The position numbers and the translations under genes were made by a program. A DNA stretch of 64,000 nucleotides from Blastococcus saxobsidens (lineage in GTDB: Bacteria; Actinomycetota; Actinomycetes; Mycobacteriales; Geodermatophilaceae), in assembly GCF_002938435.1 (NCBI RefSeq), contig NZ_POQT01000009.1:62001-126000 (forward strand). Direction: 5' to 3'. The first letter of the stretch is position 1, and the number at the start of each line of letters is the position of its first letter. This document shows, one piece after another, positions 1-64,000 of the stretch. The notes below the pieces were generated by a model that was not told the origin of the DNA, made no database searches, and was given only the letters and a program-made list of their open reading frames with translations.

Positions 1-1293
1 CGCCACGTCCAGCTCGGACAGGTTGCTGGCGGAGACGGCCGGCGCGATCAGGGCGGCCGTCGTGAGCAGCGCGACGGTGGCCGAGCCCTGCGCGACCCGC
101 AGGCAGGTGGCGACGACGAACGCGGCCACGATCACCGGCAGCCCCAGCCCCTCGAGGCTGTCGGCGAGCGCGGCACCGATCCCGCTGGCCCGCAGGACGC
201 CACCGAACATACCGCCGGCGCCGGTGATCAGGATGATGGCGCAGACGGGCCCGAGGGAGGAGTTGAGCAGCTCCTCGATCTCACCCTTCGAGAACCGTTC
301 GCGGCTGAGGACGACGGCGGCCACCAGGACCGTGATGAGCAGGGCCACCGGCGTCTGGCCGATCAGCCGCAGGGCCGCGACCCAGGTCGCGTCGCCGTCG
401 ACGACCCCCGCGGTGCCCAGCGTGTTCAGCCCGGTGTTGAACAGGATCAGCACCAGGGGCAGCAGGAGCAGCGCGAGCACGGTGCCGAAGCGCGGTGCGG
501 TGCGCGCCGGGCCGCGGGTCGCGACATCCACGCCCCCGCCCGCCGGGGTGGCTCCGCCGGTGCCTCCGGCGTCGCCGTGGGTGTCGTCCAGGGTGCCGCC
601 GGGCAGGCGCTCGGCGGGGCCGCCGCCGGTCGCGAACGCGTCGGGCACCGGCAGCGGGAAGCGGTGCCCGGCCCACTTGCTGAACAGGTAGGACGCGATG
701 TACCAGGTGGGCAGCCCGATCACGAGGCCCACGACGACCAGCAGGCCGATGTTCGCCCCGAGGATGTCCCCCGCACCGACCGGACCCGGGTGCGGTGGGA
801 CGAACGCGTGCATGACCGCGAACGCGCCGGCCGAGGGCAGCGCGTAGAGCAGCACGGAGCCGCCGAACTGGCGGGCGACGCTGAAGATGATCGGCAGGAA
901 GACCACGAACCCGGCGTCGAAGAAGATCGGGAAGCCGAAGAGCAGGGAGGCGACGCCGAGCGCCAGCGGGGCCCGCTTCTCCCCGAAGCGGCCGATCAGG
1001 GTGTCGGCGAGCACGGTGGCGCCGCCGGTCACCTCCAGCAGCTTGCCGATCATGGCACCGAGACCGACCAGCAGCGCCACGCTGGCCAGGGTGGAGCCGA
1101 ACCCCGCGAGCAGCGTGTCGATCACCTCGGCCGTCGGGATGCCGGTGGCCAGCGCCGTGAGCAGGCTGACCAGGACCAGGGCCACGAAGGCGTGCAGCTT
1201 GAACTTCATGACGAGGACGAGCAGCACGGCGACGGCGGCGACCGCGATCAGCAGCAGCGGGCCGGTTCCCAGGGTCGGGACGACTTCTTCCAT
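1..1293 (-). CDS. GntP-family gluconate:H+ symporter, 3' end beyond window
   Basis: An open frame of 431 codons with no stop before the window edge, so the C-terminus is missing. The product is a highly hydrophobic multi-pass protein. N-terminal residues MEEVVPTLGTGPLLLIA, the segment around HAFVPPHPGPVGAG and the long paired hydrophobic blocks match the GntP family, whose members import gluconate or related sugar acids with protons. A hydrophilic Gly/Pro-rich loop near residues 225-255 separates the two halves, as is usual. The ATG is preceded by GAGAGG at a good distance. A gluconate kinase or regulator would be expected just left of the window. The substrate could also be another aldonate or hydroxy acid. 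Confidence 0.85.
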   Translation of the reverse strand, partial: MEEVVPTLGTGPLLLIAVAAVAVLLVLVMKFKLHAFVALVLVSLLTALATGIPTAEVIDTLLAGFGSTLASVALLVGLGAMIGKLLEVTGGATVLADTLIGRFGEKRAPLALGVASLLFGFPIFFDAGFVVFLPIIFSVARQFGGSVLLYALPSAGAFAVMHAFVPPHPGPVGAGDILGANIGLLVVVGLVIGLPTWYIASYLFSKWAGHRFPLPVPDAFATGGGPAERLPGGTLDDTHGDAGGTGGATPAGGGVDVATRGPARTAPRFGTVLALLLLPLVLILFNTGLNTLGTAGVVDGDATWVAALRLIGQTPVALLITVLVAAVVLSRERFSKGEIEELLNSSLGPVCAIILITGAGGMFGGVLRASGIGAALADSLEGLGLPVIVAAFVVATCLRVAQGSATVALLTTAALIAPAVSASNLSELDVA

Positions 1294-1430
1294 GACGGGC
1301 CTCTCGGGTCGAGGGGGGTACCACTGCTCACCGCTGGGAGCGGGGCAACCCTCTCAGAGCCGGCGCCGGCCGGGCACCCTCCTCGGTACCGATCCGGAAA
1401 CGATCGAGCCGGGCGCGTCTCCCCCACCGC

Positions 1431-1913
1431 TCAGCAGCAGCTCGCCGCGACCCGGGCATCGGCGGCCGAACCCTCGGGCCGGCAGCAGGTGCCGTCCCCG
1501 GCCACCGCGGAGAGCTCCGCGGACGTCGCGCCCTCCAGATCGGGGCGGGCGTCGCCCGTGACCGTGTAGACCTCCCACGGCTCGCCGCCGGGACCGGTCA
1601 CCCACACCTTGTCCTGGACCGCGTAGCAGCAGGTGGTGCTGCCCTCGACCCGCGTGGCGAGGCCCGCGTCGGCCAGCCGGCCGGTGGCGGCGGTGACCTC
1701 GTCGGTGGACGCCACCTCGACGCCGAGGTGGTCCATGCGGGTGGGCTCCCCGGCCCCGCCCTCCAGGAGGACCAGCTTCAGCGGCGGCTCGACGACGGCG
1801 AAGTTGGCGTAGCCCGGGCGGCGCTTGGCCGGGGCGGTGTCGAAGAGCCGCGAGTAGAACGCGACGGCGGCGTCGAGGTCGGCGACGCGGAGAGCGAGCT
1901 GGACACGGGACAC
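1431..1913 (-). CDS. cadI: CadI/ArsI-type VOC protein (cadmium-induced / C-As lyase-like)
   Basis: A 160-aa vicinal-oxygen-chelate protein. Sequence through the first 120 residues (VQLALRVADL, KRRPGYANFA, PLKLVLLE, DKVWVTGPGGE, WEVYTV) closely matches mycobacterial CadI and the organoarsenical lyase ArsI. Candidate metal ligands are Q5, H62 and E114. The vicinal pair C95-C96 is the substrate-binding pair of ArsI, which breaks carbon-arsenic bonds of trivalent methyl or aryl arsenicals. The tail carries further Cys pairs (CC at the extreme C-terminus). The GTG start at 1913 is chosen because AGGAGG lies just upstream. It is divergent from arsR and shares its control region, so arsenite or cadmium induction is likely. 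CadI versus ArsI activity cannot be separated by sequence here. Confidence 0.9.
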   Translation of the reverse strand: MSRVQLALRVADLDAAVAFYSRLFDTAPAKRRPGYANFAVVEPPLKLVLLEGGAGEPTRMDHLGVEVASTDEVTAATGRLADAGLATRVEGSTTCCYAVQDKVWVTGPGGEPWEVYTVTGDARPDLEGATSAELSAVAGDGTCCRPEGSAADARVAASCC

Positions 1914-1932
1914 GGGGACCTCCTGGAACAGG

Positions 1933-1952
1933 ACATCGACGGACGTCGATGT
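1933..1952. promoter_or_regulatory. Inverted repeat in the cadI-arsR divergent control region
   Basis: Perfect 8-bp arms ACATCGAC / GTCGATGT separated by 4 bp, about 20 bp upstream of cadI. A second short palindrome CATCGATG lies at 1976-1983, nearer arsR, and shares the core ATCGA. Both are plausible binding sites for the adjacent ArsR-family repressor. The assignment rests on position and symmetry only. Confidence 0.5.
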
Positions 1953-2044
1953 GTGAACCGAGAATGAACATCGGACATCGATGCTTGTCAATACGACGCC
2001 TATCGTTATTATCGGCGGCGATGTCCACGACCCAGGAGTTGACG

Positions 2045-2383
2045 ATGAGCGAGCCCGGCCTGGCGTGCTGCACGCCGCTGTCCGGCACGGCGATGTCCGC
2101 CGAGCAGGCCGAGCAGGTCGCCCCCCTGCTCAAGGCGCTGGCCGACCCGGTGCGGTTGCGGCTGGTCAGCCTGATCGCCTCCAGCGCCAGCGGCGAGGCC
2201 TGCGTCTGCGACCTGAACGACGCCTTCGACCTCACCCAGGCCACCATCAGCCACCACCTCAAGGTGCTGCACTCGGCCGGGATCCTGGACCGGGACAAGC
2301 GCGGCGTGTGGGTCTACTACGCGGTGCGGCCGGCGGCCCTCACCGCCGTCGCCACCCTGTTCAGCACGGCCGTGCCGGCATGA
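2045..2383 (+). CDS. arsR: ArsR/SmtB-family metalloid-responsive repressor
   Basis: A 112-aa winged-helix repressor. The DNA-recognition region TQATISHHLKVLHSAGILDRDKRG and wing GVWVYYAV are typical. Cysteines C8-C9 near the N-terminus plus C53/C55 in the CVCDL motif resemble the Cys15/Cys16/Cys55 As(III) site of Corynebacterium glutamicum ArsR, so arsenite is the probable inducer, binding across the dimer. The ATG at 2045 is preferred to upstream ATG codons because AGGAG sits 6 bases before it. Its stop overlaps the start of the efflux gene by 4 bases, indicating one operon with acr3 and both arsC genes. Confidence 0.93.
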   Translation: MSEPGLACCTPLSGTAMSAEQAEQVAPLLKALADPVRLRLVSLIASSASGEACVCDLNDAFDLTQATISHHLKVLHSAGILDRDKRGVWVYYAVRPAALTAVATLFSTAVPA

Positions 2384-3504
2384 GCGACGCCGTCCGCGAG
2401 ACCGCGCGCACCGACGCCCCCGCCGACGCCCCCGTCCTGCAGAAGCTGTCTCCGCTCGACCGCTTCCTGCCGGTCTGGATCGTCGCGGCGATGGCGCTGG
2501 GGCTGGCGCTGGGTCGCTGGGTCCCGGGCCTGGACGACGCGTTGAGCGCCGTCGAGGTCGGCAACGTCAGCCTGCCGATCGCCGTCGGCCTGCTGCTGAT
2601 GATGTACCCGGTGCTGGCCAAGGTCCGGTACTCCGAGCTGGACCGGGTGACCGGCGACCGGAAGCTGCTCGGCGCCAGCCTGGTGCTCAACTGGCTGATC
2701 GGCCCGGCGCTGATGTTCGCGCTGGCGTGGTTGCTGCTGCCGGACCTCCCCGAGTACCGGACCGGGCTGATCATCGTGGGCCTGGCCCGCTGCATCGCGA
2801 TGGTGCTGATCTGGAACGACCTGTCCTGCGGCGACCGCGAGGCGGGCGCCGTCCTGGTCGCGATCAACTCGGTGTTCCAGATCCTCGCCTTCGCCCTCCT
2901 GGGCTGGTTCTACCTGCAGGTGCTCCCCGGCTGGCTCGGCCTGGCCACCACGTCGGCGGAGTTCAGCTTCTGGGCGATCGTCGTCTCGGTGCTCGTCTTC
3001 CTCGGCGTCCCGCTGGTGGCCGGCTTCCTCACCCGCACGGTCGGCGAGCGCCGCCGCGGCCGCGCCTGGTACGAGGGCACGTTCCTGCCGCGCATCGGGC
3101 CGGTCGCGCTGTACGGCCTGCTGTTCACGATCGTCATGCTCTTCGCCCTCCAGGGCGACGCGATCACCTCCCGGCCCTGGGACGTCGCCCGCATCGCGCT
3201 GCCGCTGCTGGCCTACTTCTTCCTGATGTTCGCCGGGTCCTTCCTGCTCGGCATGCGGCTGCGCCTGGGCTACGCGAAGACGGCGACCCTGGCGTTCACC
3301 GCGGCCGGCAACAACTTCGAGCTGGCCATCGCCGTCGCCATCGGCACCTTCGGTGTCACCAGCGGGCAGGCGCTCGCCGGCGTCGTCGGCCCGCTCATCG
3401 AGGTGCCGGTGCTCGTCGCCCTGGTCTACGTGTCCCTCCGGGCTGCCCGCCGCTGGTTCCCGGGCGACCCGACCGTCCCGGCACCGGCGAGGAGCACCCG
3501 ATGA
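2380..3504 (+). CDS. acr3: ACR3-family arsenite efflux permease
   Basis: A 374-aa membrane protein with about ten hydrophobic helices. The ACR3 family exports arsenite driven by the membrane potential. The family signature GLARCIAMVLIWNDLSCGD is present, with C138 corresponding to the conserved cysteine of the fourth helix; MMYPVLAKVRY and AAGNNFELAIAVAI are also characteristic. It starts within the arsR stop (ATGA) and its own stop overlaps the next start by 4 bases, so translation of the operon is probably coupled. The N-terminal 20 residues are soluble and Ala/Asp-rich. Confidence 0.95.
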   Translation: MSDAVRETARTDAPADAPVLQKLSPLDRFLPVWIVAAMALGLALGRWVPGLDDALSAVEVGNVSLPIAVGLLLMMYPVLAKVRYSELDRVTGDRKLLGASLVLNWLIGPALMFALAWLLLPDLPEYRTGLIIVGLARCIAMVLIWNDLSCGDREAGAVLVAINSVFQILAFALLGWFYLQVLPGWLGLATTSAEFSFWAIVVSVLVFLGVPLVAGFLTRTVGERRRGRAWYEGTFLPRIGPVALYGLLFTIVMLFALQGDAITSRPWDVARIALPLLAYFFLMFAGSFLLGMRLRLGYAKTATLAFTAAGNNFELAIAVAIGTFGVTSGQALAGVVGPLIEVPVLVALVYVSLRAARRWFPGDPTVPAPARSTR

Positions 3505-4151
3505 CCGCCGACCGGTCGCTGCCCGGACTGCTCACCCCCGAGGCGTCGCTGCACCGGCTCGCCGACGACCTGGCAGCGCGCTTCACCGGCGTCTTCGCCC
3601 GCGAGACGATCGACCGCTACGTCTTCGAGTCCTACACGGCCCTGGCCCGCACGGCGAAGGTCACGACGCACCTACCGGTCCTCGCCGGGCGGTTCGCGAC
3701 CGAGCGGCTCACCGCGCTGGCCCAGTCGAAGGGGGCGCTGAGCAGCGAGGCCTGCGAGGTGCTGTTCGTGTGCGTGCAGAACGCCGGCCGCTCGCAGATG
3801 GCCGCCGGCCTCCTGCAGCTGCACGGCGGCGACCGCGTGCACGTGCGCTCGGCCGGTTCCCAGCCGGCGCCCGGGATCGACGATGCCGTGGTGGCCGCCA
3901 TGGCCGAGATCGGCGTCGACCTCACCGCCGAGTTCCCCAAGCCGCTCACCGACGACGTCGTCCGCGCCGCCGACGTCGTCGTGACCATGGGGTGCGGCGA
4001 CGCCTGCCCCGTGTACCCCGGGAAGCGCTACCTGGACTGGCAGGTGCGCGACCCCGCCGGGCTCTCTGTCGGGGAGGTCCGCGCGATCCGCGACGACGTC
4101 GACGCCCGGGTGCGCGCCCTGCTCGCCGAGCTCCAGCCCGCTCCCGCCTGA
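3501..4151 (+). CDS. arsC: Arsenate reductase with N-terminal helical-bundle domain
   Basis: A 216-aa two-domain protein. Residues 10-75 form an all-helical segment of the three-helix-bundle type found on some actinobacterial ArsC proteins. Residues 85-216 are a low-molecular-weight phosphatase fold with the loop C91-VQNAG-R97-S98 and a GCGDACPVYPGK motif. In actinobacteria this class forms an arsenate-mycothiol adduct later reduced by mycoredoxin, giving arsenite for the ACR3 pump. It starts inside the acr3 stop (ATGA overlap). It is immediately followed by a second, single-domain ArsC; the two catalytic domains are close paralogues, so tandem duplication with domain gain or loss is likely. 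Confidence 0.9.
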   Translation: MTADRSLPGLLTPEASLHRLADDLAARFTGVFARETIDRYVFESYTALARTAKVTTHLPVLAGRFATERLTALAQSKGALSSEACEVLFVCVQNAGRSQMAAGLLQLHGGDRVHVRSAGSQPAPGIDDAVVAAMAEIGVDLTAEFPKPLTDDVVRAADVVVTMGCGDACPVYPGKRYLDWQVRDPAGLSVGEVRAIRDDVDARVRALLAELQPAPA

Positions 4152-4172
4152 CCCCTGATCGAGAGGAAGCCC

Positions 4173-4586
4173 GTGTCCGAGAAGCCCAGCGTCCTGTTCG
4201 TCTGCGTGCACAACGCCGGCCGCTCCCAGATGGCCGCCGGCTGGCTGCGCCACCTCGCCGGCGACGCCGTCGAGGTGCGCTCGGCCGGCTCCGTGCCGGG
4301 CGACCAGGTCAACCCCGCCGCGGTCCAGGCGATGGCGGAGGTCGGCGTCGACATCTCCGACCAGCGACCGAAGGTGCTGACCACCGACGCGGTCGAGGCC
4401 TCCGACGTCGTCATCACCATGGGCTGCGGCGACGCCTGCCCGGTCTTCCCGGGCAAGCGCTACCTGGACTGGCAGCTGGAGGACCCGGCCGGCAAGGGCG
4501 TGGAGTCCGTGCGCCCCATCCGGGACGACATCGAGCAGCGCATCCGCGGGCTGCTGGCCGAGCTCGGGGTCAGCGCTCCCGCCTGA
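4173..4586 (+). CDS. arsC: Arsenate reductase (LMW-phosphatase fold, probably mycothiol-dependent)
   Basis: A 137-aa protein containing only the catalytic domain: C11-VHNAG-R17-S18 P-loop, AMAEVGVDIS, and GCGDACPVFPGKRYLDW near the C-terminal half. It converts arsenate to a thiol adduct for reduction to arsenite. The GTG start has GAGAGGAAG upstream. The last gene of the ars operon, it lies 21 bp after the fused ArsC. Its 3' end overlaps the convergent GXWXG gene by 17 bp. Having two ArsC forms side by side suggests either different thiol partners or different regulation, which cannot be decided here. Confidence 0.92.
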   Translation: MSEKPSVLFVCVHNAGRSQMAAGWLRHLAGDAVEVRSAGSVPGDQVNPAAVQAMAEVGVDISDQRPKVLTTDAVEASDVVITMGCGDACPVFPGKRYLDWQLEDPAGKGVESVRPIRDDIEQRIRGLLAELGVSAPA

Positions 4587-5118
4587 GCAGGAAGAAGAAC
4601 GGGTCCGGCAGGCCGCGCAGGTCCATCAGGCCCAGCACGGTCGCGCCGTCGACCCGGCGGAAGACGTCGATGATCGGCAGCACGTCGTAGACCATCGCGG
4701 CGGTGACGACGCCGCGGTGCTCGACCGCCCGCAACCGTGCCCTCGGCCTGGACGTCGTGAGCAGCGGGCGGAGCGCCCGGAAGGCGACCCGCGCCACCGG
4801 CGAGTGCGCGATCCCCGGCCGGTCCCGGAGCACGCCGATCGGGATCAGCGCCGGGTCGACGGGGCGCGGACCGGACGCCGCGGAGAACAGCAGCGGGTGC
4901 ACCCGCTCGGCGTCGAGGAACTCCTTGCCCCACCAGCCGTAGGCCTCCAGCAGGCCGTCCAGCGGGGACCCGGTGGGCAGCCCGCTCCCCCGCCACCGGC
5001 CGACCATCTCCTCCGGCTCCACCGGGTCGCGGGCGTCGAACCACGCCAGCGCCTCGGCCGGGGTCGCGCCGCCGGCGTGGTCGCCCAGCCGGCCGGCGTC
5101 GGTGGACCCGGCGGTCAT
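4570..5118 (-). CDS. GXWXG / DUF4334 domain protein
   Basis: A 182-aa soluble protein. Near residues 39-45 it has VGRWRGSGLPTGSP, the GXWXG motif, and the C-terminal half (RGVVTAAMVYDVLPIIDVFRRVD, then LMDLRG and PDPFFFLLRR) matches the DUF4334 domain that normally follows it. The biochemical role of this family is not established. The ATG overlaps the stop of the upstream DUF4177 gene by 4 bases, so the two are co-translated. The 3' end overlaps arsC on the other strand by 17 bp. Confidence 0.85.
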   Translation of the reverse strand: MTAGSTDAGRLGDHAGGATPAEALAWFDARDPVEPEEMVGRWRGSGLPTGSPLDGLLEAYGWWGKEFLDAERVHPLLFSAASGPRPVDPALIPIGVLRDRPGIAHSPVARVAFRALRPLLTTSRPRARLRAVEHRGVVTAAMVYDVLPIIDVFRRVDGATVLGLMDLRGLPDPFFFLLRRER

Positions 5119-5324
5119 GCCACCGGGCGCTCGAAGGTGACCAGCACGCCCTCGACCCCGCCGGGCCCGATGCGGCCCTTCACCTCCACGGAGGTGATGG
5201 CCTTGAGCTGCCAGCCCTGGCCGGCGTGCTGGTTGAGGACCTTCTCCAGCTTGCCGCCGGACATCTTGCCGCCGATCATCCCCTCGCGGATCTCCTCGAC
5301 CTTGTACTCGTACCGCGCTGCCAT
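5115..5324 (-). CDS. DUF4177 small protein
   Basis: A 69-aa protein with the short DUF4177 pattern: YEYKVEEI at the start, LNQHAGQGWQLKAI in the middle (Gly-Trp-Gln/Glu-Leu core) and a terminal beta strand. The function of the family is unknown. The ATG has GGAG six bases upstream. It is coupled to the GXWXG gene by a 4-base overlap; the two may act together. Confidence 0.8.
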   Translation of the reverse strand: MAARYEYKVEEIREGMIGGKMSGGKLEKVLNQHAGQGWQLKAITSVEVKGRIGPGGVEGVLVTFERPVA

Positions 5325-5387
5325 GACCGCTCCGTCCGTCGGGGTGGAGCACCCACCCTGCCGGTTCGGCGGCCGCGTGGCGAGGGG

Positions 5388-7463
5388 TCAGCCCCGGGCG
5401 AGGTCCCGTGCGTCTTCGTCCTCGGAGGTCGGGCGCCGGGACGCCGGGACGAGCGGGCCGCGCACGGCCGCGGCGACCACGTCCGGGTGCAGCTCCGCCG
5501 CACGGACGCGCTGCCCGCGCTCCGGCGCGGCCCCCACGGTGGACGGCGTGACGCCGGCCGCCGCCCAGCGGGCGGCACCCGCCCCGAACGCCGTCGCCGA
5601 CAGGGCCGCCAGCTCGACCCACTGCCGTCCGGTGAACTGCAGCCGGTGCACGTCGCCCTCCCGGGAGCGGACGGTCCCCCGGAGGACGACGTGGCTCGCC
5701 CGGTCGGGCACCCGGATGGCCAGCTCCACGTCGACGCCGACGGCGACGCCCACCCCCCGGATGCGCACCTGCGCACCGCCGAGGGAGACGTCGATCAGCA
5801 GGGCCGGGGCGCCGTCCACGACCGCCTGCATGGCGGCGGGGAACCGGTGGCCGTCCCGCCGCTCGGCGGAGAAGCGCGGATCGCGGATCCGGCGGATGCC
5901 GGCCAGCACGAAGCCCAGCGTGACCGCGACCCAGCAGATCGGGACGAGGGTGGTGCCGTCCAGCCCGTGTCGCGTCGGGGTCCAACCGTAGAAGCTGGCG
6001 GCCGTGTAGAGCAGGCTGCCGCCCAGGACGGCGGCCAGGAGGAGGAGCACGGCCGGTACCCGGGCACGGGTGCGCTCCTCGCCGGTGCGGCCCTTGGCGG
6101 TGACCGCGAACCGGCCGGTGCCGCGCCGCAGCAGGGTGAGGGTGGCGGCCAGGTTGGAAGGCAGCCGCACCACCTCGAACAGCAGCGAGAACCGCGCGGG
6201 GGCGAACCCCCGGGACAGCAGCGTGAGGGCTACCTGCTGCAGCACGAACGGGACGCCGGCCATCAGCGCGAACTCGGCGGGCGGTGCCGCGACGGGAAAG
6301 AGGCCGGTCAACAGGACGGCGACCGGCACGAGGGCGAAGCCCAGCGTCCGCCAGGCGTCGAACCAGGCCGACAGCGTGTAGAGGTAGCTCAGCCGCTGCC
6401 GCACGGTCAGGCCGGAGGCGGTGAGCGGGTTGTCGTGCCGCAGGACCTGCATGGCACCCCTGCCCCAGCGACGGCGCTGGGCGTAGAAGGCGTCCGGGCT
6501 GCCCGCGGCCAGGCCCCGGGCGAGCACCTCGTTGTGGTAGGCGCTCCGCCAGCCGGCGCGGTGCAGCTTCATGGTCGTGTGGAAGTCCTCGGTCAGGGAC
6601 TCCGTGGCCACGCCGCCGACCTCGCGCAGCGCATCGGCGCGCAGGACCGCGTTGGTGCCGCACCAGAAGGCCGCGCCGGCGTGGTGCTTGCCGGGCTGGA
6701 TCACCCGGTAGAACAGCGATTCCTCGTGCAGGTCGGCGCCCGGGCGCAGGTGCTCGAAGGACGTGGTGTTGTAGAAGTGCTGCGGGGTCTGCACGAGAGC
6801 CAGCCGGTCGTCGGCGAAGTACGGCACCGTGCGGGTGAGGAACTGCGGGTCCGGCACGTGGTCGGCGTCGAAGACGGCCACCAGCTCGGTGCTCACCAGC
6901 CCCAAGGCGTGGTTGAGGTTGCCGGCCTTGGCGTGGTCGTGCTCCGGGCGGCTGACGTAGCGGGCCCCCAGGGCGGTGACCATCTCCTCCACCTCGAGGC
7001 GGTCGCCGTCGTCGAGGACCCAGGTCTCGTGGTTCCCGGTCATCGCCAGGCAGGCGGCGACCGTCGGCAGCAGCACGTCGAGGTGCTCGTCGTAGGTGGC
7101 GACGAGGACGGTGACCGACGGCGCCGGTCCCGGACGTGGTGGGACCGGCGCCGGGGCCACGTTCCACGTCGTCATCACGAACAGCAGGAGCGCGACGCCG
7201 CCGTAGAGCTCCAGGGCGAGGAACGGCACCCCGAGCCACAGGGCCGGCCCCTCCGGGAGCGTCGTGAGCACCCGCCAGCCCAGGTAGCCGGCGGTGGCCA
7301 GGACGGCGGCCACGGCCACGGCCCGGACGACGAGCAGCCGCCGCGCGCTCTCCGGCGCGGGGACGGCGTCCCGCGCCCCGGTCGGGCGTCCCAGGCCTGC
7401 CGCGGCCGACCGCCCGGCACCGGGCAGGGCACCGCGCTGGGGGTCTGCCGCGAGAGTGCTCAC
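5388..7463 (-). CDS. Cellulose-synthase-like GT2 glycosyltransferase with C-terminal PilZ domain
   Basis: About 690 aa. Two N-terminal membrane helices precede a processive family 2 transferase domain carrying the full signature: DDGDR near residue 151, DADH near 199, TED near 291 and QRRRW near 329. Several membrane helices follow (roughly 370-560). A PilZ-like domain lies near 570-650, with R-x3-R in RRDGHR and D-x-S-x2-G in DVSLGG, the residues that bind cyclic di-GMP. This is the BcsA layout, implying synthesis and export of a beta-linked glycan activated by c-di-GMP. No bcsB, bcsZ or bcsC neighbour is present. The start is uncertain: GTG at 7463 gives a natural N-terminus, ATG at 7499 adds 12 residues; neither has a clear ribosome site. 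Confidence 0.88.
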   Translation of the reverse strand: MSTLAADPQRGALPGAGRSAAAGLGRPTGARDAVPAPESARRLLVVRAVAVAAVLATAGYLGWRVLTTLPEGPALWLGVPFLALELYGGVALLLFVMTTWNVAPAPVPPRPGPAPSVTVLVATYDEHLDVLLPTVAACLAMTGNHETWVLDDGDRLEVEEMVTALGARYVSRPEHDHAKAGNLNHALGLVSTELVAVFDADHVPDPQFLTRTVPYFADDRLALVQTPQHFYNTTSFEHLRPGADLHEESLFYRVIQPGKHHAGAAFWCGTNAVLRADALREVGGVATESLTEDFHTTMKLHRAGWRSAYHNEVLARGLAAGSPDAFYAQRRRWGRGAMQVLRHDNPLTASGLTVRQRLSYLYTLSAWFDAWRTLGFALVPVAVLLTGLFPVAAPPAEFALMAGVPFVLQQVALTLLSRGFAPARFSLLFEVVRLPSNLAATLTLLRRGTGRFAVTAKGRTGEERTRARVPAVLLLLAAVLGGSLLYTAASFYGWTPTRHGLDGTTLVPICWVAVTLGFVLAGIRRIRDPRFSAERRDGHRFPAAMQAVVDGAPALLIDVSLGGAQVRIRGVGVAVGVDVELAIRVPDRASHVVLRGTVRSREGDVHRLQFTGRQWVELAALSATAFGAGAARWAAAGVTPSTVGAAPERGQRVRAAELHPDVVAAAVRGPLVPASRRPTSEDEDARDLARG

Positions 7464-7538
7464 CCCGCAGGCATCGGCACGCCCGGCCGCGCGGCACATC
7501 CCCCGTCGGGGTGAGGCGCGCGGGGGCGCGCGGGCTGC

Positions 7539-8411
7539 TCAGCCGAGCACGGGCAGCGTGCGCTTCGCGGCCAGCCGGTCCATGCCGGCCTGGATGGCGG
7601 CCTCGACCTGGTCGTAGATCTTCTGCACGTAGGCCGCGTCGTCCGCGCGCTCCGGGTCGGTGTCGACCTCGATCGGCTCCAGCAGCTCGGTGCGGATCTT
7701 CGCCGGCAGCGGCACGTGCGCGGGCAGGATCTCCACCGCGATCGGGAAGGGGAAGCCGGCGATGATCGGCAGGTTGGAGCCCCGCAGCGTCTTCTTCAGG
7801 CCGAGCAGCTTGTCCAGCCCGTTGGCCAGCCACTTGCCCTCCGACAGCACGAAGACGGTGTCGTGCCCGCCGACCGTGGCCACCGGCAGGATCGGCACGC
7901 CGGAGCGGATCGCCTGCTTCACGAACCCCGTGCGCCCGGCGAGCGTGGCCACGTCGCGCTTGAGCCAGCTGCGCATGGCGTCGATCTCGCCACCGGGCCA
8001 GATCGCGACGTCCCGCCCCTGCGCCAGCGCCGCCGAGACGCTCTTCCGGTTCGCCGCGATGACGCCGACGGCGCGGAAGTAGTCACCGAGCCCCGGCGAC
8101 GCCATGAGGACGTCGTGCGCCGTTCCGTGCAGGAACCGCTTCCCCTCGAAGTGCTTCTGCCACGCGTTGACCAGCGTCCACGCGTCCATGGTCAGGGCGC
8201 CGCCGGAGTGCACGCCGACGACCAGGCAGGGCTCGTCGGGCACCCGGTCCCAGCCGGAGATCTCGAGCCGGAACCAGTACCTCTCGAGCAGGTCGACGAG
8301 CGGCTGCTGGAGCTTCCTCACCGTCTCGTTGGGCGGCTGGGGCTCCATCGCGGCGCCCACGCGCCACTGGATGACCCGCTGCAGGATGTTCGGCCGATCG
8401 GAGTCGCTCAT
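7539..8411 (-). CDS. Lysophospholipid-type acyltransferase (PlsC superfamily)
   Basis: A 290-aa protein. The region LVVGVHSGGALTMDAW (near residue 67) is the His-Asp block of the HSGG-type acyltransferases. AIWPGGEID near residue 140 and VPILPVATVGGHD near residue 175 are the later conserved blocks. Members move acyl groups to lysophospholipids or related hydroxyl acceptors at the membrane face. The ATG has GGGAG close upstream. It is the upstream neighbour of the glycosyltransferase (75-bp gap to the GTG start), so they may share a transcript and act in envelope lipid or glycan assembly; that link is inferred. Confidence 0.82.
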   Translation of the reverse strand: MSDSDRPNILQRVIQWRVGAAMEPQPPNETVRKLQQPLVDLLERYWFRLEISGWDRVPDEPCLVVGVHSGGALTMDAWTLVNAWQKHFEGKRFLHGTAHDVLMASPGLGDYFRAVGVIAANRKSVSAALAQGRDVAIWPGGEIDAMRSWLKRDVATLAGRTGFVKQAIRSGVPILPVATVGGHDTVFVLSEGKWLANGLDKLLGLKKTLRGSNLPIIAGFPFPIAVEILPAHVPLPAKIRTELLEPIEVDTDPERADDAAYVQKIYDQVEAAIQAGMDRLAAKRTLPVLG

Positions 8412-8641
8412 GGTGGCTCCCTCTGCTGGGAAAGGACGGACGCCCCCCGTCGAGGGGCGTCGTGGAACACCAACGGGCCGGCCGCCCGGCGGTCACGCCG
8501 GCGACCGGACCTTCTGCTCCCCGAAACCGGACGGACGAGGCCGCCGGACAGCGCCGGCGAGCACGCCGACCGCTGATGCGACCGTGATCGTGGCGCGGAT
8601 CACGCCGGGCCACCGGTCGGTCGACCTGCTCGGACGTCCCG

Positions 8642-9676
8642 TCAGGCGCCCGTGCGGGGTCCCTCCCACAGGTCGATGCCGCTGTCCACGGCGTGCTGGT
8701 CGATGGCGGCCAGCTCGTCGTCGGCGAAGCCGAGGTTCGCCAGCGCCCCGACGTTCTGCTCCAGCTGCCGCACGCTGCTGGCACCCACGAGCACCGTCGT
8801 CACCCGCTCGTCGCGCAGCGCCCACGCCAGCGCCATCTGGGCCAGGCTCTGCCCCCGCCCCCGGGCGATCTCGTCGAGCGCGCGCACGTGGCCGAGCGCC
8901 TCCTCGGTCAGGAAGTCCGGTGACAGCGACTTGCCCTGGCTGGCCCGCGACCCCTCGGGCACGCCGCCGAGGTACTTGTCGGTGAGCATGCCCTGCGCCA
9001 GCGGGGAGAAGGCGATGCACCCGGCGCCGACGTCGGCCAGGGTGTCCAGCAGGCCGTCGCGCTCGATCCAGCGGTTGAGCATCGAGTAGGACGGCTGGTG
9101 GATGAGCAGCGGCGTGCCGAGGTCGGCCAGGATCGCCGCTGCCCGCGCCGTGTCCTGCGGCGAGTACGAGGAGATGCCGGCGTACAGCGCCTTCCCGGAC
9201 CGGACCGCGGTGTCGAGCGCGGTCATCGTCTCCTCCAGCGGCGTCGTCGGGTCCGGCCGGTGGCTGTAGAAGATGTCGACATGGTCCAGCCGCATGCGGC
9301 GCAGCGACTGGTCGAGGCTGGCGGTCAGGTACTTCCGCGACCCCCCGCCCTGGCCGTACGGGCCGGGCCACATGTCGTAACCGGCCTTGGTGCTGATCAC
9401 CAGTTCGTCGCGGTAGGGCCGGAAGTCGTCGTCGAGGTGCCGGCCGAAGTTGGTCTCGGCGCTGCCGTAGGGAGGTCCGTAGTTGTTGGCCAGGTCGACG
9501 TGGGTGATGCCGAGGTCGAAGGCCCGGCGCAGGATGTCGCGCTGGCGGTCGAACGGCACGTCGTCGCCGAAGTTGTGCCACAGCCCCAGGCTGATGACCG
9601 GCAGGTCGAGGCCGCTGCGGCCGGTGCGGCGGTAGGTCATGGAGTCGTAGCGGTTCTCGGCTGCGCGGAAGGACAT
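8642..9676 (-). CDS. Aldo/keto reductase, glyceraldehyde-3-phosphate reductase (YghZ/MgrA) type
   Basis: A 344-aa NAD(P)H-dependent TIM-barrel oxidoreductase. The catalytic tetrad is visible: Asp in HVDLANNYG, Tyr in NNYGPPYG, Lys in VISTKAG and His in IFYSHRPD. The opening MTYRRTGRSGLDLPVISLGLW and the insert TKAGYDMWPGPYGQGGGSRKYL are typical of the YghZ subgroup, which reduces L-glyceraldehyde 3-phosphate and reactive aldehydes. The start has GGAAAGGATGG upstream. About 230 bp separate it from the acyltransferase downstream; I see no convincing gene there. Confidence 0.9.
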   Translation of the reverse strand: MSFRAAENRYDSMTYRRTGRSGLDLPVISLGLWHNFGDDVPFDRQRDILRRAFDLGITHVDLANNYGPPYGSAETNFGRHLDDDFRPYRDELVISTKAGYDMWPGPYGQGGGSRKYLTASLDQSLRRMRLDHVDIFYSHRPDPTTPLEETMTALDTAVRSGKALYAGISSYSPQDTARAAAILADLGTPLLIHQPSYSMLNRWIERDGLLDTLADVGAGCIAFSPLAQGMLTDKYLGGVPEGSRASQGKSLSPDFLTEEALGHVRALDEIARGRGQSLAQMALAWALRDERVTTVLVGASSVRQLEQNVGALANLGFADDELAAIDQHAVDSGIDLWEGPRTGA

Positions 9677-9758
9677 GCCGCCATCCTTTCCGACGGCGCC
9701 CCACGTCGCTCCGCGGCCGGTACCTGCGTCCGCGGCCGATCCCCCCGCGACCCCGGCC

Positions 9759-9764
9759 TAGGGT
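9759..9764 (+). promoter_or_regulatory. Predicted -10 box (TAGGGT)
   Basis: TAGGGT is the commonest strong housekeeping -10 element in high-GC actinobacteria. It lies 36 bp upstream of the small membrane-protein gene that begins at 9801 and in the divergent gap with the aldo/keto reductase. No convincing -35 element was found. Confidence 0.45.
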
Positions 9765-9800
9765 GGAAGCCCCACCACCCGCTGACGCTGGGAGGACCCC

Positions 9801-9971
9801 GTGCTCCGTCTGCTCGGCCTGCTGCTCGTCGTCTGGCTGGCCATCACCGTCATCGGCGCCGTCGTCGAGGGGCTGTTCTGGCTGGCCGTGGTCGGTGTGC
9901 TGTTCTTCGCCGGCACCGCGGTGCTCGGCTGGGTCCAGCGCGACCGGAAGTCGCTGCCCCGCGGGCGATGA
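9801..9971 (+). CDS. Small single-span membrane protein (56 aa), coupled to serine hydrolase
   Basis: A short open frame with a good GGAGG five bases before its GTG, behind a TAGGGT promoter box. The product is almost wholly hydrophobic over residues 2-45 (LLGLLLVVWLAITVIGAVV and VVGVLFFAGTAVLG) with a basic C-terminus QRDRKSLPRGR, so it spans the membrane once or twice. Its stop overlaps the start of the next gene (ATGA), which argues that it is translated. I do not recognise a family. It could anchor or regulate the adjacent hydrolase, but this is conjecture. Confidence 0.6.
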   Translation: MLRLLGLLLVVWLAITVIGAVVEGLFWLAVVGVLFFAGTAVLGWVQRDRKSLPRGR

Positions 9972-11434
9972 CCGCCTCCCCCGGGGAGCTCGCCGCGCAG
10001 ACCGCCACCGTCCGCGCCGCCGCCGGGTACCTCCGCTCCTGGGTGGCGGCGCAGGCCGCGCACCGGCGGGTGCCCGGCGTCCAGGTGGCGGTGCGTTCCG
10101 GCGGCGAGCTGGTGCTGTCGGCCGCCGTCGGGCTGGCCGACGAGGTGGCCGGCACACCGCTGACCCGCGAGCACCTGTTCCGCATCGCCTCGCACTCCAA
10201 GACGTTCACCGCGACCGCCGTCCTGCAGCTGGTCGAGGCCGACCGCATGCGGCTGGACGACCCGATCGGGCAGCACCTGCCGGAGCTCGCCGGCTCCCCG
10301 GTCGGCCGGGTCACGGTCCGCGAGCTCCTCGGCCACCAGGCCGGCGTGCTCCGCGACGGTGCGGACGCCGACTTCTGGCAGCTGGGCACCCCGTTCCCCG
10401 ACCGCGCCGCCGTGCTCGCCGAGGTGCGGCGGGCCGGCCTCGTGCACGCCCGCAACGAGCATTTCAAGTACTCGAACCTCGGGTACGCGCTCGTCGGGCT
10501 GGCGGTCGAGGCGGTCACCGGCACGTCGTTCGCCGACCACTGCCGGACGGCGATCCTGGATCCGCTGGGCCTGACGCGCACCGGCACCGACCTGGACCCG
10601 GCGCGGGCCGGCGAGTACGCATCCGGCCACACCGGGCGGCTCCTGGGCGAGGACCCCCGGGAGGTCCTCGCGCAGGTCGGCACCGGCGCGATGGCCGCGG
10701 CCACCGGCTTCTTCTCCACCGCCGAGGAGCTGTCGGCCTACGGGACGGCGCACGTCCTCGGCGACGAGCGGCTGCTGACCGACGACTCGAAGCGGCTGAT
10801 GCAGCGGCTGGAGTCGGTGGTCACCGCGTACGGCACGGAGGTGGGCCGCTACGGCCTGGGCCTGGAGCTGATGACCGTCGGCGACCGGCAGCTGGTCGGC
10901 CACAGCGGCGGCTGGCCCGGGCACATCACCCTGACGCTGGTCGACCCGGTCGCGCAGCTGGTGGTCAGCGTGCTCACCAACGCCATCGACGGGCCGGCCC
11001 ACGAGCTCGCCGTCGGCCTGGTGAAGCTGGTCGGCGTCGCGCTGGCTCCCCGCACCGAGGTCCCTCCCCCGCCACCGGGCGCACCGCCGGCCTCGGCGTT
11101 CACCGGCCGGTTCGCCGGCCTCTGGGGGATGGTCGACGTCGCCGAGCTGGGGGGCCGGCTGGTGCTGCTGCGGCCCACCGCGCCGGATCCGCTGCCCACG
11201 GTGGAGGAGCTGGAGGTCGTCGACGGGGAGACGCTGCGGGTCGCCCCGCAGCCGGGCTTCGGCGCCTCCGGCGAGCGCGTGCCGGTGGAGCGCGACCCGT
11301 CGGGGCGGGTGGCGTCCCTGCGCCTGGCCGGCGTCACCCACCTCCCGGTCGAGGAGTTCCGCCGCCGCTCGGCCATGACGCGGCCGGGCTGGGGTCAGTC
11401 GCCGTCGACGTCCCCGCCGCCGCCGTCCAGGTAG
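9968..11434 (+). CDS. Beta-lactamase-fold serine hydrolase (class C / esterase-like)
   Basis: A 488-aa protein of the penicillin-binding/beta-lactamase fold. S75-HS-K78 is the SxxK pair, YSN occurs in HFKYSNLGYALVG, and HSGGWPG replaces KTG as in many esterase and D-peptidase relatives. No signal peptide is visible, suggesting a cytoplasmic enzyme. Residues after about 375 form a separate beta-rich C-terminal domain, as in several EstB-like proteins. Substrates may be esters, D-amino peptides or lactams; sequence does not decide. It starts within the stop of the small membrane protein. Its last 40 bp overlap a short convergent frame. Confidence 0.85.
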   Translation: MTASPGELAAQTATVRAAAGYLRSWVAAQAAHRRVPGVQVAVRSGGELVLSAAVGLADEVAGTPLTREHLFRIASHSKTFTATAVLQLVEADRMRLDDPIGQHLPELAGSPVGRVTVRELLGHQAGVLRDGADADFWQLGTPFPDRAAVLAEVRRAGLVHARNEHFKYSNLGYALVGLAVEAVTGTSFADHCRTAILDPLGLTRTGTDLDPARAGEYASGHTGRLLGEDPREVLAQVGTGAMAAATGFFSTAEELSAYGTAHVLGDERLLTDDSKRLMQRLESVVTAYGTEVGRYGLGLELMTVGDRQLVGHSGGWPGHITLTLVDPVAQLVVSVLTNAIDGPAHELAVGLVKLVGVALAPRTEVPPPPPGAPPASAFTGRFAGLWGMVDVAELGGRLVLLRPTAPDPLPTVEELEVVDGETLRVAPQPGFGASGERVPVERDPSGRVASLRLAGVTHLPVEEFRRRSAMTRPGWGQSPSTSPPPPSR

Positions 11435-11565
11435 GGGTCGAGCCTCGTCGACCAGTCGGGGTCCGGGAGGCGGGGTTCCGTCCGCGTCTCGACCTGGTCG
11501 ACCACGGGCACTCGGGTGCGGTCCAGGAACTCCTCGACCGGCAGCGCGTACGGGCTCTCGCTCAT
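11395..11565 (-). CDS. Short acidic hypothetical protein (56 aa)
   Basis: A short frame ATG to TGA coding for a hydrophilic, acidic peptide (MSESPYALPVEEFLDRTRVP at the start, LDPYLDGGGDVDGD at the end). The codon third positions are almost all G or C, as in neighbouring real genes. No good ribosome site is seen, and its end overlaps the serine hydrolase gene by 40 bp on the other strand. It lies upstream of the lipase-like gene's 3' side, so it is independent of it. No family recognised; may be spurious. Confidence 0.4.
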   Translation of the reverse strand: MSESPYALPVEEFLDRTRVPVVDQVETRTEPRLPDPDWSTRLDPYLDGGGGDVDGD

Positions 11566-11603
11566 GACGGGAGGGTCCCGCAGGCCCGTCCGGCTGTCCA
11601 GTG

Positions 11604-12476
11604 TCAGGTGGCGGGGACGACCCGGTCCAGCCAGGCGAGCAGGTCGGCGACCACCTCGGCCCGGTTGGTCTCGTTGAAGACCTCGTGCCGGGCGCCCTCG
11701 TAGGACCGGAGGGTCACGTCCTGCAGGCCGGCCTCCTGCAGCCGCTGCACCAGGGCGTGCACCAGCGCCAGCCGGGCGTTGAGCGGATCGGCGTCCCCGA
11801 CGACGACGTACACCGGCAGGTCGCGGCGCAGCTGCGCGAGCCGCTGCGGGTCGGCCAGCTGACGGGCCGAGACGAACATCTGCTGGTTGTCCGGCGCCGC
11901 GAGGCCGAAGCCGCAGCGCGGGTCCGCGACGTAGGCGTCGACCTGCGCCTCGTCGCGGGACAGCCAGTCGTAGTCGGTGCGGGCGGGCGCGAACGGGGCG
12001 TTGAACGCCGACAGGTCCGTGGGGCCGTCGAGGTCGAGCGCGGGTTCCAGCAGGTCCAGCGTCGTCGTCCCGCTGAGCACCAGCCCGGCCAGCTCCCGGC
12101 TGTGGTCGAGCACGTGCTGCTGGGCCGCGAAGGACCCCATGCTGTGGCCGAGCAGCACCACGGGCAGGTCCGGGAGGTCCGCGCGCACCCGGTCGCTGAC
12201 CCGGCCGATGTCGCGCACCAGCTCGTCCCAGCCGCCTTCCCCGAGCTCTCCCTGCCGGTCGTCCGCGGCGGTGGCGCCGTGCCCCCGGTGGTCCTGTCCG
12301 ACGACGACGAAGCCGGCGTCGGTGAGGTCCGCGGCCAGGGGCTCGTAGCGCAGCAGGTGCTCCCCCATCCCGTGGGCGAGCTGCACGACGCCGCGCGGGG
12401 TCCCGGCCGGGTCCCAGCGGTAGACGGTGACGGCGACGTCGTGGGCGGAACGGACCTCGAGGATGTCCGGCGGCAT
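11604..12476 (-). CDS. Alpha/beta hydrolase, monoacylglycerol-lipase / lysophospholipase type
   Basis: A 290-aa serine hydrolase. The catalytic triad is visible as Ser in GHSMGS (near residue 112), Asp in VVVGDADPLNA and His in GARHEVFNE near residue 265. The oxyanion block VVQLAHGMGEHLLRY and GQDHRGHG are characteristic of the lysophospholipase (Hydrolase_4) group. No signal peptide. It likely cleaves monoglycerides or lysophospholipids in the cytoplasm or at the membrane. It stands as a single gene. Confidence 0.88.
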   Translation of the reverse strand: MPPDILEVRSAHDVAVTVYRWDPAGTPRGVVQLAHGMGEHLLRYEPLAADLTDAGFVVVGQDHRGHGATAADDRQGELGEGGWDELVRDIGRVSDRVRADLPDLPVVLLGHSMGSFAAQQHVLDHSRELAGLVLSGTTTLDLLEPALDLDGPTDLSAFNAPFAPARTDYDWLSRDEAQVDAYVADPRCGFGLAAPDNQQMFVSARQLADPQRLAQLRRDLPVYVVVGDADPLNARLALVHALVQRLQEAGLQDVTLRSYEGARHEVFNETNRAEVVADLLAWLDRVVPAT

Positions 12477-12540
12477 GGCGGCAGGCTACGACGAGCAGCG
12501 ACGGCGCCGCCTCCGCGTGGGTGGCGGCGCCGTCGGGCGG

Positions 12541-13092
12541 TCAGTCCCCGCCGGAACCGCGCGGACCGTGCCCGCGGGCCGGCGCCTCGCTGTTCACCCG
12601 CTCCGTCACCCGCTCCTCGACGTCGGCCAGCACCTCGTCGGCCTCCTCCTGGGTGAGCCGGCCGTCCTCCACGGCCTGGGTGACGCGCTCCTCCCGGGCC
12701 TGCACCAGCGCGGCCACCAGGTCCCCCACGGGGACGCCCTCGGCCTCGGCCACCTCGGCCAGCGTGGTGCCCTCGGGCTCCAACGCGGTGCGCAGCTCGT
12801 CCTCGGTCATGTCCAGCGCGGTCGCGGCCGCCGCCAGGGAGAGGCCACCTCCCCCGTGGTGCCCGCCGCGGCCGATCCCCGCCTCGCCGAGCGTGCCGGC
12901 CACCTCCTCGGCCTGCTCCTGGGTGATCGACCCGTCGGTGACCAGGCCGGACAGCGCCTCGGTGATCCGCTCCACGGCGGCGGGGGTGCCGCTGTCGCTG
13001 CCGGGCGCCGCTACGGCCGGTACCGCCAAGGCGAGACCGGACAGGCCGAGCACCCCGGCCGTGGTGGCGATGATGATCTTCTTCTTGCGCAC
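12541..13092 (-). CDS. Secreted helical hypothetical protein
   Basis: A 183-aa protein beginning MRKKKIIIATTAGVLGLSGLALAVPAVA, a clear signal peptide with cleavage near residue 28. The mature part is acidic and helical and repeats a short pattern: DGSITQEQAEEVAGTL and DGRLTQEEADEVLADV, each a Gly-x-[IL]-Thr-Gln-Glu-[EQ]-Ala motif, plus two similar segments around MTEDELRTAL and VPVGDLVAAL. This repeated motif is common in exported proteins of unknown function in actinobacteria. The GTG at 13092 is chosen because GGAGGAG is correctly spaced. Confidence 0.75.
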   Translation of the reverse strand: MRKKKIIIATTAGVLGLSGLALAVPAVAAPGSDSGTPAAVERITEALSGLVTDGSITQEQAEEVAGTLGEAGIGRGGHHGGGGLSLAAAATALDMTEDELRTALEPEGTTLAEVAEAEGVPVGDLVAALVQAREERVTQAVEDGRLTQEEADEVLADVEERVTERVNSEAPARGHGPRGSGGD

Positions 13093-13293
13093 GTGCACTC
13101 CTCCTCCGGGGCCGGAGGAGCTCTCCGGCCGTCGACCGGAGCCTCGGCACCGTCCCTGTGACTGCGCTGTGCCGGCGCTCCTGCCCGGCTGTGGATCCTT
13201 CGCGGGCCCGGCGGCCCGTGCCGGCCGCACGCGGACAGCGGACGTCCAGGCGGCGCCCAGGGCGGCCGGAGGAAGACCGGCGACCGTGGCGGC

Positions 13294-13395
13294 ATGGACG
13301 ACGACGCGGACCACTGGCTCTCCGTCCCGCCGACCACCCGCGACCTGGTGCTCGCGCACCGGCCGGCGGGCCGGGTCCGGCGTGTGACGCGGTGA
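13294..13395 (+). CDS. Possible 33-aa leader-like frame before the VanZ gene
   Basis: ATG to TGA, 34 codons, with its stop overlapping the GTG of the VanZ-like gene by 4 bases. The product is hydrophilic (DDDADHWLSVPPTTRDLVLA then Arg-rich). GGAGGAAG occurs upstream but about 18 bases away. Coupling geometry is the only argument for translation; no family recognised. It fills most of an otherwise empty 299-bp gap. Confidence 0.25.
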   Translation: MDDDADHWLSVPPTTRDLVLAHRPAGRVRRVTR

Positions 13396-13847
13396 CGCCG
13401 CAGCGGTCCGCGCTCGGTGCGGTCCTGATCGCGTCGCTGGCCGCGGTGGCCGCGCTGACCCTGCTGCCGGTGGGGACCGGCTGGGCCTGGGGCTCGCCGG
13501 CCACCGAGCTGCGGTGGTACGCCACCGGCCTGGGTTCCGAGGCCACGCTGCTGCAGCTGCTGGGCAACCTCGCGCTCCTGGCGGTGCCCGCGGCGTCGGC
13601 GGTGCTGCTGCGCCCGTCGCTCGCGCGCGCGTCCCGGCTGACGGCCGTGGCGCTGGCCGGTGGCGCGACCATCGAGGTGCTCCAGTGGCTGCTGCCGCTG
13701 GGCCGGGTGGTGTCCCCGCTCGACGCGGCCCTCAACGCGACCGGCGCGCTGGCCGCGGGCCTGCTGGCCGCGCACGCCGGCCGCGCCGGTCAGGCGGCGA
13801 CGAGGACCGGCCGCGCGTCGGAGAGCTGCCGGCCGGCGCTCGGCTGA
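13392..13847 (+). CDS. VanZ-like membrane protein
   Basis: A 151-aa protein with four hydrophobic segments. The segment LLQLLGNLALLAVPAAS followed by a basic loop and ATIEVLQWLLPLGRVVSPLDAALNATGALAG fits the VanZ-like family (core E-x2-Q ... D-x2-x-N-x2-G). The family is linked loosely to teicoplanin resistance and lipid II or phospholipid handling, but the molecular role in this organism is unknown. Its last 58 bp overlap the convergent PQ-loop gene. The GTG start is favoured because it places the first helix correctly. Confidence 0.75.
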   Translation: MTPQRSALGAVLIASLAAVAALTLLPVGTGWAWGSPATELRWYATGLGSEATLLQLLGNLALLAVPAASAVLLRPSLARASRLTAVALAGGATIEVLQWLLPLGRVVSPLDAALNATGALAAGLLAAHAGRAGQAATRTGRASESCRPALG

Positions 13848-14536
13848 GGCACCACGCCCGTGGCGGCGACCCCGGGCGCACGAGGCCGGGGGGACGACCA
13901 CGGGGCCGGGGCCGCGGTCGGCCGCCGGTGGCGCAGGACCGCGCAGACGACCAGCGAGCAGCCGAGGCCGACGGACGCCGACAGCCACACCGACGGCTGC
14001 CCGAGGACCCAGCCGTAGCCGGCCCACGCGGCGTTGGCGGCGGCACCCAGGACCCACCGCGCCGGGGACAACCCCGACAGGTCCTGCGTGCGGTCGCGCA
14101 GCAGGCTCACCGGCTGCGGCAGCGCGGCCGCGGCGCCGACCAGGGAGGCCGCGGACGCGACCGGCCCGGCGACGGCGGCCGGGTCGGCGCCGAGGAGCAC
14201 GACGACGAGCCCGCTGCCGACCGCGAACGCGACCAGGCAGAGGGCGCCCGAGGCGGTGCGCAGCAGCACCCCGCGGGAGCGCAGGTGCGGCTGGGTGAGC
14301 AGCAGCGCGAGCAGCAGGCCGGTGTTGGCGGCGCCGACGACGGCGTTCGTGACGATCTGCGCCGGATCCCCGGTGAGCAGGCCGAAGACGAGCCAGCAGG
14401 CGTTCAGGGCGACGGCGAGCCAGGTGCCGGTCGGGGACATCCCGCGGGTGCGGCGGTGCCGGCAGGACAGCCAGACCTGGGGCCAGACGAGGGCGATGGT
14501 GAGGGTGGACGCGAGGACGCCGAGGGCGGCGGACAT
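13790..14536 (-). CDS. PQ-loop repeat (SemiSWEET/MtN3-like) membrane protein
   Basis: A 248-aa membrane protein with about seven helices and two PQ motifs: WPQVWLSCR near residue 18 and LPQPVSLLR near residue 140, each at the end of a helix, giving an internal duplication. This is the PQ-loop/SWEET architecture used for small-solute transport. No substrate can be assigned. The last 40 residues are Pro/Arg/Ala-rich and soluble and overlap the VanZ-like gene on the opposite strand. Confidence 0.75.
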   Translation of the reverse strand: MSAALGVLASTLTIALVWPQVWLSCRHRRTRGMSPTGTWLAVALNACWLVFGLLTGDPAQIVTNAVVGAANTGLLLALLLTQPHLRSRGVLLRTASGALCLVAFAVGSGLVVVLLGADPAAVAGPVASAASLVGAAAALPQPVSLLRDRTQDLSGLSPARWVLGAAANAAWAGYGWVLGQPSVWLSASVGLGCSLVVCAVLRHRRPTAAPAPWSSPRPRAPGVAATGVVPQPSAGRQLSDARPVLVAA

Positions 14537-14672
14537 GGTGGAGCGACGTTCCGTTCGGGGAGGGGTGCGACGGGCGGGGCCGTCGTCGGGGAGAACCGCA
14601 CGGCCGGGTCGGCACGCTCCTCGATGAGCGGCGCGGCTCGACGGCCAGAGATCTCATCGGCGTTATCCGGCC

Positions 14673-14727
14673 GTGACCTGAGCGGCTCCGGCTGTGACCT
14701 CGGTCGCCCCGGACCCGGGCGTGACCT
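14673..14727. repeat. Three direct GTGACCT repeats upstream of the carboxypeptidase gene
   Basis: GTGACCT occurs at 14673-14679, 14694-14700 and 14721-14727, 63 to 117 bp before the M14 gene start (spacing 21 and 27 bp). The repeats lie in a 253-bp intergenic region with no other gene. Regularly placed heptamers ahead of a secreted enzyme may be a regulator binding array, but the heptamer is short and could recur by chance. Confidence 0.3.
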
Positions 14728-14789
14728 CGCGGGCGGGTGCTCGTTGGTCCAGCGCCCGACGCACCCCTCCTCCAGACCGGAGCGCCGCC

Positions 14790-16883
14790 ATGAGACGTCG
14801 TCCCCTCCCCCGCCGAGCCACGCTGTGCGCGGTGGCCACGACCGTGCTGATCGGTCTGACCACCGCCGGCCTCTCCACCCCCGCCGCCGCGGTGCCCGAC
14901 GAGTTCCGGCCCCAGCTGGTCACCGTCGACACCCCGACCCGCGCGGACAAGGCACTGCTGCAGACGCTGGGCCTGGACCTCACCGAGCACGCCGGGCACG
15001 ACTACGTCGAGGTGGTGCTGCACACGCCGGCCGACCTCGCCGCGCTGCTCGGCGCCGGGCTCGGCTTCGACGTCCGCATCCCGGACCTGCTGGCCCGCGA
15101 GGCCGAGAACAACCGGATCAACGCCGCGTACGCCGCGGCCACCACCACCTCGCCCCTGCCGTCGGGCCGGGACGCCTACCGCACGCTGGCCGACTACAAC
15201 GCCGACATGGCGGCGCTGGAGAGCGACCGCCCCGACCTGGTCAAGCGCTTCGCGCTGCCGCACCGGTCCCTCGACGGCCGGGAGATCTTCGGCGTGGAGA
15301 TCGGCAAGGACGTGCACGGACCCGACCGCGGCCTGCCCGTCTTCGTGATGCTCGGCGTGCACCACGCGCGGGAGTGGCCCTCCGGGGAGAACGCGATGGA
15401 GTTCGCGGTCGACCTGGTGCGGAACTACGGCACCGACCGCCGCATCACCGACCTGGTCGACCGCTCACGCGTGGTCGTGGTGCCGGTGGTCAACGTCGAC
15501 GGCTTCGAGCTCTCCCGCACCGACGGGGAACTGGTGGACATCCGCGAGGTGGACGGCGGTGGCACCGCGACGATCCTCGGCAACCCCGGTAACGCCTACA
15601 AGCGAAAGAACTGCCGGCTCGTGGACGGGCAGGACACCCCCGACGGCACCTGCCGGGCGGGCAGCCTGACGAGCCCCGGCGGCTTCGGCACCGGCACCGA
15701 CCTCAACCGCAACTACGGCGGCTACTGGGGCGGCCCGGGCGCCTCGGACCTCTTCGCCGACCCGACGTACCGGGGTGCCGCACCGTTCTCGGAGCCGGAG
15801 ACGCAGAACATCCGCGAGCTGGTCAGCGGGCGGCACGTGACCACGCTGATCACGAACCACACCTTCTCCAACCTGGTGCTCCGGCCGAACGGCGCGGCAC
15901 CGGACCTGGTCCCGCCGAGCGAGGGCATCCCGCTGGGTGACCCGTTCGACGAGGCGGCGCTCAAGGCGCTCGGTGACGAGATGGCCGCGCAGAACGGCTA
16001 CACCAGCCAGCACGCGTGGGAGCTCTACGACACCACCGGTTCCACCGAGGACTGGTCCTACAACGCCACCGGCGGGTTCGGCTACACCTTCGAGATCGGC
16101 CCCGACGAGTTCCACCCGCCGTTCCCGGAGGTCATCGACGAGTACCTCGGGGCCGGGGAGTTCGCCGGGAAGGGCAACCGGGAGGCCTACCTGGTGGCCC
16201 TGGAGAACGCCGTCGACCCGACGACGCACTCGGTGCTCAGCGGCAAGGCGCCGGCCGGCGCCACGCTGCGGCTGAAGAAGACCTTCCCCAGCCCGACGTG
16301 GGAGGGCTCGATCCAGGACACCCTGGACACCACGATGACCGTCGGGCCCGACGGCCGCTACACCTGGCACGTCAACCCCTCGACCCGGCCCGTGGTCAAG
16401 GACCGCCAGGTGGAGACGTTGTCCGGCGACCCGGTGCAGGAGGAGTCCTGGACCGGCACGACGCTGCCGCTGCAGTCGACCGACCGGGAGTTCACCGTCG
16501 CCCGCGACGCCGACCTGCTCGAGGTGGTCCTCGACTGGCCGACCCCGGACGACATGGACCTCGAGGTCTACCGCAAGAACGCCGACGGCTCCCTCGTGCA
16601 GGTGGGCAGCTCGGGCAACTTCGTCGGGGAGAAGGAGCGCGTGCTTCTCCAGGCGCCCGAGCAGGGCACCTACGTCCTGCGGGCGATCAACTTCGCCTCG
16701 GTCACGCCGACGTGGACGCTGACCGCCTCGCTGTTCGAGGCCGAGACGTCCACCGTGCCCGGGCTGGTGGAGGCCTGGACGCTCACCTGCGAGCGGGACG
16801 GCCGGGTCGTCGAGCGGGTGCCCGTCGTGGTCGACCGCGGCCAGCAGCTGCGGGTGGACCTCAAGGCCTGCGGCCGCCGCTGA
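14790..16883 (+). CDS. Secreted zinc carboxypeptidase, M14 family
   Basis: A 697-aa exported protein. Residues 1-34 are a signal peptide (basic MRRRPLPRR, hydrophobic stretch, cleavage after STPAAA). The M14 domain spans roughly 125-485: zinc ligands in HHAREWPSGEN (HxxE) and the His in NHTFSN, catalytic Glu in FEIGPDEF, and the substrate region TDLNRNYGGYW. A beta-rich region after about 490, with DLEVYRKNADG near residue 590, resembles a pre-peptidase C-terminal-type sandwich. It removes C-terminal residues from extracellular peptides for nutrition. The ATG at 14790 has GGAG upstream. A strong hairpin follows the gene. Confidence 0.92.
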   Translation: MRRRPLPRRATLCAVATTVLIGLTTAGLSTPAAAVPDEFRPQLVTVDTPTRADKALLQTLGLDLTEHAGHDYVEVVLHTPADLAALLGAGLGFDVRIPDLLAREAENNRINAAYAAATTTSPLPSGRDAYRTLADYNADMAALESDRPDLVKRFALPHRSLDGREIFGVEIGKDVHGPDRGLPVFVMLGVHHAREWPSGENAMEFAVDLVRNYGTDRRITDLVDRSRVVVVPVVNVDGFELSRTDGELVDIREVDGGGTATILGNPGNAYKRKNCRLVDGQDTPDGTCRAGSLTSPGGFGTGTDLNRNYGGYWGGPGASDLFADPTYRGAAPFSEPETQNIRELVSGRHVTTLITNHTFSNLVLRPNGAAPDLVPPSEGIPLGDPFDEAALKALGDEMAAQNGYTSQHAWELYDTTGSTEDWSYNATGGFGYTFEIGPDEFHPPFPEVIDEYLGAGEFAGKGNREAYLVALENAVDPTTHSVLSGKAPAGATLRLKKTFPSPTWEGSIQDTLDTTMTVGPDGRYTWHVNPSTRPVVKDRQVETLSGDPVQEESWTGTTLPLQSTDREFTVARDADLLEVVLDWPTPDDMDLEVYRKNADGSLVQVGSSGNFVGEKERVLLQAPEQGTYVLRAINFASVTPTWTLTASLFEAETSTVPGLVEAWTLTCERDGRVVERVPVVVDRGQQLRVDLKACGRR

Positions 16884-16901
16884 GCGACCGGGCACGAATA
16901 C

Positions 16902-16940
16902 GCGGCGGGCCCCCAGGACGTCGTCCTGGGGGCCCGCCGC
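16902..16940. terminator. Bidirectional terminator hairpin
   Basis: An 18-bp perfect GC-rich stem (16902-16919 with 16923-16940) and a 3-base loop lie between the convergent carboxypeptidase and BCCT genes, 18 and 8 bp from their stops. There is no U-tract, as usual in high-GC actinobacteria. Confidence 0.9.
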
Positions 16941-16948
16941 AGTCGGGG

Positions 16949-18841
16949 CTAGGAGTTCCGCGCGGCCGGTTCCCGGCCGTCGGGATTCCGGACGTCGGGA
17001 TCCCGGACGTCGGGATCCCGGCCGTCGGGGTCCCGATCGGCCGGGCCCTGGCCGCTCCGGGCGGCGGTGGCCCCGGACCCGGGCGAGCCGGTCCCCTCGC
17101 CGCCGGCCTCCACCACCAGCACGAAGTCGTCGCCGTGCCGGGTGATGCCCTCGACGACGGCCTGCTCGACGGCCTCGGTGGCGTAGGTGCGGCGCAGGAC
17201 CATCGGATCCGAGCGCAGGTCCTTGGCCAGCGAGACCGCCAGCCCCACCATGACGAGGGCGAACGGCAACGCCGCGATGATCGTCAGGTTCTGCAGGCCG
17301 GTGAGGGCCTCGTCCCCGCCGACCAGGAGCATCACCGCCGCGACGGCGCCCATCACGACGCCCCAGAAGATGACGGTCGGGCGGCTGGGCTCCAGCGTGC
17401 CCCGCTCGGACAGCGCGCCCATCACGATCGAGGCGGCGTCCGCGCCGGAGACGAAGAAGATCGCCACCAGCGCCATGACCAGCACCGTCATGACCGTGGC
17501 CAGCGGGAACTGGTCGAGAACGCCGAACAGCTGCCCCTCGGAGGTGGCCTGCCCGGCCACGTCCGCGCCGTCGCGCTGGGCGGCGATGCCGGCCCCGCCG
17601 AACACCGCGAACCACAGCAGGGTGACCACGCTGGGCACGAGCAGCACACCGCTGACGAACTGGCGGATGGTGCGGCCCCGGCTGATGCGGGCGATGAACA
17701 GCCCGACGAACGGCGTCCACGAGATCCACCAGGCCCAGTAGAAGACGGTCCACCCGCGCAGCCACTCGGCCATGGGGTCGCCTCCGCTGGCCTCGGTGCG
17801 GGCGGCCATCTGCGCCAGTTCGGAGAAGTAGCTGCCGACCGCGCCGGGCAGCAGGTTGAGGATGAACACCGTCGGGCCGACGACGAACACGAACAGGGCC
17901 AGGACGACGGCCAGCACCATGTTGATGTTGGACAGCCACTGGATGCCCTTGGCGACGCCGGACACCGCGGAGGCGACGAAGGCGGCGGTGAGGACGGCGA
18001 TGATGCCGACCAGCAGGCCGTTGCCCACGCTCCCGGCCCAGCCCAGGATCTCCATGCCGCTGCCGATCTGCAGCGCCCCGAGGCCGAGCGAGGCGGCCGA
18101 GCCGAAGAGGGTCGCGAAGATGGCGAGGACGTCGATCAGCTTGCCGGCGGGTCCGGTGGTGCGGCGCGCGCCGAACAGCGGCTCGAACGCGGCGCTGATC
18201 AGCTGCTTGCGGCCCCGGCGGAAGGTGCCGTAGGCGATCGCCAGACCGACGACGGCGTAGATGGCCCACGGGTGCAGCGTCCAGTGGAACAGCGTGGTGG
18301 CCATCGCCGTCTGGACCGCCTCGGGGGTCTCCGCAGCCACCGAGCGCGGCGGCGGCGCGACGTAGTGGGTCAGCGGCTCGGCGACGCCGTAGAACATCAG
18401 GCCGATGCCCATGCCGGCGCTGAACATCATGGCGACCCAGGAGACGGTCCGGAACTCCGGCGCCTCACCGTCGCGGCCGAGCGGGATGCGGCCGTACGCG
18501 CTGGCGGCCAGCCACACGACGAAGACGACGAACGCCGAGGCCAGGGTGACGAAGAGCCAGCCGAGGTTCGTCTCGATCCAGACGAGCGCGGTGCCACTGG
18601 CCGACCCCAGACCGCTGGGCGCGAGGAAGCCCCAGGCGACGAAGGTGAGCGCGACGACGGCCGCGATGGCGAAGACGGTCCGGTCGAGCGTGGCCCGCTG
18701 GTCGGCCGGCAGGGCCGGCGGCTCGGCGATGGCCGGGTGCTCGTCGGTGCCGGGGCCCGTGCCGGCGAGGGCATCGGTGGACGACGCGGAGGTCGGCTCG
18801 CGGCCGTCCTGGGCTGAGGGCTGGGGGGAAGTGATGGTCAC
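16949..18841 (-). CDS. BCCT-family transporter (glycine betaine/choline/carnitine)
   Basis: A 630-aa protein with twelve membrane helices and family motifs MFSAGMGIGLMFYGVAEP (near residue 140), the conserved Trp-rich helix TVFYWAWWISWTPFVGLFIARISRGRTIR (near 365-395) and FVSGADAAS. The family takes up betaine, choline or carnitine with Na+ or H+, often for osmoprotection. The N-terminal 50 residues and C-terminal 80 residues are hydrophilic; in BetP-type carriers such tails sense osmotic stress. The extreme C-terminus carries four pentapeptide repeats [DN]PD[GV]R. The start is GTG; no regulator is adjacent. Confidence 0.92.
   Translation of the reverse strand: MTITSPQPSAQDGREPTSASSTDALAGTGPGTDEHPAIAEPPALPADQRATLDRTVFAIAAVVALTFVAWGFLAPSGLGSASGTALVWIETNLGWLFVTLASAFVVFVVWLAASAYGRIPLGRDGEAPEFRTVSWVAMMFSAGMGIGLMFYGVAEPLTHYVAPPPRSVAAETPEAVQTAMATTLFHWTLHPWAIYAVVGLAIAYGTFRRGRKQLISAAFEPLFGARRTTGPAGKLIDVLAIFATLFGSAASLGLGALQIGSGMEILGWAGSVGNGLLVGIIAVLTAAFVASAVSGVAKGIQWLSNINMVLAVVLALFVFVVGPTVFILNLLPGAVGSYFSELAQMAARTEASGGDPMAEWLRGWTVFYWAWWISWTPFVGLFIARISRGRTIRQFVSGVLLVPSVVTLLWFAVFGGAGIAAQRDGADVAGQATSEGQLFGVLDQFPLATVMTVLVMALVAIFFVSGADAASIVMGALSERGTLEPSRPTVIFWGVVMGAVAAVMLLVGGDEALTGLQNLTIIAALPFALVMVGLAVSLAKDLRSDPMVLRRTYATEAVEQAVVEGITRHGDDFVLVVEAGGEGTGSPGSGATAARSGQGPADRDPDGRDPDVRDPDVRNPDGREPAARNS
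16973..17032 (-). repeat. Four 15-bp tandem units encoding [DN]PD[GV]R
   Basis: Within the 3' end of the BCCT gene, four consecutive 15-bp units (with GGGATCCCGG cores) code for DPDGR, DPDVR, DPDVR and NPDGR. The near-identity of units at DNA level suggests recent slippage expansion in the cytoplasmic tail. Confidence 0.8.
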
Positions 18842-19064
18842 TGGCTGGTACGGCGTCCGTCTCGGACGCCCCTCCCGTTCGTGTGCGTGCGATGGGTCCT
18901 CGGGCAGGTGGTGCTGCGAGCGCGCGGACCGGCGGCAGCCGCCGCCGGGCCGTCGTCCGTGGACAGCCGGGTGGGGACCCGCGTGCTCGGGTCGCTCGGG
19001 AAGTGCTCCGCCCTGCGGCGGCGAAACCCCGTGTCACCTACGCGAATGACGTGAGCGGGGTCGA

Positions 19065-20165
19065 TCAGGCCATGTGCGCCTCCCCCCTCCGGTCGCGCAG
19101 CGTGTCCAGAGCGCGGTGCATTCCGACAGTGACAGCCCCGAGGGCGAAGAAGCCCTCGTCGTCGGCGACGTCCGAGGTCCGCACGAGCGCGGTGAGGCGC
19201 TGCAACGCGTGCTCCGCGGCCGCGAGGGCCTCGGCCCGGTCGTCCGGCACGTCGTGGCCGGTCCCTGTGGCGTGCGGGGTGCGCACCACGTGGGCCAGTC
19301 CGTCGAGCGCCTCGGCCAGGACCCAGCCGGTGCCGCCCTCGATCCGGTCGATGCCCCGGCGGTGCGGCTGGAACTCCACCACCATCGTCGTCAGGTCGTC
19401 GATCAGGACCGCCACCCGGTCCAGGGCCCGGGACTGCTCCCGGATGCTGGACGCCTCACCCCTCCACCGCCGGGCGCGCGGATTGGCCCGCCGGGCGCGC
19501 TCCACGAGGTTCTCCGCGGCACGCATGCGGTCCAGCGCGCCCGCCAGAGCCTGGCCCCGGGCATCCCACTCCCCCGGCGAGGGCACCACGCCCTCCCGCA
19601 ACCCGCCGGCGATGTCCTGCAGGTGCCGGGCGAGCAGCTCACGGGACGCGTCGATCCGCCGCACGGCGGTGGTGAGCTGCAGCGGCGGGAACAGCACGGT
19701 CGTGACCAGGACGCCGATGGCCGCGCCGAGCAGCGTCAGCCCGCCGTAGCTGGCCGCGTATCTGGCCGGGTCGGCGGCGCCCACGGTGAACATCAGGACG
19801 GCGGCGAAGCTGACCCAGGTGCGGTGCTCGCCCAGGACCGGCCACTGCTCGACGACGATGGCCACGGCCACGACGAGGGCGATGGTGACCGCACCGGGGA
19901 TCAGCGGCGACGCCGTCAGCTCGTGCACCCCGACGGCGAGGACGAAGCCCAGCAGGATGGCCAGCACGGTGCGCCATGCCGCGGCCGCGGAGTCGGCGAC
20001 CGTGGGGTGCACCGCGATGACCGCGCCGAGCGCGGCGTAGTAGGAGTACTGCGCGAGCGGCGGGGGCAGGAGCACGGCCACCTGCCAGGCGAGCGCGGCG
20101 GCCAGCGCCGCCCGCACCCCGCGCTGCACCCACGGCTCGCGCAGCAGGTCTCTGGTCGGGCTCAT
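19065..20165 (-). CDS. FUSC-family membrane protein
   Basis: A 366-aa protein with about six hydrophobic helices over residues 20-160, followed by a long alpha-helical soluble part. The opening helices (AALAAALAWQVA ... YSYYAALGAVIAVHPTVADS) and the internal VLAILLGFVLAVGVHEL fit the FUSC (fusaric-acid-resistance-like / aromatic acid exporter) superfamily. Only one membrane domain is present, so it is the short type. The substrate is unknown. The ATG at 20165 is preferred over 20186 because the family normally begins a few residues before the first helix. It stands alone. Confidence 0.75.
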   Translation of the reverse strand: MSPTRDLLREPWVQRGVRAALAAALAWQVAVLLPPPLAQYSYYAALGAVIAVHPTVADSAAAAWRTVLAILLGFVLAVGVHELTASPLIPGAVTIALVVAVAIVVEQWPVLGEHRTWVSFAAVLMFTVGAADPARYAASYGGLTLLGAAIGVLVTTVLFPPLQLTTAVRRIDASRELLARHLQDIAGGLREGVVPSPGEWDARGQALAGALDRMRAAENLVERARRANPRARRWRGEASSIREQSRALDRVAVLIDDLTTMVVEFQPHRRGIDRIEGGTGWVLAEALDGLAHVVRTPHATGTGHDVPDDRAEALAAAEHALQRLTALVRTSDVADDEGFFALGAVTVGMHRALDTLRDRRGEAHMA

Positions 20166-20476
20166 CCGTCCAGCATGCGCAGCCACCCGGGGCGCGCGCC
20201 GCCGGGTGGGTGCATCTCACACCCGACCGGCCGCGGAGGGGCTCGGCGCCGGCCGCCGGACCAGCTCGGGCGGCACGTCGTGGGCCCGAAGCGCGCTGCG
20301 CACCGCAGGGCGAGCGCGAGCGGCACCCGGACGGCGGCGATCACCTGCGACGGCTCCCCCTCGGCGCCGACGTGCACGTCGTAGACCCGGGACCGGGACG
20401 GTACCCGCCCCCGCCGTCCGCCGTCTGCGTGGCGTCGGCGACGTCCGGCCCGCGGACCCGCCGCCGTCCGGCCAGG
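20166..20476. other. 311-bp stretch without an intact gene
   Basis: Between the FUSC gene and the ZIP-like gene, both on the minus strand. It contains only a possible frame-broken small minus-strand coding segment (20217-20377). No terminator-grade hairpin or tRNA was found. Confidence 0.5.
20217..20377 (-). pseudogene. Possible frame-disrupted small gene
   Basis: On the minus strand, a GTG at 20377 begins a frame with strongly coding-like codons (VHVGAEGEPSQVIAAVRVPL then ALALRC). From about 20295 the protein-like sequence continues in another frame (LRAHDVPPELVRRP and AGRV before TGA at 20217). Both pieces have nearly all G/C third positions and ordinary composition. A one-base change near 20295 would join them into one protein of about 53 residues. 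It may be decay, a sequencing error or chance; no family recognised. Confidence 0.25.
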
Positions 20477-21310
20477 TCACTGCCCCAGCGCGGTGACGAG
20501 GGTCAGCAGCCCCGCGTACAGGCCGAGCCCGGCCAGGAACCAGCCGTAGCTGGAACGACCGCTGGACGGCAGCTCCTCCTTGAAGACGTTGAGCAGGATG
20601 GAACCGCCGAGCAGCGCCGTCAGCAGCGCCACCAGCACGGTGCTGGTCGGCGCGACCAGCGCGTCGGCACCCCAGCCGAGCAGCAGCGCGGCGGCCAGCA
20701 GCACCCGGCCGCTGCGCGGGAACCGGTGGGGGTAGTGCTCCTCCAGCGACCGGTCGGTGAGCACGAAATGCAGCCCCATGGCGAGCGCGAACAGCGCGGC
20801 GAAGGCCACACCGGTCTCCAACCGGAGCGCCATCGTGTATGTGATCAGCGCGTTGTAGACCATGAACGAGCCGAGGTGCAGCCAGTAGACGCCGGCCGGC
20901 TCCGGACCGCCGTCCCGCCGACCGCCTCCTCCCCGGTCGCCGGCTCCCCTGCCGCCGGAGCCCACGCCGGCCGGGATCGGGTGCGCCCGCGACCGCGCCA
21001 GGCGGTCCAGGCCGTAGAAGGCGGCGAAGCCCGCCAGCGCCACCAGGAACACGCTCAGGTCCAGCAGCGGCGTCGGCTCCACCACGTCGCTCAGCGCCTC
21101 GCCGATCGCCTCGTTCCCCTCGGCGAGCTCGGGCAGCAGGTGCAGGAAGACGTAGGCCACCGCGAGCCCCCCGGCGAAGGAGCCGGTGACGCGCTCGGGC
21201 ACCAGCGGCAGCCCGCGCAGCCGCGGGGCGGCCAGGTGCAGCGCGACCAGGAGGAGGGTGATGACGAGTGCCCCGACCAGCGCTCCGGTCGTCGTCAGCC
21301 CGCCGTCCAC
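20477..21310 (-). CDS. ZIP-like multi-pass membrane protein
   Basis: A 277-aa protein with about eight hydrophobic helices. A HLLPELAEG motif near residue 57 resembles the helix-4 H-x3-E motifs of ZIP metal transporters, and a Gly/Arg-rich loop (GSGGRGAGDRGGGGRRDGG, near 117-135) lies where ZIP proteins have a variable cytoplasmic loop. The second half repeats a His/Asp-containing helix (LHFVLTDRSLEEHY). The match is weak, so metal transport is only a suggestion. It is divergent from the two-component operon. Confidence 0.55.
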   Translation of the reverse strand: MDGGLTTTGALVGALVITLLLVALHLAAPRLRGLPLVPERVTGSFAGGLAVAYVFLHLLPELAEGNEAIGEALSDVVEPTPLLDLSVFLVALAGFAAFYGLDRLARSRAHPIPAGVGSGGRGAGDRGGGGRRDGGPEPAGVYWLHLGSFMVYNALITYTMALRLETGVAFAALFALAMGLHFVLTDRSLEEHYPHRFPRSGRVLLAAALLLGWGADALVAPTSTVLVALLTALLGGSILLNVFKEELPSSGRSSYGWFLAGLGLYAGLLTLVTALGQ

Positions 21311-21382
21311 CGATCGTCTCCTCGCACCCGGGGGTTCCGTGGCGTGCCCTTACCCGGTGCGCGCGGACCAGTCCCGAGGCGT

Positions 21383-21399
21383 GTGACAGGTCCGTGACA
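21383..21399. promoter_or_regulatory. Direct repeat GTGACA spaced 11 bp, candidate response-regulator site
   Basis: GTGACA at 21383-21388 and again at 21394-21399 gives an 11-bp period, the usual geometry for tandem binding by OmpR/PhoB-family regulators. It lies about 92 bp before the response-regulator gene and 73 bp before the divergent ZIP-like gene, so it could serve autoregulation, control of the neighbour, or both. Confidence 0.45.
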
Positions 21400-21490
21400 T
21401 TCCGCGCGGCGGAGCGCCGCGGCCGCGCGGGATGCGCACAGTACGGCCGTGGACGACACGGATGCCGCCGGAGTGGGCACACTGCTCCCT

Positions 21491-22168
21491 GTGCCGCGCT
21501 CTGTACTGGTGATCGAGGACGACGCCCGGATCCGCCGGATGGTCCACATGACGCTGCGCCGCGAGGGCTTCGAGGTGGCGGAGGCCGCCACCGGCGAGGA
21601 CGGTCTGGTCCGGCTCGCCGGGCAGCCCTACGACGTCGTCCTGCTCGACCTCCGGCTGCCCGGGATGGACGGGTTCGAGGTGTGCCGGGAGATCCGCCGC
21701 ACCAGCACCACCCCGGTGATCATGGTGACCGCCCGCTCGGACAGCGACGACGTCGTCGCCGGCCTGGAGGCGGGGGCGGACGACTACGTCACCAAGCCGT
21801 TCGTACCCAAGGAGCTCGTCGCCCGCGTGCGCGCACTCACCCGCCGGTCCCGCGAGGCCGAGGAGCTGCCGGTGATCACCGTCGGAGACCTGGAGATCTC
21901 GCCACTGGCCGGCAGCGTCACCCGCGACGGCCGGTCCCTGGACCTCACCAGGACCGAGTTCCGGCTGTTCACCGAGCTCGCCTCCGACCGCGGTCGCGTC
22001 CTGAGCCGGGAGGAGCTGCTGCAGCGGGTCTGGGGGTACGACTACTTCGGCGACTCCCGGCTGGTCGACGTCCACATCCGCCGGCTGCGCAAGAAGATCG
22101 AGAGCGATCCCGCCAGCCCGGAGGTGGTCACGACCGTGCGCGGCATGGGCTACCGGGTACCGGGGTGA
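21491..22168 (+). CDS. OmpR/PhoB-family response regulator
   Basis: A 225-aa two-domain regulator. The receiver domain (residues 4-115) has D10-D11, phosphoacceptor D53 in LLDLRLPGMDG, T80 and K102 in DDYVTKPF. The C-terminal winged helix includes LTRTEFRLFTELASDRGRV and LVDVHIRRLRKKIE. It is closest in feel to the MtrA/CseB type. GTG at 21491 starts the receiver at the usual place; GTG at 21449 would add 14 residues. No clear ribosome site is seen for either. Its stop overlaps the kinase start by 4 bases. Confidence 0.92.
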   Translation: MPRSVLVIEDDARIRRMVHMTLRREGFEVAEAATGEDGLVRLAGQPYDVVLLDLRLPGMDGFEVCREIRRTSTTPVIMVTARSDSDDVVAGLEAGADDYVTKPFVPKELVARVRALTRRSREAEELPVITVGDLEISPLAGSVTRDGRSLDLTRTEFRLFTELASDRGRVLSREELLQRVWGYDYFGDSRLVDVHIRRLRKKIESDPASPEVVTTVRGMGYRVPG

Positions 22169-23553
22169 GCGCTGCGCGCTGGACGCGCACGCTCCGGGGT
22201 CGCGTGACCCTGGCGTTCACCGCGGTGGCCGTCGTCCTCAGCCTCGTGCTGTCCGTCGGGGTGTGGCTGGCTGTCTCGCGCTACCTGCTCCTCGGCCGGG
22301 AGCGGGCCACCCTCGCGCAGACCACGGCCAACGCCGCGCAGGTGCAGCGCGCGGCGGCCGCGGAGGGGCTGTCCCCGGAGCAGCTGCTCTCCCAGCTCCC
22401 CCGCGAGAGCGGCTCCACCTCGCTGATCGCCGAGGGCGACCGGTGGATCACCAGCTCCCTGGGCTTCGGCCGCGACGACCTGCCGACCGCGCTGCGGCGG
22501 ACCGTGCTGGAGGGGACGCCGGCGCGGCAGCGGTTCTCCGTCGACGGGCGGACCGTGCTGGCGATCGGGCTGCCGCTCGGGGAGTCCGGCGGGGCGTACT
22601 TCGAGGTCTTCCCGCTCGACGAGCTGGACGACACCTACCGGGTCCTGGCCGGGGTGCTGGCCGCGGCGGTGCTGGCGGTCGTGCCCGCATCGCTGCTGGT
22701 GGGCAGCTGGGCCACCCGCCCGACGCTGCGGCCGCTGGACCGGGTCGCGGCCGCTGCCGCGGCCGTCGCGGCCGGTGACCTGAGCGCGCGGATCGACCCG
22801 GAGGGGGACCCCGCGCTGGTGCCGATCGCCCGCTCGTTCAACACCACGGTGACGGCGCTGGAGGAGCGGGTCCGCAGCGACGCCCGCTTCGCCGCCGACG
22901 TCAGCCACGAGCTGCGCAGCCCGCTCACCACGATGCTCGGCGCGCTGGCCCTGCTCGTGGAGCACGAGCAGGATCTGCCCGAGGACGGCCGTGAAGGGCT
23001 GGCGCTCCTGCAGGCGGAGGTCACCCGCTTCGAGCGCCTGGTGGCCGACCTGCTGGAGATCTCGCGCGGTGACGCCGGCAGCGCGGACGCCGTCCTGGAG
23101 GAGGTCAACCTGCCCGCCCTGGTCCGTGAGTCGCTGTCCCGCCGCCGGATCGACGGTCGCGCCTCCGCCCCGCTCACCGTCGCCCCGGACGCCGCCGACG
23201 TCGTCGTGCTGGCCGACAAGCGACGCCTGGAACGGGTGATCGGCAACCTGGTGGAGAACGCCGACAAGCACGGGGGCGGCGTCACCGCCGTCCGGGTCGA
23301 GGCGGGACCCGACGAGGCCCGGCTCCTGGTGGACGACGCCGGCCCCGGCATCCCGGAGCGCGAGCGCTCCCGGGTGTTCGAGCGCTTCGCCCGGGGCCGG
23401 GACACCAACCGGGCACGCACCGACGGCGCCGGGCTCGGACTGTCGCTGGTGACGCGGCACGTGGCGGCGATGGGCGGCCGGGTCTCGGTCACCGACAGCC
23501 CCGAGGGTGGCGCCCGGTTCACCGTCCGGCTGCCGCTGCAGGACGCGCCGTGA
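22165..23553 (+). CDS. Sensor histidine kinase (MtrB/CseC-like)
   Basis: A 462-aa membrane kinase: helix 1 at about 15-40, an extracytoplasmic sensor of about 120 residues, helix 2 at about 160-182, HAMP region to about 235, then HisKA with H248 in DVSHELRSPLTT and an HATPase with GNLVENADKHGGG (N box), DDAGPGIP (G1) and GAGLGLSLV (G2). It phosphorylates the upstream response regulator. The GTG start overlaps the regulator stop (GTGA). The sensor signal is unknown; the coupled lipoprotein downstream is a natural candidate modulator. Confidence 0.93.
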   Translation: MSAARWTRTLRGRVTLAFTAVAVVLSLVLSVGVWLAVSRYLLLGRERATLAQTTANAAQVQRAAAAEGLSPEQLLSQLPRESGSTSLIAEGDRWITSSLGFGRDDLPTALRRTVLEGTPARQRFSVDGRTVLAIGLPLGESGGAYFEVFPLDELDDTYRVLAGVLAAAVLAVVPASLLVGSWATRPTLRPLDRVAAAAAAVAAGDLSARIDPEGDPALVPIARSFNTTVTALEERVRSDARFAADVSHELRSPLTTMLGALALLVEHEQDLPEDGREGLALLQAEVTRFERLVADLLEISRGDAGSADAVLEEVNLPALVRESLSRRRIDGRASAPLTVAPDAADVVVLADKRRLERVIGNLVENADKHGGGVTAVRVEAGPDEARLLVDDAGPGIPERERSRVFERFARGRDTNRARTDGAGLGLSLVTRHVAAMGGRVSVTDSPEGGARFTVRLPLQDAP

Positions 23554-24221
23554 CGCGGCGGCTCGCCGCGGGGCTCCTCCTGACGGCGGTGGCCCTGGGC
23601 GGATGCGGCGTGCCCACCCAGCAGCACCCGGAGGTCCTCGGCGTCCCGGCTCCCGAGGCGCCCGCCGATCCCGCCGCGACCCTCGGCGGGCAGGAGGCCC
23701 AGATCTGGCTCGTGCGCGGGGCGCGGCTCGAGGCGGTGTCCCGGCCGGTCTCCCCGGCCGACGTGCCGACGGTGCTCCAGGCGCTCCTCGCGGGTCCCAC
23801 CCCCGAGGAGGCGGCGTCCGGGCTGCGGACGGCGCTGGCGCCCCAGACCCTGCAGGACAGCGGCCCCACTCCGGAGGACCAGGTCGTGACGCTGGACGTC
23901 ACGCGGGAGTTCACCGGCCTCGTCGGCGGGAACCAGCAGCTCGCCGTCGCCCAGCTGGTCTGGACGGCCACGCAGTTCCCGACGGTGGACCGCGTGCGGT
24001 TCTCCACCGAGGGCGAGCCGCTGGAGGTGCCGACCGACCGCGGGCTGACCGACCGGCCCGTCGGCCGGGCGGACCACGCCTCGGTGGCGCCGGTCCCGGC
24101 GCAGACGCCGTCGGCTCCCGCCCTGCCCGAGCCGGCCGGCTCCGTCCCGGCGACCTCCGCGCCCGCGTCGCCGACGGGGCGCCGTCCGGCCGGCCCCCGG
24201 ACCGCGGGCGGACGGCGATGA
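23550..24221 (+). CDS. GerMN-domain lipoprotein linked to the two-component system
   Basis: A 223-aa lipoprotein: signal MTRRLAAGLLLTAVALGGC with lipobox LGGC, so anchored to the outer face of the membrane at C19. The central part (about 50-160) fits a GerMN domain: QIWLVRGARLEAVSRPV, VLQALLAGPTPEEAASGLRTAL and VTLDVTREF. The C-terminal 60 residues are Pro/Ala-rich and disordered. GerMN lipoproteins also accompany MtrAB (LpqB) and CseBC (CseA), where they modulate the sensor kinase; the same is inferred here. It starts within the kinase stop (GTGA) and overlaps the next gene by ATGA. Confidence 0.85.
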   Translation: MTRRLAAGLLLTAVALGGCGVPTQQHPEVLGVPAPEAPADPAATLGGQEAQIWLVRGARLEAVSRPVSPADVPTVLQALLAGPTPEEAASGLRTALAPQTLQDSGPTPEDQVVTLDVTREFTGLVGGNQQLAVAQLVWTATQFPTVDRVRFSTEGEPLEVPTDRGLTDRPVGRADHASVAPVPAQTPSAPALPEPAGSVPATSAPASPTGRRPAGPRTAGGRR

Positions 24222-25549
24222 CCCCGGGTGCGCTGCGCCGGGTCCGCAACCGGCTGAGCAGCTCCCTGTGGCCGGTCCCCGCGCTGGCCATCGTGGTCGC
24301 CGTCGGCCTCGGCATCGCCTTCCCGGCGCTGGACGGCCTGCTGGGCGGGCCGGCCGACGACCACCCGCTGACCTTCGCGTTCGGCGGCGGCCCGTCAGCG
24401 GCACGGGACGTCCTCGCCGCCATCGCCGGGTCGCTGATCTCGGTGACCGGGCTGACGTTCTCCTTCACCGTCGTGGCCCTCCAGCTCAGCAGCAGCCAGC
24501 ACTCCCCGCGGCTGCTGCAGACCTTCGTCACCGACCGGGTCGTGCAGGCCACCCTCGGCGTGCTCGTGGGCACCTTCGTCTACGCCCTCACCGTGCTGCG
24601 CACCGTGCGGACCGAGGGGTCGGACGACCCGGCCTTCGTCCCGCGGCTGTCGGTCACGGTGGCGTTCGTGCTGACCGTCGTCAGCGTCATGGCCCTGGTG
24701 CTGTTCCTCGGGCACCTGGCCCGCTCGCTGCGCGTCGAGACCATGCTGCGCGACGTCTCCGAGGAGGCGCGGCGGACCTTCTCCCGCGAGCTGCCGGACG
24801 CCGGCGGCGAACCGTCCGGGGCTGCCCTGCCGACCGGGCCCGCGCAGCCGGTCCCGGCCAGGGGCAGCGGCTTCGTCACCGACGTGGACGGACCGCGGAT
24901 CGCCGCGGCGGCCGAGCGGGCCGGGGCGACGGTGCTGCTCGCGCACCGGATCGGTGACTCGGTGGTCACCGGGACGCCCATCGCGCACGCGTGGGCGTCC
25001 CCGGCCGGGTCCGCCGTCGACCTCGACCTCCTGGGCCGGGCACTGGCCGACGGCGTGCGGCTGAGCTTCGAGCGCACGCCCGACCGCGACATCGCCTACA
25101 GCCTGCGCAAGACCGTGGACATCACCGTGCGCGCGCTGTCGCCGGGCACGAACGACCCCACGACGGCGGTGCACGGCCTGTCGCACGTCTCCGCCCTGCT
25201 CGGCGAGCTCGTGAGCCGCCCGCTCGGCGCGACCCCGTTCCGCGACGAGGCGGGCAGGGTGCGGTTCGTGCTGCCGCAGTGGGACGCCACGGCACTGGTG
25301 CGGCTGGGTGTCGAGGAGCCGATCCAGTGCGCGGGCGGCCAGCCCGCCGTCCTCCGCCGGCTCGCCGGGCTGCTCCGCGAGCTCGCGTGGCGGGCGCCGG
25401 CCGGGAGCCTCGACGAGCCGCTGTGCCGGTACCTGGACCGGGTGGTCGAGCTCGCCGAGGAGACCACCAGCATCGACGGTGACGAGACGTCGACGTGGCG
25501 CGGACGGCTCGCCGGGTCCCTCGCCGGCCGCTGGCCGGCCGACCCCTGA
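24218..25549 (+). CDS. DUF2254 membrane protein
   Basis: A 443-aa protein with four membrane helices (about 17-38, 65-95, 110-130, 145-170) and a large soluble C-terminal part. SLISVTGLTFSFTVVALQLSS followed by QHSPRLLQTF and, later, SLRKTVDITVRALSPGTNDPTTA are hallmarks of DUF2254. The function is unknown. Its ATG sits in the stop of the GerMN lipoprotein, so it is the fourth member of a translationally coupled operon, suggesting it is a target or partner of the signalling system in the envelope. Confidence 0.9.
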   Translation: MTPGALRRVRNRLSSSLWPVPALAIVVAVGLGIAFPALDGLLGGPADDHPLTFAFGGGPSAARDVLAAIAGSLISVTGLTFSFTVVALQLSSSQHSPRLLQTFVTDRVVQATLGVLVGTFVYALTVLRTVRTEGSDDPAFVPRLSVTVAFVLTVVSVMALVLFLGHLARSLRVETMLRDVSEEARRTFSRELPDAGGEPSGAALPTGPAQPVPARGSGFVTDVDGPRIAAAAERAGATVLLAHRIGDSVVTGTPIAHAWASPAGSAVDLDLLGRALADGVRLSFERTPDRDIAYSLRKTVDITVRALSPGTNDPTTAVHGLSHVSALLGELVSRPLGATPFRDEAGRVRFVLPQWDATALVRLGVEEPIQCAGGQPAVLRRLAGLLRELAWRAPAGSLDEPLCRYLDRVVELAEETTSIDGDETSTWRGRLAGSLAGRWPADP

Positions 25550-25567
25550 GAGACCGCGGCGCCGATG

Positions 25568-26095
25568 TCACCCGTCGGCGGGCTGCTGCGCGTTGACGAC
25601 GCCCTGGAGGGTCGACCCGTTGCCGAGCTTCTCCGCCGGCACGACGCTGAGCGAGCCGTCGCTCTCCAGGATCACCGCGGCGATCGACGACAGGTCACCG
25701 GAACCGCTCGCGCGGACCGCCTGGCGGATCTCGTCCATCGAGATCCGCTCGTCCCGGAGTGCCTCCTCCAGCGGTTCCCCGTCCCGGAACACCACGGTGG
25801 GCCGGGTGGTGACGACCTTCCGGAAACCGGACCAGTGCACCGTCAGCCAGGCGACGAGGGACTGCGCGGCGGCGAGCAGCGCCAGGGCCAGCGCCCCCTC
25901 GGTCCACGAGACGTCGCTGCTGAGCAGGATCGTGGCCAGCGTGGACCCCAGGGCAACGGTGACGACCAGGTCGAACGCGTTCAGCTTGGCCAGCGTCCGC
26001 TTGCCCGCCAGGCGGAGGACCAGCACGACGGTGACGTAGGCACTGAGCCCGATGGCGAGGATGCGGCCCAGGTCGGACCACGAGTCGAACCACAT
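25568..26095 (-). CDS. DUF421 (YetF-like) membrane protein
   Basis: A 175-aa protein with three N-terminal helices and the DUF421 signature LRLAGKRTLAKLNAFDLVVTVALGS (near residue 27). The C-terminal YetF-type soluble domain includes RPTVVFRDGEPLEEALRDERIS and an acidic/beta tail. Members are linked to spore or envelope properties in Bacillus, but their biochemistry is unknown. GAGGAG precedes the ATG. It lies 11 bp after the antiporter gene on the same strand, so the two likely share a transcript. It converges with the DUF2254 gene, 18 bp apart. Confidence 0.88.
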   Translation of the reverse strand: MWFDSWSDLGRILAIGLSAYVTVVLVLRLAGKRTLAKLNAFDLVVTVALGSTLATILLSSDVSWTEGALALALLAAAQSLVAWLTVHWSGFRKVVTTRPTVVFRDGEPLEEALRDERISMDEIRQAVRASGSGDLSSIAAVILESDGSLSVVPAEKLGNGSTLQGVVNAQQPADG

Positions 26096-26106
26096 GTGCT
26101 GTCTCC

Positions 26107-27333
26107 TCAGGAGTGGAAAGGCTCGGTGACGGGTGCCTGCGCCCGCCGGTACAGCACCCGGCCCGGGGACGACGTGGTGCCGTGCACCACCGTGCTCGCG
26201 GCGACGACCAGGCTGCCGGCGGCCAGCACCACCGGGTCGACGGCCAGTCGCTCGGCCTCCAGGCTCAGGTAGAACAGCGCGGACACCCCGATGGGGCCGA
26301 ACCAGCCGACGAAGGCCGCGTCGGGCCGGCCGAGCTCCAGCGGCTTGCGCAGGAGCCAGAGCACCGGCAGCCGGCGCAGGAGCAGCACCGCCAGCACCAG
26401 TGCGGGGCCACGCCAGCCGAGGTCCGCCCACGCCTCCCACGGCAGGACGATCCCGATGGCGACGAACAGCGGGAGGACGAGGAACCGGTTGACCGCCTCG
26501 TCGATCGGGGCGTCGTCGGTGCGGTCGGTGCCGGTGGCGACTCCGTTGAACGCCAATCCGGCGGCGAACACCGCCAGGATCCCGTCGACGTGCAGCAGCC
26601 CCGAGGCGCCGAGCACGGCGAAGGCGAGCACGACGGTGAACAGCAGGCGGGGCGCGGGATCGGTGGAGCCGTGCTCCTCCCCCGCGCGCAGCGCCCGGGC
26701 GCCCAGCCAGCCCGCCGGGACGCCGAGCAGCACGGCGCCGGCAACCTGCCACAGGGACTCGGCCAGCCCGGCGCCGATGCTGTCCGCCCCGGCGATCGCG
26801 AGCGCGAGCAGCACGAGCGGCAGCGCGAGACCGTCGTTGGCGCCGGACTCCAGGGACAGGATCTGGCGGTCCCGGGCGGGGAGGTCCTCCTCCGCCGGCT
26901 TCCCGGTGACGACGCTGGAGGCCAGGACGGGGTCGGTCGGGCAGAGCGCCGCGCCGAGCAGCAGGGCGGCGCCGAGCCCGACGCCGAGCGTGAGGGCGGC
27001 CAGGCCGGCGGTGACCAGCGCCATCACCGGCATGACGACGGCGAGCAGCAGGAGGACCGGGCGCAGCCGCGACCGCGCGTCCTTCAGCGGGTAGCGCAGG
27101 GCCACCGACATGACGGAGACGGCCAGCAGCAGGCGGGTGGCGGTGTGCAGCCAGCTCTGGTCCTGGGTGAACGGGGGCAGCTCCACCACCCCGAGCAGCT
27201 GGGGGCCGAGCGCGACGCCGATGAGCAGGCCGAGCACCGGCTCGGAGACCGGCCAGCGCCGGAGGCGGCTGGACGCCGCCGCGATCGCCAGACCGAGCGC
27301 TCCGGAGGCGAGGAGGACGGTGTCGATCAGCAT
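26107..27333 (-). CDS. CPA1-type Na+(K+)/H+ antiporter
   Basis: A 408-aa membrane protein with about twelve helices. The transport core is visible: LCPTDPVLASSVV near residue 132 (TDP of the unwound helix) and LESGANDGLALPLV near residue 165 (the ND pair that binds the cation in electroneutral CPA1 carriers). VLAVLLLRRLPVLWLL and GWFGPIGVSALFY match the later helices. It would exchange Na+ or K+ for protons for pH and salt balance. No C-terminal regulatory domain follows. It is the first gene of a likely two-gene unit with the DUF421 protein. Confidence 0.88.
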   Translation of the reverse strand: MLIDTVLLASGALGLAIAAASSRLRRWPVSEPVLGLLIGVALGPQLLGVVELPPFTQDQSWLHTATRLLLAVSVMSVALRYPLKDARSRLRPVLLLLAVVMPVMALVTAGLAALTLGVGLGAALLLGAALCPTDPVLASSVVTGKPAEEDLPARDRQILSLESGANDGLALPLVLLALAIAGADSIGAGLAESLWQVAGAVLLGVPAGWLGARALRAGEEHGSTDPAPRLLFTVVLAFAVLGASGLLHVDGILAVFAAGLAFNGVATGTDRTDDAPIDEAVNRFLVLPLFVAIGIVLPWEAWADLGWRGPALVLAVLLLRRLPVLWLLRKPLELGRPDAAFVGWFGPIGVSALFYLSLEAERLAVDPVVLAAGSLVVAASTVVHGTTSSPGRVLYRRAQAPVTEPFHS

Positions 27334-27762
27334 CGGCGATCGCCCCCCGGGGGCCGTTCCACTGACGTGCCGCCGCCGAACTCGACCGTCCGGCCATGCA
27401 CCCGGGAGCCGGGGACTCGCCCCGTACGGCAGCGCATCAGCTTCTCCTCATGTCACGGCCCGGCGGCTCCAGGGCGGTCAGGCCCTACCCCGGGAACCCG
27501 TCTTACCCCCCTGCATGCATGACAGATCGATGACAACGGCCCGCCACGTGCGCCTGCGGCGTGGTCACCGACCGGGAGGAGCAGCATGCGAGGCCGGACC
27601 GGCACTGCCTACTTGCCATGGCCGGCAGGTGCCGACCTCGGCGTCGGGACCGTCCGGCGCTCCGATCCGCATCGCGGAAGGCGCGCTGTTCGACCGTCGC
27701 CACGGGCCCCTGGACGTCACCGGGCGGCGCCGCCATCGGCGCTCCCGCATGACCACCGGACG

Positions 27763-27866
27763 CGATGAAGCCCACTCCTCAAACGACACGGTCGCTGCAA
27801 CTCCCGAAGTGATCGGGTGTTGCAGCGACCGTTAGAACCCGCCGTGATCCGCACGGGGCTTCATCG
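27763..27866. repeat. Nested palindromic element (11-bp outer arms, 43-nt inner hairpin)
   Basis: Outer inverted arms CGATGAAGCCC (27763-27773) and GGGCTTCATCG (27856-27866) enclose a strong hairpin at 27789-27831, whose 13-bp arms CGGTCGCTGCAAC / GTTGCAGCGACCG flank CCCGA-loop-TCGGG with one mismatch between them. Local composition is less GC-rich than the surroundings. This could be a small non-autonomous mobile element, the remnant of an insertion sequence end, or a structured transcript. Confidence 0.7.
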
Positions 27867-27900
27867 TGATCAGGCGTCGACTCCTGGCAGCCGGCTCAGG

Positions 27901-27930
27901 TCGTGACCGATGTCAGGAGATCGGTCACGA
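27901..27930. terminator. Hairpin after nrdJ
   Basis: An 11-bp perfect stem (27901-27911 with 27920-27930) and an 8-base loop begin 33 bp beyond the nrdJ stop on the minus strand. No U-tract. Likely transcription end for nrdR-nrdJ. Confidence 0.75.
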
Positions 27931-27962
27931 GCGCTGAGCACACACTGCCGTCGGACCATTCG

Positions 27963-30839
27963 TCAGCTGCAGCCGCTGGTGGAGCCGCAGCCCTCGCAGA
28001 CGTAGCAGCTGCCGGCGGGACGCATCTTCGTGCCGCAGGTCATGCACAGCGGCGCATCGGTCGCGGTTCCGGTGACCAGCTCGAGGAGCTCGGCCGAGGA
28101 GTGCGCCTCCTTCACCGACTTCGGGCCCTCAGGGGTCACCTTCTCCTCCACCTTGGCGGTCTCGATCGGCGCGGAGCCACGCAGCTGCTCCAGGTCGACC
28201 TCCTCCTCCTGCACGGTGGCGGTCGAGGCCGACGAGCCGTAGCTGCCGGCGACCTGCGCCGCCCGCTCCTCGGCGGTGAAGATGCCGAGGCCGGCCCGCT
28301 TCTCCACGGGCAGGTGGTCCAGCGCCAGGCGACGGAAGATGTAGTCCATCACCGACTGGGCGATCCGGATGTCCGGGTCGTCGGTCATGCCGGCCGGCTC
28401 GAAGCGCATGTTGGTGAACTTGGAGATGTAGGTCTCCAGCGGCACACCGTGCTGCAGCGCCAGGGAGATGCCGATCGAGAAGGCGTCCATCACACCGGCC
28501 AGGGTCGAGCCCTGCTTGCCGAGCTTCAGGAAGACCTCACCGAGGCTGCCGTCCTCGTACATCCCGGCGGTCATGTAGCCCTCGGCGCCGGCGACGCTGA
28601 AGGAGGTGGTGACGCTCGTCCGCTTCTTCGGCAGCCGCTTGCGCACCGGGTGGGACAGCTCGGGCGAGGCGCTGGCCGCGACCTTGACCTCGTCCTTGGT
28701 GCCGTCGTTCTTGCCCTTGCCGCCGGACAGCGGCTGGCCGACCTTGCAGTTGTCGCGGTAGATCGCCAGCGCCTTGAGGCCGAGCTTCCAGCCCTCGAAG
28801 TAGATCTTCTCGACGTCCTCGATGGTCGCCGACTCCGGCATGTTGACGGTCTTGCTGATCGCGCCGGAGATGAACGGCTGCACCGCGGCCATCATGCGGA
28901 CGTGGCCCATCGGGGAGATGGCCCGCTCGCCCATGGCGCAGTCGAAGACCTCGTAGTGCTCCGGACGCAGGGTCGGGGCGTCCACGACGTGGCCGTGCTC
29001 GGCGATGTACTCGACGATCGCCTCGATCTGCTCCTCCTGGTAGCCCAGGCTGCGCAGCGCCCGCGGCACCGTCTGGTTGACGATCTGCATCGAGCCGCCG
29101 CCGACCAGCTTCTTGAACTTGACCAGCGAGAAGTCCGGCTCGATGCCGGTCGTGTCGCAGTCCATCATGAAACCGATGGTGCCGGTGGGGGCCAGCACCG
29201 AGGCCTGCGCGTTGCGCCAGCCGTTCTCCGCGCCGATCTCCAGGCAGTCCTGCCACTGGGCGGTGGCGGCCTTCAGCACGTCGGCGTCGTCGGCCCCGAC
29301 CGGGCGGATCGCGTCGTTGGCCGCGGCGTGCTTGCGCATGACCCGGGCGTGCGCGTCGGCGTTGCGGGCGAACCCGTCGTACGGGCCCACGATGCCGGCG
29401 AGCTCGGCCGAGCGGCGGTAGGCGGTGCCGGTCATCAGCGAGGTGATGGCCGCGGCCAGGCTCTGGCCCCCGCGGGAGTCGTAGGCGTGGCCGGTCGCCA
29501 TGAGCAGCGCGCCCAGGTTGGCGTAGCCGATGCCCAGCTGCCGGTAGGCGCGGGTGGTGTCACCGATGGGCTCGGTCGGGAAGTCGGCGAAGCAGATCGA
29601 GATGTCCATCGCGGTGATGACCAGCTCGACGGCCTTGACGAAGTTCTTGGAGTCGAACGTGCCGTCGTCCTTGAGGAACTTCATGAGGTTCAGCGACGCC
29701 AGGTTGCACGAGCTGTTGTCCAGGCTCATGTACTCCGAGCACGGGTTGGACGCGTTGATGCGGCCGGTCTCGGGGTTGGTGTGCCAGTCGTTGATCGTGT
29801 CGTCGTACTGGATGCCCGGGTCGGCGCACTCCCACGCGGCCTGGGTGACCTTGCGGAACAGGGCCTTGGCGTCGACGGTCTCGATGACCGAGCCGTCCAG
29901 GCGGGCGCGGAGACCGAACTCGTCGCCCTCCTCGACCGCGCGCATGAACTCGTCGGAGACGCGGACCGAGTTGTTGGCGTTCTGGTACTGGACGCTGGTG
30001 ATGTCCTTGCCACCGAGGTCCATGTCGTAGCCGGCGTCGCGCAGCGCGCGGATCTTGGTCTCCTCGCGCGCCTTGGTCTCGATGAACTCCTCGATGTCGG
30101 GGTGGTCGATGTCGAGGACGACCATCTTCGCCGCGCGACGGGTGGCGCCACCGGACTTGATGGTCCCGGCGGAGGCGTCGGCGCCCCGCATGAAGCTGAC
30201 CGGACCGGACGCGGTGCCACCGGAGGACAGCAGCTCCTTGGAGGAGCGGATGCGGGAGAGGTTCAGGCCGGCACCGGAGCCGCCCTTGAAGATCAGGCCC
30301 TCCTCGCGGTACCAGTTGAGGATCGAGTCCATCTCGTCGTCGACGGCGAGGATGAAGCAGGCGCTGACCTGCTGCGGCGCGCTCGTGCCGACGTTGAACC
30401 AGACGGGGCTGTTGAAGCTGAAGTACTGGTGCAGCAGCATCCAGGTCAGCTCGTGCTCGAAGATCTCGGCGTCGCCCTCGGTGGCGAAGTAGCCGTGCTC
30501 GCGGCCGGCCTCGGTGTAGGTGAGCACCACCCGGTCGATCAGCTGGCGCAGGCTGCTCTCGCGCTGCGGCTGGCCCACCGCACCGCGGAAGTACTTGGTG
30601 GTGACGATGTTGGTGGCGTTGATGCTCCACTCGGCGGGGAACTCCACGCCGCGCTGCTCGAAGTTGATCGAGCCGTCCCGCCAGTTGGTCATGACGACAT
30701 CGCGGCGCTCCCAGGTCACCTCGTCGTACGGGTGCACACCGGCGGTGGTGAAGACGCGCTTGATCTTGAGGCCCTTGCGGCTGGGCGCCTTGCTCGAACG
30801 GCGGGCCCGGGTCGCCAAGCGGTCGTCGGTCTCGGTCAT
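27963..30839 (-). CDS. nrdJ: Adenosylcobalamin-dependent (class II) ribonucleotide reductase
   Basis: A 958-aa enzyme converting ribonucleotides to deoxyribonucleotides with coenzyme B12, independent of oxygen. Seen in the sequence: the effector and substrate region around SPVWFNVG, FKGGSGAGLNLSRIRS, the active-site NPCSEYMSLDNSSCNLASLNL (near residue 430), the loop PTGTIGFMMDCDTTGIEPDF and a C-terminal cysteine cluster CMTCGTKMRPAGSCYVCEGCG that supplies the redox-active or zinc-binding thiols. The length fits actinobacterial NrdJ. The ATG at 30839 has GGGAGAG upstream. It is the second gene after nrdR, 144 bp apart, and both are presumably repressed by NrdR. Confidence 0.97.
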   Translation of the reverse strand: MTETDDRLATRARRSSKAPSRKGLKIKRVFTTAGVHPYDEVTWERRDVVMTNWRDGSINFEQRGVEFPAEWSINATNIVTTKYFRGAVGQPQRESSLRQLIDRVVLTYTEAGREHGYFATEGDAEIFEHELTWMLLHQYFSFNSPVWFNVGTSAPQQVSACFILAVDDEMDSILNWYREEGLIFKGGSGAGLNLSRIRSSKELLSSGGTASGPVSFMRGADASAGTIKSGGATRRAAKMVVLDIDHPDIEEFIETKAREETKIRALRDAGYDMDLGGKDITSVQYQNANNSVRVSDEFMRAVEEGDEFGLRARLDGSVIETVDAKALFRKVTQAAWECADPGIQYDDTINDWHTNPETGRINASNPCSEYMSLDNSSCNLASLNLMKFLKDDGTFDSKNFVKAVELVITAMDISICFADFPTEPIGDTTRAYRQLGIGYANLGALLMATGHAYDSRGGQSLAAAITSLMTGTAYRRSAELAGIVGPYDGFARNADAHARVMRKHAAANDAIRPVGADDADVLKAATAQWQDCLEIGAENGWRNAQASVLAPTGTIGFMMDCDTTGIEPDFSLVKFKKLVGGGSMQIVNQTVPRALRSLGYQEEQIEAIVEYIAEHGHVVDAPTLRPEHYEVFDCAMGERAISPMGHVRMMAAVQPFISGAISKTVNMPESATIEDVEKIYFEGWKLGLKALAIYRDNCKVGQPLSGGKGKNDGTKDEVKVAASASPELSHPVRKRLPKKRTSVTTSFSVAGAEGYMTAGMYEDGSLGEVFLKLGKQGSTLAGVMDAFSIGISLALQHGVPLETYISKFTNMRFEPAGMTDDPDIRIAQSVMDYIFRRLALDHLPVEKRAGLGIFTAEERAAQVAGSYGSSASTATVQEEEVDLEQLRGSAPIETAKVEEKVTPEGPKSVKEAHSSAELLELVTGTATDAPLCMTCGTKMRPAGSCYVCEGCGSTSGCS

Positions 30840-30983
30840 GGTGTGGAGCTCTCCCTGGTCGTGTGTCGCATGGTGCTTCGCGGAGCTGCGCGGTGCTGCT
30901 GCGCGGTGGTGGATCGGGGGCTGGGGAAGAGCCGCGATCGGTAACTGCTCGAACTGCTGTCTATCGGTCGGCACTGACAGTTC

Positions 30984-31484
30984 TCAGCCGCCGGACGGGA
31001 CAGGGTCCCGCGGGGCAGGCCCGGCCGGTGGTGACGCGGACTCCCGGGCCTTGAGCTCGGCGATCTCGCGCTCGAAGTCCGCCACCGAGGTGAAGGACCG
31101 GTACACGCTGGCGAACCGGAGGTAGGCCACCTCGTCGAGCTCGCGGAGCGGGCCCAGGATGGCCAGGCCCACCTCGTTGCTCGGGACCTCGGCCGCGCCA
31201 CTGGCGCGGATGGTGTCCTCCACCTGCTGGGCGAGGAGCTTGAGCTGGTCCTCGTCGACCGGGCGGCCCTGGCAGGCCCGCCGGACGCCGGCGACCACCT
31301 TGCTGCGGTTGAAGGGCTCGCTGACGCCGTTGCGCTTGACGACGGCGAGCACCGCCTCCTCGACGGTGGTGAACCGCCGTCCGCACTTCGGGCAGGACCG
31401 ACGACGCCGGGTGGTGGCGCCCTCGTCGGCCTCGCGGGAGTCGATGACCCGGCTGTCGGGGTTGTGGCAGAACGGGCAGCGCAC
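30984..31484 (-). CDS. nrdR: NrdR transcriptional repressor of ribonucleotide reductase genes
   Basis: A 166-aa regulator. The N-terminal zinc ribbon has C3, C6, C31 and C34 ([18 protein letters not shown], then [11 protein letters not shown]). An ATP-cone domain follows ([24 protein letters not shown]) and senses ATP versus dATP. When dATP is high it binds NrdR boxes and represses. AGGAGGTGA precedes the GTG. It is upstream of nrdJ as in streptomycetes; two box-like sites lie about 150-190 bp upstream, suggesting autoregulation. Confidence 0.97.
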
Positions 31485-31630
31485 GGTGGTTCACCTCCTC
31501 TCCCGGCCGGACGCGGCGGGCGCCCCGGCCTGCCCCCCACCGGCGTCCTGTGGACCTCCCTGGGGACATCCGGTGGATGCGCCGGGGAGAACCTGAGGAT
31601 GCGCCTGTGGATGGGCTTACAGCTCTGTAA

Positions 31631-31643
31631 CTACTAGATGTAG
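31631..31643. promoter_or_regulatory. NrdR box 1
   Basis: On the minus strand this reads CTACATCTAGTAG, a near-palindrome close to the NrdR box consensus (AC-ATAT-GT core). It lies about 150 bp upstream of nrdR. Confidence 0.7.
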
Positions 31644-31663
31644 GGGGACCCTAGGCCGGGCTC

Positions 31664-31674
31664 CACAAGATGTG
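31664..31674. promoter_or_regulatory. NrdR box 2
   Basis: Minus strand CACATCTTGTG, with its core 32 bp (three helical turns) from that of box 1. Paired boxes on the same DNA face are the known arrangement for NrdR oligomer binding. Confidence 0.65.
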
Positions 31675-31878
31675 CAAGTGATCGTTTCCTCGGCGTGTTC
31701 CCCCCGGACCCGGGCGTGCGCACGCGGAACACCCGCCCCCACCCGTCACACGACACGCCGTGCGCGACGCGCGGAAGACCCGCCCGCTCCCCTGCCGGGT
31801 GGCCGCCACCGACACGCGCCGACGACGCCGGGAGCCCCGTCAGGGCCCCGGCGCCGTCGGCGGAACGCATGGGTCGCC

Positions 31879-32598
31879 TCAGTGCGCCATCAGGCGTGGG
31901 CGACGCGAGTGCGGGACCTGGTCGGTCAGCCGCATGGGCCGGGTGAGCAGCTCGTCGCCGGGGTTGCCCCACGAGGCGTCGGCGAGCGCCTCCTCCGCCG
32001 GCGCGGGCCGGGCGGCGAGAACCGTCCACGCGGCCGTCGGCGGGAACTCCTCGCGTGGACGCCGCGGCGTCGGGGCCGGCTCGTCGACGACGGCCGGGAA
32101 CAGGCCCGTGTCGGCCGCGCGGTGCCGCCCGGCGTCCGGATCGGTGGAGGGCGCACGGTGCCGTCCGGGTGGGACGGGCACGGCCGATGCCGCGACGACC
32201 CGGACCTCCGCGTCCTCCGGCGCGCGGCGCCGGCCACCCGGACGCACCGGGGCTGGCTCGCTCCCGCGGTCGCGCGCCAGCGGCAGGCTCGCAGTGGTCG
32301 CGGCGTCGGCCGAGTGACGGCGCACGCCGGCGCTGGACCCGCGGGGCGGCAGCTCCTGCCCGTCGCGGTGTGGGGACATCTGCCCTGCAGCCTCGGTGGA
32401 GCGCTCGGGGAGCCGGAGAGCGGCCAGGTCGGTCCAGGTCGTCTGCTCCACGCCACCGACGACGGCGCGCACCCACACCTGGCAGGCGCCGCCCTCGTCG
32501 TGGCGCCACCCCAGCAGCTCCCCGGCCCACCAGGCGCCTGCCTGGTAGACCTCGACGACCTGGGGCTGGCTGGTGAACACGGCTGCTCGGTTCTCCAT
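31879..32598 (-). CDS. Hypothetical protein between LysM and nrdR genes
   Basis: A 239-aa protein. Residues 1-62 are a compact domain (VVEVYQAGAWWAGELLGWRHDEGGACQVWVRAVV, then WTDLAALRLPE) rich in Trp and beta strands, reminiscent of an SH3/Tudor-like fold. The rest is a low-complexity Arg/Pro/Ala linker, ending in a short conserved-looking tail (NPGDELLTRPMRLTDQVPHS). No established family recognised. ATG at 32598 or GTG at 32610 are both possible starts; neither has a clear ribosome site, so a leaderless message is possible. Confidence 0.65.
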   Translation of the reverse strand: MENRAAVFTSQPQVVEVYQAGAWWAGELLGWRHDEGGACQVWVRAVVGGVEQTTWTDLAALRLPERSTEAAGQMSPHRDGQELPPRGSSAGVRRHSADAATTASLPLARDRGSEPAPVRPGGRRRAPEDAEVRVVAASAVPVPPGRHRAPSTDPDAGRHRAADTGLFPAVVDEPAPTPRRPREEFPPTAAWTVLAARPAPAEEALADASWGNPGDELLTRPMRLTDQVPHSRRPRLMAH

Positions 32599-32753
32599 GA
32601 CGCTCGACACGTGAGAACGGTATGTCGCCGGCGAGCACACAGCGTGAATGCGCCCATACAGAGGGTTGACGAAGTCGCCGCGTCGCGTTGTGCACCTTCT
32701 GTCGACGCCATCCGGCACGTCCGACACGCGCCGCGGACCGCGCCAGCAGGCAC

Positions 32754-33236
32754 CTAGGGCAGCTGCAGCACCTGGCCGGGTTCGATGTCGGCACTGTGCA
32801 GGCCGTTCAGTTCCTGGATGCGGTCGACGACCTCGCGCACGTCCCGCTCGCCGGCGACCGCACCCGCGATGGACCACAGGGTGTCACCGTGCTCGACGAC
32901 GACGCTGCTCGTGCCCATGAGCTCGAGACCACCGCCGTCACCCCCCAGCACGGACTCGCCGAGGGCCACCAGCCCGACACCTGTTGCCAGGACCAGTACG
33001 GCCACCAGGCGGCGACCCCGCGCGGTCAACCGGAGCCGGGGGGCCGCCTCGGGTGCCGGACGGAGGGCTCCCGTGCCGACACCCGGCGCGGCACCGCGGC
33101 GCGCCGGTGCGACCGCGTACGCCGCCGGCACCGGCGGCAGCACCCGCAGGTGCCGCTCGGGCCGCACCGGCGCGGAGCCGCGCCCACGTCCCGCACCCGT
33201 CGCTCCTGCCGCTTGCAGTGCCGTGCTGCTCGCCAT
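32754..33236 (-). CDS. Membrane-anchored LysM protein, SOS-linked division inhibitor type (Rv2719c/DivS/YneA-like)
   Basis: A 160-aa protein: a basic N-terminal cytoplasmic part, one membrane helix (about 78-97, [20 protein letters not shown]) and an external LysM domain at 110-160 ([18 protein letters not shown] ... [21 protein letters not shown]) that binds peptidoglycan. A LysM gene divergent from lexA is the position of Rv2719c in Mycobacterium and of DivS/YneA-like genes elsewhere, which halt division after DNA damage. Two SOS boxes lie 40-70 bp upstream, so LexA control is likely. ATG at 33236 has GGGGCGGAG upstream. Confidence 0.85.
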
Positions 33237-33273
33237 GCCACTCCGCCCCTCATCAGCCACTCCATCGACGAAC

Positions 33274-33287
33274 CGAACACCTGTTCG
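33274..33287. promoter_or_regulatory. SOS box 1 (LexA site)
   Basis: CGAACACCTGTTCG, matching the actinobacterial/Bacillus LexA consensus CGAAC-N4-GTTCG exactly. It lies 38 bp upstream of the LysM gene. Confidence 0.9.
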
Positions 33288-33290
33288 ATT

Positions 33291-33304
33291 CGAACGCCTG
33301 TCCG
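33291..33304. promoter_or_regulatory. SOS box 2 (LexA site, one mismatch)
   Basis: CGAACGCCTGTCCG, the second arm differing by one base from the consensus GTTCG. Its start is 17 bp from that of box 1 on the same strand. Confidence 0.8.
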
Positions 33305-33352
33305 ATGTCTACCGGATGACGCCGACAGAAGCGACGGGGCACGGGAAATTTT

Positions 33353-33366
33353 CGAACACCTGTTTG
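33353..33366. promoter_or_regulatory. SOS box 3 (LexA site overlapping the lexA promoter)
   Basis: CGAACACCTGTTTG, one base from the consensus. It overlaps the predicted -35 of lexA, so binding would block the promoter (autorepression). Confidence 0.85.
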
Positions 33367-33392
33367 AACTGGGGCCCGATCGGCGCTACGGT
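33364..33392 (+). promoter_or_regulatory. Predicted lexA promoter
   Basis: -35 TTGAAC (33364-33369) and -10 TACGGT (33387-33392) with an ideal 17-bp spacer, about 50 bp upstream of the lexA start codon. Confidence 0.7.
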
Positions 33393-33443
33393 CCCTGGGA
33401 CGGAAGACGCCACGGGCTGCGCGGCGGCCGACGAGGAGGACAC

Positions 33444-34190
33444 GTGACGGACTCGAGCGGGACCCCCGGCGACACGCGGACGACGGATGCCGCCTCGGCC
33501 TCGGTCCGCACGTTTCCCGACCGCAGCGCGGACGGCGACGGCCTGACGCAACGCCAGCGCCGGGTCCTCGAGGTCATCCGCGACTCGATCGAGCGGCGCG
33601 GCTACCCGCCGTCGGTCCGCGAGATCGGCGAGGCCGTCGGCCTGTCGTCGGCATCCTCCGTGGCGCACCAGCTGTCGGTGCTGCAGAAGAAGGGCTGGCT
33701 GCGGCGCGATCCGAACCGGCCCCGGGCGCTGGACGTCCGCCTGCCCGGCGAGACCGGCCGCAGCACCGCCCCGACCGTCGAGCGTCCGGCGACCGCCGAG
33801 GGCGAGCAGGCCGCGGCGCCGACCTACGTCCCCCTGGTCGGCCGCATCGCCGCCGGTGGTCCCGTGCTCGCGGAGCAGGCGGTGGAGGACGTGTTCCCCC
33901 TCCCCCGCGAGCTCGTCGGCGAGGGCACCGTCTTCATGCTCAAGGTCGTCGGTGACTCGATGGTCGAGGCGGCCATCTGCGACGGCGACTACGTCGTGGT
34001 CCGTCAGCAGCCGACCGCGGAGAACGGCGAGATCGTCGCCGCCATGATCGACGGCGAGGCCACGGTCAAGACCTACAAGCGCCGCGACGGGCACGTGTGG
34101 CTGCTGCCGCACAACCCGGCGTACGAGCCGATCCCGGGTGACGAGGCGACGATCCTCGGCCGCGTGGTCTCGGTGCTCCGCCGGGTCTGA
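33444..34190 (+). CDS. lexA: LexA SOS repressor
   Basis: A 248-aa repressor-protease. A winged helix occupies residues about 34-100 ([49 protein letters not shown]). The self-cleavage site is A137-G138 in RIAAGGP; the catalytic dyad is S172 (VGDSMVE) and K209 (ATVKTYK). On RecA activation it cuts itself and derepresses SOS genes. The N-terminal 30 residues form a non-conserved extension, common in actinobacteria. GAGGAGGA precedes the GTG start. It is divergent from the LysM gene with three SOS boxes between, and followed by a hairpin. Confidence 0.97.
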
Positions 34191-34201
34191 CCGCAACGGC
34201 C

Positions 34202-34240
34202 GACGGCGGCCCCGCCCCCCGCAGGGACGAGGCCGCCGTC
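34202..34240. terminator. Hairpin between lexA and the convergent crotonase gene
   Basis: A 10-bp perfect stem (34202-34211 with 34231-34240) with a 19-base loop, 11 bp past the lexA stop and 24 bp before the end of the convergent gene. It may serve both. Confidence 0.65.
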
Positions 34241-34264
34241 AGCCGTCGGGTCGTGCGGCGAGTC

Positions 34265-35053
34265 TCAGCGACGCTGGTAGTTCCCGTCACGCTTCTCGAA
34301 GAAGGCGCTCAGCGCCTCCTGATGGTCCTCGGTCCGGAACATCTCCAGGAAGCGCCTGGTCTGCAGGGCCTGTCCCTCGCCGAAGTCCATCTCGAAGGCT
34401 TTGGTCACCGCCTCCTTGGTGACCTCCACCGACAGCGGCGCACGGGTCGCGATCCGATGCGCCTTCGCCAGGGCCGCCGGCATCAGATCCGCCGGCTCGT
34501 GGACCTCGGTCACCAGCCCCCAGTTGAGGGCCTGCTCGGCGGTGTACCGGGCCCCGGTCAGCAGGATCTCCTTGGCCGGCCCCAGCCCGATGACGCGCGG
34601 CAGGCGCCAGAAGCTGACGATGAGGCCGACGTTCACCCCCGCGGCGACGAAGAACGCGTCCGTCGAGGCGATCCGGATGTCGGCGCACAGGGCGAACTCC
34701 AGGCCACCACCCACCGTGGCCCCGTTGATCGCAGCGATGACCGGCGCACGGAAGTGCTGCACCCCGTTGAGGACACGACTGAACTCGGCGAGGTAGTCGG
34801 TGAGCTGCTCGTCGGACATGAACTGGTCCTCGCGCAGCTGGGCCCCTGCCGTGAACGCACGGCCCTCGCCGGTGATGACGAGGCACCGGACGTTCTCGTC
34901 GGCGTCGAGGATGTCCAGCGCCCGCATGAAGGATCGCCGGCTCTCCCAGCTGAACGTGTTGGCCGGCTCGGAGTCCAGGGTCAGGACGGCGATGTGCGGC
35001 GTCTCGTAGCGCAGGTGGACGCCGCTGCCGACATCTGTGGTGGTCTCAGTCAT
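34265..35053 (-). CDS. Crotonase-fold protein (enoyl-CoA hydratase/isomerase family)
   Basis: A 262-aa protein with the CoA-binding and oxyanion-hole regions of the crotonase family: ENVRCLVITGEGRAFTAGAQL and AAINGATVGGGLEFALCADIRIAS. The first catalytic glutamate of hydratases (Glu144 in rat) is kept as the Glu of GGGLEFA. The second (Glu164, in a PE motif) aligns with the glycine of VAAGVNVG, so ordinary enoyl-CoA hydration is doubtful; isomerase, hydrolase or lyase chemistry is possible. It is the last gene of a five-gene operon, its ATG overlapping the permease stop by 4 bases. It presumably acts on the CoA thioester made by the operon's CoA-transferase. Confidence 0.85.
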   Translation of the reverse strand: MTETTTDVGSGVHLRYETPHIAVLTLDSEPANTFSWESRRSFMRALDILDADENVRCLVITGEGRAFTAGAQLREDQFMSDEQLTDYLAEFSRVLNGVQHFRAPVIAAINGATVGGGLEFALCADIRIASTDAFFVAAGVNVGLIVSFWRLPRVIGLGPAKEILLTGARYTAEQALNWGLVTEVHEPADLMPAALAKAHRIATRAPLSVEVTKEAVTKAFEMDFGEGQALQTRRFLEMFRTEDHQEALSAFFEKRDGNYQRR

Positions 35054-36885
35054 GCTGCTTCCTCCGGGGGTGTGTCGAGGACGACGGACGGGGATCGGCG
35101 GGACCGCCTGGCGGACTCGCCGGGCCTGCGATCGAGCAGCCGCATCGCGATCACGGTCACCACGATGTTGATCAGCAGGATCACCACGGAGAGCGCGCCG
35201 ACCCGCTGGTAGAGCGACTCGCTGGCCAGGTTGTAGAGCACCGTGGCCACCGTGGGATTGGCGCCGGTGTAGAGGAACACCGACATCTCCAGCTCCCGGA
35301 AGAGCAGGACGAAGTTGAGCAGACCTGCGGCCAGCAGCGAGGGCCGCAGCAGCGGAACCGTGATCCGCCGCCACGTGCGCGCCCAAGACGCGCCCAGGCC
35401 GCGAGAGGCCTCCTCCACCTCGGCGCCGATCTGGCCCATGCCGGCGTGGACGTAGGCGAACGTCAGCGGCAGGGCGCTGCCTGCGTATGCGATGAGCAGG
35501 ATGGTGAGCGTCCCGCCGAGTCCGAACGGCTGGGCGGCGTAGGCGATGATCAGCCCGATACCGAGGACCGCCCCCGGAAAGGCCAGCGGAGCGGCCATGG
35601 CACCGACGATCAGCGCATTGCTGCGTGCCTTGGTGCGGTGCACCAGCCACGAGGCGAGCAGCGCCACGAGCAGCGCCAGGAGGGTGCCGCCGATCGCCAG
35701 CGCGAAGCTGTTCCCCATGGCCGCGGCGATCAGCGGCCGACCGAAGACCTCCTCGTAGTTGCCGGTCAGGGTGAAGTTGTCCCACCCGAGGGGACGGCCC
35801 AGTGCCTTGCGGAAGGACGTCACCAGCAGCATGCCGAAGGGCAGGACCAGGCTCAGCCCCACGACGGCCGTGCAGAACGCCACCGCCAGGTAGCGACCGG
35901 CCCCCAGGTGCGTGACGTCCTGCCGACCCGGCTTTCCCCCGATGACGGTGAAACGCCTCCCGCCCACGAGTTTTCGCTGGATCAGCAGCAGCGCCGCGAT
36001 GATGACGAGGATGGGCACGGAGATGACCGCGGCGACCTCGATCCGGGGCGGGAACTGCATGAGGCTCAGCAGCACCGTCGGGATGGTCTGGAAACCGGTG
36101 GGAGCCCCGAGGATCGCCACCGGGCCGAAGATGATCGCCGAGGAGACGAATACCAGGATCGCCCCGGCGATCAGGGCCGGCGCGATGACGGGGAACGTGA
36201 CCGTACGCAGTACCCGCCAGCGGGAGGCACCGAGACTCGCCGCGGCGTGCTCCAGCGCCGGGTCGATCCCCTCCAAGGCCGCCGATACGGGCAGGAAGAC
36301 CAACGGGTAGAGGAACAGCGACAGGACGAAGATGATCCCCCACGCCGTGAATATGTTGAACGGTGACTCCTCCAGGCCGAAGATCGACATCAGCGTGGTG
36401 TTCAGCACCCCGTTGCGCGGCCCGAGAAGGAGCACCCATCCCAGGGCGGCGATAAAACTGGGGGCCGCGAAGGTGAGGACGGCGCTGCCGCGAAAGAACC
36501 GCCGCATCGGCATGTCCGTGCGCACGGTGAACCACGCCAGTGGCAGCCCGATGAGGAGGCTGCCCAGCACGGTGCCGCAGGCGATCCAGAGCGAGTTGCG
36601 GATGGCCGCGAGCAACTGGGGCTCGGTGCCCAGCAACGCGTAGTTGGACAGGGTGATGCCGCCGTCCTCGGCCACGATGCTCTGCCCGAACACCTGCGCG
36701 ATCGGATAACCGACCAGGGCCAGCAGCGCCAGCGTCCACACCACCCGCATGGCGCGCTCGAACCCGGTCGACCGTCGGCGGCGCGGCGCCCGGCCGGGGG
36801 TCGGCCCCCCGGCCGGGCCGGAGGCCGACCGCGCGCGCGGACCGGCCTCCGACACCGTCGAGGTCGCGGAGTGGCTCAGGGTCAC
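35050..36885 (-). CDS. ABC transporter permease, fused double BPD domain (FbpB/SfuB type)
   Basis: A 611-aa protein with about twelve helices and two binding-protein-dependent permease domains in one chain. EAA-like loops occur near residue 210 (LEHAAASLGASRWRVLRTVTFPVIAPA) and near 495 (VEEASRGLGASWARTWRRITVPLLRPS). Fused permeases of this kind serve Fe3+, spermidine-like or organic-anion importers. The first 35 residues are a basic cytoplasmic extension. It works with the adjacent ATPase and lipoprotein. The GTG at 36885 is chosen by GGAGGG upstream; the crotonase gene starts in its stop. Iron uptake is possible on family grounds, but gene company favours an organic acid. Confidence 0.88.
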   Translation of the reverse strand: MTLSHSATSTVSEAGPRARSASGPAGGPTPGRAPRRRRSTGFERAMRVVWTLALLALVGYPIAQVFGQSIVAEDGGITLSNYALLGTEPQLLAAIRNSLWIACGTVLGSLLIGLPLAWFTVRTDMPMRRFFRGSAVLTFAAPSFIAALGWVLLLGPRNGVLNTTLMSIFGLEESPFNIFTAWGIIFVLSLFLYPLVFLPVSAALEGIDPALEHAAASLGASRWRVLRTVTFPVIAPALIAGAILVFVSSAIIFGPVAILGAPTGFQTIPTVLLSLMQFPPRIEVAAVISVPILVIIAALLLIQRKLVGGRRFTVIGGKPGRQDVTHLGAGRYLAVAFCTAVVGLSLVLPFGMLLVTSFRKALGRPLGWDNFTLTGNYEEVFGRPLIAAAMGNSFALAIGGTLLALLVALLASWLVHRTKARSNALIVGAMAAPLAFPGAVLGIGLIIAYAAQPFGLGGTLTILLIAYAGSALPLTFAYVHAGMGQIGAEVEEASRGLGASWARTWRRITVPLLRPSLLAAGLLNFVLLFRELEMSVFLYTGANPTVATVLYNLASESLYQRVGALSVVILLINIVVTVIAMRLLDRRPGESARRSRRSPSVVLDTPPEEAA

Positions 36886-36940
36886 GATCCGCCCCCTCCC
36901 GGCGGGCCGGCGGGAGCGCCGGCCCGTAGCGGGTCCGTGC

Positions 36941-38035
36941 TCATCGGTTGAACAGTTCGGCGAAGCGGGCCACCACCTGGTCTCCCCGGGTAGCGATGTC
37001 CTCGAGGTCGGAGGGAAGGAGCGTGGCCTTGGACAGGTCAGCGCCTTCTGCCGGCTGGGGAGCACCGTCGAGCACGCTGCGGCCGCCGATCTCGACCAGC
37101 GCGTTCTGGAAGTCCTCGCTCAGCTGGTACTGCATCAGCAACTTCGCGGCGTTGGGCCGCGGCGCGTCGGCGAGCAACGCCAGCTCGCTGGTGAAGGTCG
37201 GCACGCCGTCCTCCATGAAGGCGATCTCGAGCGGCTCCCCCTCCGCGGCCGCACTGAGCACCGCGGACTCGATGGCCGGAACACCGATGTCGGCCTCGCC
37301 GGTGAGCACCAGCTGCGCGAGAGCCAGGCTGCTGTCGGTCACGATCACGTTCCGCTCGGACAGCTGCTGGAGCCACTCCTCTCCGTACAGACCGGTGAGC
37401 GTCGTGTAGAACGCCAGCGCGGTGCCGGACGCGCCCGGATCGGCACTCACGATCGTGCCCTGGGCCGAGGACGCGAACTCCTCCCAGGTGGTCGGCAGGT
37501 CCGCGGGGTCGGTGGTGGCGCCGTTGTACATGATCCCGAGCGGCACGAGGCTGTAGGGCACCTGCGGGTTGTCGGGGTTGTCCAGGCCGTCGATGATCTT
37601 GTCTACGTTGGGGATGTCGGCGTCGGTGATGACCCCCTCGTCCGCCCACTGCTGGAGCGTGTCCGGATCGGTCAGGCTGACCACGTCGGCGTTGAGGGAT
37701 CCGCTGGCCAGTTCCGCGGAGATGGAGTTGGCGACCGCGCCGGAGTCCTCCCGGGTGAACGTCACCTCGATGTCGAAGAGCTCCTGCATGCGCTGCTGGA
37801 GCAGCTCGACGCCTGGACGGGTGTGGCCGCCGGCGTAGATGACGACGCCACCCTCCTCCTGGGCTGCGGCGATGAGGTCCTCGCTGATGCCCTCGATGCC
37901 GGCGGCTTCGCCCCCGCTTCCGCCGCCGCCGCCGGCGGCCGGCTCGGAGCCGTCGCCGCACCCGGCGAGGAGGACGGCGGACAAGGGAACGGCGAACAGG
38001 GCGTTCCTGCGGCGGGCGGTGGGACGGATGGACAC
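36941..38035 (-). CDS. ABC solute-binding lipoprotein (Fe3+/organic-anion type)
   Basis: A 364-aa exported lipoprotein: MSIRPTARRRNALFAVPLSA then lipobox LLAGC, followed by a Gly-rich linker and a type II periplasmic-binding fold (GVVIYAGGHTRPGVELLQQ, VPYSLVPLGIMYNGA, LPTTWEEFA, AKLLMQYQLSEDFQNALVEIGGRSVL). The AfuA/FbpA-like subfamily includes binders of ferric iron, thiamine and phosphonates or carboxylates. The paired tyrosines that hold Fe3+ in FbpA (adjacent YY near the C-terminus) are not seen, which weakens an iron role. The GTG start has AGAGG upstream. It lies between the ATPase and permease genes with short gaps. Confidence 0.87.
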   Translation of the reverse strand: MSIRPTARRRNALFAVPLSAVLLAGCGDGSEPAAGGGGGSGGEAAGIEGISEDLIAAAQEEGGVVIYAGGHTRPGVELLQQRMQELFDIEVTFTREDSGAVANSISAELASGSLNADVVSLTDPDTLQQWADEGVITDADIPNVDKIIDGLDNPDNPQVPYSLVPLGIMYNGATTDPADLPTTWEEFASSAQGTIVSADPGASGTALAFYTTLTGLYGEEWLQQLSERNVIVTDSSLALAQLVLTGEADIGVPAIESAVLSAAAEGEPLEIAFMEDGVPTFTSELALLADAPRPNAAKLLMQYQLSEDFQNALVEIGGRSVLDGAPQPAEGADLSKATLLPSDLEDIATRGDQVVARFAELFNR

Positions 38036-38097
38036 GGTGCCTCTTCTCGGACGGACGTGCGCGGAGGGTGGACGAACGGCGGAGCGACGGAACCCGG

Positions 38098-39282
38098 TCA
38101 CGCGGCGGACCGCCCGGCCGGAGCTGGGGGAAGCGGGGCCCCCGCGGTGGCGGAGGAGCCTGGATGGTGGTCGTCCTGGCCCAGGACGGGGCTGCCCGGG
38201 CCATCACTGACGATGGCGACCGCGGTGCCGTCCACCTGGACCACGACGTCCTGACCGACGTCGAAACGCCCCAGGCTGGGCCCGGTCGTCTTCAGCGGCT
38301 CGGCGAGCCCGGGCAGGTCGACGGCGTACTGCACGTGGTCTCCGAAAAACAGCGCCTCGCTGACCCGAGCGGCACCCGCGGCACCGGGGCTTCCCGAGCT
38401 GAGGCGCAGGTCGACCGGACGGATCGACACGGCAACCACGTCCCCCGCCTGCACGGCCACGTCCGCCGGCCGCGGAGCGGTCACCGTGATCCCCCCGGGC
38501 AGCCGGAGGGGAACCCCCTCGGGGGACGACGGTCCGCACGCCGTGGCAGGCAGCAGGTTCGTCGCCCCCAGGGCGCGCGCGACGAAGCTCGTCCGTGGAT
38601 GCCGGTAGACATCTTCGGGTGCTCCGACCTGCACGATCCGCCCCGAGTGCATGACGACGAGCCGGTCGGCCAGCGACAGCGCCTCGGCCTGGTCGTGGGT
38701 GACGTAGACCATCGTCACCCCCAGCGACCGGTGGATCCGCTTGATCTCCGAGCGCATCTCCTCGCGCAGCCGCGTGTCGAGGTTGGACAGCGGCTCGTCC
38801 AGCAGCAGCAGCGCGGGGTCGTTGACCAGCGCGCGGGCCAGCGCGACGCGCTGCTGCTGCCCGCCGGAGAGCTGGTGGGCGTAGCGGTCGGCGAGACCGT
38901 CGAGCTGCACCATGGCGAGCGCCTCGTCGGTGCGCCGGCGGACCTCCGTCCGGCCCACCTTGGCCGTCGTCGGCCCGTAGCCGACGTTCTCCCGCACGCT
39001 GAGGTGCGGCCACAGCGCGTAGCTCTGGAACACCACCGACATGCGGCGGCGCTCCGGCGGGACGAACGTCCGCCCGCCGACGAGCACCTGGTCGCGGAGC
39101 CGGATCTCCCCGGAGTCGGGCCGCTCGAAACCGGCGATCATGCGCAGGCACGTGGTCTTCCCGCAGCCGGACGGCCCGAGAAGAACCACGGCCTCGCCCT
39201 CCTGGATGGACAGGTCGACCCCGTCCACGACGGGGGCCGCGCCGAAGCTCTTGGTGAGTCGGGACAACACGAGGTGCGTCAT
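38098..39282 (-). CDS. ABC transporter ATPase (PotA/FbpC type)
   Basis: A 394-aa ATPase: Walker A GPSGCGKTT near residue 36, Q-loop FQSYALWPH, signature LSGGQQQR near 138, Walker B LLLLDEPLSNLD and the H-loop VYVTHDQAEA. A C-terminal TOBE-type domain (about 245-370) is present, as in spermidine, iron and sugar importers. It powers the neighbouring fused permease. It begins within the stop of the CoA-transferase gene (ATGA overlap), binding import and CoA activation into one transcript. Confidence 0.93.
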   Translation of the reverse strand: MTHLVLSRLTKSFGAAPVVDGVDLSIQEGEAVVLLGPSGCGKTTCLRMIAGFERPDSGEIRLRDQVLVGGRTFVPPERRRMSVVFQSYALWPHLSVRENVGYGPTTAKVGRTEVRRRTDEALAMVQLDGLADRYAHQLSGGQQQRVALARALVNDPALLLLDEPLSNLDTRLREEMRSEIKRIHRSLGVTMVYVTHDQAEALSLADRLVVMHSGRIVQVGAPEDVYRHPRTSFVARALGATNLLPATACGPSSPEGVPLRLPGGITVTAPRPADVAVQAGDVVAVSIRPVDLRLSSGSPGAAGAARVSEALFFGDHVQYAVDLPGLAEPLKTTGPSLGRFDVGQDVVVQVDGTAVAIVSDGPGSPVLGQDDHHPGSSATAGAPLPPAPAGRSAA

Positions 39283-40562
39283 GCCGAGGCCTCCGTCGGC
39301 TGGAAGGGACGTGTGGGGCTGGAGGACAACTCCCCCGGGTCCTCGCCGGTGGGGGTGCTCAGCAGCACGCCGGCGGTGATCAGCTCATCGATTTCCGCGG
39401 CGGCAAACCCGGATCCGGCCAGGACCTCGCGGCTGTGCTGCCCGAGCAGCGGCGCCGGGCGGAGGACGGCGGAGGGGGTGGCCGAGAGCTTCACCGGGGA
39501 GCCGATGTGGCGGACGGTGCCCATCCGCGGGTGCACCGTCTGCACGACCATCTCCCGCGCCTGCACGTGCGGATCGGCGTAGACCTGCTCGATGTCGTAC
39601 AGCGGGCCGCTCGGCACCGCGGCCGCGCCGAGGACCTCCAGCCACTCGGCGGTGGTTCGCCGGCGCAGCGTCGTCGCCAGCTCCCCGGCCAGCTCGATGC
39701 GGTGCTTCATCCGCGCGGGATTGTCGGCGAACCGGGGATCCTCGAGCAGCGTCGAAAGCCCGAGGGTGCCGCACAGCCGCTCCCAGTTGCGCTGGTTGGC
39801 CGCGCCGATGGCGATCCAGCCGTCCGCGGTGGGGAGCGCCTCGTACGGCGCGGACAACCGGTGCGCCGAGCCCATGGGCCGGGCGACCTCTCCAGTGGCG
39901 AAGAACATGGCCGTCTCCCAGACGGTGTAGGCGATGCCCGCCTCGAGCAGCGAGGTGTCGACGAACTGACCCTCGCCGGTCTTCAGGCGGTGGATGTAGG
40001 CCGACAGCACGCCGTACGCGGCGAAGACGCCGGCGTTCAGATCGCAGATCGGGACGCCCACCTTCGCCGGCGCGCCTCCGTCCTCGCCGGTCATGCTCAT
40101 CAGGCCACTCATCGCCTGGGCGACGAGGTCGTAGCCGCCCCGGCCGGCGTAAGGGCCGGTGGCGCCGAAGCCCGAGATGGAGCAGTAGATGAGCGCCGGG
40201 TTCTCAGCTCGTAGGGCCTCCTGGCCGAGTCCGAAGCGCTCCAGCAGCCCGGGGCGGAAGTTCTCGACGAGGATGTCGGCGTCCCGGGCCAGCCGGCGCA
40301 CCACCTCGGCACCCCGCGGGTCCTTCAGGTCGACGGCGAGGCCGCGCTTGTTGCGGTTCATGGCGTTGAACGCCGGCGAGAGCTCCACGTCCGACCCGCG
40401 CGACATCCGGCGCGTGTCGTCACCACCCTCGGGCCGCTCGACCTTGATCACGTCGGCGCCCATGTCCGCCAGCAGCATGGAGCAGTAGGCGCCTGCCATG
40501 ACCTGCGTGAGGTCGAGGACCCGCACGCCCGCGAGCGCGCTGGGCCGAACCGGATCTGACAC
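39279..40562 (-). CDS. Family III CoA-transferase (CaiB/BaiF)
   Basis: A 427-aa enzyme of the formyl-CoA transferase class: VRVLDLTQVMAGAYCSMLLADMGADVIKVE at the N-terminus, NRNKRGLAVDLKDP near residue 70, ENFRPG near 100 and GRGGYDLVAQAMSGLM near 142. The likely catalytic Asp is D174 in PICDLNAG. It moves CoA from an acyl-CoA donor to a carboxylate. First gene of the operon, divergent from iclR. GGGAG precedes the GTG at 40562. Substrate unknown: the family spans carnitine, oxalate, itaconate, succinate and aromatic acids. Confidence 0.92.
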   Translation of the reverse strand: MSDPVRPSALAGVRVLDLTQVMAGAYCSMLLADMGADVIKVERPEGGDDTRRMSRGSDVELSPAFNAMNRNKRGLAVDLKDPRGAEVVRRLARDADILVENFRPGLLERFGLGQEALRAENPALIYCSISGFGATGPYAGRGGYDLVAQAMSGLMSMTGEDGGAPAKVGVPICDLNAGVFAAYGVLSAYIHRLKTGEGQFVDTSLLEAGIAYTVWETAMFFATGEVARPMGSAHRLSAPYEALPTADGWIAIGAANQRNWERLCGTLGLSTLLEDPRFADNPARMKHRIELAGELATTLRRRTTAEWLEVLGAAAVPSGPLYDIEQVYADPHVQAREMVVQTVHPRMGTVRHIGSPVKLSATPSAVLRPAPLLGQHSREVLAGSGFAAAEIDELITAGVLLSTPTGEDPGELSSSPTRPFQPTEASA

Positions 40563-40589
40563 GTGGTTCTCCCGACTTCGACTTGACGA

Positions 40590-40630
40590 CCGTGCCACCA
40601 CGTGGCACGGTTTGCCACGTGGTGGCACGG
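40590..40630. promoter_or_regulatory. 18-bp perfect inverted repeat, probable IclR-family operator
   Basis: Arms at 40590-40607 and 40613-40630 with a 5-bp spacer, in the gap between the divergent CoA-transferase operon and iclR. Each arm contains a 15-bp subsite TGCCAC-N3-GTGGCA, so the whole looks like two adjacent dimer sites. It sits 28 bp upstream of the operon start codon and 46 bp upstream of iclR. Confidence 0.8.
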
Positions 40631-40676
40631 TGTGACCGGCGCCACGTTAAGGTCGGACAGGAGTGACGTCAACCAC

Positions 40677-41432
40677 ATGCGATCGGTATCTGTCGCGCTC
40701 GGCGTCCTCGAGGCCGTGTCCGAACGCCAGCCGGTCGGCGTCAGCGAGCTCTCGCGCGCCATGCAGCTGCCCAAGTCCACGGCTCAGCGGATGCTGCTCA
40801 CCCTCGGCGAGCTGGGCTGGATCCGGGCGAGCCCGGAGGAGCCCACCCGGTGGTCGCTGACCACCAAGGCGCAGGCGATCGGCTCACGACACCGGGGCCA
40901 GGAGGAGATCCGGCACATCGCACTGCCCGCGATGCACGGGCTGTCGGCCACCACCGGCGAGACGGTCCACCTCTCGGTGCCCGAGGACCGCCGGATCGTG
41001 CTCCTGGACAAGATCGAGGGCGAACACCCGGTGCGCACCCACACCGAGGTCGGTCGGAGCGCGCCACTGCACACGACGGCATCCGGTAAGGCAGTGCTCG
41101 CCGCCATGCCGCCGGCACAGGCGGCGGCACTCCTGGGGGCAGCACCGCTGGAGGCGCTCACCGACCACACCGACACCGACGTCGAGGCCATCCTGCAGGA
41201 ACTGGAGGGCGTGCGCCGGCACGGGTACGCGGTCGCCGTGGGCACGAGGCACCCGGACGTCGCGGCCGTCGGCGCGGCGATCCTGAGCGAGCCCGGACAG
41301 CCGGTGGCGACGCTGAGCCTGTCACTGCCGTCGCAGCGGTTCCCCCGGCGCCTGTGGCCGGTGTACGGCGAGCAGGTCGCCCGAGCCGCGGCGGAGTGCA
41401 GCCGGCAACTGGGCTGGGATCCCCTGCCCTGA
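40677..41432 (+). CDS. IclR-family transcriptional regulator
   Basis: A 251-aa regulator. A winged helix-turn-helix occupies residues 1-60 (RSVSVALGVLEAVSERQPVGVSELSRAMQLPKSTAQRMLLTLGELGW) and the IclR effector domain follows (ATTGETVHLSVPEDRRIVLLDKIEG, PLHTTASGKAVLAAMPP, GYAVAVGTRHPDVAAVGAAI). It most likely controls the divergent import/CoA-transferase operon through the inverted repeat between them; IclR effectors are usually the pathway's small organic acid or its CoA product. AGGAG precedes the ATG at a longer than usual distance. Confidence 0.93.
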   Translation: MRSVSVALGVLEAVSERQPVGVSELSRAMQLPKSTAQRMLLTLGELGWIRASPEEPTRWSLTTKAQAIGSRHRGQEEIRHIALPAMHGLSATTGETVHLSVPEDRRIVLLDKIEGEHPVRTHTEVGRSAPLHTTASGKAVLAAMPPAQAAALLGAAPLEALTDHTDTDVEAILQELEGVRRHGYAVAVGTRHPDVAAVGAAILSEPGQPVATLSLSLPSQRFPRRLWPVYGEQVARAAAECSRQLGWDPLP

Positions 41433-41434
41433 GC

Positions 41435-42478
41435 TCAGGAGCGGCGGATGAGCCGCCCGCCGACCCAGACGACGATGGTGGCGCCCAGCGCGGCCAGCAA
41501 AGCGGCCGGCAGCGGTGAGCCCTCCCTGGTCAGGGCGGCGAAGCCGGGGACCTCGGTCTCTGCCGCGGGCGTCGCCGCACTCACCACCGTGGGCAGCGGA
41601 ACCTCGGTCACATCGATCGGGAGCCCCTCGCTCGCGATCACGAGACTCCGGGCGTCGGTGCTGAAGCTGATCGCCTCCCCCTGCGGCGACTCCGGCAGGG
41701 CCAGTCGGACCGGGGTGGTCGCCAGTGCGCCGGGCACGTCCGAACCGACCAGCGGCCAGACGTAGGCATCGGTGTAGGTGCGCAAGGCCAGCGCGCTGCC
41801 GTCCGAGGCGACCGCCCCACCGGTGATCATGAGCTGCCCCGCCCGGCCGACCGGTCCGCCGGGCGTGCCGGTGAGGGTCACGTTCACCGTCGCGACCCGC
41901 TCCATGGGCACGGTCGCCCCGTCGGCCAGCGCCCCCGCCGGCCGGTAGACACCGCTGGAGCCGAGCACCTCCTTGGTCACCACGTACGGGGTGCCGTCCG
42001 GAGCGAGGAGCAACGCCTCCGCGTCGTGCGGTCCGTCCGGATAGGTGAGCCGGTACAGCGCGGGACCCTCGGGCCGCAGGACGTGCAGCGCGACGGTCGG
42101 GCGCTTGGCGTCGTTGTCGCCGATGTCGGCGACCCAGACCGCACCGTCGGGGCCCACCGCGAGGTCCTCGGGGTCGTAGGGGTCGACCGGCGCGGTCTGC
42201 ACGTCGACCACCTGGCATGCGGAGTCCAGGCCGAGGACGCTGACCTGGTCGCCGCCGTCGTCGAGCGCCAGCGTCTGCTCGCCGACGACGACCAGCCCCG
42301 ACAGCTCGGCCAGCCGGGCGTCGGTGATGGAGCACCGGACGGTCGAGGGGCCGGCCGACGGAGCGGTCTCCTCCGCCACTGCTGGAGCCGCCACCCCCAG
42401 GGCGCCGCCCAGCGCCGTGGCCACGACGAGCCGGCGCCCCCAGGCGCGGCTAGGTCGTGCGGGATCCCTCATGGGCAT
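41435..42478 (-). CDS. Exported beta-propeller-like protein with C-terminal membrane anchor
   Basis: A 347-aa protein with a signal peptide (basic start, RRLVVATALGGALGVAAPAVA) and a final helix LPAALLAALGATIVVWVGGRLIRRS that would anchor it outside the membrane. The middle has repeated beta-blade-like segments: DPEDLAVGPDGAVWVADIGDN, HDAEALLLAPDGTPYVVTKE and SPQGEAISFSTDARSLVIASEG, suggesting a propeller. No enzyme residues recognised. Two candidate ATG codons (42478, 42472) lie inside the end of the PAP2 gene, so it is translated from the same message. Its stop is 2 bp from the convergent iclR stop. Confidence 0.72.
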   Translation of the reverse strand: MPMRDPARPSRAWGRRLVVATALGGALGVAAPAVAEETAPSAGPSTVRCSITDARLAELSGLVVVGEQTLALDDGGDQVSVLGLDSACQVVDVQTAPVDPYDPEDLAVGPDGAVWVADIGDNDAKRPTVALHVLRPEGPALYRLTYPDGPHDAEALLLAPDGTPYVVTKEVLGSSGVYRPAGALADGATVPMERVATVNVTLTGTPGGPVGRAGQLMITGGAVASDGSALALRTYTDAYVWPLVGSDVPGALATTPVRLALPESPQGEAISFSTDARSLVIASEGLPIDVTEVPLPTVVSAATPAAETEVPGFAALTREGSPLPAALLAALGATIVVWVGGRLIRRS

Positions 42479-43172
42479 ATACCCAGCGTGACAGGACCGT
42501 TGCGTCCAGTGCGTGAACCACGCCCAACAGCACGATGCCGACGGCGGCCCCCACGACGGCGTCGGTGACCCAGTGGAAGTCCAGCGAGACCATGGCGACG
42601 CCGGTGACGAGCGGTCCGGCGATGCTCAACCACCAGAAGGTGCGCTGGATCGTGGGTGACAGGCCGTACTGGACCGCCTGCCACCGGGCCACTCCCCACA
42701 TGAGCACGGCGTTGGCCACATGCCCCGACGGGAACGAGGCGCCCTCGGCGTGGAAGAAGTACGAGCCCGGGAACGCCGGTGCGGTCCGGCCCGTGCCGTA
42801 CTTGATCGCGTAGACGCCCGCGGTCAGGACCGCCACCGCCAGCAGGACGCGGAGCGCCGGCACCCACGTGCCCCGGCGCCAGGCCAGGTAGCCGACGAGA
42901 CCGGCGAGGACCACGAGGATCGTCACCCGCCCGCCGACCTGGGTCAGCACCCAGACCAGGGGGTAGGCGGCGGAGTCCTTCAACCCCCAGTCGCTGACGA
43001 TCTCCGACATGCGGAGGTCCATGCGCTCCAGGCGCCCCCGGCTCAGCAGATCGGCCGTGACCAGGACGCCCAGCAGGAGGGCGACGGCCATCAGCCACCA
43101 CGGCGGGCGGCCGGCCGAGACCACGGGCGGGGATCCGGGCAGATCCACCTCCCGCAGCGCTCCCCTCGTCAC
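42450..43172 (-). CDS. PAP2-family phosphatase (membrane)
   Basis: A 240-aa protein with six helices and the PAP2 triad of motifs: KYGTGRTAP (K-x6-RP variant) near residue 124, FPSGH near 147 and DFHWVTDAVVGAAVG near 200 (His-x3-Asp). It would remove phosphate from a lipid phosphate such as undecaprenyl diphosphate or phosphatidate at the outer face. The start is GTG. Its 3' end overlaps the downstream exported-protein gene by 29 bp, so they form a unit. Confidence 0.88.
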   Translation of the reverse strand: MTRGALREVDLPGSPPVVSAGRPPWWLMAVALLLGVLVTADLLSRGRLERMDLRMSEIVSDWGLKDSAAYPLVWVLTQVGGRVTILVVLAGLVGYLAWRRGTWVPALRVLLAVAVLTAGVYAIKYGTGRTAPAFPGSYFFHAEGASFPSGHVANAVLMWGVARWQAVQYGLSPTIQRTFWWLSIAGPLVTGVAMVSLDFHWVTDAVVGAAVGIVLLGVVHALDATVLSRWVYAHEGSRTT

Positions 43173-43230
43173 CGGGCCACCGTACCGGCCCGAAACCGGA
43201 TCGAGATCCGCTTCCGGGCCCGCCGCACGC

Positions 43231-44691
43231 TCAGGCGACCGGCGCGGCGAACTCTTCCAGCGCTGCGGCCAGGGCGCCGTCCACCCGCGCCGTCAGGCGC
43301 GTGCCCTCGCCCTCGTGCTGCTCGCTGAGCACCTCGCCGTCCCGGTGGACCCGCGCCACGAGGTCACCCCGCTCGTAGGGCACCAGCACGTCGACGTCGA
43401 CGTCCGGGTGCGGCAGCCGCTCGGCGATGAGGGCACGCAGCTCGTCCATGCCGAGGCCCGTGCGGGCCGAGACCCACACGGCATCCGGCAGCGCCTGGCG
43501 AAGGGCGAGGATGTCCTCCTCCCCCATCGCGTCCACCTTGTTCACCACGATCACCTCGGGCACCGAGGAGGCGTCGATCTCCTGCAGCACGATGTGCACC
43601 GCGTTGATCTGGCCCAGCGGATCGGGGTCGGAGCCGTCGACGACGTGCAGCAGCAGGTCGGCGGCGGCCACCTCCTCCAGGGTGGAGCGGAAGGCGTCGA
43701 CCAGCTGGTGCGGCAGGTGCCGCACGAAGCCCACCGTGTCGGTCAGCGTGTACTCCCGGCCGTCCGGCCCCTGAGCTCGGCGCACCGTCGGGTCCAGCGT
43801 GGCGAACAGCGCGTTCTCCACCAGGACGCCGGCGCCGGTGAGCTGGTTGAGCAGGCTGGACTTGCCGGCGTTGGTGTAGCCGGCGATGGCCACGCTGGGG
43901 GTGGCGTTGCGATCACGGCTGTTCCGCTGGGTGGCCCGGGCGGTGGCCATGCCGGCGATCTCGCGCCGCAGCTTGCTCACCCGCGACCGGATCCGCCGAC
44001 GGTCGGTCTCGATCTTCGTCTCACCCGGACCACGGGTACCGATACCGCCACCACCGGCGACGCGACCACCGGCCTGCCGGGACATCGACTCACCCCAGCC
44101 GCGCAGCCGCGGCAGCATGTACTGCATCTGCGCCAGCTCGACCTGGGCCTTGCCCTCCCGGCTGGTGGCGTGCTGGGCGAAGATGTCGAGGATCAGCGCG
44201 GTGCGGTCCACCACCTTGACCTTGAGCACCTTCTCCAGCTGGTTGAGCTGGCCGGGGGTCAGCTCACCGTCGCAGATCACGGTGTCGGCGCCGGTCGCCG
44301 CGACGATGTCGCGGATCTCGTTCGCCTTGCCCGAGCCCACGTAGGTGGCGGCGTCCGGCTTGTCGCGGCGCTGGCTGACCGCCTCGAGGACCTCCGAGCC
44401 GGCGGTCTCGGCCAGTGCGGCGAGCTCGGCGAGGGAGCGGTCGGCGGCGGCCTGCGTCCCCTCGGTCCACACGCCCACCAGCACGACGCGCTCGAGCCGC
44501 AGCTGCCGGTACTCGACCTCGGTGACGTCGGCGAGCTCGGTGGAGAGGCCGGCGACGCGACGCAGCGCCCCACGGGCCTCGAGTGCGTAGGAGCCGGTGG
44601 AGTCGTCGGGCTCGTCCCACTGCCCGGCCGGGGCAGGGCGGGTCGAGGGGGTCTGCTCGTCGTCGAGCGGAGCGTCAGCAGCGGTCGTCAT
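43231..44691 (-). CDS. hflX: GTPase HflX, ribosome-associated
   Basis: A 486-aa GTPase. The N-terminal HflX domain contains VYxGSGK-type ATYVGSGKANEI and the signature GGGGIGTRGPGETKIE near residue 220. The G domain has G1 AGYTNAGKSSLLN, G3 LTDTVGFVRHLP and G4 VVNKVDAM. HflX splits stalled ribosomes, often after stress or antibiotics. ATG at 44691 matches the length of relatives; upstream ATG codons (44739, 44751) would add 16-20 residues. It lies upstream of dapF-miaA in transcription-distal order, as expected in actinobacteria. Confidence 0.95.
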   Translation of the reverse strand: MTTAADAPLDDEQTPSTRPAPAGQWDEPDDSTGSYALEARGALRRVAGLSTELADVTEVEYRQLRLERVVLVGVWTEGTQAAADRSLAELAALAETAGSEVLEAVSQRRDKPDAATYVGSGKANEIRDIVAATGADTVICDGELTPGQLNQLEKVLKVKVVDRTALILDIFAQHATSREGKAQVELAQMQYMLPRLRGWGESMSRQAGGRVAGGGGIGTRGPGETKIETDRRRIRSRVSKLRREIAGMATARATQRNSRDRNATPSVAIAGYTNAGKSSLLNQLTGAGVLVENALFATLDPTVRRAQGPDGREYTLTDTVGFVRHLPHQLVDAFRSTLEEVAAADLLLHVVDGSDPDPLGQINAVHIVLQEIDASSVPEVIVVNKVDAMGEEDILALRQALPDAVWVSARTGLGMDELRALIAERLPHPDVDVDVLVPYERGDLVARVHRDGEVLSEQHEGEGTRLTARVDGALAAALEEFAAPVA

Positions 44692-44806
44692 CGGGTCCAG
44701 CGTGGCACGGTCCCGCGCGCGGGTCACCTGAGTTGTCATCGCCGGGTACAACGCACCGGCTCCCCCGATGCATCCCGGCGGGGGCGACCGCCGGTCCGCA
44801 GGCCCC

Positions 44807-45679
44807 TCAGGCGGACAGCCACTCCGGGCACAGCACGCCCGCCGACACCAGGACGGCGGGCCCGGTGAGCACCGTGGTCCGCACTCCGACCTGCACCGTC
44901 AGGCGCCCGCCGGGGACGTCGACGACGACGGTGCCCTCGGTGCGGCCCTCGGCGACGAGCGCCGCGTAGGCCACCGCGCAGGCCCCGGTGCCGCACGAGC
45001 GGGTCTCGCCCACCCCGCGCTCGAACACCCGCAGCCGCACGTGCGCCGCGGGCTCGAGCACGTTGACCAGCTCGACGTTGACCCCGTCGGGGAACAGCTG
45101 CGGGTCGAAGCGCGGCGGCGTCGTCAGGTCCAGGGAGTCGAGGTCGACGTCGGTGAGCGCCGCAAGGTGCGGATTGCCCATCGAGACGGCGATCCCGGGG
45201 AACGAGCGACCGCCGAGCTGCGCGGTCCCGCGGCCGAACGCGCGCGCCGGCCCCATGTCCACCCAGTAGCCACCGTCCGGTGCCGCGCCGACCCGACGGG
45301 GGCCGCCACGGGTGCCGACCAGCAGGCCCTGCTCGCACGCGGCCCGCTCGACCAGGCCCTCGCTGATCAGGGCGTGCAGGAACAGCCGGATGCCGTTGCC
45401 GCACATCTCGGCGTGGGAGCCGTCGGCGTTGCGGTGGTCCATGAACCACTCGCAGCGGTCGAGGTCCTCCCCCAGCACCTCCGGCGCGTCGGGCACGTGC
45501 GTGCTGCGGACCAGCCGCAGCACGCCGTCGCCGCCGAGCCCCGCGCGGCGCTCGCACAGCCGTCGCACCATCGCCGCGTCCAGCCGGTCCCCCGGCCACA
45601 CCGTGCCGTCGGGGTCGGGCAGCACCACGAAGTCGTTCTCGGTGCCGTGCCCGATCAGCACGCGGGGCGAGGAGGTCAC
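44807..45679 (-). CDS. dapF: Diaminopimelate epimerase
   Basis: A 290-aa enzyme turning LL- into meso-diaminopimelate for lysine and peptidoglycan. The two catalytic cysteines are C93 (AEMCGNGIR) and C229 (SCGTGACA), in two mirror-related half domains. HGTENDFVV at the N-terminus and GNPH near residue 170 are also typical. The GTG start overlaps the miaA stop by 4 bases. Confidence 0.97.
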   Translation of the reverse strand: MTSSPRVLIGHGTENDFVVLPDPDGTVWPGDRLDAAMVRRLCERRAGLGGDGVLRLVRSTHVPDAPEVLGEDLDRCEWFMDHRNADGSHAEMCGNGIRLFLHALISEGLVERAACEQGLLVGTRGGPRRVGAAPDGGYWVDMGPARAFGRGTAQLGGRSFPGIAVSMGNPHLAALTDVDLDSLDLTTPPRFDPQLFPDGVNVELVNVLEPAAHVRLRVFERGVGETRSCGTGACAVAYAALVAEGRTEGTVVVDVPGGRLTVQVGVRTTVLTGPAVLVSAGVLCPEWLSA

Positions 45680-46599
45680 GCGCCGATCGTACGGGCGGTG
45701 ATCACCGCAGCGGCGGCCTCGACCAGGTCGGGCCGGGCGGCGTCGAGCCAGGTGGTGGTGGCATCCCGCCGGAACCAGGAGCGCTGCCGGCGGACGAACC
45801 GGCGGGTGGTGGTGACCGTGCGCTCGCGGGCCTCGTCAGCGGTCAGCGTGCCGTCGAACTGCGCCAGCACCTGCGCGTACCCGAGCGCGCGCGATGCCGT
45901 CGGCCCCTCGCGCAGCCCGTCGGCAGCCAGGGCCGCGACCTCGTCGACGAAACCGGCCGCCCACATCCGGTCCACCCGGAGGGCCACCCGCTCGTCCAGC
46001 TCGGCCGGTTCCCGGTCCAGGCCGATGGTGACGGCCTCGTAGTGCGGGCTCGGCTCGGGCAGCACCGCCCGGAACGGGCCGCCGGTCAGCTCGATGACCT
46101 CCAGCGCGCGGACGATCCGGCGACCGTTGCCGGGCAGCACCGCGGCCGCGGCGGCCGGGTCCAGGCCGGCCAGGCGGGCGTGCAGCTCGGCCGGGCCCAC
46201 GGCGGCGAGCTCCGCCTCCAGGCGCGCGCGGACCGCCGGGTCGGTGCCCGGGAAGTCGAGCTCGTCCAGCACGGCGCGGACGTAGAGGCCCGAGCCGCCG
46301 ACGAGGAACGGCGTGGTCCCGGCCGCCCGCAGCCGGTCGATCTCGGCCCGTGCCCGCAGCCGGTACTCGGCGACCGAGGCCGGCTGGCGCACGTGCCACA
46401 GGTCGAGCAGGTGGTGCGGCACCCCGCCGCGCTCGGCGACGTCGGGTTTCGCGGTGCCGATGTCCATCCCGCGGTAGAGCTGCATCGAGTCGGCGTTCAC
46501 CACCTCACCGCCCAGCCGCTGGGCCAGGGCGACGGCGAGCGCCGTCTTCCCGGTCGCCGTCGGCCCGACGACGGCGACCACCGGCGGGGCGTCGGTCAC
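45676..46599 (-). CDS. miaA: tRNA dimethylallyltransferase
   Basis: A 307-aa enzyme adding a dimethylallyl group to N6 of adenosine 37 in tRNAs reading UNN codons. P-loop GPTATGKTA at residues 12-20, NADSMQLYRGMDIGTAKP, HHLLDLW, FLVGGSGLYVRAVLD and RRFVRRQRSWFRRD are family landmarks. GTG start in a 4-base overlap with the upstream gene. The gene for the next modification step, miaB, lies 3 kb away. Confidence 0.97.
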   Translation of the reverse strand: MTDAPPVVAVVGPTATGKTALAVALAQRLGGEVVNADSMQLYRGMDIGTAKPDVAERGGVPHHLLDLWHVRQPASVAEYRLRARAEIDRLRAAGTTPFLVGGSGLYVRAVLDELDFPGTDPAVRARLEAELAAVGPAELHARLAGLDPAAAAAVLPGNGRRIVRALEVIELTGGPFRAVLPEPSPHYEAVTIGLDREPAELDERVALRVDRMWAAGFVDEVAALAADGLREGPTASRALGYAQVLAQFDGTLTADEARERTVTTTRRFVRRQRSWFRRDATTTWLDAARPDLVEAAAAVITARTIGA

Positions 46600-47309
46600 G
46601 CCACCACCCAATCGGCCACGAGGTAGCCCACGCCGAAGGGGGCCGCGTCGTGGCGGAGCCGCGCCGTCACGTGCCGCCCGGAAAACGCCGCCCCGACCGC
46701 GCGCCACGTGGGCACCCCGGCGGCGAGCAGCCGCTCCCCCTCCTCCGGGTCGAGCGCGGACAGCGCCGCGGCGTCCCCGTCGGCCAGCGCGGCCGACACC
46801 CGGGCGTCGAACGGCTCCGCCGCCGGGTCCAGGTATCCGGGAGCCTTCACCGTGCGCCGCGCGGACCCGTCCCCCATGGCCAGGACGCCCACGGTCGCGG
46901 GCAGGTCGCGCAGCAGCTCGCCGAGGTCGGCCGGCCCGACGCCGACCCGCGTACCGGCGAACGATGCCTCCTCCAGCAGCCACGCGCCCACGGTGTGCGC
47001 GAGCGGCATCGTGCGCCCGCCCGGTCGCACCCAGCCGTCGAGGGGGACGTCGAGGTCGACGCCGTACCCGTGCAGGTCGCCCCCGTCGCCGACGCCGAAC
47101 CGCTCCCCCGGCGCCGGGCCGTCGCCGACGACGACGACGACGTCCGGTGCCGCTTCGAGCAGCGCGGTGACCGCCTCGCTGCACGCGTTCCGCAGGGCGA
47201 CGGTCTCCGGGGCTGCCCGTCCCTCCACCGCCGGGAGCAGCAGCGGCGGACTCGGGCAGAAGGCGACAGCGGCCGAGGAGCGGGCCCGGCCGTGCGGAAC
47301 GGTGGTCAC
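46596..47309 (-). CDS. Class III extradiol dioxygenase subunit B-like protein (Rv2728c-like)
   Basis: A 237-aa Ala-rich protein with a LigB-like fold: FCPSPPLLLPAVEG at the start (a PSPP-type N-terminus), PDVVVVVGDGPAPG, PLAHTVGAWLLEE and GVLAMGDGSA. Its place directly upstream of miaA-dapF is the same as Rv2728c in Mycobacterium. The iron-binding His pair of true LigB dioxygenases is not obvious, so enzymatic activity is doubtful. GTG start chosen at 47309. Divergent from the DUF349 gene with a gap of only 40 bp. Confidence 0.75.
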   Translation of the reverse strand: MTTVPHGRARSSAAVAFCPSPPLLLPAVEGRAAPETVALRNACSEAVTALLEAAPDVVVVVGDGPAPGERFGVGDGGDLHGYGVDLDVPLDGWVRPGGRTMPLAHTVGAWLLEEASFAGTRVGVGPADLGELLRDLPATVGVLAMGDGSARRTVKAPGYLDPAAEPFDARVSAALADGDAAALSALDPEEGERLLAAGVPTWRAVGAAFSGRHVTARLRHDAAPFGVGYLVADWVVA

Positions 47310-47349
47310 GGCAGCAGTGTCGCCGATGGGACGTGGGACACTTCCGGAC

Positions 47350-48969
47350 GTGTCGAGCACGGACAACCCCGGCACCGGGGTGCAGCAGGAAGCTCCGCCG
47401 GTTGCGGAGACCCTCGAGACGACCGTCCCGGAGGCGCCGCAGGAGACAGGCAGCTCCGACGCGGTGACCCCCGCGGCCGGTACGCCGGCGGCGCCCACAC
47501 CTGCGGACGCGGCCCTCGCCGACCCCACTGACGGCGCCCCGGCTGCCGAGCCGGCCCCGGTCGCCGAGCCGGCCCCGGTCGCCGAGCCGGCCGCGGTCGC
47601 CGAGCCGGCCGCGGTCGCCGAGCCGGCCGCGGTTGCCGAGCCGGCCCCGGCCCCGGGCCCGGTGCCGACCCCGCCGGTGCCTGGCCCGACGCCGTCGGCA
47701 CCGGCGCACGTCCCGACCCCCGCCCCGGCACCGTCGGCCCCTCCGGCCGAGCGGGTGGTGAGCGACCCGACGAAGTGGGGCCGCGTCGACGCCGACGGCA
47801 CGGTCCACGTGCGCACCGCCGACGGCGAGCGCGCCGTGGGCTCGTGGCAGGCCGGCGACGCCGAGGCCGGGCTGGCCCACTACGGCCGCCGGTACGACGA
47901 CCTCGCCACCGAGGTCTCGCTGCTCGAGGCGCGCCTCAAGGCGCACACCGGCAACCCGGGCGAGATCCGGAACAAGGCGCAGGAGCTCGCCGAGTCCATC
48001 CCCACCGCCGCCGCCGTCGGTGACCTCGACGGGCTGGCCGCCCGCGCCCGGGCGATGGTGGAGACCGCCGAGTCCGCCACCGCCGAGTTCCGCGCCGAGA
48101 AGGCCGCCGCCCGCGCCGCGCAGGTCGCGCGCAAGGAGGCGCTGGCCGCCGAGGCGGAGCAGATCGCCGCGGAGTCGACGTCCTGGAAGGCCTCCGGCGA
48201 CCGCCTCAAGGCGATCGTCGAGGAGTGGAAGACCATCCGCGGCATCGACCGGAAGACCGACGAGGCGCTGTGGTCGCGGTTCGCCGCCGCCCGCGACGCC
48301 TTCGGCCGCCGCCGCGGCAGCCACTTCGCCCAGCTCGACGCCCAGCGCGGCGAATCCCGCGCGGCGAAGCAGGAGCTGATCAAGGAGGCGCAGCGCCTGG
48401 CGACCTCGACCGACTGGGGCCCGACCAGCGCCGCCATGCGCTCGCTGATGGACCGCTGGAAGGCCATCCCCCGCATCGGCCGCGACGGTGACGACGACCT
48501 GTGGAAGGAGTTCCGGGCCGCCCAGGACGTCTTCTTCAACGCGCGCGCCGAGCAGGACAAGGCCCGCGACGCCGAGCAGGTCGCCAACCAGCAGGCCAAG
48601 GAGGAGCTGCTCGCCGAGGCGGAGAAGCTCGACCCGAGCAAGGACCTGCGCGGCGCCCAGAACGCGCTGCGGAAGATCCAGGAGCGCTACGACGCCATCG
48701 GTCACGTGCCGCGCGGCGCCATGCGTTCGCTGGAGGACCGCATGCAGGCCGTCGAGGAGAAGGTGCGGGGCGCCGCCGACGCCGGCCGGGTCCGCGTCGC
48801 GCCGGAGAACCCCATGGTCACGTCCATGCGGGCCGCGGTGACCAAGGCCGAGGAGCAGCTGGCCAAGGCCGAGGCGGCGGGCGACGAGCGCCGGATCGAC
48901 GAGGCCCGGGCCAACCTGGCCACCCGGCAGGAGTGGCTGGCCGAGGCGGAGAAGTCCGCCCGCCGCTGA
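47350..48969 (+). CDS. DUF349-repeat coiled-coil protein
   Basis: A 539-aa protein. Residues 1-135 are a disordered Pro/Ala/Glu region with tandem AEPAPV-type hexapeptides. After VVSDPTKWGRVDADGTVHVRTADGERAVGSW comes a long helical part with four DUF349 repeats, each with a Trp-containing turn (STSWKASGDRLKAIVEEWKTIR, STDWGPTSAAMRSLMDRWKAIPR and related). The function is unknown; the mycobacterial orthologue Rv2731 sits in the same genomic place. GTG at 47350 or ATG at 47326 are possible starts. A clear hairpin follows the stop. Confidence 0.85.
   Translation: MSSTDNPGTGVQQEAPPVAETLETTVPEAPQETGSSDAVTPAAGTPAAPTPADAALADPTDGAPAAEPAPVAEPAPVAEPAAVAEPAAVAEPAAVAEPAPAPGPVPTPPVPGPTPSAPAHVPTPAPAPSAPPAERVVSDPTKWGRVDADGTVHVRTADGERAVGSWQAGDAEAGLAHYGRRYDDLATEVSLLEARLKAHTGNPGEIRNKAQELAESIPTAAAVGDLDGLAARARAMVETAESATAEFRAEKAAARAAQVARKEALAAEAEQIAAESTSWKASGDRLKAIVEEWKTIRGIDRKTDEALWSRFAAARDAFGRRRGSHFAQLDAQRGESRAAKQELIKEAQRLATSTDWGPTSAAMRSLMDRWKAIPRIGRDGDDDLWKEFRAAQDVFFNARAEQDKARDAEQVANQQAKEELLAEAEKLDPSKDLRGAQNALRKIQERYDAIGHVPRGAMRSLEDRMQAVEEKVRGAADAGRVRVAPENPMVTSMRAAVTKAEEQLAKAEAAGDERRIDEARANLATRQEWLAEAEKSARR
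47545..47652 (+). repeat. Six 18-bp tandem units (AEPA[PA]V repeats)
   Basis: Unit GCCGAGCCGGCC[CG]CGGT[CT] repeated six times in the disordered N-terminal region of the DUF349 protein; the last unit is degenerate. Near-identical DNA units make this a likely site of length variation between strains. Confidence 0.85.
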
Positions 48970-48980
48970 GAACCAGGACC

Positions 48981-49031
48981 GGCCCCGCTGCCCCACCGCC
49001 CGCGTCCGCGGAGGTTCCGGGCAGCGGGGCC
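48981..49031. terminator. Terminator hairpin after the DUF349 gene
   Basis: Arms GGCCCCGCTGCCC (48981-48993) and GGGCAGCGGGGCC (49019-49031), 13-bp perfect stem, followed by GTTTC. It begins 11 bp after the stop codon. Confidence 0.85.
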
Positions 49032-49051
49032 GTTTCGCTACCGTCCGGCGC

Positions 49052-49453
49052 ATGGCAGCACGGTTGGCCGCCTACCTCAGCTACCGCGACGCGCCCGCGG
49101 CGCTGGAGTGGTTGCAGGCGATCGGTTTCGACGTCGTCCGCCGCAGCGATGCGCCGGACGGCACGGTGGCGCACGCCGAGGTGCGCTGCGACGACGTCGT
49201 CCTGATGGTCGCGAGCTACGACGCCGACTACCGGCGGCCACCCCTGGTGGGAGCCTCGACCGGCGGCGGCCTGTACCTCGTGCTGGACGACGCCGCCGCG
49301 GTGGACGACCGGTTCCACCGGGGGACGGCCGCCGGCGGCACTCCGGTCATCCCGCCGGAGGACACCGGGTGGGGGACGCGTCGCCCGCGGCTGCTGGACC
49401 CCGAGGGCGGGGAGTGGAGCTTCGGCACCTACGCCCCCGGACAGGCCTGGTAG
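49052..49453 (+). CDS. Glyoxalase/VOC-superfamily protein
   Basis: A 133-aa single-domain VOC protein: YLSYRDAPAALEWLQAIGFDVVRR at the start, LYLVLDDAAAVDDRF in the middle and the closing RRPRLLDPEGGEWSFGTY. The metal-ligand set of true glyoxalase I is incomplete (DGTVAHAEVRCDDVVLMV has one His), so it may be a binding or resistance protein (PhnB/bleomycin-type) rather than an enzyme. It starts only 20 bp beyond the preceding terminator, so its promoter must lie within the hairpin region. Confidence 0.8.
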   Translation: MAARLAAYLSYRDAPAALEWLQAIGFDVVRRSDAPDGTVAHAEVRCDDVVLMVASYDADYRRPPLVGASTGGGLYLVLDDAAAVDDRFHRGTAAGGTPVIPPEDTGWGTRRPRLLDPEGGEWSFGTYAPGQAW

Positions 49454-49479
49454 CCGCCTCCGGCATCCCGTCGCCGGGT

Positions 49480-50943
49480 TCAGCAGCCGGTCGTGAGGAC
49501 CGGCAGCGGGTCCGGGACGCCGATCCGCGGCATGCCGAGGGAGACACCCGGCGTCGTCGGGCGGGTGCCCGCCTCGCTCGCGTCCCCGGCCCGGGTGCGG
49601 CGGTGCGACAGCAGGACGCCGTCGGCGACCAGGTGGTGCGGCGCGGCCTCGGTGATGACCGTCTCGACGACGTCGCCGGGCCGGATCCCGTCGGCGGCCG
49701 TGAAGTGCACGAGCCTGCCGTCGCGCGCGCGACCGGAGAGCCGGCCCCGCGCGGCGTCCTTGCTGCCCTCGCCCGAGGCGACGAGCAGCTCGACCTTGCC
49801 TCCGATGAGTGCGCGGTTCTCGTCCCAGCTGATCTGGTCCTGCAGCGCGGTGAGCCGCAGGTACCGCTCCTGGACGACCTCCTTGGGCAGCTGGCCGTCC
49901 ATTTCCGCGGCCGGCGTGCCCGGGCGCTTGGAGTACTGGAAGGTGAAGGCGCTGGCGAAGCGGGCCTGCCGGACGACCTCGAGGGTCTGCTCGAAGTCCT
50001 CCTCGGTCTCGCCGGGGAAGCCGACGATGATGTCGGTGGTGATCGCCGCGTCGGGCATGGCGGCGCGGACCCGGTCGATGATGCCGAGGTAGCGTTCCTG
50101 CCGGTAGCCGCGGCGCATGCGGCGGAGCACGTCGTCGGAGCCGCTCTGCAGCGGCATGTGCAGCTGGTGGCACACGGCGGGCGTCTCGGCCATCGCGTCG
50201 ATGACGTCGTCGGTGAACTCGCGCGGGTGCGGGCTGGTGAACCGGATCCGCTCCAGGCCGTCGATCCGGCCGGCCGAGCGCAGCAGGTCGGCGAAGGCGC
50301 CGCTGTCGCGGAACTCCACGCCGTAGGCGTTCACGTTCTGACCGAGCAGGGTCACCTCGAGCACGCCCTGGTCGACCAGGGCCTGCACCTCGGCGAGGAT
50401 CTCGCCGGGACGACGGTCCTTCTCCTTGCCGCGCAGCGCCGGGACGATGCAGAACGTGCAGGTGTTGTTGCAGCCGACGCTGATCGACACCCAGCCGGAG
50501 TAGGCGGAGTCGCGCTTGGCCGGCAGCGTCGACGGGAAGACCTCGAGGGACTCCACGATCTCCACCTGCGCCTCGGCGTTGTGCCGGGCCCGGTCGAGCA
50601 GCGCCGGCAGCGAACCGACGTTGTGGGTGCCGAAGACCACGTCGACCCACGGGGCGCGGCGGACGATCTCGCCGCGGTCCTTCTGCGCCAGGCAGCCGCC
50701 GACGGCGATCTGCATACCCGGGTGGGCGTCCTTGACCGGGCGCAGGTGGCCGAGGTTGCCGTAGAGGCGGTTGTCGGCGTTCTCCCGTACTGCGCAGGTG
50801 TTGAGGACGACGACGTCGGCGTCGTCCCCCTCGGCGGCGGCGGTGTAGCCGGCATCCTCGAGCAGGCCGGACAGGCGCTCGGAGTCGTGCACGTTCATCT
50901 GGCACCCGTAGGTGCGCACCCGGTAGGTCCTCGCCGCTGACAC
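49480..50943 (-). CDS. miaB: tRNA-2-methylthio-N6-dimethylallyladenosine synthase
   Basis: A 487-aa radical SAM methylthiotransferase that adds a methylthio group to the base made by MiaA. The auxiliary cluster cysteines are in [15 protein letters not shown] and GGCLAQKD; the radical SAM triad is CNNTCTFC near residue 155; a TRAM domain follows (about 370-440). The C-terminal 45 residues are a non-conserved extension. GTG at 50943 lies 6 bp after a TACGAT -10 box, suggesting a leaderless message. Confidence 0.96.
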
Positions 50944-50949
50944 CCCTGC

Positions 50950-50955
50950 ATCGTA
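50950..50955 (-). promoter_or_regulatory. Predicted -10 box of miaB (TACGAT), leaderless start
   Basis: Read on the minus strand as TACGAT with 6 bases to the GTG start of miaB, so transcription would begin at or next to the start codon. Confidence 0.55.
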
Positions 50956-50999
50956 CGGAGCGCGGGCACGCGCCCCGGCCGGTCGCACGGGCTTGTCCG

Positions 51000-51031
51000 C
51001 TCCCGCCCGCCGCGGAGGGCGCGGGCGGGAG
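51000..51031. terminator. Terminator hairpin after the amidase gene
   Basis: An 11-bp stem (51000-51010 with 51021-51031) with a 10-base loop, starting 6 bp past the amidase stop on the minus strand. Confidence 0.75.
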
Positions 51032-51037
51032 GCGGGA

Positions 51038-52990
51038 TCAGCGCAGGACGGTGAAGCCGTCCACGAGGACGGCGGACGTGCCGTCGGGGTTGATGACCGC
51101 GATGTCCCACGGCCGGTCCTTCCGCGGTCCGGACGTCTTGCCGATCGTGAACGTCGCCGTGAGCGACGTGCCGTCCGAGGCCACGCTCACGCCGGAGACC
51201 ACGGGCTCGGTGCCCTCCCCGTTCTGCAGGTCCACCGTGGCGCCCGAGGCGAAACCGGTGCCGGTGATGACGACCTGCACCGTCGTGCCCTGCTTCCCGG
51301 AGCTGGGGGTCACCGAGCCGACGGTGACGTTGTCGACCGTCACCGACCGGGAGTCGCTGCTCTGCTGGCCGGCGGTGTCCACCACGGTCGCGGTCAGGAC
51401 GTGTGCCCCTTCCGCGTCCCCGACGGTGTCCCATGACCACGTCCAGCCGTCCGCCGACGTCGTGTCGGTCACGATCACCTTGCCGTCCAGGGAGAAGTCG
51501 ATGCGCGCCACCCCCTCGGTGCCGGTCGGGTCCGCGGTGACGTCGACGGACCCCGTGAGGGTGGCCCCGTCGGCCGGACCGGTCAGCTTGACGACGGGGT
51601 CGGCGACGTTGTCGACGACGACGGCGATGCTGTCCGTGGCGGTCGACGTCCCGTCGGTGGCCGATGCGGTCACCGTGTGTGCACCCTCCGCGGCAGCCGT
51701 CGTGTCCCACGAGACCGACCAGACCCCGTTCGTGAGGGTTCCGGCGACCTCCGCCCCACCGACGGAGAAGGTGACGCCGGTCGCGCCGGGCGCCTCGGCC
51801 GCCACGCTGATCGTGCCCGCGACCGTGGCGCCGTCCGCCGGGCTCGTGACCGACACCGAGAGGGTCGCCTTCTGTGCGGCGACGGCGTCCCGGATCGCGG
51901 GGAGCTGGGCGTAGAGGCGTTCGCCGGGGCACTCCGTCGACGTCCAGTCCCGGTGCCCGGAGATCATGTCGACGGTGTTGGTCGCACCGTCCACGGGGTT
52001 CACGTAGTCGACGACGGCGTGCGGGTCCAGCTGGTGGCGGGATGCGAACTCGGCGAGCAGGCGCTCCAGCGCGTCGACCGCCGGAGCGGCCGGCTCGGCG
52101 CCGTTCCTGGGATGGGTGGTGAAGTCGCCGAGCAGTGCGGCACCCATGTTGCCGGAGTTGTAGCCGCCGGTGTGCCCGGCGGTGACCAGCCCGTTCCCGC
52201 CGTCGTGGGCGAAGTCGCTGCCGTCCCCGCCGGTGGCGCACGGCTGGGAGCCCGTCTGCGGATCAGCCCCGGACCAGCGCCCCTCGTACACGAGGCCCGC
52301 CTCGTCGATGAGGTAGTGGTAGCCGATGTCGCCCCATCCCCGGTCGACGGCGTGGTAGCGGTAGATCGCCCGTACGGTGGCGGCCGGGTCCGTGTCCCCG
52401 TTCTTCGTGGCGGTGTGGTGCACCGTCATCGTCTGGACGGGGTGGAACTCCGTCGGCCAGAGCTCGTTCCCCTGGTCGTCGAACCGCAGGGTCTCGTCGG
52501 CCTTCCACTCGGCTCGGGAGACGCAGCTGTCGACGGCGGAGGCACCGCCCGCCGGGCGACGGCCCACCTCCACGAGCGGGCCGTCGGTGGTGTTGAGAGC
52601 CACGGCGCGCGGAGCACCGGCGTGCGCGGGGATGCCTCGCACCTGATAGGCCTCGGCGTCACCTGCCGGGACCAGCGCGCTGGCCCACTGCCCCTCGGCG
52701 TGCGCGCCGTCCTCGGTCAGCGGGTGCCACGCCGTCCAGGCGCCGTCGACGCGGAACCGGACCGCACCGTGCTCCTCGGCCTGATCCTCGGCATGCTCGT
52801 CGGCGCCTCGCGTGTCCCACAGGACGCCGAGGTAGTCGATGGGGAAGCCGGGCTCGACGGCTCCGACGCCGACCGGTCGACGGTCCGCCAGCGTCGCCGG
52901 GGACTCGATCGCCCGGGACACCGGCAGCACCACCAGGGTGAGACCGAGGAAGACGGCCAGAACCGTGACCAACCGCAGGACGATGCGCAT
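51038..52990 (-). CDS. Secreted N-acetylmuramoyl-L-alanine amidase with Ig-like repeats
   Basis: A 650-aa exported protein. A signal helix (residues 5-26) is followed by a beta domain, then a PGRP/amidase_2 domain at about 155-370 with zinc-site residues in [12 protein letters not shown] and [15 protein letters not shown] plus [20 protein letters not shown]. Two Ig-like (Big-type) repeats (about 380-465 and 470-560; each with [16 protein letters not shown] and GVxxxFSxxGK/E) and an IPT/TIG-like domain ([22 protein letters not shown]) end the protein. It cleaves the amide between muramic acid and the stem peptide, for cell-wall remodelling or lysis of competitors. Divergent from gluA. Confidence 0.93.
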
Positions 52991-53131
52991 GCTGAGAATC
53001 CGCTCGTGTCGGCTCGCGGGTGCGGGACGCCTCTACCGGTCCCCCGCGGCCGCGTCAGCATGCCCCACGGCCCGGACGCCGACAAGGACCCGGCTGATTC
53101 GGCCCCGCGGTGCCCCGGCCGGGGGAAGAAG

Positions 53132-53152
53132 ACGCCTTCGTTACGCCTTCGT
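53132..53152. repeat. Direct repeat ACGCCTTCGT, 11-bp period, upstream of gluA
   Basis: Two exact 10-bp copies (53132-53141 and 53143-53152) with an 11-bp period, 36 bp before the gluA -10 box. The geometry fits tandem response-regulator binding; the regulator is unknown. Confidence 0.4.
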
Positions 53153-53187
53153 GATCCCACGGTGCGGGAACCGCGACCTCCTCCCCT

Positions 53188-53193
53188 TAGGGT
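53188..53193 (+). promoter_or_regulatory. Predicted -10 box of gluABCD (TAGGGT), leaderless start
   Basis: TAGGGT ends 7 bases before the gluA GTG, so the transcript would start at the initiation codon. No ribosome site is seen, consistent with a leaderless message. Confidence 0.6.
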
Positions 53194-53200
53194 CCCCAGG

Positions 53201-53956
53201 GTGACCAGCCGTCCGAACGGAGAGCCTCTCGTCCGCCTGTCCGGCGTCAACAAGTGGTTCGGTGAACTGCACGTCCTGCAGGACATCGACCTCGACATCG
53301 CCCGCGGCGAGGTCGTCGTCGTCATCGGCCCGTCGGGCTCGGGCAAGTCGACGCTGTGCCGCACCATCAACCGCCTCGAGCCGATCGAGAAGGGCGAGAT
53401 CACCATCGACGGCGAGCGGCTGCCCGAGGAGGGCAAGCAGCTGGCCCGCCTGCGCGCCGACGTCGGCATGGTGTTCCAGAGCTTCAACCTCTTCGCGCAC
53501 AAGACCATCCTCGAGAACGTCACCCTCGGGCCGATCAAGGTGCGCAAGCAGTCGAAGGCCGACGCCGAGAAGCGGGCCCGCGAGCTGCTCGAGCGCGTCG
53601 GTGTGACGGCGCAGGCCGACAAGTACCCGGCCCAGCTCTCGGGGGGTCAGCAGCAGCGCGTGGCGATCGCCCGCGCCCTGGCGATGGACCCCAAGGTCAT
53701 GCTCTTCGACGAGCCGACGTCGGCGCTCGACCCCGAGATGATCAACGAGGTCCTCGACGTCATGACGTCGCTGGCCCGTGAGGGCATGACCATGGTCGTC
53801 GTCACCCACGAGATGGGCTTCGCCCGCCGGGCGGCCAACCGGGTGGTCTTCATGGACGGCGGACGCATCGTCGAGACGGCCGAGCCCGAGACGTTCTTCA
53901 CCAACCCGCAGTCCCCGAGGGCCCAGGACTTCCTGTCCAAGATCCTCAACCACTGA
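53201..53956 (+). CDS. gluA: Glutamate-type amino-acid ABC transporter ATPase
   Basis: A 251-aa ATPase of the polar amino-acid uptake family: Walker [10 protein letters not shown] near residue 45, Q-loop [15 protein letters not shown], signature LSGGQQQR, Walker [16 protein letters not shown] and H-loop [10 protein letters not shown]. It closely resembles GluA of Corynebacterium. First gene of gluABCD, 17 bp before gluB. Substrate is inferred from subunit similarity and gene order; aspartate or glutamine are alternatives. Confidence 0.94.
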
Positions 53957-53973
53957 ACCGAAGGGATCGCTCC

Positions 53974-54861
53974 ATGCGCATCACCCGTTACGCCGCCGGC
54001 TTCGCCGCCGCCGGCCTGCTGCTGGCCGGCTGTGCCAGCGAGGCCGGCAACCAGGCCGAGGAGGCACCGGAGACCACCGCCGAGGTCGAGGAGGTCGAGT
54101 TCCCCGAGGGGTCGACCATGGCCGAGATCGTCGAGGCGGGCGAGCTCCGCGTCGGCACCAAGATCGACCAGCCCGGCTTCGGCCTGGCCAACACCGCCGG
54201 CGAGCCCGAGGGCTTCGACGTCGAGATGGCCAAGCTCATCGCGGCGAAGATGGGCCTCTCCGAGGACCAGATCACCTTCACCGAGACCGTGTCGGCCAAC
54301 CGCGAGCCGTTCCTCGTGGAGGACCGCGTCGACATCGTCGTCGCCACCTACACGATCAACGACAAGCGCAAGGAACTGATCGACTTCGCCGGCCCGTACT
54401 ACGAGGCCGGGCAGGACATCATGGTCGCCGCGGGCAACCCCGAGAACATCGAGGGCCCTGACGACCTCGCGGGCAAGTCCGTGTGCTCGGTCGAGGGCTC
54501 CACGCCCGCCGAGAACATCCGGACCAACTACCCCGAGGCCGAGCTGGTCCTCTACGACGCCTACTCCAAGTGCGCCGACGACCTGCGCAACGGGAACGTG
54601 GACGCCGTCACCACCGACAACGTCATCCTGACCGGCTTCGTGGCCGGCGCCCCGGACGCGTTCGAGCTGGTCGGCAACCCGTTCACCGAGGAGCCCTACG
54701 GCATCGGCGTCCAGAAGGGCGAGGACGAGTTCCGCGACTTCATCAACGACGTCCTGGAGGAGGCCTACGAGAACGGCACCTGGGCCGCCGCCTGGGACAA
54801 GACCGCGGGTGCGATCACCGGCACGGAGGCTCCCGAGCCGCCGTCGGTCAACCGTTACTGA
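53974..54861 (+). CDS. gluB: Glutamate-type solute-binding lipoprotein
   Basis: A 295-aa lipoprotein: MRITRYAAGFAAAGLLLAGC with lipobox at C20, an acidic linker (EEAPETTAEVEEVEFPEGST), then a type II binding fold (ELRVGTKIDQPGFGLANTAGEPEGFDVEMAKLIAAKMG, FAGPYYEAGQDIMVAA, SVCSVEGSTPAENI, DAVTTDNVILTGF). It captures the amino acid outside the membrane for the GluCD permease. A strong hairpin follows before gluC and may let this subunit be made in excess. Confidence 0.93.
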   Translation: MRITRYAAGFAAAGLLLAGCASEAGNQAEEAPETTAEVEEVEFPEGSTMAEIVEAGELRVGTKIDQPGFGLANTAGEPEGFDVEMAKLIAAKMGLSEDQITFTETVSANREPFLVEDRVDIVVATYTINDKRKELIDFAGPYYEAGQDIMVAAGNPENIEGPDDLAGKSVCSVEGSTPAENIRTNYPEAELVLYDAYSKCADDLRNGNVDAVTTDNVILTGFVAGAPDAFELVGNPFTEEPYGIGVQKGEDEFRDFINDVLEEAYENGTWAAAWDKTAGAITGTEAPEPPSVNRY

Positions 54862-54877
54862 TCTCCCACCGCAGGCG

Positions 54878-54913
54878 CACGCGGGGAGCCGGGTCCTTCC
54901 GGCTCCCCGCGTG
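54878..54913 (+). terminator. Intercistronic hairpin between gluB and gluC
   Basis: A 15-bp perfect stem (54878-54892 with 54899-54913) and 6-base loop, 17 bp after gluB and 36 bp before gluC. Since gluC and gluD clearly belong with gluAB, it is probably a partial terminator or a 3'-end stabiliser for the gluAB message. Confidence 0.75.
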
Positions 54914-54948
54914 ACCGCCTGCTCCCGACGGACGAGAGAGGAGGGGCC

Positions 54949-55599
54949 GTGTCCTTCCTGGCGGAGAACTTCCCGCTGATCCGCGACGCCTTCCTGACCA
55001 CGCTGAGCCTGGCGGTGGTCAGCGGGATCTGCGCGCTGCTGCTGGGCACGCTGCTCGCCGCGATGCGGGTCAGCCCCGTCCCCGCGCTCCGCGGGCTGGC
55101 GACGTTCTACGTCGAGCTGTTCCGCAACACCCCGCTGACCGTGGTGTTCTTCTTCCTCGCGTTCGGGATCGTCTACATCGACCTGCAGTTCCCCAGCCGC
55201 TTCCTCACCGCGGTGGCCGCCCTGGCCCTCTACACCGCCGCCTTCGTCTGCGAGGCGCTCCGGTCGGGCATCAACGCCGTCCCCGCCGGCCAGGCCGAGG
55301 CCGCCCGCGCGCTGGGGCTGGACTTCCGGCAGAGCCTGACGACCGTGGTCCTCCCGCAGGCCTTCCGGACGGTCGTTCCGCCGCTGGGCAACGTCTGGAT
55401 CGCACTGGCCAAGAACACCTCGATCGCAGCCGGATTCGCCGTCGCCGATCTGACCGCCCTCCTGCAGCGCCTGTCCAACTCGGCCGCGGACGAGCTCGCC
55501 CTCGTCTTCGTCGCCGTGGTCGCGGGTTACCTGGTGATCACGCTTCCGTCGGCCTATGTGATCAGCGTGCTCGAGCGACGTCTGGCGATCGTCCGATGA
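54949..55599 (+). CDS. gluC: Amino-acid ABC transporter permease
   Basis: A 216-aa permease with five helices of the His/Glu/Gln/Arg/opine family: AFLTTLSLAVVSGICALLLGTLLAAMR, FYVELFRNTPLTVVFFFLAFG, and the ATPase-contacting loop RSGINAVPAGQAEAARALGLDFRQS. It pairs with GluD. GTG start with GAGAGGAGG upstream. Its stop overlaps gluD by 4 bases. Confidence 0.94.
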   Translation: MSFLAENFPLIRDAFLTTLSLAVVSGICALLLGTLLAAMRVSPVPALRGLATFYVELFRNTPLTVVFFFLAFGIVYIDLQFPSRFLTAVAALALYTAAFVCEALRSGINAVPAGQAEAARALGLDFRQSLTTVVLPQAFRTVVPPLGNVWIALAKNTSIAAGFAVADLTALLQRLSNSAADELALVFVAVVAGYLVITLPSAYVISVLERRLAIVR

Positions 55600-56489
55600 G
55601 CGCCACCGTCCTCTTCGACGTCCCCGGCCCGCGCGGCCGACGGCGGCAGCGCATCGGCAGCGCCGTCGGTCTGGTGTTCGTCCTCGGGCTGGTCGGGCTC
55701 GCGCTGTGGCGGCTGGGCATCAACGGGCAACTCGACCCGGCCCGCTGGGCGATCCTCTTCGACACCCGCACCAACGTGCCGCAGCGCCTGCTCGGGGCAC
55801 TGGTGGACACCCTCGAGGTGGCCGCGATCGGCATGATCGCGGCCACGGTGCTGGGCGCCTTCCTGGCCGTGGGGCGACTCTCCGACCACGCCTGGGTGCG
55901 CATCCCCGTCGCCGCGATCATCGAGTTCTTCCGCGCGGTGCCGCTCCTGGTCCTGATCCTCTTCTGCTTCCTCTTCCTGCCCCGGGTGGGCATCTCCACC
56001 AGCGCCTTCGGCGCCCTGGCGCTGGGGCTGACGCTCTACAACATGGCGGTGCTGGCCGAGATCATCCGCGCCGGCATCCTGTCGATCGATCGCGGGCAGA
56101 GCGAGTCGGCGTACGCCATCGGCATGCGCAAGTGGCAGGTCATGACGTTCATCCTCGTGCCGCAGGCGGTGCGGCGGATGCTGCCGGTGCTGATCGCCCA
56201 GCTCGTCGTGCTGCTCAAGGACAGCTCGCTCGGCTTCATCGTCGGCTACCTGGAGCTGCTCCGGACCGCCCGCAGCCTGGTGGAGACCCTGAACTTCCAG
56301 TTCGGGCCGATCTACACCTTCCAGCTGTACGTCGCGGCGGGCCTGATCTACATCGTGGTGAACCTGCTGCTGTCCTGGCTGGCCCGGATCCTCGAGCGAC
56401 GGTCGCGGCGGGACACCAAGACGGCGACAGCGGAGAAGACGGAACTGCCGGCGGACGTGCAGATGGGCGGTGGCGGCGGCCCGCTCTGA
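55596..56489 (+). CDS. gluD: Amino-acid ABC transporter permease
   Basis: A 297-aa permease, longer than GluC by an N-terminal helix and a hydrophilic tail. Family motifs are LVDTLEVAAIGMIAATVLGAFLAVGR, IIEFFRAVPLLVLILFCF and RAGILSIDRGQSESAYAIGMRKWQ. It forms the membrane channel with GluC. ATG start inside the gluC stop. The last gene of the unit; the Gly-rich C-terminus is variable in the family. Confidence 0.94.
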   Translation: MSATVLFDVPGPRGRRRQRIGSAVGLVFVLGLVGLALWRLGINGQLDPARWAILFDTRTNVPQRLLGALVDTLEVAAIGMIAATVLGAFLAVGRLSDHAWVRIPVAAIIEFFRAVPLLVLILFCFLFLPRVGISTSAFGALALGLTLYNMAVLAEIIRAGILSIDRGQSESAYAIGMRKWQVMTFILVPQAVRRMLPVLIAQLVVLLKDSSLGFIVGYLELLRTARSLVETLNFQFGPIYTFQLYVAAGLIYIVVNLLLSWLARILERRSRRDTKTATAEKTELPADVQMGGGGGPL

Positions 56490-56632
56490 GACCCCATGGC
56501 CTCGGGCCGCCTCGAACGGTGGAAGTCGCCGACTTCCCTCACAGCCCTCGCCGGCCCCCGCCGGCCACCCGCTCCACCCCGTCCGACTCAGTCGTCCCAC
56601 CCGGGCGCGCCGGGCGGTTGACCAGCCCGGAC

Positions 56633-57157
56633 GTGGCGAGACTGTTCGTCACGATGATGGAGACCATGCACGCGGCGGGGCGCCGCAACCTGCCCCCGGT
56701 CCCCCGGGCCGCTGTCGAGACGGCGCTCATCGCCCCCACCACCCCGGCGGCCGTGGCGACGCCGACCACCGCCGTCACGTCGACAGCGCCGGCGCCGGAC
56801 GTCACTGCCCGCATCGACGCCGGGCAGGCCTTCGTCGCCCGGCTGCGCGCGGCCGCTCCCGCGTTCGCCGAGGCCGCGGGTGCGGCCAGCGCCGTCGTCC
56901 GCGAGGTGGTGCCTCCCGCGCGTCACCGCCGCTCGCGCTGCCGGATCGTGCTGCGCCAGGCCGACGGCACCGAGGCCGACCTGACCTTCGTCGGGGAGCA
57001 CCGCCGGCCGGGTGCGGCCGATCAGGACCCGTTCGAGACGCAGATCAGCGACTGGCTGAGCGCCGGCCGGCCGCACGACCCGGCATGGCTGGTGGACGAC
57101 GCCGAGGCCCGCGACGGCCTGGCCGTGGACGTCACCGCCTGGGCCGCCCGCCCCTGA
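56633..57157 (+). CDS. Hypothetical protein downstream of gluD
   Basis: About 174 aa. The N-terminus MARLFVTMMETMHAAGRRNLPPVPRAAV is followed by a Thr/Ala/Pro linker and then a compact domain with RHRRSRCRIVLRQADGTEADLTFVGEHRR and DPFETQISDWLSAGRP ... WLVDDAEARDGLAVDVTAW. No family recognised. The start is uncertain (TTG 56618, GTG 56633, ATG 56654/56657 all in frame, none with a clear ribosome site). Strong codon bias and a hairpin after its stop support a real gene. Confidence 0.6.
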   Translation: MARLFVTMMETMHAAGRRNLPPVPRAAVETALIAPTTPAAVATPTTAVTSTAPAPDVTARIDAGQAFVARLRAAAPAFAEAAGAASAVVREVVPPARHRRSRCRIVLRQADGTEADLTFVGEHRRPGAADQDPFETQISDWLSAGRPHDPAWLVDDAEARDGLAVDVTAWAARP

Positions 57158-57165
57158 CAGACGCT

Positions 57166-57202
57166 CGAGACCCCGCTCCGGACTTCCGGTGCGGGGCTCT
57201 CG
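57166..57202. terminator. Hairpin between the hypothetical gene and recX
   Basis: Arms around GAGACCCCGC and GCGGGGCTCTC with an inner CCGGA/TCCGG stem, lying between the convergent hypothetical gene (stop at 57157) and recX (stop at 57220). Confidence 0.7.
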
Positions 57203-57219
57203 TGCTGTGCGGGCGCCGT

Positions 57220-57873
57220 TCAGGGCAGCGCGCTCTCCTGGTCGTACTCGACGACGAGCTCGTCGGCCTCCTCGGCGGCGCCCACCTCGTCGAGCACCTC
57301 GCGGACGACGGCCGCGGCCAGCCCGCCGTTGTAGCCCTTGCGGGCCAGCATGCCCATGAGACGGCGCGTGGCCGTGGCGCGGTCGAGCCGGCGCATCGAA
57401 CCGGCACGCCGCTCGACCAGCCGGCGGGCCGCCACCCGCTCGTCCTCGTCGTCGACCATCTCGACGGCTTCGGCGGCCACCTCGGAGTCGACCCCCTTCG
57501 CCCGCAGCTCCGCGGACAGGGCCCGGCGCGCCAGGCCCCGGCCGGCCTGCCGGCTGTTCACCCAAGCTCGGGCGAAGGCCGCGTCGTCGATCAGCCCGAC
57601 CTCGGTGAAACGGTCGAGCACGGTCGTCGCCGCGTCCTCGGGGATGTCCCGCTGGGCGAGCAGGTCGGCCAGCTGCTGGCGGGTCTTCGGGGCGCCGGTC
57701 AGCGCTCGCAGGCAGAGCGCGCGGGCCACCGCCTCCGGATCGCCGGGGGCGTCGTCCGGCGGGCCGGACGCGACATCCGGGGTCAAGGGATCGTCGTCAC
57801 CCGACCGGCTCGTCCGCCGGGAACCCCGGGGTCCCCCCAGGGTTCGCCGGCGGCTCGACGACCTGCCGTCCAT
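57220..57873 (-). CDS. recX: RecX regulatory protein
   Basis: A 217-aa helical protein with RecX repeats: ALCLRALTGAPKTRQQLADLLAQRDIPEDAATTVLDRFTEVGLIDDAAFARAWVNSR and later ARKGYNGGLAAAVVREVLDE. It binds RecA filaments and limits their activity. The first 55 residues are a disordered basic/acidic extension. ATG at 57873 lies 8 bases past the recA stop, so the two are co-transcribed; an upstream ATG at 57915 would overlap recA. Confidence 0.93.
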   Translation of the reverse strand: MDGRSSSRRRTLGGPRGSRRTSRSGDDDPLTPDVASGPPDDAPGDPEAVARALCLRALTGAPKTRQQLADLLAQRDIPEDAATTVLDRFTEVGLIDDAAFARAWVNSRQAGRGLARRALSAELRAKGVDSEVAAEAVEMVDDEDERVAARRLVERRAGSMRRLDRATATRRLMGMLARKGYNGGLAAAVVREVLDEVGAAEEADELVVEYDQESALP

Positions 57874-57880
57874 GGCCAGG

Positions 57881-58918
57881 TCAGAAGTCCGGGGCGTCGA
57901 CCGCGACCGGGGCATCCAGCTGCGGGCCGATGCCCAGCTTCTCCTTGATCTTCTTCTCCAGCTCGTCGGCGAGGTCCGGGTTGTCCTTCAGGAAGTTCCG
58001 GGAGTTCTCCTTGCCCTGGCCGAGCTGGTCGCCGTCGTAGGTGTACCAAGCGCCGGACTTCTTCACGAAGCCCTGCTCGACCCCGACGTCGATGAGCCCG
58101 CCCTCGCGGCTGAAACCCTGACCCCAGAGGATGTCGAGCTCGGCCTGCTTGAAGGGGGCCGCCACCTTGTTCTTGACCACCTTGACGCGGGTGCGGCTGC
58201 CGACCGCGTCGGTGCCCTGCTTGAGCGTCTCGATGCGACGGACGTCGAGGCGGACCGAGGAGTAGAACTTCAGCGCGCGACCACCGGTGGTGACCTCGGG
58301 CGAGCCGTAGACCACACCCACCTTCTCGCGCAGCTGGTTGATGAAGATCGCCGTCGTGCCGGAGTTGCTCAGCGCACCGGTGATCTTCCGCAGCGCCTGG
58401 CTCATCAGGCGGGCCTGCAGACCGACGTGGCTGTCACCCATCTCGCCCTCGATCTCGGCGCGGGGCACCAGGGCCGCCACGGAGTCGATGACGATGATGT
58501 CGAGCGCGCCGGAGCGGATCAGCATGTCGGCGATCTCGAGCGCCTGCTCACCGGTGTCGGGCTGGCTCACCAGCAGGGCGTCGGTGTCGACCCCGATGGC
58601 CCGGGCGTACTCCGGGTCGAGCGCGTGCTCGGCGTCGATGAAGGCGGCGATGCCACCGGCGGCCTGGGCGTTGGCCACCGCGTGCAGGGCGACCGTGGTC
58701 TTACCGGAGGACTCCGGGCCGTAGACCTCGACGACCCGGCCGCGCGGCAGGCCGCCGATGCCCAGGGCGATGTCCAGGGCGATCGACCCGGTCGGGATGA
58801 CCTTGATGGCCACCTCGGGGCTGTCGCCCAGCCGCATGACCGAGCCCTTGCCGAACTGCTTGTCGATCTGGGCGAGGGCCATGTCGAGGGCCTTGTCGCG
58901 GTCGAGCGTTGCTGCCAT
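57881..58918 (-). CDS. recA: RecA recombinase
   Basis: A 345-aa recombinase and LexA co-protease. Walker [10 protein letters not shown] at residues 67-75, Walker B-type [12 protein letters not shown], loop L1 [24 protein letters not shown] and L2 [32 protein letters not shown]. No intein is present, unlike the M. tuberculosis gene. An SOS box lies about 125 bp upstream. It is directly followed by recX. Confidence 0.98.
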
Positions 58919-59040
58919 GGTGCGTCACCTTCGGTTCGCGAGTTGCGGGTCGGGACCGACGCTAGGGCGAGGCACCGACAGTTTTCGGATTCGGGGACGG
59001 GGTGTGGAGAAGACGCCGCCCTGTGGATGCCACAGTAGGA

Positions 59041-59054
59041 CGAACACATGTTCG
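59041..59054. promoter_or_regulatory. SOS box upstream of recA
   Basis: CGAACACATGTTCG, an exact match to the LexA consensus. On the minus strand it fits within a 17-bp window before a TACTGT -10 candidate (59032-59037), so LexA would cover the recA promoter. Confidence 0.9.
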
Positions 59055-59104
59055 ATCGCCATGCCGACACGCCGGACATCTGCGGCCTGGCCGCGATCGG
59101 GCGC

Positions 59105-59299
59105 TCAGCGCTCCTTGACCGGGACGTCGAACTCCTCGCAGACGGCAAGCCACACCTTGCGGACGGGGACGCCGGCGTCGATCGCCTCCACCGCGCTGCG
59201 GCCGCCCAGCACCGAGAAGACGTGGTCGCGCGCGACGCTCTGCGCACGCATGGTCCCGAACTGGGCGTCGAGCCGGCGCCAGAACTCCTGGAGTCGCAC
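59105..59299 (-). CDS. DUF3046 small protein
   Basis: A 64-aa protein (LQEFWRRLDAQFG, SVARDHVFSVLGGRSAVEAI, VRKVWLAVCEEFDVP) matching DUF3046, the small conserved actinobacterial protein that sits just upstream of recA (Rv2738c in Mycobacterium). The function is unknown. GTG start. The recA SOS box lies between it and recA. Confidence 0.9.
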   Translation of the reverse strand: MRLQEFWRRLDAQFGTMRAQSVARDHVFSVLGGRSAVEAIDAGVPVRKVWLAVCEEFDVPVKER

Positions 59300-59334
59300 G
59301 CCACGACGCTAACCCGCGCGCGCGGGATGGGTCC

Positions 59335-59340
59335 TAGGCT
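59335..59340 (+). promoter_or_regulatory. Predicted -10 box (TAGGCT) before a small membrane-peptide gene
   Basis: TAGGCT ends 6 bases before the ATG at 59347, the spacing seen for leaderless genes in this group. Confidence 0.4.
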
Positions 59341-59346
59341 CGCGGC

Positions 59347-59457
59347 ATGATCCCGAGCACCGGTTCCGGGACGCTGGACGGCGTCCTGCAGATCGGCATC
59401 GCCCTGGCCGCGCTCACCAGCATCCTGCTGCTGTGGCGCAACTACCGCGGCCGCTGA
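59347..59457 (+). CDS. 36-aa single-span membrane peptide
   Basis: A short frame whose product has a polar start (MIPSTGSGTLDG), one membrane helix (VLQIGIALAALTSILLLW) and a basic end (RNYRGR), a topology typical of real small membrane proteins. A TAGGCT box just upstream suggests leaderless expression. Its last 16 bp overlap the convergent MFS gene. No family recognised. Confidence 0.5.
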   Translation: MIPSTGSGTLDGVLQIGIALAALTSILLLWRNYRGR

Positions 59458-60713
59458 GCCCGCGCCGTCCGCACCCAGACGAGGGCGAGCGGCACCACCA
59501 GCAGGGCCGAGACCGCTGACACCAGTCCGAAGCCGCCCCACGCCAGCAGCGGGCCGCCGACCACCCCGGCCAGGGCCGCGCCGAGCCCCATGAGCAGGTC
59601 GGTCCCGCCCTGGGCCGTCGCCCGCAGGTCCGGGCCGACGGAGGCGGTGACCAGCGCCGACCCGGCGATCAGCCCGCAGGACCAGCCCAGGCCCAGCAGG
59701 AGGAGCCCCAGCGAGAGCTGGACCGAGGACGTGGGCGCCGCCGTGCCGGCCACCGCGGCGGCCAGGAGCAGGAGCAGCCCACCGCCCGCGGCGACGGCCG
59801 GGGCACCGGCACGGTCGACGACCATCCCGACCAGCGGGGAGAACAGGTACATGCCGGCCACGTGGATGCTGATGACGAGCCCGACCAGCCGCAGGACGGC
59901 GTCCGCGGAGCCCCCGCCGTGCCCGATGTGCAGCGGCGTCATGACCATCACCCCGACCATGACCGAGTGGGCGACCACCACCGACACCAGCCCCAGCGGA
60001 CCGTGCGGGGTGGCCCACACCGCGCGCAGGGCCGCACCGGTCGCCCGCCGTGGCCGGGGGCCGGTCGGCTGCCCGCCGACCCGCCGCGACAGCAGCAGGG
60101 GGTCGGGCCGCAGCAGCACGAGGAAGCCGATCGCGACGACGGCGAACACGGCGGCGGAGAGGGCGAAGACACCGCCCAGCGCCGGCAGCCCCAGGGCCTC
60201 CCCGAGGCCGGCCCCGGGCAGCGCGAGGTTGGGGCCGACCACCGACCCGAGCGTGGTGGCCCACACGACGAGGGACAGGTCGCGCCCCCGCCGCTCCGGG
60301 GTCGCCAGGTCGGCGGCCGCGTACCGCGACTGCAGGCCGCACGCGGTGGAGGCACCGAACAGGAAGAGCCCGAGGAGGAGCAGCGGCAGGGACGACGCCG
60401 CGGCGGCGACGACGGTGACGACGGCGCCGGCCACGCTGATGCCGTAGCCGACGGCGAGCCCCGCCCGGCGGCCGGCCGAGTCGCTGATCCTGGCCAGCGG
60501 GACGGCGAGGACGGCGGCGCCGAGGACACCGGCCGTCGTGCCGAGCCCCGACGCCGCCTCCGTGCCCGCGACGTCGCGGGCGAGCAGCCCACCCGCGGTG
60601 ATGCCGACGGTCACGCCCAGCCCCGCGAGCGCGACTCCCCCGCCGAGGACGCCGACGGTGCGGCGCTGGACGCGGGCGACGTCCACCCCGTCCAGCCCTT
60701 GCTGCAGCGACAC
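59442..60713 (-). CDS. MFS transporter
   Basis: A 423-aa carrier with twelve helices. The motif-A-like loop between helices 2 and 3 reads ISDSAGRRAGLAVGYG, and the central loop is near residue 215 (RRVGGQPTGPRPRRATG). HIGHGGGSADAVLRLVG and YLFSPLVGMVVDRAGAP mark the second half. It resembles drug/sugar exporters, but no substrate can be assigned. GTG start. Divergent from the Lhr gene with a 92-bp gap. Confidence 0.88.
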   Translation of the reverse strand: MSLQQGLDGVDVARVQRRTVGVLGGGVALAGLGVTVGITAGGLLARDVAGTEAASGLGTTAGVLGAAVLAVPLARISDSAGRRAGLAVGYGISVAGAVVTVVAAAASSLPLLLLGLFLFGASTACGLQSRYAAADLATPERRGRDLSLVVWATTLGSVVGPNLALPGAGLGEALGLPALGGVFALSAAVFAVVAIGFLVLLRPDPLLLSRRVGGQPTGPRPRRATGAALRAVWATPHGPLGLVSVVVAHSVMVGVMVMTPLHIGHGGGSADAVLRLVGLVISIHVAGMYLFSPLVGMVVDRAGAPAVAAGGGLLLLLAAAVAGTAAPTSSVQLSLGLLLLGLGWSCGLIAGSALVTASVGPDLRATAQGGTDLLMGLGAALAGVVGGPLLAWGGFGLVSAVSALLVVPLALVWVRTARAQRPR

Positions 60714-60805
60714 CGGGTGCGCTCCTGTCTCCCGAACGGGGCTTTCGCGACGAGGCAGCCCTCGCCGGCCAGCGAAGTGTCGTACACCCCGGGGACACTC
60801 ATCAC

Positions 60806-63800
60806 GTGTCCGCCCGCGCGTCCGTCGGCAGCTCCCGGGGCGAGGGAGCGCTGGCCCGCTTCTCCGAGCCCACCCGGGCCTGGTTCACCGGTGCGTTCGA
60901 GCGCCCGACCGCGGCCCAGGACGGTGCCTGGGAGGCGATCAGCAGCGGCCGGCACGCCCTCGTCGTCGCTCCCACCGGCTCGGGCAAGACCCTCGCGGCG
61001 TTCCTGTGGTCGCTCGACCGGCTGGCCGCCACCCCGCCGGCCGACGAGGGCAGCCGCTGCCGGGTGCTCTACGTCTCGCCGCTCAAGGCGCTGGCCGTCG
61101 ACGTCGAGCGCAACCTGCGCGCCCCGCTCGCCGGCATCGGGCAGGCAGCGGCCCGGCTGGGGCTGCCCCGGCCGGAGATCCGGGTCGGCATCCGCTCCGG
61201 TGACACCCCAGCCGACGAGCGGCGCACCTTCACCCGCAAGCCGCCGGACATCCTGATCACCACGCCGGAGTCGCTGTTCCTGCTGCTCACCAGTGCCGCG
61301 CGGGAGGCGCTGCGCAGCGTGGAGACGGTGATCGTCGACGAGGTCCACGCGGTCACCGACTCCAAGCGCGGGGCGCACCTGGCCGTCTCCCTCGACCGCC
61401 TCGACGAGCTGCTGGAGCGGCCGGCCCAGCGGATCGGCCTGTCGGCCACCGTCCGCCCGATCGAGGAGGTCGCGACCTACCTCGCCGGCGGGCGTCCCGT
61501 CGAGATCGTCTCCCCCGGCTCGACGAAGCAGTGGGACCTCTCGGTCGTCGTCCCGGTCGAGGACATGAGCGAACTGGGTCAGCCGACCGGCGAGCTGGAG
61601 GGTTCGGCCGCCGGTAACCAGCCGCGGAACTCGATCTGGCCCGCGGTCGAGGAACGGGTGCTGGACCTGGTCCAGGCCCACCGCAGCACGATCGTCTTCG
61701 CCAACTCCCGGCGCCTGGCCGAACGGCTGACCAGCCGGCTCAACGAGCTCGCCTACGAGCGCGCCACCGGCGAGCCGGTGCCACCCGGCACCAACGCCGC
61801 CGCGCTCATGGCGCAGGCCGGCTCGGGCGGTGGGGTGCCCGAGGGCGTGCAGCCGGTCGCCGCCGCCCACCACGGCTCGGTCTCCCGCGAGCAGCGGGCC
61901 ATCGTCGAGGAGGCCCTCAAATCCGGGCGGTTGCCGGCCGTCGTCGCCACCTCCAGCCTCGAGCTCGGCATCGACATGGGCGCGGTCGACCTGGTCGTCC
62001 AGGTCGAGGCACCGCCCACCGTGGCCAGCGGTCTGCAGCGGGTCGGTCGCGCCGGTCACCAGGTGGGCGCGGTGAGCCGCGGGGTGCTCTTCCCGAAGTA
62101 CCGCGGCGACCTGGTCCAGTGCGCGCTGGTCGCCGAGCGCATGAAGGCCGGGGCCATCGAGTCGATCCGCTACCTGCGCAACCCGCTCGACGTGCTCGCG
62201 CAGCAGGTCGTCGCCATGGTCTCCGAGCGCCCCCGCACCGTGGACGAGGTCGGGGAGCTGGTGCGGCGGTCGGCGGCGTTCGCCTCGTTGCCGGAGTCCG
62301 CGCTGCACGCCGTCCTCGACATGCTGGCCGGGCGGTATCCCTCCGACGCGTTCGCCGAGCTGCGCCCGCGGCTGACCTGGGACCGCGTCACCGACACGCT
62401 CACCGCGCGGGCCGGAGCCCAGCGGCTGGCCGTCACCAGCGGCGGCACCATCCCCGACCGCGGGCTGTTCGGCGTCTTCCTCGTCGGCGCCGAGGGCACC
62501 GGCGGCCGCCGCGTCGGGGAGCTGGACGAGGAGATGGTCTACGAATCCCGGGTGGGCGACGTGTTCCTCCTCGGTTCGTCGTCCTGGCGGATCCAGGACA
62601 TCACCCACGACCGGGTGCTGGTCACCCCCGCACCGGGGCAGCCGGGGAAGATGCCGTTCTGGCACGGCGACGCACCCGGCCGCCCGCTGGAGCTCGGCCG
62701 CGCGCTGGGCGCGTTCCTCCGCGAGGTCGGCTCCGCGACGCCGGAGGCCGGGCTGGAGCGCGCCCGCGCCGCCGGCCTGGACGAGTGGGGAGCGGCCAAC
62801 CTCGCCGCCTACCTGACCGAGCAGAAGGCGGCCACCGGCCACCTCCCCGACGACCGCACGCTGCTGGTGGAGCGGTTCCGCGACGAGCTGGGCGACTGGC
62901 GGCTGGTGGTCCACTCGCCGTTCGGCGCGCAGGTGAACGCCCCCTGGGCGCTCGTTCTGGCTGCCCGGCTGCGCGAGCGCTACGGCGTCGACGTGTCGTC
63001 CATGCACTCCGACGACGGCATCGTGCTGCGCCTGCCCGACACCACCGGCGAGCCGCCCGAGGGCGAGCTGGCCGTCCTCGACCCCGACGACGTCGAGCGC
63101 GAGGTGACCGCCGAGGTGGGCACCTCGGCGCTGTTCGCCAGCCGGTTCCGGGAGTGCGCCGCGCGGGCCCTGCTCCTCCCCCGGCGCGACCCACGGCGGC
63201 GCACCCCGCTGTGGCAGCAGCGCCAGCGCGCGGCGCAGCTGCTCTCGGTCGCCAGCGAGTTCTCCTCCTTCCCGATCACCCTCGAGGCGGCCCGCGAGGT
63301 GCTGCAGGACGTGTACGACGTCCCGGGCCTGGTCGAGCTGATGCGTGACGTCCGCGCCCGCCGGGTGCGGGTGGTCGACGTCCAGACCGAGTCGGCCTCA
63401 CCCTTCGCCCAGTCGCTGCTGTTCGGCTACGTCGGCCAGTTCCTCTACGAGGGCGACGCCCCGCTGGCCGAGCGCCGCGCGCAGGCCCTCGCCCTGGACA
63501 CCGGCCTGCTCGCCGAACTGCTCGGCCGCTCCGAGCTGCGCGAGCTCCTCGACGCGCAGGCGTTGGCCGAGATCGAGTCGGAGCTGCAGCGGCTGCCGGA
63601 GCAGCGGCACCCGCGCGACGTCGACGGCGGCGGCGACCTGCTGCGCGTCGTCGGTGACCTGACCGCCGCCGAGGCCGCGCGACGCGGGGTGCCCCAGGCG
63701 TGGCTGGACGAGCTGGTCGCCGCCCGCCGGGCACTGCTGGTCCGCATCGCCGGCGAGGTGCGCTACGTCGCCATCGAGGACGCCGGGCGGCTGCGCGACG

Positions 63801-64000
63801 CCCTGGGCACGGCCCTGCCGGTCGGGGTGCCGGAGGTGTTCACCGAACCCGTCGCCGACCCGCTGGGCGACCTCGTCGGGCGCTACGCCCGCACCCACGG
63901 CCCGTTCCAGCCGGCCGAGGTGGCGACCCGTCTCGGGCTGGGCGTCGCGGTGGTCACCGCCACGGTGCAGCGGCTGACCGGCACCGGCCGGCTGGTCAGC
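60806..64000 (+). CDS. lhr: Lhr-type ATP-dependent DNA helicase, 3' end beyond window
   Basis: An unbroken frame of 1065 codons to the window edge; full Lhr proteins have about 1500 residues. Helicase motifs seen: Q-like FTGAFERPTAAQDGAW, I APTGSGKTLAAF, Ia YVSPLKALAVDV, Ib ITTPESL, II DEVHAV, III LSATV, IV TIVFANSRRLAERL, V TSSLELGIDMG and VI QRVGRAGHQ. The winged-helix and Lhr core regions follow (GTIPDRGLFGVFL, GELDEEMVYESRVGDVFLLGSSSWRI). Lhr unwinds RNA:DNA and DNA duplexes and is DNA-damage induced in mycobacteria. The GTG start is supported by the Q-like motif at the usual place. No SOS box was seen in the short upstream gap. Confidence 0.95.
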   Translation, partial: MSARASVGSSRGEGALARFSEPTRAWFTGAFERPTAAQDGAWEAISSGRHALVVAPTGSGKTLAAFLWSLDRLAATPPADEGSRCRVLYVSPLKALAVDVERNLRAPLAGIGQAAARLGLPRPEIRVGIRSGDTPADERRTFTRKPPDILITTPESLFLLLTSAAREALRSVETVIVDEVHAVTDSKRGAHLAVSLDRLDELLERPAQRIGLSATVRPIEEVATYLAGGRPVEIVSPGSTKQWDLSVVVPVEDMSELGQPTGELEGSAAGNQPRNSIWPAVEERVLDLVQAHRSTIVFANSRRLAERLTSRLNELAYERATGEPVPPGTNAAALMAQAGSGGGVPEGVQPVAAAHHGSVSREQRAIVEEALKSGRLPAVVATSSLELGIDMGAVDLVVQVEAPPTVASGLQRVGRAGHQVGAVSRGVLFPKYRGDLVQCALVAERMKAGAIESIRYLRNPLDVLAQQVVAMVSERPRTVDEVGELVRRSAAFASLPESALHAVLDMLAGRYPSDAFAELRPRLTWDRVTDTLTARAGAQRLAVTSGGTIPDRGLFGVFLVGAEGTGGRRVGELDEEMVYESRVGDVFLLGSSSWRIQDITHDRVLVTPAPGQPGKMPFWHGDAPGRPLELGRALGAFLREVGSATPEAGLERARAAGLDEWGAANLAAYLTEQKAATGHLPDDRTLLVERFRDELGDWRLVVHSPFGAQVNAPWALVLAARLRERYGVDVSSMHSDDGIVLRLPDTTGEPPEGELAVLDPDDVEREVTAEVGTSALFASRFRECAARALLLPRRDPRRRTPLWQQRQRAAQLLSVASEFSSFPITLEAAREVLQDVYDVPGLVELMRDVRARRVRVVDVQTESASPFAQSLLFGYVGQFLYEGDAPLAERRAQALALDTGLLAELLGRSELRELLDAQALAEIESELQRLPEQRHPRDVDGGGDLLRVVGDLTAAEAARRGVPQAWLDELVAARRALLVRIAGEVRYVAIEDAGRLRDALGTALPVGVPEVFTEPVADPLGDLVGRYARTHGPFQPAEVATRLGLGVAVVTATVQRLTGTGRLVS

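Follow-up and report, generated by a model that had tools for sequence, protein, structure and literature searches.

A compact six-gene block of the soil bacterium Blastococcus saxobsidens, lying within the 64,000-nt stretch of DNA that was analysed (the window), seems to take up one small organic acid, link it to CoA and process the resulting thioester with an unusual crotonase-type enzyme. We consider it fairly probable that the block is a catabolic cassette dedicated to one carboxylic acid and spread by horizontal transfer. Judged by sequence, the block combines all components of an importer with a CoA-transferase that has its catalytic aspartate, a crotonase of atypical kind and an IclR gene accompanied by a putative private twin operator, all inherited together. 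The cassette occupies positions 34265-41432, with five genes on the minus strand and a divergent iclR gene on the plus strand, and its features are as follows.

34265-35053, minus strand: crotonase-fold enzyme of the AGVNVGL clade, with Glu119 as the Glu144 equivalent and Gly139 at the Glu164 place
35050-36885, minus strand: fused two-domain ABC permease, BPD_transp_1 in two stretches; nearest model PhnU2, below cut-off
36941-38035, minus strand: solute-binding lipoprotein, SBP_bac_1/11/8/6
38098-39282, minus strand: ABC ATPase with a TOBE domain, PotA/PhnT2-like, below cut-off
39279-40562, minus strand: family III CoA-transferase, with Asp174 aligned to the catalytic Asp of Frc, CaiB and YfdE
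40592-40608, no strand assigned: putative operator copy 1, GTGCCAC-N3-GTGGCAC with 0 mismatches, proximal to the CoA-transferase
40612-40628, no strand assigned: putative operator copy 2, 20 bp from copy 1, with 1 mismatch
40644-40672, minus strand: proposed cassette promoter, TTGACG-N17-TAACGT
40677-41432, plus strand: divergent IclR-family regulator, for which longer starts are possible; divergent in relatives too

The first-pass annotation had proposed this same set of five minus-strand genes (family III CoA-transferase, ATPase, lipoprotein, fused permease and crotonase) with a divergent iclR, and the gene calls and Pfam, which backs the family of each of the six proteins, agree with it. 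The 4-bp overlaps that it described between the CoA-transferase and ATPase genes (39279-39282) and between the permease and crotonase genes (35050-35053) are both present. The fused permease starts at a GTG codon, with GGGAGGGG upstream.

The genes form a real unit, as had been claimed, and are inherited as one block. In 7 of the 23 genomes of the genus the cassette lies as a whole between lexA and a membrane-protein gene (c5), and in the remaining 16, which have no cassette, lexA directly adjoins c5. Lack of a conserved gene order had been named beforehand as one outcome that would refute the proposal; eleven relatives share the six-gene order, and at its one site the block is either there in full or missing altogether. 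In two Pseudonocardia genomes and one genome of a further family, the cassette is set among unrelated genes. Wider draws were nearly empty: one of 394 genomes from the class (the window's own) and two of 396 from the phylum (the window's own and G403) were positive, both counts being lower bounds, since only five to six candidates were scored per genome. The G403 locus has a lipoprotein-like match and an importer, but the 18 kb examined there gave neither a transferase nor a crotonase match, and the importer alone was therefore dropped as a marker of the cassette. In the plasmid collection, the crotonase has 73 matching records at E <= 1e-30 (20 of the 73 listed) and the lipoprotein only 18, all at less than 60% identity; in the two plasmid loci read in detail, a CoA-transferase lies close to or next to a crotonase without the clade motif, which falls outside the clade, and these two were rejected as cassette relatives. 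A literature search on this gene combination found no description of it.

Control of the cassette looks local, because operator copies with zero mismatches occur only at the cassette in all seven carrier genomes; none was found in the two non-carrier genomes searched. This pattern supports the dedicated control suggested in the first-pass annotation. The large inverted repeat reported there proved to be perfect (arms of 19 nt, 40589-40607 and 40613-40631), but it reads better as two tandem 17-bp palindromes, 20 bp apart, which are the putative operator copies listed above. Weighing against the proposal, the operator is weak outside the genus, with 3 mismatches in Pseudonocardia and no clear pair found in G134. 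In 11 of 12 loci, the proposed promoter has its first base 64-66 bp ahead of the proximal operator; the pattern was defined after the alignment had been seen, and it is absent from the output of the consensus scanner.

The transferase is assigned to family III (Frc) by its domain and catalytic residue: it matches PF02515 (CoA_transf_3) over its full length (452.5 bits, 1-366 of 366), and Asp174 is invariant in the nine aligned rows, the window's included, and aligns with Frc, YfdE and CaiB. The role of this catalytic aspartate (Asp169 of Frc/CaiB) is described in the available portion of PMC9196870. Among the seven NCBIfam models matched, the best is the succinate-glutarate CoA-transferase, whose equivalog cut-off is missed (373.5 vs 750 bits), as is that of formyl-CoA:oxalate CoA-transferase (258.8 vs 504.2 bits), which is marked by Gln17 where the window protein has Met22. 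The nearest models are of the succinate-glutarate, mesaconate and oxalate types, which are diacid substrates going by the model names.

The crotonase, which has the ECH_1 domain and the crotonase fold of its superfamily, groups within a distinct clade (support 100/99) whose active site is altered. It retains Glu119 and carries Gly139 at the second of the two glutamate positions that define a canonical enoyl-CoA hydratase. In the 15 clade members examined, the Glu144 equivalent is always kept, and the Glu164 equivalent and three loop residues are always missing, so the enzyme is probably not an ordinary hydratase. A fold search with the predicted model returned many crotonases with nearly tied Z values and favoured no single reaction; in that model, the altered loop is one of the least reliable regions.

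A lipobox-like site is found in all ten aligned lipoproteins (LAGC in the window's) with an invariant Cys. Family relatives of the lipoprotein include iron-type, phosphonate, pyridoxal-phosphate and thiamine proteins, which speaks against a carboxylate ligand; the nearest solved chains, all remote, are named 'Fe3+-type', and one structural relative is a pyridoxal-phosphate binder. As previously noted, the window lipoprotein contains no pair of adjacent tyrosines; 3 of the 10 aligned lipoproteins have one, at window position 209-210, which is not known to be the iron site. The AlphaFold model of the lipoprotein (mean pLDDT 33) is too poor for the ligand pocket to be read.

Further clues to the substrate come from relatives. 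In two other genera of the family (G053 and G1044), the transferase/crotonase pair, only 51-54% identical to the window's enzymes, is clustered with TctA and TctC of the tripartite tricarboxylate transporter, with a plus-strand gene standing between TctABC and the pair; the G053 cluster also has a citryl-CoA lyase, above cut-off. In another lineage (G273), the crotonase lies inside a prpD-prpB-prpC run, that is, a methylcitrate operon, with no importer or transferase within 20 kb; methylcitrate-cycle genes consume propionyl-CoA. In Pseudonocardia nigra a dipeptide-type importer precedes the crotonase, and no CoA-transferase match was found in the 12.5 kb read. Because the enzyme pair lies with TctABC, and the crotonase within a methylcitrate operon, these relatives support a carboxylate, perhaps a di- or tricarboxylate, as the substrate, and the earlier claim of a carboxylate gains indirect support accordingly. 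A sulfonate, suggested by one TauE-family neighbour in G094, was dropped as a single case.

Based on the results presented above, a mechanism may be proposed for the catabolic cassette. The acid, most likely a small di- or tricarboxylate, would bind the lipoprotein and then be pumped into the cell, where its arrival would lift the repression that IclR exerts at the operator pair, a short way downstream of the promoter. The transferase would move CoA from succinyl-CoA or acetyl-CoA onto the acid via an aspartyl anhydride, and the crotonase would convert the acyl-CoA via an enolate held in the oxyanion hole; of the two classical acid/base glutamates, only Glu119 would be available to it. No other enzyme is encoded in the cassette, so the product probably feeds straight into central acyl-CoA metabolism; a further step may nevertheless be needed, because in a sister group the crotonase gene is followed by an SDR gene in all four genomes.

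It is conceivable, though less likely than not, that the one-glutamate clade catalyses a reaction that is new for partners of family III CoA-transferases, for example by decarboxylating an imported diacyl-CoA or breaking one of its C-C bonds, which would make the cassette a complete transmissible diacid pathway whose product acyl-CoA is recycled as CoA donor. A specific form of the main explanation, which we regard as unlikely, is a cycle like that of Frc/Oxc with a crotonase in place of Oxc, in which a diacid of the malonate or methylmalonate type receives CoA, undergoes ScpB-like decarboxylation and yields the next CoA donor. Such a cycle needs no further enzyme and fits the coupling of the crotonase with methylcitrate-cycle genes in G273, and among the five E. 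coli yardsticks only ScpB shares the pattern of Glu144 present and Glu164 absent, with V-N-x-G at that place. However, identity to ScpB (27%) is lower than to CaiD, PaaF and PaaG (30-31%), the two enzymes form no joint clade in the tree, where ScpB sits on a long branch, the three loop residues missing from the clade are kept by ScpB, and the sister-group SDR is left unexplained. That SDR is what would be expected for a hydroxyacyl product if an unsaturated or hydroxylated acid were activated and then hydrated, dehydrated or isomerised, as in E. coli CaiB/CaiD or AcuN/AcuK. The pair of enzyme families is indeed that of caiB-caiD, but we find this route doubtful: CaiD and PaaF keep both glutamates, unlike the clade, and the transferase is only 25% identical to CaiB.

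It is very unlikely, in our judgement, that importer and enzymes are mere neighbours, with the ABC system taking up a phosphonate, a sugar phosphate or a metal while the enzymes act on another acyl-CoA. The Fe3+-type and pyridoxal-phosphate relatives of the lipoprotein would suit this arrangement, as would the 2-aminoethylphosphonate models nearest to the lipoprotein and permease, yet the PhnSTU equivalog cut-offs are missed by all three components (PhnS2, 48.2 vs 392.75 bits; PhnU2, 155.2 vs 593.25 bits; PhnT2, 329.9 vs 457.7 bits). Moreover, importer and enzymes occur together across families at unrelated sites, moving as one block. The transferase/crotonase pair is seen with two unlike importers, the second being TctABC, and the crotonase alone with a third, of the dipeptide type.

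As a catabolic unit the cassette is minimal, complete in itself and open to testing: should one acid turn out to serve the lipoprotein, the transferase and the crotonase alike, identifying what the lipoprotein binds ought to disclose the reactions of both enzymes. The cassette also draws attention to a group of crotonases whose active site is altered and which routine annotation would probably call hydratases.

Several known systems resemble parts of this arrangement. PhnSTU/AfuABC-type ABC importers have a lipoprotein, permease and ATPase of the same families, but the cassette proteins score below their equivalog cut-offs. E. coli ScpB, the methylmalonyl-CoA decarboxylase, is likewise a crotonase lacking only the Glu164 equivalent of the glutamate pair; it differs in its longer loop, in a gene run with no importer and in its partner ScpC, a propionyl-CoA:succinate CoA-transferase. 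ScpC belongs to a CoA-transferase family other than family III. In the oxalate system (Frc/Oxc/YfdE), family III CoA-transferases 32-34% identical to the window's stand beside an acyl-CoA-processing enzyme, but this enzyme, Oxc, is annotated as oxalyl-CoA decarboxylase and, to our knowledge, is no crotonase. Frc also has Gln17, linked to oxalate in the part of PMC10057887 available to us, in contrast to Met22 in the cassette transferase. The acrylate pathway of AcuN/AcuK, named in the available part of PMC9327192, is a two-enzyme acid conversion that is likened here by description. The E. coli cai operon (CaiT, CaiB, CaiD) joins an importer, a family III CoA-transferase and a crotonase in one gene run, with an antiporter, CaiT, in place of the ABC importer and with CaiA, CaiC and CaiE in addition. 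For AcuN/AcuK, a family III CoA-transferase and a hydratase, we know of no linked ABC importer.

The cassette at 34265-41432 is a real, discrete and mobile catabolic unit with private regulation, of which the reaction and the acid are only predicted. All six genes described in the first-pass annotation, namely five minus-strand genes (family III CoA-transferase, ABC ATPase, lipoprotein, fused permease and crotonase) and a divergent iclR, were found in the window; Pfam agrees with each gene's name, and the claimed 4-bp overlaps of transferase with ATPase and of permease with crotonase are present. At 68-73%, the genes' G+C content falls a little below the 73.4% of the window and is uninformative on origin. 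With the crotonase as query, the full six-gene order was kept in 7 of the 11 loci retrieved, and with the additional genomes G134, G021, G007 and G005 it is found in 11 relatives, which bears out the gene-order conservation. Eight of these share at least one flank with the window and are counted as the same insertion site, and unrelated neighbours surround the cassette in two Pseudonocardia (Pseudonocardiaceae) and in G134 (family f4). Two genomes of family f3, G094 and G085, carry this gene set in a rearranged and more diverged form.

The insertion site itself is delimited by two genes.

Flanks of the cassette site
lexA and c5 (membrane-protein gene): window 33444-34190 and 41435-42424; site filled in 7/23 and empty in 16/23 genus genomes

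The c5 gene is present in all 23 genomes of the window's genus; 16 of them have lexA directly beside it, and the remaining 7 carry the cassette between the two genes. In the c5 tree, the carriers do not form one clade, and three changes are needed, two of them forced by well-supported branches. The window lipoprotein shares 92% identity with its G005 counterpart and 76-77% with those of G014, G015 and G021; however, c5 places G005 with G014 and G015, so parts of the cassette have, judging from these sequences, probably been exchanged between strains. Separately, in Pseudonocardia sp. CNS-004 (L028:4862-7111), the transferase and the ATPase are each matched in two reading frames, reflecting a draft-assembly error or decay.

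The crotonase belongs to a distinct clade (the AGVNVGL clade), which was found in at least 12 of 397 genomes drawn from the order (E <= 1e-70), in at least 8 of 249 drawn earlier (E <= 1e-50), and in at least 1 of 394 genomes of the class, the sole match being the window's own; the larger draws scored only part of each genome's candidates, and these counts are therefore lower bounds. Within G134's family, one of 17 genomes has the lipoprotein; within G094's, two of five have the crotonase. An SDR gene follows the crotonase in all four genomes of a sister group (G094, G085, G053 and G1044; tree support 86/76). Of 15 genomes searched with this SDR, nine gave no match at E <= 1e-40 (the window's genome G000, G007, G014, G020, G021, G134, G273, G018 and G013), and the 43% matches in G005 and G015 do not adjoin the crotonase.

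The inverted repeat between the transferase gene and iclR is made up of two GTGCCAC-N3-GTGGCAC palindromes in tandem, 20 bp apart. The transferase-proximal operator has 0-1 mismatches of 14 in nine of nine Blastococcus-site loci, the window's included, and in all nine a weaker operator (1-4 mismatches) begins exactly 20 bp upstream, its match tying with a second place 10 bp off in L022, L024 and L039. The best match in Pseudonocardia has 3 mismatches, and no clear operator pair was seen in the G134 cassette. When 10 genomes were searched with the pattern GTKCCACNNNGTGGCAC and its reverse as control, a zero-mismatch operator was found in 7/7 genus carriers, each time only at the cassette, and was not found in the two non-carriers or in G134. 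One-mismatch strand matches away from the cassette numbered 25 versus 63 with the reversed control over the 10 genomes (3 versus 1 in G000; 4 versus 2 in G021). In 11 of 12 loci, the first base of a promoter-like TTGAC(G/C)-N16-18-T(A/C)NNNT, a pattern composed after the alignment had been viewed, lies 64-66 bp ahead of the proximal operator; a consensus promoter scan reported no promoter. We infer that IclR represses from the twin operator sites.

Gene neighbourhoods of related enzymes point, by guilt by association, to a di- or tricarboxylate substrate.

Related loci
L097:2327-17858 (G053) and L096:1745-17401 (G1044): transferase/crotonase clusters of similar content, an AGVNVGL crotonase in each
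L036:5823-16181 (G273): crotonase locus with adjoining ScfR-type regulator, isocitrate lyase, 3-hydroxyacyl-CoA dehydrogenase and second citrate-synthase-family gene

In G053 and G1044, both of the window's family, a transferase 51% identical to the window's overlaps a clade crotonase (53-54%) by 4 bp. Both clusters hold two further family III transferases (three in all), an isopropylmalate/tartrate-dehydrogenase-like protein, a luciferase-like monooxygenase, the SDR, TctA and TctC of the tripartite tricarboxylate transporter, and a citrate-synthase-family protein, which in G053 scores above cut-off as citryl-CoA lyase and in G1044 was scanned by Pfam only; TctB and an acyl-CoA dehydrogenase were also found in G053, the one cluster scanned for them. 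A plus-strand gene separates the enzyme pair from the Tct genes, so these are neighbours rather than one operon. The clusters possibly represent an undescribed polycarboxylate pathway. In G273, the clade crotonase (48% identity) follows prpD-, prpB- and prpC-like genes, the last scoring above the cut-off of the 2-methylcitrate synthase model; no cassette-type importer or transferase was found in 20 kb around it. Enzyme identities near 50% would allow another acid. In Pseudonocardia nigra (L029:4497-10777), a crotonase 75% identical to the window's lies directly behind a dipeptide-type ABC importer, and 12.5 kb of this locus gave no CoA-transferase match. As for the G134 cassette (L033:2672-18344), its neighbours are an enolase-superfamily gene, two Rieske oxygenase-like genes, a nitrilase-family gene and a second ABC importer.

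The first-pass interpretation holds, refined by this carboxylate context in relatives, the twin operator and an atypical crotonase. The cassette transferase is the highest scoring of seven family III matches in the 4.52-Mb genome. Its best NCBIfam model is succinate-glutarate CoA-transferase, with mesaconate and formyl/oxalate types next, and none of these scores reaches its cut-off; its top solved chain is succinate-hydroxymethylglutarate CoA-transferase (9br6, E = 1.8e-89). Asp174 aligns with, and is predicted to act as, the catalytic aspartate, whose role in this family is described in PMC9196870. The lipoprotein has a lipobox; its nearest solved chains are 'Fe3+-type' by name (E = 6.4e-12 or weaker), followed by pyridoxal-phosphate- and thiamine-binding proteins, and iron is a possible ligand. 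For the crotonase, the assignment is backed by domain and fold. All 15 clade members examined carry Gly at the place of rat Glu164 and retain the Glu144 equivalent (12 plus L093-L095), and the loop after the Glu164 place is three residues shorter than in other crotonases; both glutamates are important for catalysis according to PMC3660561. In a 23-row tree, a branch supported at 100/99 separates 12 clade rows from the rest. On a Streptomyces sp. NBC_00184 plasmid (L068:5702-9987), a CoA-transferase, a solute-binding protein and a crotonase overlap head to tail, with a fumarylacetoacetate-hydrolase-family gene next; this set resembles the cassette, but its crotonase has the second Glu and looks ordinary.

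Compared with known enzymes, the window transferase has Met at the place aligned with Gln17 of Frc, a residue whose role is treated in PMC10057887. Among five E. coli crotonases, ScpB alone has the clade's pattern of glutamate presence and absence; however, at 27% identity it is no closer overall than the others, and it falls outside the AGVNVGL clade in the tree.
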